A stretch of 36,257 nucleotides of DNA, from IMG/VR virus record IMGVR_UViG_3300035698_002564, positions 1 to 36,257 of that record. One strand, 5' to 3'. The notes beneath the pieces were generated by a model, which worked only from the letters and a program-made list of their open reading frames with translations, had not been told where the DNA came from and made no database searches. A program made the translations under genes and the position numbers. Every line of letters begins with the position of its first letter. Position 1 is the first letter of the stretch. Positions 1 to 36,257 of this stretch are shown piece by piece. Source of the DNA: a virus.

Positions 1-108
1 CATACCCTTTAATGCATCATTAGCCCATTCTTTTGGTGTGCATAATAAATAATGTTCTAATGCTCTAACATCATGTTTAGATGCTTTAAATTTAAATATT
101 TTTTTCAT
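1..108 (-). CDS. Partial small phage protein, cut by window edge
   Basis: The reading frame starts at the ATG at 108 behind an AAAGGATAAA ribosome site and stays open to base 1, giving 36 residues that begin MKKIFKFKASKHDVRALEHY. The rest lies outside the window. The pattern (HDVRALEHYLL, then KEWANDALKG) loosely recalls the short proteins beside phage tail-fibre genes that carry a 'leaves-DL-ieeWi-gki' pattern, but this is only a resemblance. It is the most downstream gene of the minus-strand tail operon, 8 bases after the tip protein gene ending at 117. No function is assigned. Confidence 0.6.
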   Translation of the reverse strand, partial: MKKIFKFKASKHDVRALEHYLLCTPKEWANDALKGM

Positions 109-116
109 TTTATCCT

Positions 117-803
117 TTAATTTGCTAAAAATCCACCGAAATACGATGTTAATGTTGAGCCACCTTCTAAATCATTTATTTGAGTACCACCAGAGACATT
201 AACAAATGAATATACTGTATCTGCAGCATCTAAATATGCAATAGTTCCACCACTAATTAATGTAGGACCATAATTCATATCTGATCTATTAATAAAAAAA
301 ATTTGATTCGTAGCTCTTATATATATTCCACAATCTTTATTAGCAGCTAAAATATCTAATAAACTACATCCGATATTAAATTGATATCTTCCATTAACCG
401 GTGCTGTAAATACTCCGTCATCATCATAATCTGAGCTTTGATCAAAGACTGTTGTATTATTATCATCACATATTTTATATGAAGCGCCATTTCCTGTTAT
501 GTTTAAAACGGTTGTATTAACGTATGCCATAAATGCCGGCTGTATCTGTAAATTAATTTCACCATTTGCTGTTGGACTAATAATAGTTCCTGTTGCAGAT
601 GAAAGTGTAAAACCACCAGTACCAAATTTTAAATCAAGAGACGATGCTCCAGTAGTATTACCTATTGTAGTAACTCTATCGGCGGCACCTGTTGCTATGT
701 TTATTGCACCAGACGTTGCGTCTGTTCCTACTGAGAATGTACCACCATTAAATGTTACATCTACATCAAGAACTTGATTTGCCCATGAATTTTGTGTTGT
801 CAT
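117..803 (-). CDS. C1q-like tail tip protein, copy 3
   Basis: A 228-residue protein, last of three tandem paralogues. Residues about 1-65 form a glycine/threonine-rich beta-repeat segment (NGGTFSVGTDATSG, then ITTIGN-type motifs) also found in the long fibre at 5211-7958. Residues about 85-228 resemble a C1q/TNF-like trimeric beta-sandwich, with the hallmark FTAPVNGRYQF near residue 135 and a D-A-A-D-T segment near 195. Such domains usually form trimeric tips that bind the host surface. The start has an AGGAGG ribosome site. Compared with its two neighbours the N-terminal half is nearly identical and the last ~80 residues diverge, as expected for a receptor-facing end. The C1q-like fold is inferred from motif pattern only. 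Confidence 0.7.
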   Translation of the reverse strand: MTTQNSWANQVLDVDVTFNGGTFSVGTDATSGAINIATGAADRVTTIGNTTGASSLDLKFGTGGFTLSSATGTIISPTANGEINLQIQPAFMAYVNTTVLNITGNGASYKICDDNNTTVFDQSSDYDDDGVFTAPVNGRYQFNIGCSLLDILAANKDCGIYIRATNQIFFINRSDMNYGPTLISGGTIAYLDAADTVYSFVNVSGGTQINDLEGGSTLTSYFGGFLAN

Positions 804-812
804 TTTTCCTCC

Positions 813-1541
813 TTAACATACTAAATAAATACTAATGTAAACATATATATTTTTACTTACTCCTACAGGTCCTTGTACTCCCATTATATCACCAGAGCCA
901 TTCGAAATTTTGATGGTAACATGTGCGGTATCTGCAGCATCCATTTCAAAAAAAGAATAACCTCTTGTTATTTTATTAATAACACCAACTATAGTAGGTG
1001 AAGGTACGTATGCAGTCCCTTGTAAAAGAATAATATCCTGATTTGATGTAACTATTTTATATGTAAACGCTGTCATAGCTGGTTCACATTCTCCAAAAAA
1101 TTTACAATAACCATTAAATTGATATCTTCCATTGACTGGAGCTGTAAATACTCCGTCATCATCATAATCTGAATTATTATCAAATGAAGTAGTATTATTA
1201 TCATCGCATATTTTATATTCAGCACCATTACCTGTTACATTTGCAACATTTAAATTAACATATGCCAGAAACGATGGCTGTAATGGTTTTGTTATTTCTC
1301 CAGTATTAAATACGTGCATACTAGTCCCAGAATTAACATCTAAAGTAAAATCACCAGTTCCAAATTTTAAATCAAGAGACGATGCTCCAGTAATGTTCCC
1401 AATAGTAGTAACTCTATCGGCAGCGCCTGTTGCTATGTTTATTACGTCAGATGTTGCGTCTGTTCCCGCTGAGAATGTACCACCGTTAAACGTTACATCT
1501 GCATCAAGAACTTGATTATTCCATGAATTTTGTTTTGCCAT
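813..1541 (-). CDS. C1q-like tail tip protein, copy 2
   Basis: A 242-residue paralogue of the flanking genes, 7 bases downstream of the gene ending at 1549. It has the same layout: N-terminal beta-repeat segment shared with the fibres, then a C1q-like core with FTAPVNGRYQF, then a divergent C-terminal third (aromatic and hydrophobic segments around GYSFFEMDAADT and a YVYISIYLVC end). The start MAKQNSWNNQ has a GGAG ribosome site at the right distance. The likely role is a virion receptor-binding or tip protein. It may be one of several alternative or hetero-assembled tips; the sequence cannot say whether all three are built into one particle. Confidence 0.68.
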   Translation of the reverse strand: MAKQNSWNNQVLDADVTFNGGTFSAGTDATSDVINIATGAADRVTTIGNITGASSLDLKFGTGDFTLDVNSGTSMHVFNTGEITKPLQPSFLAYVNLNVANVTGNGAEYKICDDNNTTSFDNNSDYDDDGVFTAPVNGRYQFNGYCKFFGECEPAMTAFTYKIVTSNQDIILLQGTAYVPSPTIVGVINKITRGYSFFEMDAADTAHVTIKISNGSGDIMGVQGPVGVSKNIYVYISIYLVC

Positions 1542-1548
1542 ATGACTC

Positions 1549-2244
1549 CTATATCATTAAAAACCCACTAAATATAGAATACGCAGAAGCGCCTCCTATA
1601 ATATCTGCAGTGTCACCACCTCCATTTGATAATGTAATTGTAGCATATGAAGTATCTGCAGCATCCATATCAGTCATAATTACACTGCTTTGTGTTATAG
1701 GTGGGTAATCCGTATTAAAAAAACCTTTAGATATTTCATATGTTCTATTGCTAGTAACAATTTTAAATAATCCAATAGTCATGCTTACATCTGTATCGCT
1801 AATTGTCATTGTAGAATTAAATTGATATCTTCCATTAACCGGTGCTGTAAATACTCCGTCATCATCATAATCTGAGCTTTGATCAAAGACTGTTGTATTA
1901 TTATCATCGCATATTTTATATTCAGCACCATTTCCTGTTATGTTTAAAACGGTTGTATTAACGTATGCCATAAATGATGGTTGTAACGGATAGTTAATTT
2001 CTCCTGTGCCATGTGAATTAATAATAGTTCCTGTTGAATTTGCTAAAGTAAAATCACCAGTTCCAAATTTTAAATCAAGAGACGATGCTCCAGTAATGTT
2101 CCCAATAGTAGTAACTCTATCGGCAGCACCTGTTGCTATGTTTATTGCACCAGATGTTGCGTCTGTTCCTACTGAGAATGTACCACCGATAAATGAGACA
2201 TTAGCATCAAGAACCTGATTGTCCCATGAATTTTGTGTTGTCAT
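1549..2244 (-). CDS. C1q-like tail tip protein, copy 1
   Basis: A 231-residue protein, first of the three tandem tip genes in transcription order. It follows the fibre gene at 2253-4577 by 8 bases and starts with the same AGGAGGAAAA-ATG leader as copy 3. The N-terminal ~65 residues are almost identical to the other copies; the C1q-like core has YKICDDNNTT followed by FTAPVNGRYQF; the C-terminal ~80 residues are distinct (DTSYATITLSNGGGD region). The small shared N-terminal block probably mediates trimer formation or attachment to the same fibre scaffold, leaving the tip free to vary. Function is inferred from domain pattern and position. Confidence 0.68.
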   Translation of the reverse strand: MTTQNSWDNQVLDANVSFIGGTFSVGTDATSGAINIATGAADRVTTIGNITGASSLDLKFGTGDFTLANSTGTIINSHGTGEINYPLQPSFMAYVNTTVLNITGNGAEYKICDDNNTTVFDQSSDYDDDGVFTAPVNGRYQFNSTMTISDTDVSMTIGLFKIVTSNRTYEISKGFFNTDYPPITQSSVIMTDMDAADTSYATITLSNGGGDTADIIGGASAYSIFSGFLMI

Positions 2245-2252
2245 TTTTCCTC

Positions 2253-4577
2253 CTAAATTACAGCTATATTTCCAATCATACTAGTAGTTGACCAGGTTGT
2301 ATTTGCAACTGTGCATCTAAGTCTAACACAATCTGCTGCGTGAGTAGCTGTTAATGACCCACCAGCTCCGACTGTAGTTGTTTGATTGCCAATAACTACA
2401 CTTTGACCTGCGGCTTGTGTTATAGACCATAGTCCTTGCATTCCAACAATTTCTAAAGTTGTGCCTACTGCTGCTGTACCTGGCAATGAAAACGCAACAC
2501 CACCAGCCCTATTTGCACCGTATGTTTCATTAATTACCATTGCTTTTGTAGCGGCAGTTATCTCAGAATATAGTCCGTCTATTGTATCTACGCTTAGATC
2601 TAATGTCCCAGCACCAGTTGTAATTGTAACGCTAGAATCAGCACTAGCAATTGTACCAACTACTGGGGCAACGCCTGTTGATCCAATTATCAACATTCCA
2701 TTTGTCATTGCCCCAAATTCGTCTAATTCACCACCTGTTGAATAATAGGCTACTCTATTTGCAGTCATATTTATAAGTCTTGCATTACCTGAAATTGATC
2801 TAACTCCAGCTATTGTAAGAGTGCCTGCCAATGATGTATTGCTAGTAAAATCTACTCCAGTTAATGTTAATATTCCAGCTCCAGAACCACTAATTGCTGG
2901 ATTATTTGATGATTCAATTATTGTGCTACTAATATCAACTATACCCGCTGATCCATGATTTATAGATGCTGTAGCCCCAGTAGAAAAAGAACAATTTGCA
3001 ACATCAAATGTTGATGTTCCTGCCGTTGTAAGTGTTTTTGAAAAAACAGATCCTCTTGAAGATGAAAAAGTAGTGCTCCCTGCGATAGAAATTGCACATC
3101 CTATTGTGCAGTCTATTATTAATAAAGTCCCGCCAGATTTAGTTAAAACATTAGTACTAATTCCTAGTGTAGAACTTCTAATTTCACAATATGATGTAGA
3201 TGTATTATTAACAATTCCATTATTAGTAGAGATATCTGAACAATTTAAAATTCCTAAATATCCAGTCCAATTTGGAAGATCAAATATATATCCATTTGTT
3301 AAACCGAAATAACAATTTCTTAATACTATCGGAGCTGTACCTGCTGAAGCTGAAGAAAATATATCTCCACTTGTTGCTAAAAGATAACAGTCTTCAATTA
3401 AGCAAGTAGATCCAGATGTAGGTAATGTATGTGTTCCAGTTATTCGTGTTTGAGAACCATCTCCACTGAATGTTTGTTGTGAATAAAAAGTTAAATTTTC
3501 TGAATATGCTCCAGCTCTCACATGTATACGTCTAGGTGCTCCATCTGCATTTGCTGCATTTAATGCTGATTGTATTGTTGTGTATGGAGTACCACCTGTT
3601 GCGTCAACTACATATTCTGTTATTCCTGGAACTGCGTCTGCTAAATCAATTGTTCCAGCACCATTTGTAATTGTTATAGTTGAATTTGTGCTTGTAAGAT
3701 TTGCAGCTACTGGATCAGCACCAACAGATCCAATTACCAATTGTCCATTTGTTAGCACCGATGTGTAAGATAATGCTGCTGTAGTCCCTGATCCTAATGC
3801 GATTCCATGATCTGTTTGAGTTCCTAGTTTCGCTTTTAGAGAGCTTGGATTAATTACATGATAATCTGTCGCTGTGCCTGATATTGATTCTGCATCAGTA
3901 GCTAATTCTACAACACCTTTCTGTGTTACAGTTGAGTCTGCCATTGTTAATGTAACAGTGCTGCCTGCACCTGCAGATGTTATTCCTTGTGCTGTTGTTC
4001 CTAGAACATTTAAAACTCCTGCTGCTGGTGTTGCTGTACCTGAATCTGTAACATAAGATTTGGCTATAGTTACTCCAGCCTCTAAATTTATTGTTCCAGC
4101 ACCATTTGTTATCGCAATTGTTGATCCTGTAGATGTTAAATTTGCTAATACTGGATCGACACCTACTGATCCAATAAGCAACTGTCCATTTGTTAGCGCA
4201 GATGTATAAGATAATGCTGCTGCAGTACCAGATCCTAATGTAATTCCATGATCTGTTTGAGTTCCTAGTTTCGCTTTTAGAGAGCTTGGATTAATTACAT
4301 GATAATCTGTCGCTGTGCCTGATATTGATTCCGCATCTGTAGCTAATTCTACAACACCTTTCTGTGTTACAGTTGAGTCTGCCATTGTTAATGTAACAGT
4401 GCTGCCTGCACCTGCAGATGTTATTCCTTGTGCTGTTGTTCCTAGAACATTTAAAGACCCAGCTGCTGGGGTTGCTGTGCCTGCATCTGTAACAAAATCA
4501 CTTGCATATGTGCCTGGCACAACTGTATCATTTACAATATCAAATTCGCCTGATAATGGATTATATTTGTATCCCAT
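2253..4577 (-). CDS. Tail fibre with tandem repeats and beta-helix-like centre
   Basis: A 774-residue fibre protein with an AAGGAG ribosome site. Residues ~1-30 (MGYKYNPLSGEFDIVN) look like a fibre attachment start seen in phage tail proteins. Residues ~30-325 contain a 147-residue unit in two near-identical copies (TPAAGSLNVLGTTAQGITSA, then VTLTMADSTVTQKGVVELAT, then NPSSLKAKLGTQTDHG). Residues ~325-620 read like a right-handed beta-helix (short turns with repeated T/S/I, RIHVRAGAYSENLTF, EDCYLLATSGD), a fold used in tailspikes that may bind or cleave surface sugars. The C-terminal ~150 residues are a fibre end. No catalytic residues can be assigned. It lies in the tail operon between the adapter-like 4586 gene and the tip array. 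Confidence 0.7.
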   Translation of the reverse strand: MGYKYNPLSGEFDIVNDTVVPGTYASDFVTDAGTATPAAGSLNVLGTTAQGITSAGAGSTVTLTMADSTVTQKGVVELATDAESISGTATDYHVINPSSLKAKLGTQTDHGITLGSGTAAALSYTSALTNGQLLIGSVGVDPVLANLTSTGSTIAITNGAGTINLEAGVTIAKSYVTDSGTATPAAGVLNVLGTTAQGITSAGAGSTVTLTMADSTVTQKGVVELATDAESISGTATDYHVINPSSLKAKLGTQTDHGIALGSGTTAALSYTSVLTNGQLVIGSVGADPVAANLTSTNSTITITNGAGTIDLADAVPGITEYVVDATGGTPYTTIQSALNAANADGAPRRIHVRAGAYSENLTFYSQQTFSGDGSQTRITGTHTLPTSGSTCLIEDCYLLATSGDIFSSASAGTAPIVLRNCYFGLTNGYIFDLPNWTGYLGILNCSDISTNNGIVNNTSTSYCEIRSSTLGISTNVLTKSGGTLLIIDCTIGCAISIAGSTTFSSSRGSVFSKTLTTAGTSTFDVANCSFSTGATASINHGSAGIVDISSTIIESSNNPAISGSGAGILTLTGVDFTSNTSLAGTLTIAGVRSISGNARLINMTANRVAYYSTGGELDEFGAMTNGMLIIGSTGVAPVVGTIASADSSVTITTGAGTLDLSVDTIDGLYSEITAATKAMVINETYGANRAGGVAFSLPGTAAVGTTLEIVGMQGLWSITQAAGQSVVIGNQTTTVGAGGSLTATHAADCVRLRCTVANTTWSTTSMIGNIAVI
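3808..4461. repeat. 441-bp tandem duplication inside fibre gene
   Basis: Two direct copies offset by exactly 441 bp (147 codons). The best-matching cores are about 3808-4020 and 4249-4461, identical apart from a few bases. Flanking parts of the unit are clearly related but more diverged. The unit length is a multiple of three, so copy number can change without breaking the fibre frame. The high identity of the core against its diverged flanks points to recent duplication or gene conversion. Confidence 0.85.
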
Positions 4578-4585
4578 TTTTCTCC

Positions 4586-5140
4586 TTAAGAATATGTATA
4601 ATTTATTGCTTCACTGTGTGTTACAGATCCGCCAGATGTATATAATGTATATGCTGTTGTATTAATGCCTGATAACTCAAATGTTTTTGGTCCTGCTGCT
4701 ATATTTGCAACTGTATATATATTACTACCATCAAAATTAACTTCTGTCATTCCAACTACGCTTTGAATTACTACTTTATCGCCATTTTGAAGTGTCCCCA
4801 AATCAGATACTGTAGCAACACCTGGATTTCCTTGTGAAATTCCAGTTATTGTTAGTGCTGTAATTGATGACCATATAAACTCATAATCTGTAGATGCATT
4901 AGAAAATGAATCTTGTGGCCATGTTTGTCTTATAACGCTTTTATTTGAATCATATTGTAACTTTCTTATTTGCCATTTATTTTCACTAACTAACGTGCCA
5001 GCCTTTGCACGACCTAAAAAAATTATATTTCCACTTGTGTCATTTATAGTGGCCAATGAAACATCAGAATCTTGTACTATAAATTCTCTTCGATCTTTTT
5101 CTCCAAACTTAAATGGTCTATTTACTACAGTTTTTGACAT
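4586..5140 (-). CDS. Small tail protein with FCCH-like beta domain
   Basis: A 184-residue protein. The N-terminal ~90 residues (FKFGEKDRREFIVQD, IIFLGRAKAGT, KWQIRKLQYD) look like a compact beta/adapter domain. Residues ~95-175 follow the pattern G-x-P-G-V-A-T-V, GD-K-V-V-I, GMTEVNFD, Y-T-V, Y-T-S-G-G seen in the FCCH-like domain (ubiquitin-activating-enzyme-type beta barrel) that recurs in phage tail proteins. Similar segments occur in the proteins at 13391-15547 (twice) and 17402-18004 of this window. It is probably a virion adapter or fibre-associated protein in the tail operon. The domain assignment rests on residue pattern only. Confidence 0.55.
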   Translation of the reverse strand: MSKTVVNRPFKFGEKDRREFIVQDSDVSLATINDTSGNIIFLGRAKAGTLVSENKWQIRKLQYDSNKSVIRQTWPQDSFSNASTDYEFIWSSITALTITGISQGNPGVATVSDLGTLQNGDKVVIQSVVGMTEVNFDGSNIYTVANIAAGPKTFELSGINTTAYTLYTSGGSVTHSEAINYTYS

Positions 5141-5163
5141 ATTTATTTCCTTATTTATAAAAC

Positions 5164-5194
5164 AAGGCAGAAGATCTATTAAATCAACTGCCTT
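5164..5194 (-). terminator. Rho-independent terminator after long fibre gene
   Basis: On the minus strand a 7-bp stem (AAGGCAG/CTGCCTT, arms at 5188-5194 and 5164-5170) with a 17-base loop is followed by a GTTTTAT tract. It lies 17 bases after the stop of the long fibre gene (5211) and before the 4586 gene, so it would reduce transcription of the distal fibre and tip genes relative to those upstream. The U-tract is short, so read-through is likely. Confidence 0.55.
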
Positions 5195-5210
5195 TAAAAA
5201 TATTTATTTA

Positions 5211-7958
5211 TTATTGAAATCCAACTTCCATTGTTTGGAAGTGTATATTTCCAGGTGTTGTCATACCGAACAAATTATGCACAATCGGATGAACTACATC
5301 TCCATTATCAAATGTAAATGCTGCTGTAGACGTAGGGGCTGTGCCATCTATTGTATAAGTTACTACACCTGCTGCAGAAACTAAAACTCTTAGAGTATGT
5401 GTTTGTCCATCAGTCCACGCATCTGTGGTATTTGTTTGAACAACACCACCAGTGTTTAATTGAGTTTCAATTATAACTGTATCTGCGTTAACTGTATTAT
5501 TTAATCCAATCATTGCAAAATCAGTGTAATTAGCATATGCACTATTATTGGCTTGAGTTTTTCTAAATCCAATAGATGTTGGCTCACAACCTCCGCAATC
5601 TGCTACTGTATATTGAAATTGCATGAAAAATGCTGGAGAAGTTCCTATTGTAAATGAATGTCTAGAATTTGCCCTATCTGCTCCAAAATTTAATTCCCAT
5701 CCTGATCCCATAATTAAATCTAGTGACCCTAATAGACCTGTTGAGTCCATTCTAGGAACAACAATGGTTTGAGTGCCAATCATATAGTGTTCCATATATA
5801 TACCATGTTGAAATGCTAATAAATGTGTAGTCGTATCCACACCAGATGGTGCACCACCAGTATTATCTATTGATTCACTATGTGGGCTTGCTGTAAATGC
5901 TATCCTATCTCCTGTTAAAGAAATAAACTTAGCGGTCATATCATTTAGTGTTCCAGTAACAGTAATACCATCTGTTCCACCCTGCAATATTAACTCAGAA
6001 GATCCTGTTGTCGATCCAATGGTTGTGTCATGTGCTGTCGCCGTTGCACCAAAACTAGCTGCTCCCGTTCCAGAATCCACTACGACTGATGTTGCGCCAG
6101 TATTATTTCCTATAGTTATAGTACGCGCGCCAGCTGTTCCTATATTAATATTTTGAGATATGGCATCATTACCAATTCCAATTATTCCTGCTGATGAATT
6201 AAGTTCTAGTACTCCTGCACTATCTATAAGAACAGTTCCTGTGGATGATAATGTTGCATTACCAGTACCGCTTAATAGTGATAAACTAGCTGCTCCAGTA
6301 GCACTTCCGATCGCAACCACGTTATCTATAGCACTCGTGGCTATGTTGACAGTCTTAATCCCAGTCCCACCTGTCATTAGGTTCAGAGTCTGTGCTCCAG
6401 TACCAGGACCTATATCAATTTGGCCTGTATTTGCTCCAGCGGATGATATTTTATATGTGCTTGTTACTGCGCCTTCTAATGCAAAGTTGCCTGTGCCAAC
6501 ATTTATTGCTGCTCCAGATGCACCAACAACATTTCCAATAGTAGTAGTTCTTTCACCAGCGGTTCCGATATTTATTGCTTGGTCAATATCATCGTTTCCT
6601 ATGCCGATGATACCTGCCGATGAATTTAATTCTAATACTCCTACGGTATCTATTGTTGTAAATCCTGCTGAAGCAATATCTGTATTGCCAGTACCACTAG
6701 CTAAAGATAATGACGACGTAAACAGTCCAACTCCTATTGTTAAAGCGCCATCAGATGTACTAAGAGCAACACTTCCAGAAGAAAATAAATCAAAACCAGC
6801 CGATCCTGCCTTTATAGAAGACTGAGACGTGCCAGTAGAACTACCTATGTTAACTGTGTTTAAACCACCAGCATTTCCGATATTTATTATTTTAGCACCT
6901 GTAACAGACGTCATTATGTCAATTTGTTGTGCTCCTGTTCCACCACCTATTGTGATTGTACCCGTATTTGCTCCTGTTCCAGAAATATCGTATGTACTTG
7001 TTACTGCGCCTTCTAATGCAAAGTTGCCTGTGCCAATATTAACCGCAACACCAGATGCGCCAACAATATTACCAATAGTGGTAGTCCTTTCACCAGCAGT
7101 ACCGATATTTATAGCTTGGTCAATGTCATCGTTTCCTATGCTTATAATGCCTGCAGATGAATTAAGTTCTAGTACTCCTGCAGAGTCTATTAATACAGTA
7201 TCTGTTGATGTTAAGCTCATATTGCCTGTTCCAGACAAAAGATCTAATGAAGCTGCGCCAGTGGCCGATCCGATAGTAACAGTATGTGGTGCTGCAGAAT
7301 TTGCTATTCCAACCGATCTACCTGTTGTTCCGCCAGCTATATTTACAGCATTTGCCGCATTGTCCTGCCCTACATTAAAAGTGCCACCTGTTTGGGCAAA
7401 AGCACCAACAACACTTAATGCACCAGATGTATGTACACCTAATGAATTAACTGCCCACACTTCTGCTGAAGAGGCATTTGTTATAGATAATTTATTGACA
7501 CCAGCGTCGTCACCTAATTTCATTATAACATCTTGACCAGTCGCAGAATTTATATTCATATCTGCTGCTAATCCAGTTGTATATATTGGAGATGTTACTG
7601 ATGTTAGAAGACTAATTGCAGCATCTAAATTTAAAGTTACTGTATTGCCTGCGTTTACATCAGTAATGTTTGTTCCACCGTCTACAAGAATATTTCCTGC
7701 AGCTGGAGACAAACTGTTTATTGTAGTTATTCCACCACCAGAATTACCATTTTGTACCCAAATAGCGTCTCCTGATGAGTTTAAACCACAAAATTGATAT
7801 GTATTAGCTACATCTGCAGATATCTTATGTATCCATGAATCACCAATTCCAAAGTTTTTATTTGAAGTTGCTGGTGCGTTATCGTTATATTCAGCAACAT
7901 GCGGTACTTTAACCAGTGGTATCCCAACCGCATATGCATAGTAAAATTTTTTAGCCAT
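5211..7958 (-). CDS. Long repetitive tail fibre with lectin-like end
   Basis: A 915-residue fibre. Residues ~1-120 are an N-terminal attachment domain (MAKKFYYAYAVGIPLVKVPH) followed by a hinge (INSLSPAAGNILVDGG). Residues ~120-650 consist of short beta-repeat motifs such as INIGTAGERTTTIGN, SSAGIIGIGNDDIDQ and GTGNFALEGAVTST, present in several copies. Residues ~690-915 form a C-terminal globular domain (WELNFGADRANSRHSFTIG, QTHTLRVLVSAAGVVTYTID) resembling a concanavalin/LamG-like beta sandwich, suited to carbohydrate binding. A GAGG ribosome site precedes the ATG. The repeat motif is shared with the N-termini of the three tip proteins, suggesting that part of the fibre was copied into them. 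It is probably a host-recognition fibre. Confidence 0.72.
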   Translation of the reverse strand: MAKKFYYAYAVGIPLVKVPHVAEYNDNAPATSNKNFGIGDSWIHKISADVANTYQFCGLNSSGDAIWVQNGNSGGGITTINSLSPAAGNILVDGGTNITDVNAGNTVTLNLDAAISLLTSVTSPIYTTGLAADMNINSATGQDVIMKLGDDAGVNKLSITNASSAEVWAVNSLGVHTSGALSVVGAFAQTGGTFNVGQDNAANAVNIAGGTTGRSVGIANSAAPHTVTIGSATGAASLDLLSGTGNMSLTSTDTVLIDSAGVLELNSSAGIISIGNDDIDQAINIGTAGERTTTIGNIVGASGVAVNIGTGNFALEGAVTSTYDISGTGANTGTITIGGGTGAQQIDIMTSVTGAKIINIGNAGGLNTVNIGSSTGTSQSSIKAGSAGFDLFSSGSVALSTSDGALTIGVGLFTSSLSLASGTGNTDIASAGFTTIDTVGVLELNSSAGIIGIGNDDIDQAINIGTAGERTTTIGNVVGASGAAINVGTGNFALEGAVTSTYKISSAGANTGQIDIGPGTGAQTLNLMTGGTGIKTVNIATSAIDNVVAIGSATGAASLSLLSGTGNATLSSTGTVLIDSAGVLELNSSAGIIGIGNDAISQNINIGTAGARTITIGNNTGATSVVVDSGTGAASFGATATAHDTTIGSTTGSSELILQGGTDGITVTGTLNDMTAKFISLTGDRIAFTASPHSESIDNTGGAPSGVDTTTHLLAFQHGIYMEHYMIGTQTIVVPRMDSTGLLGSLDLIMGSGWELNFGADRANSRHSFTIGTSPAFFMQFQYTVADCGGCEPTSIGFRKTQANNSAYANYTDFAMIGLNNTVNADTVIIETQLNTGGVVQTNTTDAWTDGQTHTLRVLVSAAGVVTYTIDGTAPTSTAAFTFDNGDVVHPIVHNLFGMTTPGNIHFQTMEVGFQ

Positions 7959-8033
7959 ATTTCCTCGTGTTAATGCCTAATAGGCGCCTTTTAATGTAAA
8001 TTAAAATTTGAATTTATTTTAGAAAAGTATTTA

Positions 8034-8062
8034 TTGATATTTATGTTGTATTTTGATATACA
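8034..8062 (+). promoter_or_regulatory. Promoter of the lone plus-strand gene (leaderless)
   Basis: TTGATA at 8034-8039 and TATACA at 8057-8062 are separated by 17 bases. The predicted transcription start falls at about 8069-8070, exactly on the ATG at 8070, so the message would be leaderless. This agrees with the absence of any purine-rich ribosome site upstream of either candidate ATG (8043 or 8070). Confidence 0.5.
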
Positions 8063-8069
8063 TTTATAC

Positions 8070-8522
8070 ATGAAAGAAAGGTATAAACAAGTCTTAGTGA
8101 GACTAGAAAAATCTATTTTGAAAAGAATTAAAGATATATCTTTAGAGTATAATGTAACTACAACATCAATAATTCGACAATCTGTACGTGAATTACTTCA
8201 TAAACATAATGTAAAGCCACTTGGATTTCTTACATCGTCTGTTTATAATCCAACAAAGAGCTATGTATATATAATAGAGAAGACAAATGGTAATATAAAA
8301 ATAAAGAGATCTAAGAAGCCAGAGTTAAGTATTAGTAGGCTAGAAAGATCATCGTGCATGAGAATCTTTAATAAATATATCTCTAAAGAATTAATCAACT
8401 ATGGTGGTATTGAAGAAGAGATATATACTAATTTAAAGGATTATATAATAGATAATGGATGGTTTGATTATAAATTTGAAGATGCCGTAAAGCTTTTAAA
8501 GAAGTTAGAAGATGATGATTAG
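8070..8522 (+). CDS. Putative ribbon-helix-helix DNA-binding protein
   Basis: A basic protein of 150 residues from the ATG at 8070 (an in-frame ATG at 8043 and a TTG at 8034 are alternatives). Residues ~1-42 (YKQVLVRLEKSILKRIKDIS, then VTTTSIIRQSVRELL) fit a beta strand plus two helices of the ribbon-helix-helix (CopG/Arc-like) class. The remaining ~100 residues are not recognised; they are charged and end in LLKKLEDDD. It is the only plus-strand gene among the structural genes, with its own promoter. Its stop overlaps the stop of the convergent gene at 8519 by 4 bases. This makes it a moron-like insertion, possibly a regulator expressed independently of the late operon. The regulatory role is inference. 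Confidence 0.6.
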   Translation: MKERYKQVLVRLEKSILKRIKDISLEYNVTTTSIIRQSVRELLHKHNVKPLGFLTSSVYNPTKSYVYIIEKTNGNIKIKRSKKPELSISRLERSSCMRIFNKYISKELINYGGIEEEIYTNLKDYIIDNGWFDYKFEDAVKLLKKLEDDD

Positions 8523-9934
8523 TCTTTTTGTGATTCTTTATCCCATTTATCCCAATCTATATTAGATAATTCAAATGCTGCTTCTGGAGAAGTTTTGTTG
8601 ACTTCTTTTGCCATAGAATCTGAAATTTTCTTTAACCCATATACATTCTTTTTATTTAATGCACTAGCCATTTTAAGACCCAACTGTTTAAATCTTGGGT
8701 TTAAAAGAAATTCACGTGCTAACTTTCCAGCCGCATGTGCTCCAATAATTTTTGTAAAAAATGCTGCGTTTCCTGTCATTACAGCATTTACAGCACCTAT
8801 AACCTTTCCTTTTTTATATATTTCATCTATTATCGATGGTTTTAATCGTTTGGATACATCTGAAAATTTTGAAAATAGTTTGTTTGCGATAAGAAAATCA
8901 TCACCTAATTTTGTGTTTGTACTTTTTAATCCTCTTTCTACAGGCCCTTTTAATCGTGAGACTTCATTATATATAGTTTTAGAAACAGTCCCTCTTAAAG
9001 AATTTATATCTCTCTGAAATTTTATTAGAGAAGCTCCAGTTAAGTCTTTTGCGTTCATTAATTGATTTAAATCTGGTTTAATTGCAGTTTTAGCTGTAGC
9101 GGACATATCATAGAATATATCCATCATATCTTCTTTAACTAAACTAACCCTCTTGTTTGTTAATGCAACTTTAGCTTCAGGTGAATTTTTTAAGTTTTCA
9201 TATATATTACTAAGTGCAGAATGCGTTGAAGTTAATCTTTCTTGTGTAGCAGCTCCCTTATCAGCAAGACCTGAAAATAGTTTAAGTGTTTTTTTATTAT
9301 TAAGAAGAGGAGCTATTTCTTTATCTTTAATCCCATGTTCTCTCATTGTTTTAATAATTTCTTTATACTTTCCCTTTTGGATTAGATTTGGCTTTAACAG
9401 ACCTGGTCTAAGTTGAAAAATTCCTTCTGCTAAGTCTTGACCAGCCTCTCCAACTCCTATTTCTTTTGCTGTTTGTCCAGCAAGTCCACCAGTTGTTAAC
9501 ATGCTAGCCTCCTTTCCTCCAAATCCTCCTGTAAATGGAGTTAGCACTTGAAAAAATGGTAATGACTTCATCACCTTTCCTACAGCACCACCAATAAAAC
9601 TAGGCTCTTCTGAAGGTATTATATCTTCGATCTTATCATGTGCTCTTTGTATATCTTCTGGCCCTCCAATTATTTTATTTTTTATAAATTCTAGTGCTTT
9701 ACCTAATGGACCAGGAATATATTTAGCACTAACAAGTCCTCTTAATTCATTTACTCCATGTAAATATTGTTTACCCGCATGTCTAATATCATTTATAAAA
9801 GGAAATTTTTCTATATCTTCATTGACGCTTTTTCTTTTTGACTTACTATCTTTTTGTTTTTCATCTTTTTTAATATTGTCTTCATTTTTATTATTTAATT
9901 CTTCATATTGTGAAAATATATTTTCAGATGCCAT
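8519..9934 (-). CDS. Internal virion / ejection-type protein
   Basis: A 471-residue protein not matched to a named family. The first ~45 residues are highly charged and probably disordered (NNKNEDNIKKDEKQKDSKSK). Then come glycine-rich, weakly hydrophobic helices (PFFQVLTPFTGGFGGKEASM, GGLAGQTAKEIGVGEAGQDL) that could be membrane-active, and a long helical C-terminal half (SRLKGPVERGLKS, AVNAVMTGNAAFFTKIIGAH). This composition and its position after the coiled-coil gene at 9935 are typical of proteins ejected with the DNA in P22/T7-type podoviruses. Its ATG directly follows the stop of the upstream gene, behind GGAGG, so translation is probably coupled. No lytic domain motif was seen. Confidence 0.5.
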   Translation of the reverse strand: MASENIFSQYEELNNKNEDNIKKDEKQKDSKSKRKSVNEDIEKFPFINDIRHAGKQYLHGVNELRGLVSAKYIPGPLGKALEFIKNKIIGGPEDIQRAHDKIEDIIPSEEPSFIGGAVGKVMKSLPFFQVLTPFTGGFGGKEASMLTTGGLAGQTAKEIGVGEAGQDLAEGIFQLRPGLLKPNLIQKGKYKEIIKTMREHGIKDKEIAPLLNNKKTLKLFSGLADKGAATQERLTSTHSALSNIYENLKNSPEAKVALTNKRVSLVKEDMMDIFYDMSATAKTAIKPDLNQLMNAKDLTGASLIKFQRDINSLRGTVSKTIYNEVSRLKGPVERGLKSTNTKLGDDFLIANKLFSKFSDVSKRLKPSIIDEIYKKGKVIGAVNAVMTGNAAFFTKIIGAHAAGKLAREFLLNPRFKQLGLKMASALNKKNVYGLKKISDSMAKEVNKTSPEAAFELSNIDWDKWDKESQKD

Positions 9935-11752
9935 TTACTCCTCCTTTGAATAAAATTTATAGTCACTGCTACTAGGTATAATATATCCATTTGCTTTAGC
10001 AGCTTTCATTCCATTATTTATACCACCAAATTTATTAGAATATAATAAAGCCATTTCAGCGGTTAATGGTGTGTTTTTAACAACGCCCTTGCCAACAGAT
10101 TTTCTCATTTTATTGATACCACTTTCTTTTTCTGACTGTTCTTTTATTCTATACGCTAAACGCTTATCAGCTAACTTATTATAGTCTTTTACCCCTTCGG
10201 TTACTCTTTTTGTTATATCTGACTTAACATATCCATACTTATCTATATCTTCTTGTGATAATTTATCAAAAGTATCAATTCTATTTCTTCTTTTATCTAA
10301 TCCGTTTGCCCAAACTTCTACAGTAACCGTATTGGCTTCTTGTGATTTACCTATTTGAGCTTTCATATCTTCAATTTTCTTTTCTAGAAATATACTTTGT
10401 CCTTTGGCTGGCATTTCTTTAGCAGTTTCAAAAAACAATTCCTTGCCAGATATATCAAAAGCAGCACCATGTACAGTTTGAAGTTCTGGGAAAAATCTAC
10501 CTAATTTTTTAGCTAAATTAGCTCTACTAAATGCTCCAATATTCCCAGATTTAATAACTGATTTTGATTCTTCTAAAGCTGCCTGTATATATGGAAGCCT
10601 TTCCCTTTCTTTGTTTATAGTATCAGTATAGTCTTTAATTTTACCTGTTTCATATTTTCTATCTTCTTGATATGTTTTTGTATCTAATGATTTTTCATTT
10701 AATTTTAAACTTCGCTCTTTCTGTTCATAATTAATTTGTCCTAAATCATATTGTTGTTGTATTTTCTTGGTCTGAATTTCATAATGTTTTAGTGCTTGTT
10801 CACGTTTATCTGCATCTGATTGAGTTTTTCTCTTAAGATCTTCTTTCTTTAAAATTTGGATTTCATCAAACTCTTCAGATTTTTTTAAATCTGATTGAGT
10901 TTTTTTACTAAACTCCCTTTCTCTTAAATCATGTGTAGTATCAAATTCTTTAGATTTTTCTAAAAACGTGTTTTCAGCTAATTTTAAACCTCGCTCTTTT
11001 TGGTCTACGTTAATTTTTCCTAAATCATATTGTTGTTCTATTTTTTTTGTTGTATTTTCATAATTTTTATATGCGATATAATTTTTATATGCATCTGATT
11101 GAGTTTTTTCATTAAATTCTCTTTCTTTTAAATCATGTGTAATATCAAATTGTTTGTATTTCATTAAATCAGAGTATTCTGTCTGTTCTCTTTTAGCAGA
11201 TCTATCTTCTATTTTACTAATAGTATCTAAACTTTTTAATCCATATTCTTTTGATAATCTTTGTTCTGTCTTATCGTCCTTAAGCTTATCTTGATACTGT
11301 TTAAGAATAAATTGTCCTGTTTTTTGGTCTGCTTTATTAGGTGATCTTAATTGACTATTTAAATCACTTATATGAATAGGCGGCATTCCTGGTAAATGAA
11401 TAAATTCATTTTTTGGGATTCTACCTTTTCTAGTATTATATGTATCTTCATTTTTACTTTTGTCTAATACATTTTGAACTATTGATTTATTTTCTTTAAT
11501 ATAATCAATAGGTGAAAGTTGTTGTCGCTGTTTAGCTTGCAAAATTCGATTAGCTGTTGGATTTATAAGACCAGACAAAAAACTTTTTTGTGGCAATAAT
11601 GGTTGTTGCTGTTGTTCCTGCTGTTCTGGAATAATGCCATATTCTTGCGATACAGGCCTTGGATTTTTTCTTATATCTTTTAACGCTTCTGCTAACGCAC
11701 TAGTTGCATGCATAAATCCAGCCCCAGGATCTGTTTGATATTGGATTACCAT
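9935..11752 (-). CDS. Coiled-coil ejection-type virion protein
   Basis: A 605-residue protein from the ATG at 11752, one base after the upstream stop. An in-frame TTG at 11764 would add four residues, but the GGGGG run before the ATG favours 11752. Residues ~1-60 are Pro/Gln-rich. Residues ~150-390 are a long charged coiled coil with an imperfect repeat of about 50-60 residues (DITHDLKEREFNEKTQSDA, then QQYDLGKINVDQKERGLKLA, each with variants two or three times). The C-terminal ~200 residues are helical and include a GKGVVKNTPLTAEMALLYS segment. By position (adaptor and hub upstream, another internal protein downstream) it is probably a structural injectosome protein. No enzymatic motif is visible. 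Confidence 0.5.
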   Translation of the reverse strand: MVIQYQTDPGAGFMHATSALAEALKDIRKNPRPVSQEYGIIPEQQEQQQQPLLPQKSFLSGLINPTANRILQAKQRQQLSPIDYIKENKSIVQNVLDKSKNEDTYNTRKGRIPKNEFIHLPGMPPIHISDLNSQLRSPNKADQKTGQFILKQYQDKLKDDKTEQRLSKEYGLKSLDTISKIEDRSAKREQTEYSDLMKYKQFDITHDLKEREFNEKTQSDAYKNYIAYKNYENTTKKIEQQYDLGKINVDQKERGLKLAENTFLEKSKEFDTTHDLREREFSKKTQSDLKKSEEFDEIQILKKEDLKRKTQSDADKREQALKHYEIQTKKIQQQYDLGQINYEQKERSLKLNEKSLDTKTYQEDRKYETGKIKDYTDTINKERERLPYIQAALEESKSVIKSGNIGAFSRANLAKKLGRFFPELQTVHGAAFDISGKELFFETAKEMPAKGQSIFLEKKIEDMKAQIGKSQEANTVTVEVWANGLDKRRNRIDTFDKLSQEDIDKYGYVKSDITKRVTEGVKDYNKLADKRLAYRIKEQSEKESGINKMRKSVGKGVVKNTPLTAEMALLYSNKFGGINNGMKAAKANGYIIPSSSDYKFYSKEE

Positions 11753-11753
11753 A

Positions 11754-12287
11754 TTAACCCCCAAACATTTTTGCTATTGATCCACTACCACTTAAATATC
11801 CAGCACCTAGATTGCCTAATCCTCCAATTAAACTCTGCAATAGACCTTGTTGTTGATGCATTATTGGATCAAATGTTTTCTGGCCAGCTAGTCCACTTAA
11901 GAGTTGTAGTATGTTTGTTTGTTGACCACGTTGTTGATTAAACTGATTCATGTATTGACTGCCAAGTCCTGTAGCTGTATCTGTTGCTGCTTGTGATAAT
12001 GCTTGGTTCATTGCAGAAGATCCAGATTCATCTAGCCCCATGAACTGTTCTTTAATTCCAGGAATTATTTGTCTCTGCAACGCTTGTTGTGCTGGATCTA
12101 CGAATGACTTTTGAAACATATTACCATAGCTTTCTTGATCCATTGGTTGTAATATGTTTTGAAATGCTTGTCCAGATAGTTGTGGAGTTGATCCACCTAA
12201 TGCACTACCTAAAAATCCTTGTTGATCTTGAGTAAGCAGATCTACATTGCCTTCGTGGGTCATTCCCCCGAGCATAGTTTTTCCCAT
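11754..12287 (-). CDS. Small Gln/Gly-rich internal virion protein
   Basis: A 177-residue protein rich in Gln, Gly and Ser. The C-terminal ~50 residues are glycine-rich and hydrophobic (LLQSLIGGLGNLGAGYLSGS, ending MFGG), the middle is amphipathic (GSQYMNQFNQQRGQQTNILQ), and the N-terminus reads MGKTMLGGMTHEGNVDLL. It begins the three-gene set followed by 9935-11752 and 8519-9934, matching the small-large-large order of ejection proteins in P22-like phages (gp7/gp20/gp16-like arrangement). That parallel is positional, not based on recognised homology. The start has only a weak AGGAT upstream element. Confidence 0.45.
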   Translation of the reverse strand: MGKTMLGGMTHEGNVDLLTQDQQGFLGSALGGSTPQLSGQAFQNILQPMDQESYGNMFQKSFVDPAQQALQRQIIPGIKEQFMGLDESGSSAMNQALSQAATDTATGLGSQYMNQFNQQRGQQTNILQLLSGLAGQKTFDPIMHQQQGLLQSLIGGLGNLGAGYLSGSGSIAKMFGG

Positions 12288-12349
12288 TTTATCCTCACTT
12301 TTTTTGTGTTAATTCATCCTTCATCTTTTTAATCTCTTTAATAAAGAAT

Positions 12350-12898
12350 TTAATTAGTTGTATCATCGATCGATACAGGCCTTTTAATAGGGATTTTAGA
12401 ACTGTTATCATCTTTAGTTTGTTGTTGCATTCCATCTTTGTCCTCCTTTTTTGAATCATATTTCATTAATACACTTTTTGCCCGTTTAAATCCATAACGT
12501 TCAGAATGTTTAGGATAGTCAGTTACCCAATATATTTTATTTAAATCACCCTTCTTTCTAATGTCCTTTATATGTTCAACTAATTTCTTTACAGCCCCCC
12601 CGTTATACCAATATTTTTTATCTACTGAAAATGTCTGTATCAAAATATCTTTTGTCAACGGGTCTATACTAAACCAAAGCATCCCCTTAACGATATTATC
12701 ATTATCAACCAAAACATATAGATGTGAGAATGGATTTAGTTTAAGATTCTCTTGTGGTCCTATTGTGCAATTAACTCTATGATATTTAAAAAAATCGTCA
12801 ACGCTGTAATCCTTGTCTCTAATCTGTTCTACTAAATATTTTGGTATATGGTCCGGTGTTAAAATTCGAATCCACTTTAATTCTTCTATTTTACTCAT
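12350..12898 (-). CDS. GNAT-fold protein in the virion gene cluster
   Basis: A 182-residue protein. Residues ~50-145 fit an N-acetyltransferase (GNAT) fold: a strand pair (HLYVLVDNDNIVKGMLWFSI), a second strand (ILIQTFSVDKKYW), a helix (GGAVKKLVEHIKDIRKKGD) and the closing motif SERYGFKRAKSVLMKY, typical of the last strands. The usual Q/RxxGxG/A acetyl-CoA loop is degenerate here (YWYNGGAVKKL), so catalysis is uncertain. The C-terminal ~35 residues are charged and disordered. Its ATG overlaps the preceding stop by 8 bases. GNAT-like proteins occur among podovirus internal or tail genes, so it may be a virion component rather than an active enzyme. Confidence 0.6.
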   Translation of the reverse strand: MSKIEELKWIRILTPDHIPKYLVEQIRDKDYSVDDFFKYHRVNCTIGPQENLKLNPFSHLYVLVDNDNIVKGMLWFSIDPLTKDILIQTFSVDKKYWYNGGAVKKLVEHIKDIRKKGDLNKIYWVTDYPKHSERYGFKRAKSVLMKYDSKKEDKDGMQQQTKDDNSSKIPIKRPVSIDDTTN

Positions 12899-13391
12899 CC
12901 GCTACTCCTATAAATCGCAAATGTCCAGAAATATTACCGGCAGCCGAGACAGCCAAGTTCGCAGATGCAAAGCTAGAGCCAATCTTCCAAATTTCGCCCC
13001 TATAAGTCCCAGGAATCGCATTTGTTGTAAAGTAAGAGAATCCTATTCCGAAGAACATATTAGACGATTGTAGAGGCCCTACAAAAGGCATTCCATCACT
13101 AACGGCAACTTTATATGGTAATTCTAAATATAAATTGCCAGCTGCAGTTGTCGCACTCCAAATAATGTCAAAAAATAGATCTGTATACAATCCTTGTCTA
13201 ATTGACCATCCAACTTGTTGTGTATATGTAAATGTTCCTGGAGTTATTCCGTTTAAAGTTGGAATCCACTTTGATTGATCAACTTCATAATAATTTCGTA
13301 TAGATCCATCGACCTTACTAATAAGATCTTCTTGTTTTTTCCTTAACTCTTCAATTGATTCTGATAATGCATTCGTCTCATTATTTTCCAT
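12891..13391 (-). CDS. Trimeric beta-sandwich tail accessory protein
   Basis: A 166-residue protein. Residues ~1-32 form a short coiled coil (SESIEELRKKQEDLISKVDG) suitable for trimerisation. The rest follows a pattern common at the ends of phage tail fibres: W-I-P-T-L-x-G, then TFTYTQQVGWSIRQG, then a late LELPYKV and an aromatic FFGIGFSYF. Its ATG overlaps the stop of the hub gene (TAATG at 13391) and its stop overlaps the next start, so it is translationally coupled on both sides. Likely role: tail or hub accessory or small fibre. Confidence 0.5.
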   Translation of the reverse strand: MENNETNALSESIEELRKKQEDLISKVDGSIRNYYEVDQSKWIPTLNGITPGTFTYTQQVGWSIRQGLYTDLFFDIIWSATTAAGNLYLELPYKVAVSDGMPFVGPLQSSNMFFGIGFSYFTTNAIPGTYRGEIWKIGSSFASANLAVSAAGNISGHLRFIGVADE

Positions 13392-15547
13392 TAATTAATA
13401 TTCCTATCTCCGCCCACTTGTTTAAATGTTGGTTTTAATGCATGTATTTTAAAAAATGTACTATTGGAATCAGATGAGAATTTAATTCTATGTTGATTAC
13501 CAATGCCACCACCATATGCTCTTTTCCATACTTTTGATCTATGGAATTTATTTAAATAGATACCGCCAGATCCAGTATACGTTGTAAATGCCGTACCATC
13601 TATTCCATCTAACGTAACATTGTTTTCATCTACAACAGTTGCAGTATAAGAAGACTCCGATTCTCCACTGTTAATCTGAAACATCCCATTAACTTTATAA
13701 ATATATATAGAGTCTCCTGTTGTTAATCCATGGCCAGGGGCATTAACACTAACTGGATTTGTCTTTGATGTATTTACAACATCAGTTACAAAATTTAAAT
13801 CTGGTAAGAAATCAATATATTGAGATGTGTAAGGTGATGTAGAAGTATCTTTATAAAATTCAATTTTAGCCGTATTAGAAATATGCGTATCTGTATAAAT
13901 ATCTATATAATTAAATTGACATTCAGATCCACTCTCTTTAAATGGATTCCACGCTGCTGTTATGAATTTTGATAATATAGGTAATTTGTTGTCAGTATCA
14001 CCAACCTCCATAACATGTACATTTCCATATATATCACCACCAAGAAGAAGTTCTTCGTTGTTCTGCCAAAAATAAGAAAATAAATCCTCATCACCAAAAT
14101 CATCTAATGCATAATCTAAATTATTAGCTACTGTAAAGTCATTTAATGCATAATCTCTTGTTGAATTGCCATACCCAATACAATTTATATCTATATTAAA
14201 AGTAGTATATGATTTAGATCCATCATCTAATATAAGAGCAGAATCTATTTCATTACTAGTAGTAGATGCGTTGTTGTAAAGACTCCACATCCTTTCATTA
14301 ACATAACTTCTTTCACAAAAAATTCTTTTTGCTTCTTGTGTGTTTATATAATTAGAAGAGAACTCCATTATTTTATTGTCTATTCTTTGAGTCTCATTAC
14401 CATTAGTAGCTGTAATTCCACGATCCCCAATAGCAATTATATAAGAGTCATAAGCTGCTGTAGACATTTTTCCATAACAGGCTCTAAATGAATTGAGTCT
14501 TTTCCATATAAATGGTCTTCCTGGATCTACTGTTGGATTTAATGTCCAAATTGAATTTGTGAAAAACACTATTAATTGATTTTGTAATAGTCTTGCTGAT
14601 ATGATTTGATCACCAGTAGCGGCGTCCGTATACCCACCACCGCCTGCAACAACATCATCCCAATTTCCTGGATTTTGCTTTGCACACCATCTGGCTCGTT
14701 GTGGATGATTGGATGTTGTTACTGTATTATACTCATACGTATTTAATACAATTAATCTTTGTCCAATTGAAAATATTAATTTACCACCAACCAATGTTCT
14801 GGTTGGAGGTCCTGTACCTATAGTTGGAAAAAATGATGTCGTATTTGCTAAAGAGACTGACTCATCGTAATACCTAATTCCATCTGATGTTGGTGCTGCC
14901 GCTGGAGTACCCGCAATACCATTTGTAAAGTAGAGTCTGTTAGTGCCATTCTGAGCCTGCCAATTAGTAGACCATATAAAATCATACTGTGCTGATGTAA
15001 AAATATTAGCCACATCTAATTGAACAAATAAATGCGTTCCTGTATCGAGTCTATATGCACGCCTAGCATTAAACGCTAGCGTTGTCATGGTTCCATCAGA
15101 TTGTACGTAACGATAAATGCCCATAACCCTATCTGTCGTAGTAGAACAAATAGCCATTGTACCAGCGCCTGTATATGCTACCAGGGCAGTAGTATCTAAA
15201 TTTATTGTAAATTCAGTGGCACTAGACACAGTAACAGTAAATATTTTATTGTTAATAGATGTCATGCCAGTGCAACTAGCAATGTATACCATATCGCCTG
15301 TAGATGCACCATGAGGGGCCGCTGTAGTTACTTTACCCGGATTCGCTAATGTTATTGCTGATATATTAACCGTAGATCCAATTGGTGCTAATGCCGCTAG
15401 TGAATAATAACCTTCGCGTTTATACAGCTTTCCATTATGAATATATATATTATCTATATCTGAGAATGAGTCCGGCGGAGCAATCCACGGATCATTATCT
15501 ATATCCAGCCCAGTCTTAAACGGAGCTATCATCATGCTTTCTGACAT
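13391..15547 (-). CDS. Tail hub / DNA-stabilisation beta-propeller protein
   Basis: A 718-residue beta-rich protein. The beginning (MMIAPFKTGLDIDNDPWIAP, then NIYIHNGKLYKREGYYSL) is characteristic of the large podovirus tail proteins sometimes called packaged-DNA stabilisation or nozzle proteins. Two inserted FCCH-like domains are visible, near residues 65-135 (ANPGKVTTAAPHGASTGDMV, CTGMTSINN) and 590-665 (APGHGLTTGDSIYIYKVNGM). The middle contains repeated W/Y-containing strands compatible with a propeller (ARWCAKQNPGNWDDVVAGGG). It lies directly after a gp53-like protein and the head-tail adaptor. Role as tail hub is inferred from position, size and fold pattern. Confidence 0.55.
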   Translation of the reverse strand: MSESMMIAPFKTGLDIDNDPWIAPPDSFSDIDNIYIHNGKLYKREGYYSLAALAPIGSTVNISAITLANPGKVTTAAPHGASTGDMVYIASCTGMTSINNKIFTVTVSSATEFTINLDTTALVAYTGAGTMAICSTTTDRVMGIYRYVQSDGTMTTLAFNARRAYRLDTGTHLFVQLDVANIFTSAQYDFIWSTNWQAQNGTNRLYFTNGIAGTPAAAPTSDGIRYYDESVSLANTTSFFPTIGTGPPTRTLVGGKLIFSIGQRLIVLNTYEYNTVTTSNHPQRARWCAKQNPGNWDDVVAGGGGYTDAATGDQIISARLLQNQLIVFFTNSIWTLNPTVDPGRPFIWKRLNSFRACYGKMSTAAYDSYIIAIGDRGITATNGNETQRIDNKIMEFSSNYINTQEAKRIFCERSYVNERMWSLYNNASTTSNEIDSALILDDGSKSYTTFNIDINCIGYGNSTRDYALNDFTVANNLDYALDDFGDEDLFSYFWQNNEELLLGGDIYGNVHVMEVGDTDNKLPILSKFITAAWNPFKESGSECQFNYIDIYTDTHISNTAKIEFYKDTSTSPYTSQYIDFLPDLNFVTDVVNTSKTNPVSVNAPGHGLTTGDSIYIYKVNGMFQINSGESESSYTATVVDENNVTLDGIDGTAFTTYTGSGGIYLNKFHRSKVWKRAYGGGIGNQHRIKFSSDSNSTFFKIHALKPTFKQVGGDRNIN

Positions 15548-15548
15548 A

Positions 15549-16088
15549 TTATTTTCCTATTGCCATATAATAATTTGATACTGGGCCACCTAAAGCGCTA
15601 AATCCATTTATAGTTACTGATCCAGTAGAAACGCTTGCGTCAATAGACCCAGCTGTTCCAGTAATTGCTGTCATACTTATTGAATATACTGCTGTAGAAA
15701 ATGCAGATTCAAATACTACAGGTATTGCTGTAGTTGCATCCACAGTTACAACAGTTCCCCAATTTATTTTAATTCCATTTGGTAATAATACATGCCCGCT
15801 AGCAGCCTCTGTTTGTGATCCACCTGTTAATTGTTTTATAGTAGAACTAGGATCAATTGCATATAATTGTGGACTTCCGGCTCCATCTTGCTTTGAATAA
15901 AGAATTACGGTATCAGCAATTGCTGTTGGATCATTTGGTAGTGCACCTGCTGTCCTGTCAGCAAAATTTAAAGCTTGTGGCTTAAATGTACTATCTGCAA
16001 TTTCAATTGCAGCGAAATTAGGTCTAATAACAGTACCTAAATTCCTAAGTTTTGTTGTATTTTGAGGTTCACTTACGTCCCACGCCAT
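15549..16088 (-). CDS. Tail fibre-like protein with gp53-type C-terminus
   Basis: A 179-residue protein. Residues ~95-179 contain G-H-V-L-L-P-N-G-I-K-I-N-W-G-T, the signature of the gp53-like C-terminal domain found in many tail-fibre ends and virion surface proteins. The first ~90 residues (LRNLGTVIRPNFAAIEIADS, GALPNDPTAIADTVILYSKQ) form an oligomerisation or attachment domain. An AAAAGGAG ribosome site precedes the ATG, and the stop is one base before the ATG of the hub protein. It is probably a short fibre or decoration protein of the head-tail region. Confidence 0.6.
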   Translation of the reverse strand: MAWDVSEPQNTTKLRNLGTVIRPNFAAIEIADSTFKPQALNFADRTAGALPNDPTAIADTVILYSKQDGAGSPQLYAIDPSSTIKQLTGGSQTEAASGHVLLPNGIKINWGTVVTVDATTAIPVVFESAFSTAVYSISMTAITGTAGSIDASVSTGSVTINGFSALGGPVSNYYMAIGK

Positions 16089-16100
16089 ATCATACTCCTT

Positions 16101-16994
16101 TTAAAATGATGGCTGCGATCTGACATTCATCAAATCTTGTGCAGTTCTTGTTAATATATGTGAAATTTGTTCTTTGTGAAGAACCATTGAGTCTGAATAT
16201 GACTGCATTTCACCGTAATCTGCAAAAAGCTCTTTTGCCGTACCAAATGCTATACACGGACCCCATTCGTTCAATTCTGGTGTGTCTGTAGCATTTGTTA
16301 ATGCAGTTACAATTTTATACGCCTTCATTTTTATTTTGTATGGCTGGTCTGGCGCTGGAAACAGTTGGAATTGATTATTGTAATACAGCATAGCCTGTGG
16401 ACGACCTGGATTAAATATAACATAATTTAAATGTATTAATTGGCCATTTGTAGGTGCTGTATTAAACGTTACAGATATCGCCCCTGTACTATAATTAATT
16501 GTAGCTGATCCTGCTAAACTTCCTGTTATAGAAACATTAGATGTAGTCCAATCATCATTAGTATCCTCAAATAATTCAACCTCATCAGATATTGTTAATT
16601 TACCTGGGAAGATAGGATATCCAGTTATAGTAGTTGTAAAGGTTAACGTACTACCATCTCCTGTCCATGGATTTAAAAATGTATATTGCAATGGATTCTG
16701 CTCGAAAAAATCATTAGGATTTTGATACCATAACATACTTAAATTATTTGCCGTAACAGGTGGCTCATAGTTAGTATATGTAGACGACGGTATGTCGTAA
16801 TATGCCTGTTTTGTAGTTGTCATGAACTCGTAATACGTATGCTTAGTTTCTAACTTAACTTCCGATGGGAAGGTAAATTGATAGTATTTATTAATTCTAT
16901 CGTCTAGTTCTGTATTGCTTATGTCATTAGAACTAAAACGACCTGTTATTTGCCTTACTTTCTGACGTATATCAGATAAATTCCAAGATGTCAT
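16101..16994 (-). CDS. Head-tail adaptor (connector) protein
   Basis: A 297-residue protein. The helical N-terminus (WNLSDIRQKVRQITGRF, then DDRINKYYQFTFPSE) and C-terminus (CIAFGTAKELFADYGEMQSY, SQPSF) fit the adaptor that docks under the portal in podoviruses (T7 gp11 / P22 gp4 type). The central ~130 residues are a beta-rich insertion (TGDGSTLTFTTTITGYPIFP, then TINYSTGAISVTFNTAPTNG) that probably projects outwards. The start MTSWNLSD has a GGAGG site. It lies two genes after the capsid and decoration genes. The family is inferred from pattern and order. Confidence 0.6.
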   Translation of the reverse strand: MTSWNLSDIRQKVRQITGRFSSNDISNTELDDRINKYYQFTFPSEVKLETKHTYYEFMTTTKQAYYDIPSSTYTNYEPPVTANNLSMLWYQNPNDFFEQNPLQYTFLNPWTGDGSTLTFTTTITGYPIFPGKLTISDEVELFEDTNDDWTTSNVSITGSLAGSATINYSTGAISVTFNTAPTNGQLIHLNYVIFNPGRPQAMLYYNNQFQLFPAPDQPYKIKMKAYKIVTALTNATDTPELNEWGPCIAFGTAKELFADYGEMQSYSDSMVLHKEQISHILTRTAQDLMNVRSQPSF

Positions 16995-17354
16995 CTATCC
17001 TCCAAATTTTTGTCTCATTGAAAATCTAGGATCACTACCAACAAGTTTCTTTACCATTCTTCCAGTCCCATCCGGTGTCCAGTCCCATATAGGTGTTGAT
17101 CTAGACTCAATATGACGAGCTAGAAACCTAGGGAATCTATATTTTCCACCATGAAACAAAATAAAAGTATGGTGATTGTTTGTGTCTCCATATGGAAAGG
17201 TGATAGAAACATTAGGTTCTTTAAGATTAAAAAATTCATATTCACATATCTCTCTTAGATACTTTTCCTCTGACTCGTTTTTAGGCTGCTCTCCGATTAT
17301 CGGAAGTTTTTTTAAAGAAGCCTCGGTTTTATTTGCTTGATTTGCTAAACTCAC
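16995..17354 (-). CDS. Conserved-looking head protein, unknown role
   Basis: A 119-residue protein starting at GTG 17354 (AAGGAG eight bases upstream; an overlapping ATG is out of frame). It is mixed alpha/beta, with a basic C-terminus (TGRMVKKLVGSDPRFSMRQK). No hydrophobic signal and no recognised motif was found. Its stop abuts the adaptor gene and it follows the weak hairpin at 17375-17390, so it belongs to the head-tail joining group. Function not assigned. Confidence 0.6.
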   Translation of the reverse strand: MSLANQANKTEASLKKLPIIGEQPKNESEEKYLREICEYEFFNLKEPNVSITFPYGDTNNHHTFILFHGGKYRFPRFLARHIESRSTPIWDWTPDGTGRMVKKLVGSDPRFSMRQKFGG

Positions 17355-17374
17355 ATTTTCTCCTTGTGAAATGA

Positions 17375-17390
17375 AGGGGCGAATGCCCCT
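17375..17390 (-). terminator. Short G/C hairpin after decoration gene
   Basis: On the minus strand AGGGGC and GCCCCT close a 4-base loop, followed by UCAUUUC. It lies 11 bases after the stop of the decoration-type gene. The U content after the stem is low, so it is more likely an attenuator or an mRNA 3'-end stabiliser than a full terminator. It would separate the highly expressed capsid and decoration messages from the tail genes. Confidence 0.4.
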
Positions 17391-17401
17391 CCATACTTTG
17401 A

Positions 17402-18004
17402 TTAATTTACTACATTTTCACCTGTAGCAACGGCAACCATTACGTCACTATTAGAGCCTACAACACTAGTTCCTAGTGTAATACCTTCAATAGCTAAGTT
17501 TTGTGTTTGAATAGGCACACCATTAGTGTCGCTTACTCTTACAACTCTTCCGCCAGATACATAAACACTGTAACCAGTTACTGATGTGTCTGTGGCTGTT
17601 GTGATTGTTGTTGCTGTTACAGATGCTACAGTAAACGTATTGTTTAAACTGTTAGTACCTGTAGCATTATCAGCTAGATCAACTACTTTAATAGTGTCAC
17701 CTGCTGCGAATCCAAAAGTTGCTGTATCGTTTACAGTCAAAACTCCTGGAGAAGCATTAGTGAAGCCGCTTATTGTAGCGCCTATTGCTGTGCTTTGGCT
17801 TAATGGAGTAAATCCATTACTTGTTCCTACGGTTCCTGCTGCTACTGTAACGAAATATGCATCTGTCATAGATGAATTCCAGTAGAATTGCCCACCGCTT
17901 GTTATATTGGTTACTGTAATTTCACTTACTGTAAATCCAATGCTTTTGTTTGTTGCTGCTGTTCCTGAAGCGGGATTGCTCCAAGACCAAGTTTTCTGTT
18001 GCAT
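17402..18004 (-). CDS. Putative capsid decoration protein
   Basis: A 200-residue, Thr/Ser/Val-rich, beta-type protein with few charged residues. Residues ~75-155 show an FCCH-like pattern (SPGVLTV, AAGDTIKVVDL, NNTFTV, YVSGG). The flanks look like extended beta segments, with a C-terminus of DVMVAVATGENVVN. It immediately follows the major capsid gene in transcription order, the usual place for decoration or head-fibre proteins. The ribosome site AAAGGAG lies about 10 bases upstream of the ATG. Confidence 0.5.
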   Translation of the reverse strand: MQQKTWSWSNPASGTAATNKSIGFTVSEITVTNITSGGQFYWNSSMTDAYFVTVAAGTVGTSNGFTPLSQSTAIGATISGFTNASPGVLTVNDTATFGFAAGDTIKVVDLADNATGTNSLNNTFTVASVTATTITTATDTSVTGYSVYVSGGRVVRVSDTNGVPIQTQNLAIEGITLGTSVVGSNSDVMVAVATGENVVN

Positions 18005-18048
18005 GTTTGTTAAGTCTCCTTTAAATGATTTAATTTATTTGGGTACTA

Positions 18049-19709
18049 CTAAGAATGAGTGCTCGAAAGATTCAACATAAATGAATCATTTAGTATTCTT
18101 GAGACAAACGGATGCGACCACAATTGCTGTTACTTTCGGCTGCACGCCTACTGACCATCTCTGGCGGGGAAGTCTCTTCGGGCCTCCCTCCGTGATTTTA
18201 TTTATTGTCACGGTTCAGACTTTCGCTTACTCTTTCGAGTCTCTTTCGTTAAGTCGTTCAACGCGATTAATTAATATATATCAACTAATCTTCGCCCCTG
18301 TCTTCCTTCAGCTATGCTGCAAGGAGGTCCAAGTCAATTAGAAAGAGTTTATTGTGAGCTGACATTTCACCCACACTTCCACGCTGATGCAATGGATCTG
18401 CACTTCCACCAGAACCAAGCGGCTCTACATAGAAGTTACCTGTCTCTGACTTAAGGTGTACTACTGCGTACGCCTCTTTGCCAACGATAAAGTTATTATA
18501 TACTGCTGGAGTTGCGGCTGATACACTACCTTCTGATGTGTATAACCATCTTACATTCATTCTGTTACTTTTGTGACCATATTACTATGGCGGGGAAACC
18601 TCTTCGGATCTCCCTCTCCTCCTTTACAGAAGAGTTCAGACTTTCGCATCCTCTTTCGAGGTCTTCTTGTTAAGTCGTTCACGGTGACTCTCGTCTTCCG
18701 CCCTGTCACCATATTACGCAGCTTCTTGCATAACGTAGGCTTCCAAGTCAATTAAAGAAGATTTTACACGGGCAATTAAAATAATTTCTTGAAACTTACC
18801 CGTGGAACCCCATTCGGCGTCCAAAACTGTCTGTGAAGACGCGTATGAACTAGATGCTATAAAGTTAGCACATCCCTCAAGGTCATCTAATAGATTTGTA
18901 TCTAAATATGCCCAGAAAGCTGGTCTAATTGGAGCAGTTCCAATTTTGTTTGCTCCGGTGATCATGTCAGAAATCATTTCAGCATTGTTATTAAGCAGTG
19001 TTTTTACGGCTGCATCAATATCTGCCTTTGTTAATTCTGTTGGTGTACCACCATTGGTTCCATTACTACACTGTAAAACAGATGAAGTTGATGCCAAAAC
19101 ATCACGAGTAACTTCGTCCATTGTTTGTGCTAAATTTTGTGCTAATAACCTGCTGGATTCGTTAAGTACTTGATCCTCAACAGTTAACTGCACTTGATTT
19201 GTGATTGTCACGTAATTTCCGTACCACGATACACGTGCTTTTATATCAGTTGCACTTAATGGTGCTCCTGGTGGAGTAATACCGTCATTTAATGGAACTG
19301 GTACTGTAGAAAGTCTTGAATACCTTCTAAATACAATTGTGTCGCCATTTTTTTCTGGAAGAATTCTTTTTTGTGCGAATCGTCCATATATAAGAGTAGG
19401 GTATGCGGTCATTAATAATAACCTGTCATAATCAATCTGTTACTTTCGGCCTACACCTACTGACCATATTGCTATGGCGGGGGTGGTTCTTCGACCTCCC
19501 CTCTGCGATTTTATTTATTGTCGCAGTTCAGACTTTCGTATACCCACTAGGGTCCTCTTCGCTAAGTCGTTTACGGTGACTCTCGTCTTCCGCCATGTCA
19601 TCCTCCTGTTATGCAGCGAGGACCTCCATGTCAATCAGAAGAGGTTTAACGTGCGCATTTACTACTCACGAACCGCTGGTGAAAGCACCGCAGTTGTTGT
19701 CATTGTCAT
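18049..19709 (-). CDS. Major capsid protein, four exons split by group I introns
   Basis: Major capsid protein of the N4-gp56 type, which builds the icosahedral shell on the scaffold. Exons in transcription order are 19709-19664, 19432-18798, 18557-18369 and 18120-18049. They total 942 nt, an open frame of 313 residues plus stop. The joins give VREYYDRLLLMTAYPTLI, EWGSTG-NVRWLYTSEG and RGSVG-WSHPFVSRILND, all family-typical; core landmarks are YGRFAQKR, DGITPPG, SWYGNYV and KEAYAVVHL. Exon 1 starts at ATG 19709 behind TTAAGGAGAC; 19703 is an in-frame alternative. The first intron splits codon 16; the other two lie between codons 227/228 and 290/291. Read without splicing, exon 1 stops at once and exons 2 and 3 run into intron stop codons. 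Confidence 0.88.
18121..18368 (-). ncRNA. Group I intron 3 in capsid gene
   Basis: 248-nt intron without an ORF. P1: exon GUGGGU (18374-18369) with GCUCAC (18359-18354), including G.U and the terminal U.G. P3: CUCUUUC (18347-18341) with GAAAGAG (18247-18241). P7: GACUU (18255-18251) with AAGUC (18222-18218). P8: ACUC-GAAA-GAGU (18240-18229). P9: CCGUGA/UCACGG with the same AT-rich loop as intron 1. P10: 3' exon UGG with UCA. Its P6-like arm is longer and AT-rich, unlike introns 1 and 2. The last base is G (18121). Confidence 0.88.
18558..18797 (-). ncRNA. Group I intron 2 in capsid gene
   Basis: 240-nt intron without an ORF. P1 is perfect: exon ACGGGU (18803-18798) with GCCCGU (18773-18768), the exon U facing G. 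P3: UCUUCUU (18761-18755) with AAGAAGA (18668-18662). P7: GACUU (18676-18672) with AAGUC (18643-18639). P8: CCUC-GAAA-GAGG (18661-18650). P10: 3' exon AAU with AUU before the guide. The last base is G (18558), after GUAACAGAAU. The frame and the family-conserved sequence EWGSTG-NVRWLYT fix both splice sites. Confidence 0.9.
19433..19663 (-). ncRNA. Group I intron 1 in capsid gene
   Basis: 231-nt self-splicing intron without an ORF. P1: exon end CGUGAGU (19670-19664) pairs with GCGCACG (19656-19650), with U.G at the splice site and one A/G mismatch. P3: CCUCUUC (19644-19638) pairs with GAAGAGG (19560-19554). P7: GACUU (19568-19564) pairs with AAGUC (19535-19531). P8: CCC/GGG at 19552-19550 and 19545-19543. 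P9 is CUGCGA/UCGCAG around an AT-rich loop. The 3' exon start AUU pairs with AAU just upstream of the guide (P10). The last intron base is G (19433), after the motif GUAACAG shared by all three introns. Confidence 0.85.
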
Positions 19710-19731
19710 ATTTTAATGTCTCCTTAATTTC

Positions 19732-20421
19732 TCAGAGTAATCCGAGATTTTTACTAACGAGATTCATAAAATCGCCATCAGACATATCTTTATACCTTTT
19801 AGCTTGTGAAATAGGCGACGCAGATCCTGTACTGCCTAATGAACCCGCTCTCTGCGAATTCTCAATTATGCGTTGTGCGTCAGTAGACTTCTTCGCCTTC
19901 TTATTCTCACTTCTGTATTTCTCAGAATTCTTTGCTAAGTGGTATGCCAATTCATAATCTTGTGTTGATTGTAGTGAATTTCGTAACGCTGGGTTTTGAT
20001 TTATAACCTCAGGCAAATAAGTATAAATAATATTCTGATAATCAGGATACTTCTGTGTCATTTTTAACTCATCAATAGACATCGAGTATTGCTTGTTAAG
20101 TTTGCCAATAAATTTTTTGGCCTCCCCAACAGTCAAAACGTCTCCGTCTTCTAAGTCATCAAACTCGTCTTTTTGGGCCTGCGCCTGCGTTTGTGCTTGA
20201 GATGTTTGCATAAGCGTTAAATGATCCTTAATTACCTTTAGTTCGTCCTGTGCTTGCTGTCTTTGCGCCCTTTCAGATTGCAATGCTGTTAACGGTACCT
20301 GCTGTTCTTCATGGCCAGTAGATTCATTAACTTGCTCTGTTTGTGCTGTACTCTGATCAACTGCATTTGGAGCGGCGACCCCCTCAGGTATTTCGCCCGT
20401 ATTTTGTGGATTTTCGTCCAT
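19732..20421 (-). CDS. Capsid scaffolding protein
   Basis: A 229-residue acidic protein, Gln-rich in its first half (QSERAQRQQAQDELKVIKDH, LTLMQTSQAQTQAQAQK). The central predicted helices carry KQYSMSIDELKMTQKYPDYQ. The C-terminal basic end is SPISQAKRYKDMSDGDFMNL. This low-complexity helical composition, directly upstream of the capsid gene and downstream of the portal, is the classic scaffold position. The C-terminal helix would bind the capsid protein. The start has AAAGGAC upstream. Confidence 0.72.
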   Translation of the reverse strand: MDENPQNTGEIPEGVAAPNAVDQSTAQTEQVNESTGHEEQQVPLTALQSERAQRQQAQDELKVIKDHLTLMQTSQAQTQAQAQKDEFDDLEDGDVLTVGEAKKFIGKLNKQYSMSIDELKMTQKYPDYQNIIYTYLPEVINQNPALRNSLQSTQDYELAYHLAKNSEKYRSENKKAKKSTDAQRIIENSQRAGSLGSTGSASPISQAKRYKDMSDGDFMNLVSKNLGLL

Positions 20422-20451
20422 ATTGTCCTTTACGCCCGTAAGTCGGCGGCA

Positions 20452-20820
20452 CTATTTTGTTATATAAGCATTGGGGATGGAAGTTGTCTCTACGATAACT
20501 TCTTCTTTTCTACGTCCAGAAGATGGCAACAACTCGAAATCAAACGGAACTTGTGGCATGTTTACTTCCCACTTAATTGTCCCATCCTTGTTACAAACTT
20601 CCCCTACTACCATTCCAACTTTAGATTCTGGTTTTTTCTTATAGGGTTTTATATATTTCATTAACGTATGCATACCGTCTACATTAACCTTTGCAGGTTT
20701 TGCGAATAAAACTATCCAATACGGCTCTTTTAAATGCTTATTAGCGTTAACAATTTCTTCAATTTGTTTGTTATCATCTTCTATAATTGCGTCTCTGGTT
20801 TCCCCAGCTAGTTGTGTCAT
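20452..20820 (-). CDS. Small protein between portal and scaffold, unknown
   Basis: A 122-residue soluble protein, mixed alpha/beta (KEPYWIVLFAKPAKVNVDG, MVVGEVCNKDGTIKWEVNMP). The composition suggests a small compact domain with a conserved-looking W-I-V-L-F-A-K-P segment near residue 35. It is co-transcribed between the portal-side 56-residue gene and the scaffold. Small genes of unknown function are often found here in N4-gp56-type phages. No function assigned. Confidence 0.6.
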   Translation of the reverse strand: MTQLAGETRDAIIEDDNKQIEEIVNANKHLKEPYWIVLFAKPAKVNVDGMHTLMKYIKPYKKKPESKVGMVVGEVCNKDGTIKWEVNMPQVPFDFELLPSSGRRKEEVIVETTSIPNAYITK

Positions 20821-20827
20821 ATTTTAC

Positions 20828-20998
20828 CTATATACTATTTGGTAATGCTTGTTTTGGATAGCCCTTGCTACCTTGTGAATACTTTTTAATTTTCCCAGCT
20901 TCGTACTTTTGAGCATTTGTATTAATGCTCCTAACTGGACTGGCTTGGGTATTGTCTTTAAGATTAAAGCCCGCGCCATAATTCATATCTTTTTTCAT
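20828..20998 (-). CDS. 56-residue head-region protein
   Basis: An ATG at 20998 behind GAGGAAATT opens a 56-residue frame (MKKDMNYGAGFNLKDNTQAS ... ending ALPNSI) that fills the space between the portal stop (21008) and the next start (20820). It is basic and Asn/Lys/Gln-rich, with no hydrophobic segment. Tight spacing (9 bases to the portal stop, 7 bases to the next ATG) and a good ribosome site support a real gene. It is possibly a small head or scaffold-associated protein. Confidence 0.65.
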   Translation of the reverse strand: MKKDMNYGAGFNLKDNTQASPVRSINTNAQKYEAGKIKKYSQGSKGYPKQALPNSI

Positions 20999-21007
20999 AA
21001 TTTCCTC

Positions 21008-23065
21008 TTATTGTTGCTGACCTTGAATAGGTGCAGCAGGTTGTGGTTGAACCTCTTGTTCAATATCCTGGGCCTGTGCACTTACTTTAGCGCCAACAGC
21101 CTCCCTGTCTACTATCTCTTGTTGTTCAAGCATATTTACAAAATTTAATACCTGCATTATCCTGTCGTCTTTCATCTTCGATATTTCTGTAATTGTCTTA
21201 GCCCTATCTAGTGCTGCCTGTGCTCTATTTTGTTCAGATTCTGATATCCTTTCTGTTGCCAATGCTAGATCGCTCTGGGTCCTTCCCTTGCGCTCTTGTG
21301 CTAATGCTAGTTTTTCTATAGAAGTTGCTTTAGCAAGGTTCATTTGGGCCTCTAGCTGCATTTGTTGTGCTTGTTGTGCTTGTTGTGCTTGTTGTGCCTG
21401 TTGTTGCTCGTTCTGCTCTATTTGTTTATTAAATTCTGATTTACCTTGTAATGGTGCTGCCTTAGCAAGCATGCTAGGTGTTACTACACTGCTCTGAGGG
21501 CCACCTGTTGCGTGGTATAGGTCCATTAATTGTGAGAAATAAATCTGTCTTTGTGAATCTGTTAATACACCTTCTTCTATGCTAATATCGTACTTTAAGA
21601 AGTCTTTTGAATAAAATTGCTGTGTTGGTTCTTGATTTAGTATTCTTTTGACCTTTTCAGGAGTCCAGTTCTGTACCAATTTAAGGACTTTTTTAGATAC
21701 TTGTTTCTGTGCAAACCTAAGGTTGTCGAACATGTCTTGTAGATTAACAATAGACGCAGATTGCCTAAGCATCATCATTAGTCCAGATTCTTGCGCATTC
21801 TCCGTCACTCCAAATGCTGCATCATTAACACCTGCGATATTCATAATATCTTGATCAAATTGCTTTTGTAATTCAAACATACTAGGCGGTATCTGTGCTG
21901 GTGGTATCTTCTCAATATCAGTAGGATCTGCAGAATCCTCTTTCCAAATAACCTTTCCTTGTCCAGACTGGAACAATGATCTTGGATTCACTACTGCCGA
22001 CTTCTTAGCTATCCAACCACTATTAACTTGACTATCAAGTAAATCAATCATTTGAGAACGTCGTTTGTTAGCCTCCTTCTGTGGATCTAACATAACCCTT
22101 ACTAGCGATTGCATCTTTAATTGCCATGTCTCTGCTTCTGGCTCAAATGTAGATATTAATGGTGTAAATGGATACTCGTTCAACCCATATTGATTACGCT
22201 CTGTTCTCATTACCTCATCGTTAACAATTATATGACAGTCTATGAACTTCTTTTGTCTTTTAACTACTGTTAGTTGTGGATATTGTTGTAAATAAAACTT
22301 TAACCCATCTACATTTCCGGTCCACTCCATAAATTCACCAGTCTCGTTGTCGACTATCATGTCTACGCCTTCCCAGCCCTGCTTATAGAATTCATTGTAA
22401 GCCATGAAGTCTTGTCCATTTGGCTGCCTCTGAAATGGCAGTTGAGTAAACTTATCATCTCTTGAATGGCCATATGATGCTAATTGATCTATATCCTTCT
22501 TTTGGCCCGGTAACATCGATATAACCTGATCTCTAGTTAAATACTTTCTCTTTATTACATATGAACAGTCTGAAAAGTCTAATTGTGTGAAGAATGGATC
22601 TACAATAAATCCGTTATACGGTGTACGACCAAAATTTATGTCACCATTAATTGGATCGTCTCGATAGTCAACCCAGATATCTAAAAGATTAAATCCTGTC
22701 TTAAGAGCTCCACCAAATGAATCAGATATTTGTCTATATCCCTCACCTTTATTTAGTGAGTACAGCAATAGTTGTGATAATTGATCAGCAGTCTCTTGGT
22801 CTGAGTTTTCCATTGGAATAACTACAGAAGATAGCCTGTTCTTTCGTTGATAACCTGTGATTAGATTAATATTGCGTCTTATATAGTTGAATTCTAGAGC
22901 ATTCCTCCCCTCATCGAAGAGTTTTTGACGTTCCTTCTCATTCCAACTATCGCCTAGATATGCTCGAAGGTCTCTTTCTGCTAGTGGATAAAACACATTA
23001 GTTGAGAGCCAACTTTCTTCATAATATTCGTTATAATCTTGTAAAATGTTTTCTTTAGTAGCCAC
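21008..23065 (-). CDS. Portal protein (P22-like)
   Basis: A protein of 685 residues from GTG 23065 (AAGGA six bases upstream). An in-frame TTG at 23116 would lengthen it but has no ribosome site. The dodecameric portal forms the DNA entry vertex and docks terminase and adaptor. Family-typical features are an N-terminal DYNEYYEESWLSTNVFYP, RDLRAYLGDSWNEKER and the clip/stem region FIVDPFFTQLDFSDCSYVIK, then a long helical core (NAQESGLMMMLRQSASIVNL). The C-terminus is a coiled, Gln/Ala-rich tail with a QQA repeat (about 80-100 residues). Size is close to the ~700-residue P22-type portals. It follows the small membrane-protein genes and precedes the scaffold region. Confidence 0.82.
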   Translation of the reverse strand: MATKENILQDYNEYYEESWLSTNVFYPLAERDLRAYLGDSWNEKERQKLFDEGRNALEFNYIRRNINLITGYQRKNRLSSVVIPMENSDQETADQLSQLLLYSLNKGEGYRQISDSFGGALKTGFNLLDIWVDYRDDPINGDINFGRTPYNGFIVDPFFTQLDFSDCSYVIKRKYLTRDQVISMLPGQKKDIDQLASYGHSRDDKFTQLPFQRQPNGQDFMAYNEFYKQGWEGVDMIVDNETGEFMEWTGNVDGLKFYLQQYPQLTVVKRQKKFIDCHIIVNDEVMRTERNQYGLNEYPFTPLISTFEPEAETWQLKMQSLVRVMLDPQKEANKRRSQMIDLLDSQVNSGWIAKKSAVVNPRSLFQSGQGKVIWKEDSADPTDIEKIPPAQIPPSMFELQKQFDQDIMNIAGVNDAAFGVTENAQESGLMMMLRQSASIVNLQDMFDNLRFAQKQVSKKVLKLVQNWTPEKVKRILNQEPTQQFYSKDFLKYDISIEEGVLTDSQRQIYFSQLMDLYHATGGPQSSVVTPSMLAKAAPLQGKSEFNKQIEQNEQQQAQQAQQAQQAQQMQLEAQMNLAKATSIEKLALAQERKGRTQSDLALATERISESEQNRAQAALDRAKTITEISKMKDDRIMQVLNFVNMLEQQEIVDREAVGAKVSAQAQDIEQEVQPQPAAPIQGQQQ
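21361..21410. repeat. 9-bp microsatellite in portal gene
   Basis: A short tandem repeat of the unit CTTGTTGTG (minus-strand CACAACAAG, encoding Gln-Gln-Ala) occurs about four to five times in the C-terminal coil of the portal. The unit is a multiple of three, so slippage changes coil length without frameshift. Confidence 0.7.
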
Positions 23066-23113
23066 ATGAATCCTTATTGATAAAGGTGATATTGACAAAA
23101 ATGTCAGATACTG

Positions 23114-23134
23114 CAAAGATTATGCAAATCTTTG
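23114..23134. promoter_or_regulatory. Perfect dyad upstream of the portal start
   Basis: Arms CAAAGATT (23114-23121) and AATCTTTG (23127-23134) flank a 5-base centre. It lies about 50 bases upstream of the portal GTG. It could be an operator or an RNA hairpin that affects portal translation. No partner protein can be named. Confidence 0.4.
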
Positions 23135-23151
23135 GTATATAATTATAGAAA

Positions 23152-23212
23152 GGGGGACGCTGACACTAGCAGGCAGCTACTATTCCACATAGACAGGAGA
23201 TAGACTCCCCCC
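23152..23212. promoter_or_regulatory. Branched hairpin in the gap before the portal
   Basis: GGGGGA at 23152-23157 pairs with TCCCCC starting at 23206. Inside lie two smaller hairpins, TAGC-n5-GCTA (about 23167-23179) and CTAT-n5-ATAG (about 23179-23192), giving a three-way-junction layout. On the minus (coding) strand it is followed by UUUCUAUAAUUAU, so it may act as a weak terminator or processing signal between the lipoprotein gene and the portal. It lacks the T-loop of a tRNA. Confidence 0.45.
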
Positions 23213-23230
23213 GTGTTTATTTGTTTTTGT

Positions 23231-23560
23231 TTACCATTTTAATAGCATGAACTTAAGTTCATATGTATTTGTTTTTGGAATACTAATGGATGGGATTATG
23301 TATGAATCGTCCTGTGTTATCTCTAGTTCGTTACCACGCTTCTCTTCTTCGTTAATTTCAGGTTCGGTAGCCTCATCAGCATTAGTATTTGATAATTCTT
23401 CGACTTTCTTCTTAAGTTCAACGCACTCAGCGGTACGTTCCATAAGAAGTTCTTCTATTTTTTGTTCTTGTTCTGTATTTTGTCTATTAGCATGGCACTT
23501 TAATGCTACCTCGCAGCTAATAAACATAAAAATTATTGTAATGAATAATATCGTCTTCAT
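23231..23560 (-). CDS. Lipoprotein with coiled coil (outer spanin-like?)
   Basis: A 109-residue protein. The N-terminal signal MKTILFITIIFMFISC ends in a lipobox (F-I-S-C16), predicting export and lipidation at Cys16. Residues ~25-60 are a charged coiled coil (EQEQKIEELLMERTAECVEL), followed by an acidic low-complexity stretch and a C-terminal IPSISIPKTNTYELKFML. Lipoprotein plus coiled coil is the layout of an outer-membrane spanin or an exclusion/adhesion lipoprotein. It ends the small membrane-protein cassette upstream of the portal. Only a weak ribosome site is visible. Confidence 0.5.
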   Translation of the reverse strand: MKTILFITIIFMFISCEVALKCHANRQNTEQEQKIEELLMERTAECVELKKKVEELSNTNADEATEPEINEEEKRGNELEITQDDSYIIPSISIPKTNTYELKFMLLKW

Positions 23561-23580
23561 TCTTTTAAAATATGTCTTAA

Positions 23581-23910
23581 TTATTTATTGTCAAGTGTTT
23601 TTTTTGTTTTATCTTTACTTGGCCTTCTAATACCATTATTGATTATGACAAAATTCTCCCTGTCTTCTGGTGAAATATCTACATTTTTAAACAACACATC
23701 GACCCTATCACCTAAAGAAAACATATAATCTCGCATGCTTTCAGCCACCTCTTCTTCTTTTTCCATTATCCAAGCTAGTTTATCTATCCTTGAATTAAAT
23801 TTCTCAAAGGACTCCGCTTGTTTTAATTTAATAATCAAAGCAAAAAAAATCATTCCAATTATAACACCAATAGATGCCGCTAATGAAACGCACAATACCA
23901 TAATATCCAT
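23581..23910 (-). CDS. One-pass membrane protein with coiled coil (inner spanin-like?)
   Basis: A 109-residue protein. Residues ~3-28 form one transmembrane helix (VSLAASIGVIIGMIFFALII). Residues ~29-85 are a charged coiled coil (KQAESFEKFNSRIDKLAWIM). The C-terminus is basic. The topology of a short N-terminal anchor plus a long coil matches inner-membrane spanins (Rz-like), here placed next to two lipoprotein genes. The ATG follows an AGAGGAAG ribosome site lying within the 45-bp repeat also found at 24460-24504. Confidence 0.45.
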   Translation of the reverse strand: MDIMVLCVSLAASIGVIIGMIFFALIIKLKQAESFEKFNSRIDKLAWIMEKEEEVAESMRDYMFSLGDRVDVLFKNVDISPEDRENFVIINNGIRRPSKDKTKKTLDNK

Positions 23911-23952
23911 ACTAATCTTCCTCTTTTACTTTATCACTACTTTGATTCTTTT
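23908..23952. repeat. 45-bp direct repeat, copy 1
   Basis: This segment and 24460-24504 are identical except for one base. On the minus strand each copy carries the end of the upstream gene, the AGAGGAAG ribosome site and the next ATG. In this copy the upstream gene reads KNQSSDKVKEED-stop, while in the other the same bases end the lipoprotein in a different frame (GSKESK-stop). The repeat probably marks the ends of a duplicated module or allows recombination between them. Confidence 0.8.
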
Positions 23953-24205
23953 TACTATCATTATAGGTTAGATCCTTAAGAAATTCGGACAATCCTCTGA
24001 TATCGTTTTCTAATGAAGAAAGCCTATTGCTTAAGTCTTCAATAGCGTCTTTGTTGATTTTTACATCCATCATTAATTGAAATACGGTTAAGCCAGATTC
24101 AACTTCTTTGATCTTACTTTGTTTATTAATAAACCCATAAGACCAAGTGCCAATCGCAGTCCCAATAATAGAACCTATCGTAACACATAATAACGTAATA
24201 TACAT
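23912..24205 (-). CDS. One-pass membrane protein with coiled coil, paralogue
   Basis: A 97-residue protein from the ATG at 24205, chosen because GAGG lies at the proper distance; an in-frame ATG at 24217 lacks a site. Residues ~1-25 (MYITLLCVTIGSIIGTAIGT) are a membrane helix. Residues ~35-85 carry the coil (MMDVKINKDAIEDLSNRLSS) with heptad hydrophobics. The coil motif D-V-K-[IL]-N-[KR]-D recurs in the next gene upstream (24241-24462: LEADVKLNRDSIKGLRD), so the two are duplicates. Spanin- or holin-associated roles are possible, but none is certain. Confidence 0.5.
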   Translation of the reverse strand: MYITLLCVTIGSIIGTAIGTWSYGFINKQSKIKEVESGLTVFQLMMDVKINKDAIEDLSNRLSSLENDIRGLSEFLKDLTYNDSKKNQSSDKVKEED

Positions 24206-24240
24206 ATTAAACCTCATTCATTTCGTTTTATACTTAATTA

Positions 24241-24462
24241 TTATTCTTTAGAATCGAGTCCTTTGTTTAATTTTGATACTAAATCTCGTAACCCCTTAAT
24301 CGAGTCCCTATTTAATTTCACATCCGCCTCTAAGTTTATAATTTTTATAGCAAACTTACCGTTTATTGTGTTCCTAGCTCTAAAAATAAAATTATAAATA
24401 GACTCCCCAATTAAAAACCCAACAACGCAAGTTATTAAATTACATAAAAACGTATAAATCAT
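24241..24462 (-). CDS. Short membrane protein, coil paralogue
   Basis: A 73-residue protein. Residues ~3-27 are a membrane helix (FLCNLITCVVGFLIGESIYN). Residues ~38-70 are a short coil (IINLEADVKLNRDSIKGLRD) matching the coil of the 23912-24205 protein but truncated. The ATG is preceded by the same 45-bp repeat with AGAGGAAG as the 23910 gene. It looks like a shortened duplicate inside the membrane cassette. Confidence 0.5.
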   Translation of the reverse strand: MIYTFLCNLITCVVGFLIGESIYNFIFRARNTINGKFAIKIINLEADVKLNRDSIKGLRDLVSKLNKGLDSKE

Positions 24463-24504
24463 ACTAATCTTCCTCTTTTACTTTATAACTACTTTGATTC
24501 TTTT
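24460..24504. repeat. 45-bp direct repeat, copy 2
   Basis: Second copy of the 45-bp repeat at 23908-23952 (one mismatch). It covers the 3' end of the 57-residue lipoprotein gene, an AGAGGAAG ribosome site and the ATG of the 73-residue membrane gene. Recombination between copies would delete or duplicate the 24241-24462 and 23912-24205 genes as a unit of about 550 bp. Confidence 0.8.
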
Positions 24505-24662
24505 GAACCAGGAGTAAGATCTATGTCTAGTCCCGTCGTCTCTTCTATTATACTCTCAACAATCTCCTCAAAAACATTGTCTGGATTGTCTTTCTGTAAT
24601 TTAACCATCTTATCACAACTAGGCAATAATGCCAATAATAACATAGGAACTAATTTTAACAT
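24489..24662 (-). CDS. 57-residue lipoprotein (outer spanin-like)
   Basis: An ATG at 24662 overlaps the stop of the upstream gene (ATGTTAA) and has TGGGGT upstream. The protein begins MLKLVPMLLLALLPSCDKMV, a signal ending in a lipobox (L-P-S-C16), followed by an acidic segment of ~40 residues (NVFEEIVESIIEETTGLDID). Short lipoproteins overlapping or abutting a small membrane-protein gene are characteristic of Rz1-type outer spanins and imply a Gram-negative host envelope. Confidence is high that it is a lipoprotein and moderate for the lysis role. Confidence 0.62.
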   Translation of the reverse strand: MLKLVPMLLLALLPSCDKMVKLQKDNPDNVFEEIVESIIEETTGLDIDLTPGSKESK

Positions 24663-24886
24663 ATATACCCCACAACTATATCTAAAATGAATATAATCAT
24701 AATAAATCGTAGCATTAATTTTTCTTCTCTTTGATTTGTTAATATTTTCTTTATATTGGAATCTTGCGGTGCGTTTCGATATTTTAAAATGGTATGTTGA
24801 AGCGATTTTCTGAATATATAAAAATCAGCCGCGTATAATATCGACACCAATATTGTGATTAATAACAATACTCTAATGTCTATCAT
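24656..24886 (-). CDS. Two-helix membrane protein (holin-like?)
   Basis: A 76-residue protein with two hydrophobic helices, residues ~5-23 (VLLLITILVSILYAADFYIF) and ~58-75 (MLRFIMIIFILDIVVGYIC), joined by a basic loop (KSLQHTILKYRNAPQDSNIK). Size, two helices and neighbouring lipoprotein genes are compatible with a class II holin or a spanin partner. Its ATG overlaps the previous stop (ATGA) and its stop overlaps the lipoprotein ATG, so it is translationally coupled on both sides. Confidence 0.5.
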   Translation of the reverse strand: MIDIRVLLLITILVSILYAADFYIFRKSLQHTILKYRNAPQDSNIKKILTNQREEKLMLRFIMIIFILDIVVGYIC

Positions 24887-25044
24887 TTACTCCAAAATCC
24901 CCGCAAAACACACCTTAGTCTATCTACTATACCGGTCCTTACTGGTTCACTGGGTGCTGAATTTAATTCTTTTGATTTGGTATTTTTATTAACACGGCTA
25001 CAAACTTCTTTACGAATTGTGCCTTTTATACAATCTTTCGTCAT
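24883..25044 (-). CDS. 53-residue basic protein, unknown
   Basis: An ATG at 25044 with an AAAAGGAGACGAT ribosome site opens 53 codons (MTKDCIKGTIRKEVCSRVNK ... VLRGFWSK). It is strongly basic with no membrane helix; the last ~15 residues (GIVDRLRCVLRGFWSK) could form an amphipathic helix. Its stop overlaps the next ATG (ATGA). The strong ribosome site and coupling make it a credible gene. Function not assigned. Confidence 0.6.
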   Translation of the reverse strand: MTKDCIKGTIRKEVCSRVNKNTKSKELNSAPSEPVRTGIVDRLRCVLRGFWSK

Positions 25045-25071
25045 ATCGTCTCCTTTTAGCTATCTCTCTTT

Positions 25072-25200
25072 CTAATACGTTGGCCCTATAATAGCCATAA
25101 ACAAGTAGAATAATATTACATATACTGTTCTTACTATAAAATAATACATAACAGCTTTGCCTATATGAAGCAAGATATGCTTTAAATTAATTCTTGACAT
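25072..25200 (-). CDS. 42-residue single-helix membrane protein
   Basis: An ATG at 25200 behind AAAAGGAGATCAGT opens 42 codons. The N-terminus is basic and amphipathic (MSRINLKHILLHIGKAV), followed by a ~20-residue hydrophobic helix (VYVILFYLFMAIIGPTY). It lies 24 bases after the large terminase stop and begins the membrane-protein cassette. A small holin or pinholin-like protein is possible but unproven. Confidence 0.55.
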   Translation of the reverse strand: MSRINLKHILLHIGKAVMYYFIVRTVYVILFYLFMAIIGPTY

Positions 25201-25224
25201 ACTGATCTCCTTTTAAATCGGTAA

Positions 25225-27444
25225 TCAGTACTTATACATCCTCTCTAAATTATCTGCATCTCTTTCTGTAAATGACATGGTAAGATTCTTCTTGAAAAAC
25301 TCTGTAAATAGGGCGTACCTGATTGAATCTAAGCAATTTAGACTTAGTAGCTTATGTGCATAATATCCATGGAAATCTTTAACGTGTAGATTGTAAACGT
25401 CGCCTTCTCCAAGAGTTTTTACATCCACACGACCCTGAACAACATGTTTGTCTAGAGAACCTGTTCGTGTTGAATTCATCACCACAATATTCGCATGTTC
25501 TAAACTCATGATCAAGTTTATTTTCTCGTCTGCATTTACTTTTACAATTATTTCCACAAAATTTAGTATGTTTTGTTTTTCCATCAAACTTTGTTTTACA
25601 TTGAAGGCAGATTCTTTTATAGACAATTCCCCTTGCGTATGGCAATGATCTTTTGCTATGTTTAATGTGCCATTCCCTCCCTTCTTTAGATGCATGCCAT
25701 TTTTTGGTAAGTGGTCTAATTTTGTGGAAGTGCTGCCTTTTCTTTTCTCTCTGCTCGTCAGTAAGTAATTCCTGATGCCTCTTAAAATGCTCTTTGGCAG
25801 ACAATGCCTCGAGGTTGCTAATATCATTGTTTGTGGGATCGTTGTCGATGTGATGTATATGATATTTTTCTGGTATTTCTCCGTTATAGAACTTCCACAC
25901 ATCTCTATGGAGATATCCATATCCATTATACTTGTCTGCGACATGCGCTGTAAAATACTTTCCAGTTCTAACATCTTTGGAGCGTGTATTTCTTCTATAT
26001 TTGATTCCGTTAAAAACAATTGTTTCGATTGGCATACTTTTTCCGATGTATCAATTAAAAATATATCTGATTTTAACAAACCTTTGGCTTCTATCCAACC
26101 TCTATTTGCAGTATAAAACTTATGATTCTTAGTGCATTGTATTTTTCTACCTAGTATATCGTATTCATATATATCGTCCTTATGTATAAAAACCTCTAAT
26201 ACCTCTTTATACCCAACTGGTGTTAAAACTAAGTCACCCTTCTTTATTTCCTCAATTGGCCTTTGCCCGCCTTTCGTTGATATTGGCGTCCCAGCAGCAA
26301 AGCAGTGGTCGTTCTTCTTAACAGGTTTGTCGTCACCCTTATCTGCAGCTTTTGGATCCCATACATAGTTGCTGTATTCTTTGATTGCATTTGTGCAGCA
26401 AGAGCATATTTTAAATGTACCATTTGTAAGTAGCATAGCATGATATCTAATCCCAGCCAGAACATCGTTGTCCCCGTCTATAATGTTATATATTCCATTT
26501 CTATATAGTTCTTGTTTAAACGATGCCGCCGATGGATCTATGTAAATATTCTTAACATAAAATCCAGATATAAATTCTATTAAATCTTGTGCATATTCAT
26601 AGTCAGACTTATGCTTCATCTCTTTTTGAGAATCAAAGTAGTATTCCTTCTCTAGCCACATACGTGGATACCCACCATAACAATAGCCAATTAAAGAAAA
26701 TGCCGTCGGATTAGTTGTACCGTAGTCTATTCCCACAATATAATAATCAGCAACGGACCTGTGCATAGGTATAGTATGGATATTATGGTCAAAAAAATCA
26801 AAAACTGCCCCCTCTGCTTGGACCCATAGGCCCTCTATATATCTCTTATGCCACAATCCCTGATATTCTGCAGATAAATCATCTATGTATTTCTTAGATA
26901 GTGATGGATTGTCGTATATTGAGTATGAAAATACTTTTAAATCTAACTCGCTCTCTCTGTCTATAAAATCTGTTTTAAACCAGTGGAATGGTGAATCTGG
27001 ATTAGTGCTACAAAACATCTTAGCACCATCAATGGAAAGCCTAGACAATAACATTTTAAAGAAATTCTCTGGCATAAGTGAAACTTCGTCAATTAAAGCA
27101 CCGGCAAATTCCGAGCCACGAATTTTACTTTCAGCTCTGTCATCGTTCGCCCCAATTACAAACATAGTGCGATTGTACATGTGTACCTCGCCCTTACCAA
27201 TGCTATACGTAACAGCGGAACCCACTAGCTCTTGAAGTGGTGTTATGATATTTCTTTTAATTGTTTTGTCTGTTCGACCGCAAATTATGAGAGATCCAGG
27301 TGGACCATTTCTGCAGAATTCTATCCATCTTATGAGTGCTATAAATGATTTACCGGCCCTTACTGGACCTTCGAATATATTTATACGAGCATCGGAGTCT
27401 TGAAATGATTCAATTTGTTTTTCGCTTAATTCAGTAAGTGCCAA
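25225..27444 (-). CDS. terL: Terminase large subunit with intein
   Basis: Packaging motor ATPase and nuclease that pumps DNA through the portal. Precursor of 739 residues; without the intein it is 416 residues, the usual TerL size. Walker A is GPVRAGKS (residues 26-33), the Walker B-like strand is GALIDEVS (~115-122), and the coupling motif is CSTNPDSPFHWF. Nuclease acidic residues are D240 (VGIDYGTT), D303 (YIDPSAAS) and D379 (KNDH). The intein lies between H380 and C704; the spliced sequence reads VKKNDH-CLDSIRYA, the classic end of the nuclease domain. Packaging therefore depends on protein splicing. The ATG has no strong AAGGAG but follows the zinc-protein gene by 8 bases. Confidence 0.9.
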   Translation of the reverse strand: MALTELSEKQIESFQDSDARINIFEGPVRAGKSFIALIRWIEFCRNGPPGSLIICGRTDKTIKRNIITPLQELVGSAVTYSIGKGEVHMYNRTMFVIGANDDRAESKIRGSEFAGALIDEVSLMPENFFKMLLSRLSIDGAKMFCSTNPDSPFHWFKTDFIDRESELDLKVFSYSIYDNPSLSKKYIDDLSAEYQGLWHKRYIEGLWVQAEGAVFDFFDHNIHTIPMHRSVADYYIVGIDYGTTNPTAFSLIGYCYGGYPRMWLEKEYYFDSQKEMKHKSDYEYAQDLIEFISGFYVKNIYIDPSAASFKQELYRNGIYNIIDGDNDVLAGIRYHAMLLTNGTFKICSCCTNAIKEYSNYVWDPKAADKGDDKPVKKNDHCFAAGTPISTKGGQRPIEEIKKGDLVLTPVGYKEVLEVFIHKDDIYEYDILGRKIQCTKNHKFYTANRGWIEAKGLLKSDIFLIDTSEKVCQSKQLFLTESNIEEIHAPKMLELESILQRMSQTSIMDMDISIEMCGSSITEKYQKNIIYITSTTIPQTMILATSRHCLPKSILRGIRNYLLTSREKRKGSTSTKLDHLPKNGMHLKKGGNGTLNIAKDHCHTQGELSIKESAFNVKQSLMEKQNILNFVEIIVKVNADEKINLIMSLEHANIVVMNSTRTGSLDKHVVQGRVDVKTLGEGDVYNLHVKDFHGYYAHKLLSLNCLDSIRYALFTEFFKKNLTMSFTERDADNLERMYKY
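25336..26304 (-). mobile_element. Intein in terminase (residues 381-703)
   Basis: Self-splicing protein element of 323 residues. Block A starts with the catalytic Cys: CFAAGTPISTKGGQRPIEE. Block B has T438-K-N-H441 in CTKNHKFYTANRGW. Block F is GDVYNLHVKDFHGYYA. It ends LLSLN703 followed by the first C-extein residue C704. The penultimate residue is Leu instead of the usual His, an atypical but known kind of deviation. Residues ~470-680 of the terminase frame match no known endonuclease; that DNA encodes an HNH endonuclease in another frame. Confidence 0.9.
25379..26035 (-). CDS. HNH homing endonuclease nested out of frame in intein
   Basis: A 218-residue HNH endonuclease whose frame is shifted by two bases relative to the terminase. 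Residues ~1-50 are a small DNA-binding module (FNGIKYRRNTRSKDVRTGKY). The HNH core is Y-H-I-HHIDNDPTNNDISNLEAL with H-F-K-R-H (~56-88). The C-terminal ~80 residues carry Cys-rich zinc-finger-like units (CLQCKTKF...CGNNCKSKC; CEYCGDEF). It starts at ATG 26035 behind GGAAAA, just after intein block B, and ends at 25379, within block F. It thus occupies exactly the place of an in-frame intein endonuclease but must be translated separately. It would cut intein-less terL genes to promote homing. Confidence 0.88.
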   Translation of the reverse strand: MPIETIVFNGIKYRRNTRSKDVRTGKYFTAHVADKYNGYGYLHRDVWKFYNGEIPEKYHIHHIDNDPTNNDISNLEALSAKEHFKRHQELLTDEQREKKRQHFHKIRPLTKKWHASKEGREWHIKHSKRSLPYARGIVYKRICLQCKTKFDGKTKHTKFCGNNCKSKCRRENKLDHEFRTCEYCGDEFNTNRFSRQTCCSGSCGCKNSWRRRRLQSTR

Positions 27445-27452
27445 TTGTCTTC

Positions 27453-28037
27453 TTAATCTTTAATTTTATATACTTTAAATAAATATCTTATCGTATTGTT
27501 AAACGACATGTGCATTAAGTTCATTATAAATGCTATCTCATCACCAGAGGACATACAGTTGTAGCAATGGTATGTGTGGCGCTTATTATCAAAAATAAAA
27601 GCCTCATCGCATCCACAAAATGGACATTTGTACACATCGTACTTAGCAGGGTTTTTTAATTTATGCGGAAGTTCTTTTATAATATCATTGAAGTTAACCC
27701 TGGACTTCAGCTCTTTATAATTGCTTTCGTTTAATTCTTTTTTATCTTTTGGTGGATCGCCGTTTAGAATATCTATACCAAACACTCCGCATATATATTT
27801 AACTGCCTTGCTAAGTGGCCAATTTTTATACTGCATAAGAAATGACGTTTCATCGCCGCATTCTCTGCAATTATAACAAAAAAACGTGTGTGAATTATCA
27901 TCAAATGTAAGTGATTTAGCCGATTCACAGAATGGACACTCAAACTTTTGATATAGTTCTACGTGCTTTGCGAACACCCCAAAAGTCCTTAGTATCTTAG
28001 ATAAATTCATCTTCTTTATCTCGTCATCATTAAACAT
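27453..28037 (-). CDS. Protein with two CHC2-type zinc fingers
   Basis: A 194-residue protein from ATG 28037 (an in-frame TTG at 28094 inside terS is less likely). It carries two copies of a primase-type zinc-binding unit: C-P-F-C...F-F-C-Y-N-C with GDETSFLM, and C-P-F-C...Y-H-C-Y-N-C with GDEIAFIM, each followed by a helix and a W/H-[LM]-[SF]-x-[AT]-[IV]-[KR]-Y segment. In DnaG-type primases one such unit precedes the TOPRIM catalytic domain, but no TOPRIM domain is present here. It is therefore unlikely to be a primase itself and may bind single-stranded or special DNA sites. It sits between small and large terminase, so it may take part in packaging-site recognition. Its ATG lies four bases after the terS stop. 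Confidence 0.7.
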   Translation of the reverse strand: MFNDDEIKKMNLSKILRTFGVFAKHVELYQKFECPFCESAKSLTFDDNSHTFFCYNCRECGDETSFLMQYKNWPLSKAVKYICGVFGIDILNGDPPKDKKELNESNYKELKSRVNFNDIIKELPHKLKNPAKYDVYKCPFCGCDEAFIFDNKRHTYHCYNCMSSGDEIAFIMNLMHMSFNNTIRYLFKVYKIKD

Positions 28038-28041
28038 AATG

Positions 28042-28434
28042 CTATTCTTTTTCTTTGTCTTTTTCAGCTTTCTTGCCTTCCTTTCCCTTGCCAATAGATT
28101 TTATATGGTCTAGAAATTCGGCTAGTTTGCCATTAAACTCAAGCCCACCTCTAGGGTCATCCCTTTGAGCAAGCCGTTGTTTACCGAGCCAAATTAACAT
28201 AGGAATACTTCCCTTAAGAGCAACCTCAAACTGCTTTGAATGTATGAATGAGTCACCCTTGGCACGCTTAGATGCCTTGTACTCCTTAGTAGTAACTCCC
28301 TTGTCCCGAAGAATTCCGTTTATTAATGCCCTATCACTAATGCCAAGTGCTGATGCTACCTGATTTGCATTACATCCAGACACAAATAATCTGTCTATCA
28401 GTTCCCAGTCTAATTTATATGGTTTTGATGTCAT
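28042..28434 (-). CDS. terS: Terminase small subunit, putative
   Basis: A 130-residue protein. Residues ~9-45 form a helix-turn-helix (LIDRLFVSGCNANQVASALG) of the kind used for DNA recognition. Residues ~75-95 have the pattern PMLIWLGKQRLAQRDDP found in several phage small terminases. The C-terminus is a Lys/Glu-rich tail (GKGKEGKKAEKDKEKE). Its ATG overlaps the stop of the ParB-like gene (ATGA). Position two genes before TerL supports a small terminase that selects the packaging start. Confidence 0.6.
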   Translation of the reverse strand: MTSKPYKLDWELIDRLFVSGCNANQVASALGISDRALINGILRDKGVTTKEYKASKRAKGDSFIHSKQFEVALKGSIPMLIWLGKQRLAQRDDPRGGLEFNGKLAEFLDHIKSIGKGKEGKKAEKDKEKE

Positions 28435-28967
28435 TTAATTTTCTTCTTAATTGTAGCAGTTGGGAACGTGCCAAGAATGAACAGAAATTCCGTTTCTATT
28501 AAGTGGAGGTCTTCTTCGTTATCACAATTTACCGTAAGTGTATACTTTTTTGGCTTATCGGACTTCTCGGTCTCTTCATAAAGTTCATCAACAGTAAATC
28601 CAGCATTACAAAGCATATCAATATCCCACTGGTTGGCTAGCATATCAAAATCAAATTCGCCTTGCACTTTGTTTAGCACAATCGTCAGTTCGTTAGATTC
28701 GTCCTCAGACAATGGCCTAGACGGCACTACAACATCTACTTCGTCGTATCCTAATGAATGCAGTAACTTCAACCGCTGGTGGCCTCCAATTACTTTGTTT
28801 GTTTGCTGGATTACTATTGGTTGGCACATCCCAAATTTGGACAGAGATTTTTTAAGATCATCTGCCCGTTTATTAGATAAGCGTCGAGGATTCCGCTTAT
28901 TTTCGATTAATTCTGATATCTTTCTAGTATCTTTATGCCATTCTATATCAGGAATTTTCTTCTTCAC
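28431..28967 (-). CDS. ParB/sulfiredoxin-fold protein
   Basis: A 178-residue protein beginning at GTG 28967. Residues ~10-105 show the ParB N-terminal (ParB/Srx) pattern: SELIENKRNPRRLSNKRADD, then KFGMCQPIVIQQTNKVIGGH with the GGHQRLKLL box, then an E-D-E-S-NEL segment. This domain binds DNA and can hydrolyse CTP in ParB proteins; in phages it commonly precedes the terminase genes. The remainder is a C-terminal extension ending in KKKIK. It overlaps its upstream neighbour by 20 bases and the next gene by 4, so the operon is tightly coupled. Confidence 0.75.
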   Translation of the reverse strand: MKKKIPDIEWHKDTRKISELIENKRNPRRLSNKRADDLKKSLSKFGMCQPIVIQQTNKVIGGHQRLKLLHSLGYDEVDVVVPSRPLSEDESNELTIVLNKVQGEFDFDMLANQWDIDMLCNAGFTVDELYEETEKSDKPKKYTLTVNCDNEEDLHLIETEFLFILGTFPTATIKKKIK

Positions 28968-29208
28968 CTTCTACAACTTTTTGTTGTGGTGGAGATAAAA
29001 TAGACTCCGCCTCTTCGTCACTCAAAGCTACTGAATTAATGTATCTAATTTGGCTCTCTGGTGACCAGAATACTGGCTTCTTCTCGTCCGATCCGATATA
29101 CGGACTATTGCTTTTTAAAGCATCCATAAAAGGTTCTACTTCTTCCGAGTCTAGTATTATATCTGAGACTTTATCGTCTAAATATGTTATCTTTACTAAT
29201 GATTTCAT
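28948..29208 (-). CDS. 86-residue protein, unknown
   Basis: A small acidic protein (MKSLVKITYLDDKVSDIILD ... EEAESILSPPQQKVVEGEEENS). The N-terminal half looks like a short beta/alpha unit; the C-terminus is a Gln/Glu-rich tail. It starts within the 3' end of the phosphoesterase gene (overlap ~38 bases) and ends within the ParB-like gene. An AAGG element precedes the ATG. No function recognised. Confidence 0.55.
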   Translation of the reverse strand: MKSLVKITYLDDKVSDIILDSEEVEPFMDALKSNSPYIGSDEKKPVFWSPESQIRYINSVALSDEEAESILSPPQQKVVEGEEENS

Positions 29209-29770
29209 TATGATTGCCTTTGCTAATATCTTTGCATTTGTTTATTCTATACAGCCTCATCAGCTGATTTATTTCGATCGGTGTGTAATTCCAGGCATCG
29301 CATGCGACGTTTATGTAATTGTTATTTATTTGCGTTCTAGATTTAGTTCCCCCGTGAATGCATATTACAGCATCGTAGCTGCAGAATCCAAATCTCGGGA
29401 AGATTTCATATACTTGATCTGCGTTAGTCATCTGCAGGATATAGTTTTTATATACAAGCTCAGACTTATCACAGATATATGAAAAACCTATTCTAGCAAG
29501 CTCTTCTCTAGTACTATCTGAATTTCCTCGTACTATTGATATCTTTCCATTGAGTCTAGAGAATATCTTAGATAGATCACTAACTGATCCTACCCCAAAG
29601 TTTCCTAGGTGGTATACTAAGTCATCATACTTAACTACTGAGTTCCATTTGTGTATAAGGTCCTCATCCATCTCTTTTACAGAGTTATGTGGCCTTTCAC
29701 AGTACTTTAAGATTTGCTCATAGTTGAAGTGTGTGTCACTAATAAAATATGTTAGTGGTGTTTTAGAAAT
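29171..29770 (-). CDS. Calcineurin-like metallophosphoesterase
   Basis: A phage metallophosphoesterase. The metal-binding motifs are ISDTHF (Asp and His), then DLVYHLGNF in place of the usual GD.., then IVRGNSDS in place of GNHD, and a late CIHGG. The ISDTHF motif lies 5' of the first canonical ATG (29671) in the same open frame, so the full protein must start upstream. No ATG, GTG or TTG is available; an ATT at 29770 behind GGAAG gives 199 residues beginning M-S-K-T-P-L-T-Y-F-I-S-D-T-H-F. It overlaps the stop of the 29763-30170 gene. If only the ATG at 29671 is used, the catalytic N-terminus is lost. Confidence 0.7.
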   Translation of the reverse strand: MSKTPLTYFISDTHFNYEQILKYCERPHNSVKEMDEDLIHKWNSVVKYDDLVYHLGNFGVGSVSDLSKIFSRLNGKISIVRGNSDSTREELARIGFSYICDKSELVYKNYILQMTNADQVYEIFPRFGFCSYDAVICIHGGTKSRTQINNNYINVACDAWNYTPIEINQLMRLYRINKCKDISKGNHNEIISKDNIFRR

Positions 29771-30170
29771 AACTTTCTTCCAAGTTTAAAGGGTCGTCAA
29801 ATGGCGTTGCATCCGTTGGAATGCTGCGCTCTGGTTTTGCATAATAGTTTTGTGTACCATTACACTTTTCTTGTGTAACAGTACATTTTTCTTGTGTACC
29901 ATTACACTCTATGTATTTGTCTATCGCTTCTTTTGTTCCCTCGCAGAACCGCTTATACGTGTCTGGAGACCTAAAATGAATGTAATTTGAATACTTAGTA
30001 ACGCCGTCTTTCTCGTACTTTTTAGACGGGACATTTATCCATCTACTTCCGTCCTTCGAGTTCAGCGTGATGCTATTTATCTCCATGTCCCATGTGTCTA
30101 CATAAATCGAGGCTATGCCAAGACAACATCCCTTATTTATTGGAATATATTTTATACATTCTATCGTCAT
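29763..30170 (-). CDS. Small protein with SpoVG-like pattern and repeats
   Basis: A 135-residue protein. Residues ~1-80 (INKGCCLGIASIYVDTWDME, LNSKDGSRWINVPSKKYEKD) have a pattern reminiscent of SpoVG-type single-strand-binding domains, but the match is loose. Residues ~88-108 are a short Cys-containing tandem repeat (CNGTQEKCTVTQEKCNGTQ). An AGAAGG site precedes the ATG and the promoter at 30220-30249 lies upstream. The end of the gene overlaps the likely start of the phosphoesterase. Confidence 0.55.
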   Translation of the reverse strand: MTIECIKYIPINKGCCLGIASIYVDTWDMEINSITLNSKDGSRWINVPSKKYEKDGVTKYSNYIHFRSPDTYKRFCEGTKEAIDKYIECNGTQEKCTVTQEKCNGTQNYYAKPERSIPTDATPFDDPLNLEESYF

Positions 30171-30219
30171 ATCGCCTTCTTAAAAATATAAAATTATATA
30201 TTTTATACCGTCTAAATCA

Positions 30220-30249
30220 TATATACTGGTATTTCTACATTAATGTCAA
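30220..30249 (-). promoter_or_regulatory. Minus-strand promoter for phosphoesterase-ParB-terminase genes
   Basis: Minus-strand TTGACA (30249-30244) and TATATA (30225-30220) are separated by 18 bases. It lies about 50 bases upstream of the ATG at 30170 and could drive the operon through the phosphoesterase, ParB-like protein and terminases. Confidence 0.55.
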
Positions 30250-30251
30250 TA

Positions 30252-30425
30252 TTATTTCCAGTTGTCTTCTTCAAACTCAATTAATTTATCTAATCTGTAA
30301 TCGTAGTATGGCCTATTGAATGTCATAACCTCTTCTTGTGCATACATTTGCGCTAGCCTCTTAGTTCTACGCGCATCGCAAAATAATTTATAAATTTTTT
30401 TTGCAATCGTCTGATATGGATCCAC
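30252..30425 (-). CDS. 57-residue protein, unknown
   Basis: A GTG at 30425, six bases after the upstream stop, opens 57 codons (MDPYQTIAKKIYKLFCDARR ... KLIEFEEDNWK) and fills the gap between two genes. It is Lys/Arg-rich in its first half and acidic at the end, with a Tyr/Arg cluster (NRPYYDYRLDKL). The ribosome site (CAGGT) is close to the start, so coupling to the upstream gene is likely. No function recognised. Confidence 0.5.
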   Translation of the reverse strand: MDPYQTIAKKIYKLFCDARRTKRLAQMYAQEEVMTFNRPYYDYRLDKLIEFEEDNWK

Positions 30426-30431
30426 AACCTG

Positions 30432-30839
30432 TTAGTTTTTTCTAGATTGTTCAATTAATTCGGCTACTTTAAAGAAAATCGTTCGCTCTTCTTTGGAATA
30501 TCTTTCTAGCGATAACGCCTTCGTGGCGCATCTGTTTGGATCTAGTGATATTAAACTATATCGCGTTGATGCCTCGTATCTGCGCCCTACTTCACAGTCG
30601 CATTTAATGAACCCACGTGCGATCAGCTCTTTTATGCCTTTAGTGGTGTCTGTCTGAGCTAAGCTAATGCTGTCGAGTATGCTCTTATAGGTAATGCTAT
30701 CTTTGGCCGGAGGGTTATATACGCTCCTTGCAAAAATCATAAGTATTACACACGCCCTGGGCGTTAACTTAGTTGCCCACTCGTCTATTACTATCTTCGG
30801 AATTTTATAACACTCCGAACTTGTGTCTATTTTTGTCAT
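30432..30839 (-). CDS. Winged-helix DNA-binding protein
   Basis: A 135-residue protein. Residues ~20-95 fit a winged-helix fold of phage replication-associated regulators: helices (TPRACVILMIFARSVYNP), a recognition helix (ISLAQTDTTKGIKELIARGF) and a wing (CDCEVGRRYEAST). It may regulate or assist replication. It lies in a group of small accessory genes. The ribosome site is weak. Confidence 0.55.
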   Translation of the reverse strand: MTKIDTSSECYKIPKIVIDEWATKLTPRACVILMIFARSVYNPPAKDSITYKSILDSISLAQTDTTKGIKELIARGFIKCDCEVGRRYEASTRYSLISLDPNRCATKALSLERYSKEERTIFFKVAELIEQSRKN

Positions 30840-30866
30840 ATTGTCTACTTTTTGTTTTTATTGATT

Positions 30867-31262
30867 CTAAACCATTAATATCTCTAATAACTCATCAACA
30901 ATGGCAACCATTTCATCTGTTTTGCTTCCATCGGAATATACTAACATGCTTGTTCCAAGCAACCTATAAATCATATTAATCCATCTACTACGGCACTCGT
31001 GTAAATCACTTAACATCTTGTTTAATGTTGCCGAGTCTACACTATAGGATTCGTCGGAAATAATCGATGATACTATAGAAATCTCTTTAATAATTTTTGT
31101 TATATCCACGTTTTTGTAGTAACAATTATCGTCCGCGTGGTTATTCCTCACGAATACCGAAACCATATGGTGTGCAATCGTTCTGTTCTTCCCCCACCAA
31201 ACCTTAAGTTTTTTCCACTGGTCTATGTTTATGACTAAATCATAATTATTTATTTCTTTCAT
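30867..31262 (-). CDS. 131-residue helical protein, unknown
   Basis: A helical protein (MKEINNYDLVINIDQWKKLK, then HMVSVFVRNNHADDNCYYKN, then SATLNKMLSDLHECRSRWIN). An AAAAGGAGACAAT ribosome site precedes the ATG, which overlaps the stop of the next gene upstream (31259-31441) by 4 bases. No recognised domain. Confidence 0.6.
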   Translation of the reverse strand: MKEINNYDLVINIDQWKKLKVWWGKNRTIAHHMVSVFVRNNHADDNCYYKNVDITKIIKEISIVSSIISDESYSVDSATLNKMLSDLHECRSRWINMIYRLLGTSMLVYSDGSKTDEMVAIVDELLEILMV

Positions 31263-31441
31263 ATTGTCTCCTTTTTGTTTTCAGACTCCGCCACTGTTGC
31301 AATCGCCGCACTGGCTATCATGTCTATTATACTTATAAGCTGATCATTGCTCATTGTATGTTTATTTTCACTCCAAAATTTTCCTAGTACCGTCACCACA
31401 CCTTGGCCTAAGTTAAACGGTTCATTATTTACTTCTGTCAT
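31259..31441 (-). CDS. 60-residue helical protein, unknown
   Basis: A small protein (MTEVNNEPFNLGQGVVTVLG ... IASAAIATVAESENKKETI). The central portion is hydrophobic and helical (QLISIIDMIASAAIATV), perhaps a membrane or coiled segment. It is translationally coupled to the next gene by an overlapping stop/start. AGAGAG precedes the ATG. Function not assigned. Confidence 0.55.
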   Translation of the reverse strand: MTEVNNEPFNLGQGVVTVLGKFWSENKHTMSNDQLISIIDMIASAAIATVAESENKKETI

Positions 31442-31453
31442 GTCATACTCTCT

Positions 31454-31852
31454 TTAATTTATATATACATTCTCATATAAAATTGCCCCATTGTCGCCCG
31501 CATCTCGGCACTCCTTCATATGTTCAATTAGTGCGTTCCTTGTGTTTATGGCTGCCAATTTATGCTCCTTGTCGGTTGGGGGCCTACCACGTGAAAGATC
31601 AGCAAGCACTCTTAAGCAGTTATTAACGCCGCTATCTGGGCATTCTAGGTCGTTAATAATTTCCATATCATTAAACTCGTTTACAATCGGGAACTTAAAA
31701 ATTCTATCGCATAAATACACGAATAGGTTGTATTCGGGTATTGATAGCCTCTTGTCAATATACGATGTTAATGTTAGGATCTTCCTATCTCCGAACACCT
31801 TATCATCAGCGGATAGCTTGTATCCACGTTTTTTGTCACTACTCTTGCTCAT
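31454..31852 (-). CDS. 132-residue protein, unknown
   Basis: A charged helical protein (MSKSSDKKRGYKLSADDKVF, then KRLSIPEYNLFVYLCDRIFK, then SGVNNCLRVLADLSRGRPPT). GAGGATGG precedes the ATG and the start lies inside the 3' end of the RusA gene (overlap ~14 bases). It may be an accessory replication protein by context. No domain recognised. Confidence 0.55.
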   Translation of the reverse strand: MSKSSDKKRGYKLSADDKVFGDRKILTLTSYIDKRLSIPEYNLFVYLCDRIFKFPIVNEFNDMEIINDLECPDSGVNNCLRVLADLSRGRPPTDKEHKLAAINTRNALIEHMKECRDAGDNGAILYENVYIN

Positions 31853-32258
31853 CTATACCATCCTCATATTTAACAAATATCTCTACCCTTGGGTTTTCGT
31901 CATATGCTTTTGTTAATAAAAGTTTATATATCTGACGATCATCGGTATATACTATCTCATTCATGCAGTTCATGTAAAGCATCGCAATGTTGTCTATGTC
32001 TGGTTTCTTTCTGTGTGGATATGTTCCGGCTTTGATCTCTCTCATGATCTTTTTCGTGAATCCCGATGGGATCTTCATAAAGAACTTCATCTCTACCTCT
32101 ACCGGGCAGTCTATAGTTTCTGTAACTTGTTGTGCTATTTGAAGTTTAATCCAATTCTTTTTCTCTCGACAAGGGTCCCATACAAACCTTCGTCCAAGTC
32201 TCATTCTAGCCTGTGGGATTGGTTTTTCGTCTATTACTATTTGAGTAATTTTTTCCAG
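31839..32258 (-). CDS. rusA: RusA-type Holliday junction resolvase
   Basis: Endonuclease that cuts four-way DNA junctions formed during recombination and replication. The RusA signature is KPDIDNIAMLYMNCMNEIVY-TDDRQI (Asp residues of the catalytic site), with a typical N-terminus IPQARMRLGRRFVWDP. The conserved I-V-I-D-E-K-P-I-P-Q-A-R strand lies upstream of the ATG at 32204 in the same frame. The only start that includes it is a CTG at 32258, six bases after AAGGAG, giving 139 residues. A shorter ATG product of 121 residues would lack the first strand. It serves with the RecT-like protein and exonuclease. Confidence 0.78.
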   Translation of the reverse strand: MEKITQIVIDEKPIPQARMRLGRRFVWDPCREKKNWIKLQIAQQVTETIDCPVEVEMKFFMKIPSGFTKKIMREIKAGTYPHRKKPDIDNIAMLYMNCMNEIVYTDDRQIYKLLLTKAYDENPRVEIFVKYEDGIDEQE

Positions 32259-32473
32259 AGGTGTCTCCTTTTATCGTCACCAATAGTTTCTTTTTAACAT
32301 CTGCCACGTTTTTATTGCAACACAAAATAATGCTTTGGATAAATGCCTGTGTTTCTCTATAAAGCACCTTTAGTTGCCATATATGAGCATTAAGCTAATT
32401 ATATGATAAAAGACCTTAGTAGAAGAAGATGTGTCCTTCAGTGGCATTTAAACACCATTCTCGAGCGTTGTAG
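32259..32473 (-). other. Gap between initiator and rusA: no convincing gene
   Basis: This 215-base gap contains only short frames. One could encode MPLKDTSSSTKVFYHIISLM from an ATG at 32445, ending at once, with a weak site. Another, following a TAA, is open into rusA without a good start. The AAGGAG at 32270-32265 belongs to rusA. I see no convincing promoter or terminator. Confidence 0.4.
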
Positions 32474-33388
32474 TTAGTTCGCAACTAAAAACTTTATATT
32501 TGTAATATTTGATAAATTAAAAATACAATTATATTTTAATACAAATTCCTCTGGGTTCAAGTTACTTTCAATTACAGTCTTAAGACATTTCATGGTTCTA
32601 TGATCTAAAAGTTTTTTAAGCCTCCAGTTAGCTAGCCCAATGTCTTCTTTATCGTCAAAGCCTGTCAAAATTAAAGTATATGCTTTTTGTGATTGTTCAT
32701 AACTTTTGTCATATCTCTTCTTTTCTAAGAATTCTTCATAGCTTTCTTTGTAGAATAGATTCTGGTCTTGTCCTGATTGATTTAGTTCTGAGTCTTCTAT
32801 ATCTTTAACGGTTTTTTTCCTGTTGTCGCCTGATATAATGGTTGTTGATCCATTTGAGCTGAGGTCTTGGAACGTTTTGTTTACGTCTTGCATACTTGTA
32901 GATGTGGTGTTATCTCTGATGCGTATTTTATTTTTTTTTGAAAGTTTTGAACACTTCTTACTAGTAGTATTAAAACTATATGTTTCTATATATGGTATAG
33001 GTGAGCCCTTTTTTGAAAGTCCATCGGCCGTTTTGGGCGACTCATATAAACCGGGGCTTGAGGGCAATGGTCCTATAAAAAGCTCCTCGTTTTTAAAGGC
33101 ATACCATGTTGTTCTATCGTACGAAGTTTTATTATAATTTCCACGTATCAAAACCCCAGCGTTAACTAAATTATTTAATAAATTTCTAGTCTGTTTAAAT
33201 GAAAGGTATGGAAATACTGAGTTTATTTCTTTAATTGTTTGATATGTCCATGTATGGCCTTCAAGATAATTTCTTTTTAATCTTTTATTAAATGTAATCC
33301 AATATTGGAAGTGATGAATTGCAATTGCTTCTTTCACCCCATATTCTATTGCATGCTGAACATTGAATGTATGATTTAATGATGACAT
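32474..33388 (-). CDS. Replication initiation protein, winged-helix type
   Basis: A 304-residue protein. Residues ~1-110 match the N-terminal winged-helix domain of phage replication initiators: AIEYGVKEAIAIHHFQYWIT, then HTWTYQTIKEINSVFPYLSF, then TRNLLNNLVNAGVLI. Residues ~110-200 are a charged linker. Residues ~200-304 form a helical domain (SYEEFLEKKRYDKSYEQSQK, DIGLANWRLKKLLDHRTMK) that may bind the helicase loader. It is the first gene of the minus-strand early block, divergent from the recT operon across 33389-33751. AAAGGAG precedes the ATG. Confidence 0.6.
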   Translation of the reverse strand: MSSLNHTFNVQHAIEYGVKEAIAIHHFQYWITFNKRLKRNYLEGHTWTYQTIKEINSVFPYLSFKQTRNLLNNLVNAGVLIRGNYNKTSYDRTTWYAFKNEELFIGPLPSSPGLYESPKTADGLSKKGSPIPYIETYSFNTTSKKCSKLSKKNKIRIRDNTTSTSMQDVNKTFQDLSSNGSTTIISGDNRKKTVKDIEDSELNQSGQDQNLFYKESYEEFLEKKRYDKSYEQSQKAYTLILTGFDDKEDIGLANWRLKKLLDHRTMKCLKTVIESNLNPEEFVLKYNCIFNLSNITNIKFLVAN

Positions 33389-33430
33389 TTCGTCTCCTTT
33401 AAGATTTTTTAAAGAAAACTACTACTTATC

Positions 33431-33459
33431 TTGACTTAAATTAGAAACCCTTTTAGACT
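33431..33459 (+). promoter_or_regulatory. Plus-strand promoter in divergent region
   Basis: TTGACT (33431-33436) and TAGACT (33454-33459) with 17-base spacing; the predicted start is near 33466. Downstream lie two terminator-like hairpins, so it would make only a short RNA (about 40 or 110 bases), not the recT operon. Confidence 0.4.
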
Positions 33460-33460
33460 T

Positions 33461-33481
33461 ATCCCATATTTAGTGTGGGAT
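33461..33481. promoter_or_regulatory. Dyad over the predicted start site (operator-like)
   Basis: Arms ATCCCA (33461-33466) and TGGGAT (33476-33481). It overlaps the predicted start of the 33431-33459 promoter, as expected of a repressor operator, and lies in the leader of the divergent initiator gene. Any binding protein is unknown. Confidence 0.4.
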
Positions 33482-33505
33482 AGTCCTCTTTTGGACTTCT
33501 TTTTT
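33482..33505 (+). terminator. Plus-strand terminator 1
   Basis: Stem AGTCC/GGACT (33482-33486 and 33493-33497) with a 6-base loop, followed by TCTTTTTT. It would stop transcripts from the promoter at 33431-33459 after about 40 bases. Confidence 0.5.
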
Positions 33506-33541
33506 AAGTGAAAGTGAAAGTAGAAGTTCGCTTTAAGTGTT

Positions 33542-33574
33542 AAAGCCTCGATAGTAATGTCGGGGCTTTTTTTT
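33542..33574 (+). terminator. Plus-strand terminator 2
   Basis: A 10-bp stem (AAAGCCTCGA with TCGGGGCTTT, one G.U pair) and an 8-base loop is followed by an eight-T run. This is the best rho-independent terminator in the window. No annotated plus-strand gene lies upstream within the window, so it probably ends the small RNA from the 33431-33459 promoter. Confidence 0.75.
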
Positions 33575-33586
33575 GTCTATAAAAAA

Positions 33587-33615
33587 TTGACAAATATAAT
33601 TTAAATTATTATATG
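33587..33615 (+). promoter_or_regulatory. Plus-strand early promoter A
   Basis: TTGACA (33587-33592) and TATATG (33610-33615), 17-base spacing. An inverted repeat TTGTC-n11-GACAA (33573-33593) overlaps the -35 box and includes a minus-strand TTGTCA, so it may be an operator or part of a divergent promoter. Confidence 0.45.
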
Positions 33616-33690
33616 TAGAATTCATTATATTCCTATTTTTTTCTCAAGAATACATAGACATTAATTTAATTTCGAGATATACAAAAAGAG

Positions 33691-33719
33691 TTGCGTTAAT
33701 GTGTACGGTATGATAGAAT
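33691..33719 (+). promoter_or_regulatory. Plus-strand early promoter B (extended -10)
   Basis: TTGCGT (33691-33696) and TAGAAT (33714-33719), 17-base spacing, with TGn before the -10 (extended -10). The start would be near 33726, 26 bases before the ATG of the first early gene. Probably the main promoter of the recT/exonuclease operon. Confidence 0.6.
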
Positions 33720-33751
33720 TACATTTTAAATAACACGAACAAGGAGACGAT

Positions 33752-34015
33752 ATGGAAAACTGGGATTATCCAGACTATTATGACTCAGACGAGTGGGTTC
33801 ATAAAGACAACTTAAAAAAATATGACGACGCAAAGGAGTGGATTGAAGAAACTTTGCATCATGTATACAACACCGGTAATATAGATGAGTTAGAAATTGC
33901 ATTAGACGAACTTACTGCAATATTTGACATTAAGATACCATCTACACTACCAAAACTAAAACGTAAACAAAGTGATTTATTTAATCTCGCATTAGATTTA
34001 TCAAATAAACAATAG
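33752..34015 (+). CDS. 87-residue early protein, unknown
   Basis: First gene of the plus-strand early operon, with an AAGGAGACGAT ribosome site. An acidic, helical protein (MENWDYPDYYDSDEWVHKDN, then KEWIEETLHHVYNTGNIDEL, then ALDELTAIFDIKIPSTLPKL). The acidic surface recalls DNA-mimic or small adaptor proteins, but nothing specific can be recognised. Two promoters lie upstream and the next gene follows 9 bases later. Confidence 0.7.
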   Translation: MENWDYPDYYDSDEWVHKDNLKKYDDAKEWIEETLHHVYNTGNIDELEIALDELTAIFDIKIPSTLPKLKRKQSDLFNLALDLSNKQ

Positions 34016-34024
34016 GAGAATAAC

Positions 34025-34228
34025 GTGGAAGATAAAAATAAAGACTATTACAAGAAAGAATTAAATGAATGTATTAAAAGAGTAAAAGATGATGTTGAAA
34101 ATATTATATCCGTAATTGAGGAGGTTCATTTAAAAGAGATTAAAAACAATAGAATATTTGATAATGATTATTTTAAAGAATTAACATTATGTTTAGTTAG
34201 AAAATTTAGAAACGTATTTGAAAAATAA
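34025..34228 (+). CDS. 67-residue early protein, unknown
   Basis: A small charged helical protein beginning at GTG 34025 (AGGAG seven bases upstream): MEDKNKDYYKKELNECIKRV, with hydrophobic positions suggesting a coiled coil (ENIISVIEEVHLKEI). It lies 9 bases after its neighbour and 111 bases before the RecT-like gene. No function assigned. Confidence 0.65.
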   Translation: MEDKNKDYYKKELNECIKRVKDDVENIISVIEEVHLKEIKNNRIFDNDYFKELTLCLVRKFRNVFEK

Positions 34229-34232
34229 ATTC

Positions 34233-34306
34233 ACACGGCAGCGGACGAGGCCACCGTGTAAGAAGACGATATTCCAATAAATGGAATCAATATGTAGGAC
34301 GATATT
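34233..34306 (+). promoter_or_regulatory. Structured leader of the RecT-like gene
   Basis: Hairpin 1: ACACGG (34233-34238) with CCGTGT (34254-34259). Hairpin 2: ATTCCA (34271-34276) with TGGAAT (34282-34287). The nonamer GACGATATT occurs at 34265-34273 and again at 34298-34306. The region sits within the early transcript, 80-110 bases before the ATG, so it may control translation or bind an early protein. Confidence 0.45.
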
Positions 34307-34339
34307 AAAGATAAGTAAATTAAATGTAAAGGAGACAAT

Positions 34340-35047
34340 ATGAAAAATAATATGGATGCTAAATATATAATAGGAATTTGCAAAGAATTGCAGACAATAG
34401 GGGCCTATTCAAAATATACTTTTGAAGATAAGTGTCAAGTTGTAGAAATGGCATTAAAGACAGGAGTTCCCATTCATAGGGCTCTTTCTAAGGGGTTTTA
34501 TAGAATAGGCGGGGGTTCTCTTGAGGCTTATGCGTGGTTTTTGACTGCTGCTATAAGAGGATCTGGTCATCATTTTAAAATAATTGAGAGCGATGCTGAA
34601 AAATGCATTATAGAAGGTGAGCGTGGGGATACTGGTAGGGTTGAGACAGTTGAGTGGTCTAAAGATAAAGATGGAATTAATCGAAAATACGAAAATGTAT
34701 GGAAAAGTTCGCCAAGGGACATGTGTTTTGCTAGGGCAATTTCTAAACTTGGTAGAGTGCTTTTTAGCGATGCTACAGTCGGGTGTTATTCTGTTGATGA
34801 AATACCGGACGATTTAAAAGAGGTTGAGATTACTATTAATAATAATTCAATCTCGGATGAAGAGGTTAACAACATTAAAGAAAAACTAAATCAAATTGAT
34901 AGTTATAAATCAAAAGTGTTAGAACATATGGGAAAATTAGGAATACATGATTTTAACAGTTTGCCTAGGGAAATGTATGAAAAAATATCGAACAAAGCAG
35001 ACCAAGAAATTGAAAAATTAGAAACTATTAAACAAGAGGCAATTTAA
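34340..35047 (+). CDS. RecT-like single-strand annealing protein, putative
   Basis: A 235-residue protein with a good AAAGGAGACAAT ribosome site. The pattern A-x-P-I-H-R-A-L-S-K-G, then YAWFLTAAIRGSGHHFKIIE, then WKSSPRDMCFARAISKLGRV with FSDATVGCYSVDEI, matches the core of phage recombinases of the RecT/Redbeta group that anneal single strands at double-strand breaks. The C-terminal ~50 residues are a helical coil (NIKEKLNQIDSYKSKVLEHM). It is immediately followed by a lambda-type exonuclease gene, the usual partner. Stop and next ATG share the TAATG junction. Family assignment is by pattern, so moderate. Confidence 0.6.
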   Translation: MKNNMDAKYIIGICKELQTIGAYSKYTFEDKCQVVEMALKTGVPIHRALSKGFYRIGGGSLEAYAWFLTAAIRGSGHHFKIIESDAEKCIIEGERGDTGRVETVEWSKDKDGINRKYENVWKSSPRDMCFARAISKLGRVLFSDATVGCYSVDEIPDDLKEVEITINNNSISDEEVNNIKEKLNQIDSYKSKVLEHMGKLGIHDFNSLPREMYEKISNKADQEIEKLETIKQEAI

Positions 35048-35913
35048 TGGAAGATAAAGAGTATATTCAAGGGTCGGATGAATGGCTAAAAATGCGATCA
35101 AACTACATTATGGCGTCAGATGCACCTGTAATAATGGGTGCAAGCCCATACAATAAAACCCCACTAATGCTGTGGGAAGAAAAACTAGGCCTATCTAAAA
35201 AGCAGAAGATGAATGCTGCAATGAAGTGGGGAAAGGACAAAGAAGATGAAGCACGCAGTTTATATACCATGTATTCTGGTATTGAGGTAAAACCGTGTGT
35301 TAAGTTTCATAAGAAAATTTCATACCTTGGTGCTTCTCTAGATGGATTGTCCGATGATGGTGCTAATATGGTAGAGATTAAATGTACAAATCGCATTAAT
35401 CATGAAGCGGCTGGAGCTGGAGTTATACCATATGGTTTTATAGCACAACTTCAACATCAAATGGAAGTTGTTAAATTAGACGAGATGGATTATTTTTCTT
35501 GGCACCAAGGAGATGGCATAATCGTAAAAATAAAGAAGGACAATAAATATATTGAAAATATGCTGAAGAAGCACGCTCAGTTTTGGGATTGTGTTTGTTC
35601 TATGACAGAACCACCAATAACAGATAAAGATTTTGTTCATAGAAATAACGATTGGTGCAATGATGCAAGAGATCTATTCGAAGTCAAGTCACAAAAAATA
35701 GAACTGTTGAAAAGAGAAAAAGAATTGGAGCTTTTACTTAGAGATAAGTCAGAAGGTCGAAATTCTTGCGCTGGTGGCTATAAGTACGCTAGGTCAGTGT
35801 CATTGGGTAGATTGAACTATAAATCGATTGTAGACCATTTAAACGCTGATCTGGACGACTTTGAGAAATTCAGGGGCTCTGCGATAGAAACATGGAGATT
35901 AAGTAAAGGTTAA
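35047..35913 (+). CDS. YqaJ/lambda-type viral exonuclease
   Basis: A 288-residue 5'-3' double-strand DNA exonuclease. The YqaJ fold motifs are: GSDEWLKMRSNYIMASDAPV with IMGASPY (entry loop), WGKDKEDEARSLYT (Glu), YLGASLDGLSDDG (catalytic Asp), VEIKCTN (E-x-K), and FIAQLQHQMEVV (Q-x-x-x-Q). It makes single strands for the upstream annealing protein, forming a two-component recombination system like Red exo/bet. The C-terminal ~80 residues are helical (KIELLKREKELELLLRDKSE). Its ATG overlaps the recT stop. Confidence 0.85.
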   Translation: MEDKEYIQGSDEWLKMRSNYIMASDAPVIMGASPYNKTPLMLWEEKLGLSKKQKMNAAMKWGKDKEDEARSLYTMYSGIEVKPCVKFHKKISYLGASLDGLSDDGANMVEIKCTNRINHEAAGAGVIPYGFIAQLQHQMEVVKLDEMDYFSWHQGDGIIVKIKKDNKYIENMLKKHAQFWDCVCSMTEPPITDKDFVHRNNDWCNDARDLFEVKSQKIELLKREKELELLLRDKSEGRNSCAGGYKYARSVSLGRLNYKSIVDHLNADLDDFEKFRGSAIETWRLSKG

Positions 35914-36257
35914 ACAATTTCCACTGTGATACAAGAAGAATATATATTTAAATATATTATATTCTTCTTATTAGTTCTATGTGGATATGTTCATAACTAA
36001 GTACACTAAAGGTATACTTTGAATTGTAATACAAAAAAAGATTAAACGTTGTTTATAATATGCAATGTTTTGAACAAATCTAAAACTCTCCCATGTAAAT
36101 ATAGTGTTTATAAACATGGGATTGTTTAAAAATACCCCAATACTAACAAAGCTTAATTTAGATAGTACCGGGGTAAATATAAAATGATGTCTTTAATTAT
36201 CTATTTTTGCCTTATTATGGCAATCCTAATTTTATCTTAACACTTAATTTATTAAAA
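35914..36257. other. AT-rich, dyad-rich end region without clear gene
   Basis: This 344-base region contains three inverted repeats: AAGAAGAATATA with TATATTCTTCTT (35933-35969), which may end the exonuclease message; CCCATGT with ACATGGG (36090-36120); and TACCCC with GGGGTA (36133-36175). No recognisable gene apart from the tiny frame at 36184-36240. It could hold an end of the molecule, a replication or packaging site, or a regulatory region. Confidence 0.5.
36184..36240 (+). CDS. Possible 18-residue membrane micropeptide
   Basis: ATG ATG ... TAA encodes MMSLIIYFCLIMAILILS, an almost entirely hydrophobic peptide of a length sufficient to span a membrane. The GGGG upstream lies about 10 bases away, so the ribosome site is poor. 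In AT-rich DNA such hydrophobic frames arise by chance; I keep it only as a possibility. Confidence 0.2.
   Translation: MMSLIIYFCLIMAILILS

What the first reader, a model, noticed from the sequence alone, without database searches (positions are those of the whole stretch)
25336..26304. Terminase intein whose endonuclease is encoded in another reading frame
The intein has clear splicing blocks A, B and F and sits at the Asp-His of the TerL nuclease active site. The region between blocks B and F encodes a complete 218-residue HNH endonuclease with zinc-finger-like C-terminus, but in a frame shifted by two bases. The terminase frame remains open across the same ~650 bases of AT-rich DNA, which is improbable without selection. 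Both frames thus appear functional: one as a linker that must not stop, the other as the homing enzyme. It would let endonuclease be made separately from TerL.
Basis: partly seen in the sequence, partly recalled or inferred. Interest (0 to 1): 0.88.

Follow-up and report, generated by a model that had tools for sequence, protein, structure and literature searches.

The report
Terminase intein hiding an out-of-frame endonuclease
A phage's DNA-packaging gene carries a self-splicing insert whose DNA is read twice: in one frame as a floppy filler, in another as a complete DNA-cutting enzyme that probably spreads the insert, and the same two-frame arrangement recurs in at least 85 different versions in phages of bacteria and archaea.

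Summary
The TerL frame is open from 27444 to 25225 (-). It contains a 323-aa intein (26304-25336) inserted between His and Cys of the nuclease motif DH|CLDSIRY. A 218-aa HNH_3 endonuclease ORF (26035-25379) lies in the +2 (= -1) frame. The intein model shows two confident HINT halves and a 199-residue disordered linker; the same DNA in the other frame gives an HNH model at pLDDT 96.

It is not a lone oddity. I found 85 distinct HNH proteins nested in TerL inteins, always in the +2 frame, and none in frame. Stops in the TerL frame: 0 observed, about 379 expected. Substitutions show that the HNH frame is the one under amino-acid selection; the linker need only lack stops. The HNH starts are enriched for Shine-Dalgarno sites and usually lie just after an in-frame stop, which favours independent internal initiation. 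Inteins are scattered among intein-free TerL genes, and the HNH is absent from 50 of 51 of those.

Relatives show further states: broken HNH, mini-inteins, free-standing HNH and split inteins around the HNH.

Closest precedent: the ShiLan out-of-frame HNH (2025), which has no intein. I rate this a new, widespread variant of a known kind. Splicing, cleavage and homing remain untested.

The parts
25225..27444 (-). TerL (PBSX-family large terminase) precursor ORF, TTG start, open across the intein; N-extein 26305-27444, C-extein 25225-25335
   Evidence: NCBIfam TIGR01547 E=1.7e-40, Pfam Terminase_6N
25336..26304 (-). Intein, 323 aa, Cys1 to Asn323, inserted between His and Cys(+1) of the motif NDH|CLDSIRY next to the catalytic Asp of the TerL nuclease domain
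   Evidence: Pfam Hint_2 and Intein_splicing; intein-free relatives at the same site
26041..26304 (-). N-terminal splicing half (intein aa 1-88; blocks A and B)
   Evidence: pLDDT about 95 except the last residues; Foldseek to gp41-1, DnaB and CthBIL inteins
25444..26040 (-). Linker read in the TerL frame (intein aa 89-287), predicted disordered; constrained only to lack stops
   Evidence: pLDDT mostly 30-55; linker identity 22.0% vs 21.3% for codon-shuffled null
25336..25443 (-). C-terminal splicing half (intein aa 288-323; blocks F and G). Its first ~20 codons overlap the HNH C-terminus
   Evidence: pLDDT 91-96; HNH stop codon at 25381-25379
25379..26035 (-). Nested HNH endonuclease ORF, 218 aa, in the +2 frame relative to TerL
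   Evidence: HNH_3 E=8e-16; AlphaFold pLDDT 96; 85 distinct nested homologues
25787..25915 (-). HNH_3 catalytic domain (HNH aa 41-83: HIHHID...NNDISNLE...H)
   Evidence: H61 H62 N70 N74 H83 invariant in A1 and A6
25427..25609 (-). Two zinc-finger-like Cys clusters of the HNH protein (C143/C146/C160/C164 and C181/C184/C199/C203)
   Evidence: all eight Cys invariant in the 40-sequence alignment A6; some shorter homologues keep only the first cluster
26051..26053 (-). TGA stop in the HNH frame, 15 nt upstream of its ATG
26038..26044 (-). Weak Shine-Dalgarno-like GGAAAAA before the HNH ATG
   Evidence: duplex -3.5 kcal/mol; strong sites occur in homologues

Best explanation
This is a class 1 mini-intein in TerL whose splicing domain is interrupted by a homing endonuclease gene placed in the +2 frame instead of being fused in frame. 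Translation of the terminase mRNA in the TerL frame yields a precursor with the two splicing halves joined by a disordered ~200-residue linker. The halves fold together, splice out and restore the nuclease motif (inferred). Ribosomes that start internally at 26035 make the HNH enzyme as a separate protein (inferred; supported by family-wide start-site signals). The enzyme would cut intein-free terL genes near the DH|C codons during coinfection, and repair would copy intein plus endonuclease (inferred). Selection therefore acts on HNH amino acids in one frame and only on absence of stops in the other (shown by sequence statistics).
For: TerL frame open and HNH in +2 in 21/21 and 73/80 homologous viral loci (3 of the 73 with a broken HNH ORF), in 11/18 genome loci and in 4 phage-database records; none fused in frame. 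Zero stops vs ~379 expected, window P=5e-5. Seven free-standing relatives have 1-12 stops in the equivalent frame; ATG followed by A (TGA in TerL) is 0 of 50 Met in nested genes and about half elsewhere. Differences at HNH codon positions 1/2/3 are 1362/1116/2130; linker amino acids no more alike than a codon-shuffled null. Starts: stop within 30 nt upstream in 67/85, Shine-Dalgarno core 40% vs 12%, p=6e-9. Structures: linker disordered, HINT halves confident, HNH pLDDT 96. Mobility: at least 12 gains or losses forced on supported branches of the TerL tree; sister pairs differ (L048/L271, L245/L243, L051/L209, L018/L216) at the same site. HNH found beside only 1 of 51 intein-free TerL genes. 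Decay states: HNH broken with TerL frame still open (L051, L088); mini-intein L155 with an HNH remnant in +2.
Against: The window's own Shine-Dalgarno is weak. No experiment shows splicing, HNH translation or cleavage. The PDB fold match of the HNH model (I-HmuI first) is not significant (E=1.1), and its PDB sequence search found nothing. The Leu before the last Asn in this copy is unusual. No very close intein-plus/minus pair of the window's own phage was found (nearest intein-free TerL is 74-76% identical). Some nested starts are GTG or lack a visible Shine-Dalgarno.
Confidence: 0.83

Rival explanations
1. The HNH part is made by -1 ribosomal frameshifting from the TerL/intein reading, giving a TerL-IntN-HNH fusion instead of a free enzyme.
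For: The +2 frame is exactly what a -1 shift reaches; the frame is conserved.
Against: The HNH-frame window upstream of the start is closed by a stop within 30 nt in 67/85; slippery heptamers occur at 7/915 codons near the start vs 132/31351 in the extein and are not conserved; starts are enriched for Shine-Dalgarno sites.
Confidence: 0.07
2. The nested HNH is a fossil: the intein is a plain mini-intein and the second frame stays open by chance or recent common descent.
For: Some copies do have a broken HNH (L051, L088).
Against: HNH codon-position pattern and amino-acid identity above linker identity in all 29 close pairs; catalytic His/Asn and Cys invariant; high-confidence fold.
Confidence: 0.05
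3. The HNH is a packaging nuclease that works with terminase (like HK97 gp74) and not a homing enzyme.
For: HNH genes of this family also lie free-standing next to terL; PMC10448857 notes gp74 aids terminase in cos cleavage.
Against: 50 of 51 intein-free close TerL genes have no HNH of this family within the ~2 kb flanks; patchy presence together with the intein.
Confidence: 0.07
4. The insert is an RNA intron carrying an endonuclease ORF.
For: HNH enzymes are typical of group I introns.
Against: TerL frame is open throughout with intein blocks and HINT fold; no Rfam intron match even at E<=1.
Confidence: 0.01

Closest known systems
[quoted passage not shown]
   Same: HNH endonuclease hidden in another frame of an inserted stretch that adds no stop to the host ORF; central HNH with zinc fingers; own internal start proposed; patchy distribution.
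   Different: Authors found no intein splicing domain and no visible RBS; the insert is thought to stay in the non-essential methylase. Here the HNH sits inside a HINT intein in an essential terminase and starts often have Shine-Dalgarno sites.
Canonical bifunctional intein with in-frame HNH (e.g. dCTP deaminase intein of cyanophage CL131, HintN plus HNH_3, shown to excise; PMC6293099)
   Same: HINT splicing domain plus HNH_3 endonuclease at the same relative position.
   Different: Endonuclease fused in frame and released as part of the intein; here never in frame.
TerL inteins of mycobacteriophages (Kelley et al. 2016, PMC5050341)
   Same: Inteins in large terminases, shown there to splice and cut.
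   Different: Those sit in the ATPase domain; this one is in the nuclease domain with an out-of-frame endonuclease.
Split-intein 'fractured genes' with a free-standing endonuclease between halves (Dassa et al. 2009, known from citations only; text not held)
   Same: Relatives here (L003 CL2, L078, L082, L094, L119, L121-L123, L126, L130) have IntN | HNH | IntC on separate ORFs.
   Different: The window has one continuous intein ORF with the enzyme overlapping it. The fractured-gene enzymes were, from my memory, a Vsr-like family.
I-HmuI-type HNH homing endonucleases
   Same: HNH catalytic motif; best though non-significant PDB fold match.
   Different: I-HmuI is encoded in a group I intron; C-terminal Cys clusters here differ.

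Membership tests
Class 1 intein (HINT) | Cys/Ser at position 1, block A | tested here: met
   C1 at 26304, invariant in A2 and A5
Class 1 intein (HINT) | Block B TxxH | tested here: met
   T58..H61
Class 1 intein (HINT) | C-terminal Asn followed by Cys/Ser/Thr | tested here: met
   N323|C+1; residue before Asn is Leu, not His
Class 1 intein (HINT) | HINT fold | tested here: met
   Foldseek to gp41-1 intein E=6.9e-6, prob 1.00
Class 1 intein (HINT) | Protein splicing activity | not testable with these tools
   needs expression
Bifunctional intein | Homing endonuclease fused in frame | tested here: not met
   HNH lies in +2 frame here and in all 85 distinct nested homologues
HNH homing endonuclease | HNH catalytic motif | tested here: met
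   HNH_3 E=8e-16; invariant H/N/H
HNH homing endonuclease | Disjunct presence at one site in related alleles | tested here: met
   intein-bearing and intein-free sister TerL genes at the same codon junction
HNH homing endonuclease | Cuts the intein-free allele | not testable with these tools
   needs purified protein
ShiLan-type insertion | Out-of-frame HNH with host frame open | tested here: met
ShiLan-type insertion | No splicing domain | tested here: not met
   HINT halves flank the HNH
Split intein / fractured gene | Intein halves on separate ORFs | tested here: not met
   one ORF in the window; met in relatives L003, L078, L082, L094, L119, L121-L123, L126, L130
Group I or II intron | Intron RNA structure | tested here: not met
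   no Rfam intron match at E<=1

The most novel reading that the evidence does not exclude
The two-frame intein is a stable evolutionary hub. Because the endonuclease is already an independent gene, a stop or shift at its 5' border turns the intein into a split intein, its deletion leaves a mini-intein, and its relocation leaves a free-standing HNH beside terL. Natural split terminases such as that of Lactobacillus phage CL2 would then descend from, or interconvert with, overlapping-frame inteins. In all ten split loci the HNH keeps the same +2 register to IntC, as in the nested form, while its register to IntN varies.
Probability: 0.4. Interest if true: 0.85.

Novelty: new variant of a known kind. 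Interest (0 to 1): 0.74.

Why it matters
Inteins are normally described as fusing their homing enzyme in frame, or lacking one. A widespread class in which splicing domain and enzyme use overlapping frames means many 'mini-inteins' or 'inteins with unknown linkers' in phage terminases may hide active endonucleases that annotation misses (TJE1, Highwayman and LS06 records list only TerL at that place). It decouples nuclease dose from terminase synthesis, offers a natural case for measuring two-frame selection, and gives a testable route between full, mini and split inteins. The linker tolerates ~200 arbitrary residues, which is also of use in intein engineering.

Tried and rejected
Frameshift fusion: no conserved slippery site. 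RNA intron: no Rfam intron. Sequencing indels: same arrangement in independent contigs and GenBank phage records. Linker as a selected protein domain: identity equals codon-shuffled null. Internal promoter: consensus scan finds 11 sites vs 6.4 expected, not convincing. PDB sequence search for HNH: nothing; PDB fold search: I-HmuI first but E=1.1. Alignments A1 (genome collection) and A2 were too diverse for the scanners. Control set: L003 (CL2), first taken as free-standing, proved to be a split-intein locus; the other seven controls stand. Looking for one direction of change between nested, split and free forms: the HNH tree needs 9 changes and its deep branches are weak, so direction is unresolved. 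Literature: Gosselin et al. bioRxiv 10.1101/2025.01.02.630785 on actinobacteriophage inteins with 'non-canonical architecture' and Dassa 2009 are not held; either may describe similar loci.

Full report
What is there. On the minus strand the TerL ORF runs from 27444 to 25225 without a stop and matches PBSX-type large terminase plus Hint/intein models. The intein spans 26304-25336, 323 residues, between His and Cys of NDH|CLDSIRY. Inside it, 26035-25379 encodes a 218-aa protein with an HNH_3 domain in the +2 (= -1) frame. Its C-terminus overlaps the first ~20 codons of the C-terminal splicing half.

More than chance. Drawing synonymous codons for the HNH protein from other genes of the window leaves 7.3 TerL-frame stops on average, and P(no stop)=5e-5. 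Reshuffling the gene's own codons, which already carry the bias, gives P=0.015. Seven free-standing relatives carry 1-12 stops in the equivalent frame; 22 nested ones carry none. A Met codon followed by A makes TGA in the TerL frame: 0 of 50 in nested genes, 15 of 31 in the eight control genes, one of which (L003) is in fact a split locus. In 76 loci about 379 stops are expected and none is seen.

A family, not one locus. Viral contigs gave 21 of 21 loci with the same arrangement, and a wider scan gave 73 of 80. A scan of bacterial and archaeal genomes gave 11 of 18, from Thermoplasmatota, Bacteroidota, Omnitrophota, Myxococcota, Actinomycetota and Pseudomonadota. GenBank phage records add TJE1, Highwayman, a faecal contig and LS06. 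In total 85 distinct nested HNH proteins, always +2, never in frame. A scan with the intein N-half alone, which does not select for HNH, again found no in-frame HNH of this family at the TerL site.

Which frame is selected. In 29 close pairs, differences at HNH codon positions 1, 2, 3 number 1362, 1116 and 2130, and HNH identity exceeds TerL-frame identity in each pair. In distant pairs the TerL-frame linker is 22.0% identical against 21.3% for codon-shuffled sequences. So the HNH frame is kept for its amino acids and the TerL frame only for being open. AlphaFold agrees: intein residues 1-88 and 288-323 are confident, 89-287 mostly at pLDDT 30-55, while the HNH reading gives 96. The splicing halves match gp41-1, DnaB and other inteins.

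How the enzyme is made. In 67 of 85 nested genes a stop lies within 30 nt upstream of the start. Shine-Dalgarno cores precede 40% of starts against 12% of out-of-frame ATG controls (p=6e-9); examples are aggaggtgtcaccATG in L057 and cggagggaatcacATG in L008. Slippery heptamers are not conserved. Internal initiation is the best explanation; it is inferred, and in this window the site is weak.

Mobility and life cycle. Among close TerL relatives (59-76% identity) intein-free genes outnumber intein-bearing ones and the two are interleaved: at least 12 gains or losses are forced by supported branches. Four sister pairs differ by clean presence or absence at the same junction. Only 1 of 51 intein-free genes has an HNH of this family nearby. 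Decay is visible: L051 and L088 have a broken HNH while the TerL frame stays open. L155 is a 151-aa mini-intein whose linker still encodes an HNH remnant in +2. L151 and L154 have a mini-intein plus a free-standing HNH just downstream of TerL.

Split relatives. In ten loci (phage CL2, L078, L082, L094, and genome loci L119, L121, L122, L123, L126, L130) TerL-IntN, HNH and IntC-TerL are three ORFs. The HNH keeps +2 register to IntC in all ten, as in the nested form, while its register to IntN varies. L082 groups with intein-bearing TerL genes (L072, L110) at SH-aLRT 99. This suggests common origin of nested and split forms; the direction is not resolved.

Comparison. The ShiLan insertion in mycobacteriophage methylases (PMC11855218) is an out-of-frame HNH with an open host frame but without splicing domain or visible RBS. 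CL131 carries an in-frame HintN-HNH_3 intein (PMC6293099). I found no held paper that describes an intein with an out-of-frame endonuclease, but a 2025 preprint on non-canonical actinobacteriophage inteins could not be read. I therefore call this a new variant of a known kind.

Shown: the two frames, their conservation, the pattern of selection, predicted folds, patchy distribution. Inferred: splicing, separate translation, cleavage, homing.

Noticed in passing
L003 (KR905067.1, Lactobacillus phage CL2) 454-2771: GenBank 'large subunit terminase' is TerL-N plus intein N-half; the HNH ORF follows, and the unannotated stretch before the portal gene encodes the intein C-half and the TerL C-terminus. 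Likely a trans-splicing terminase.
   Followed up: partly
L078, L082, L094, L119, L121, L122, L123, L126, L130: Same split arrangement in further phage contigs and in Bacillota (including Staphylococcus borealis), Patescibacteria and Termititenax genome contigs.
   Followed up: partly
L155 3001-3453: 151-aa TerL mini-intein whose linker still holds the N-terminal part of an HNH in the +2 frame: an in-frame deletion product.
   Followed up: partly
L151 and L154: TerL with a 130-aa mini-intein and a free-standing HNH of this family directly downstream; possible collaborative homing.
   Followed up: no
L138 3001-3810: 270-aa TerL intein with no HNH in any frame and an unidentified ~150-residue in-frame linker.
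   Followed up: no
window 27453-28094 (-): Stand-alone protein with two DnaG-type CHC2 zinc ribbons (Pfam Zn_ribbon_DnaG, two stretches) directly upstream of TerL.
   Followed up: no
window 117-2244 (-): Three tandem paralogous ORFs; the first has a C1q domain, possible receptor-binding proteins.
   Followed up: no
window 23231-25200 (-): Run of small ORFs, several membrane-protein-like, between TerL and the P22-type portal gene.
   Followed up: no
window 25042-25143 (-): Sub-threshold preQ1-II riboswitch match (24.1 bits, gathering 47, E=0.32); probably chance.
   Followed up: no
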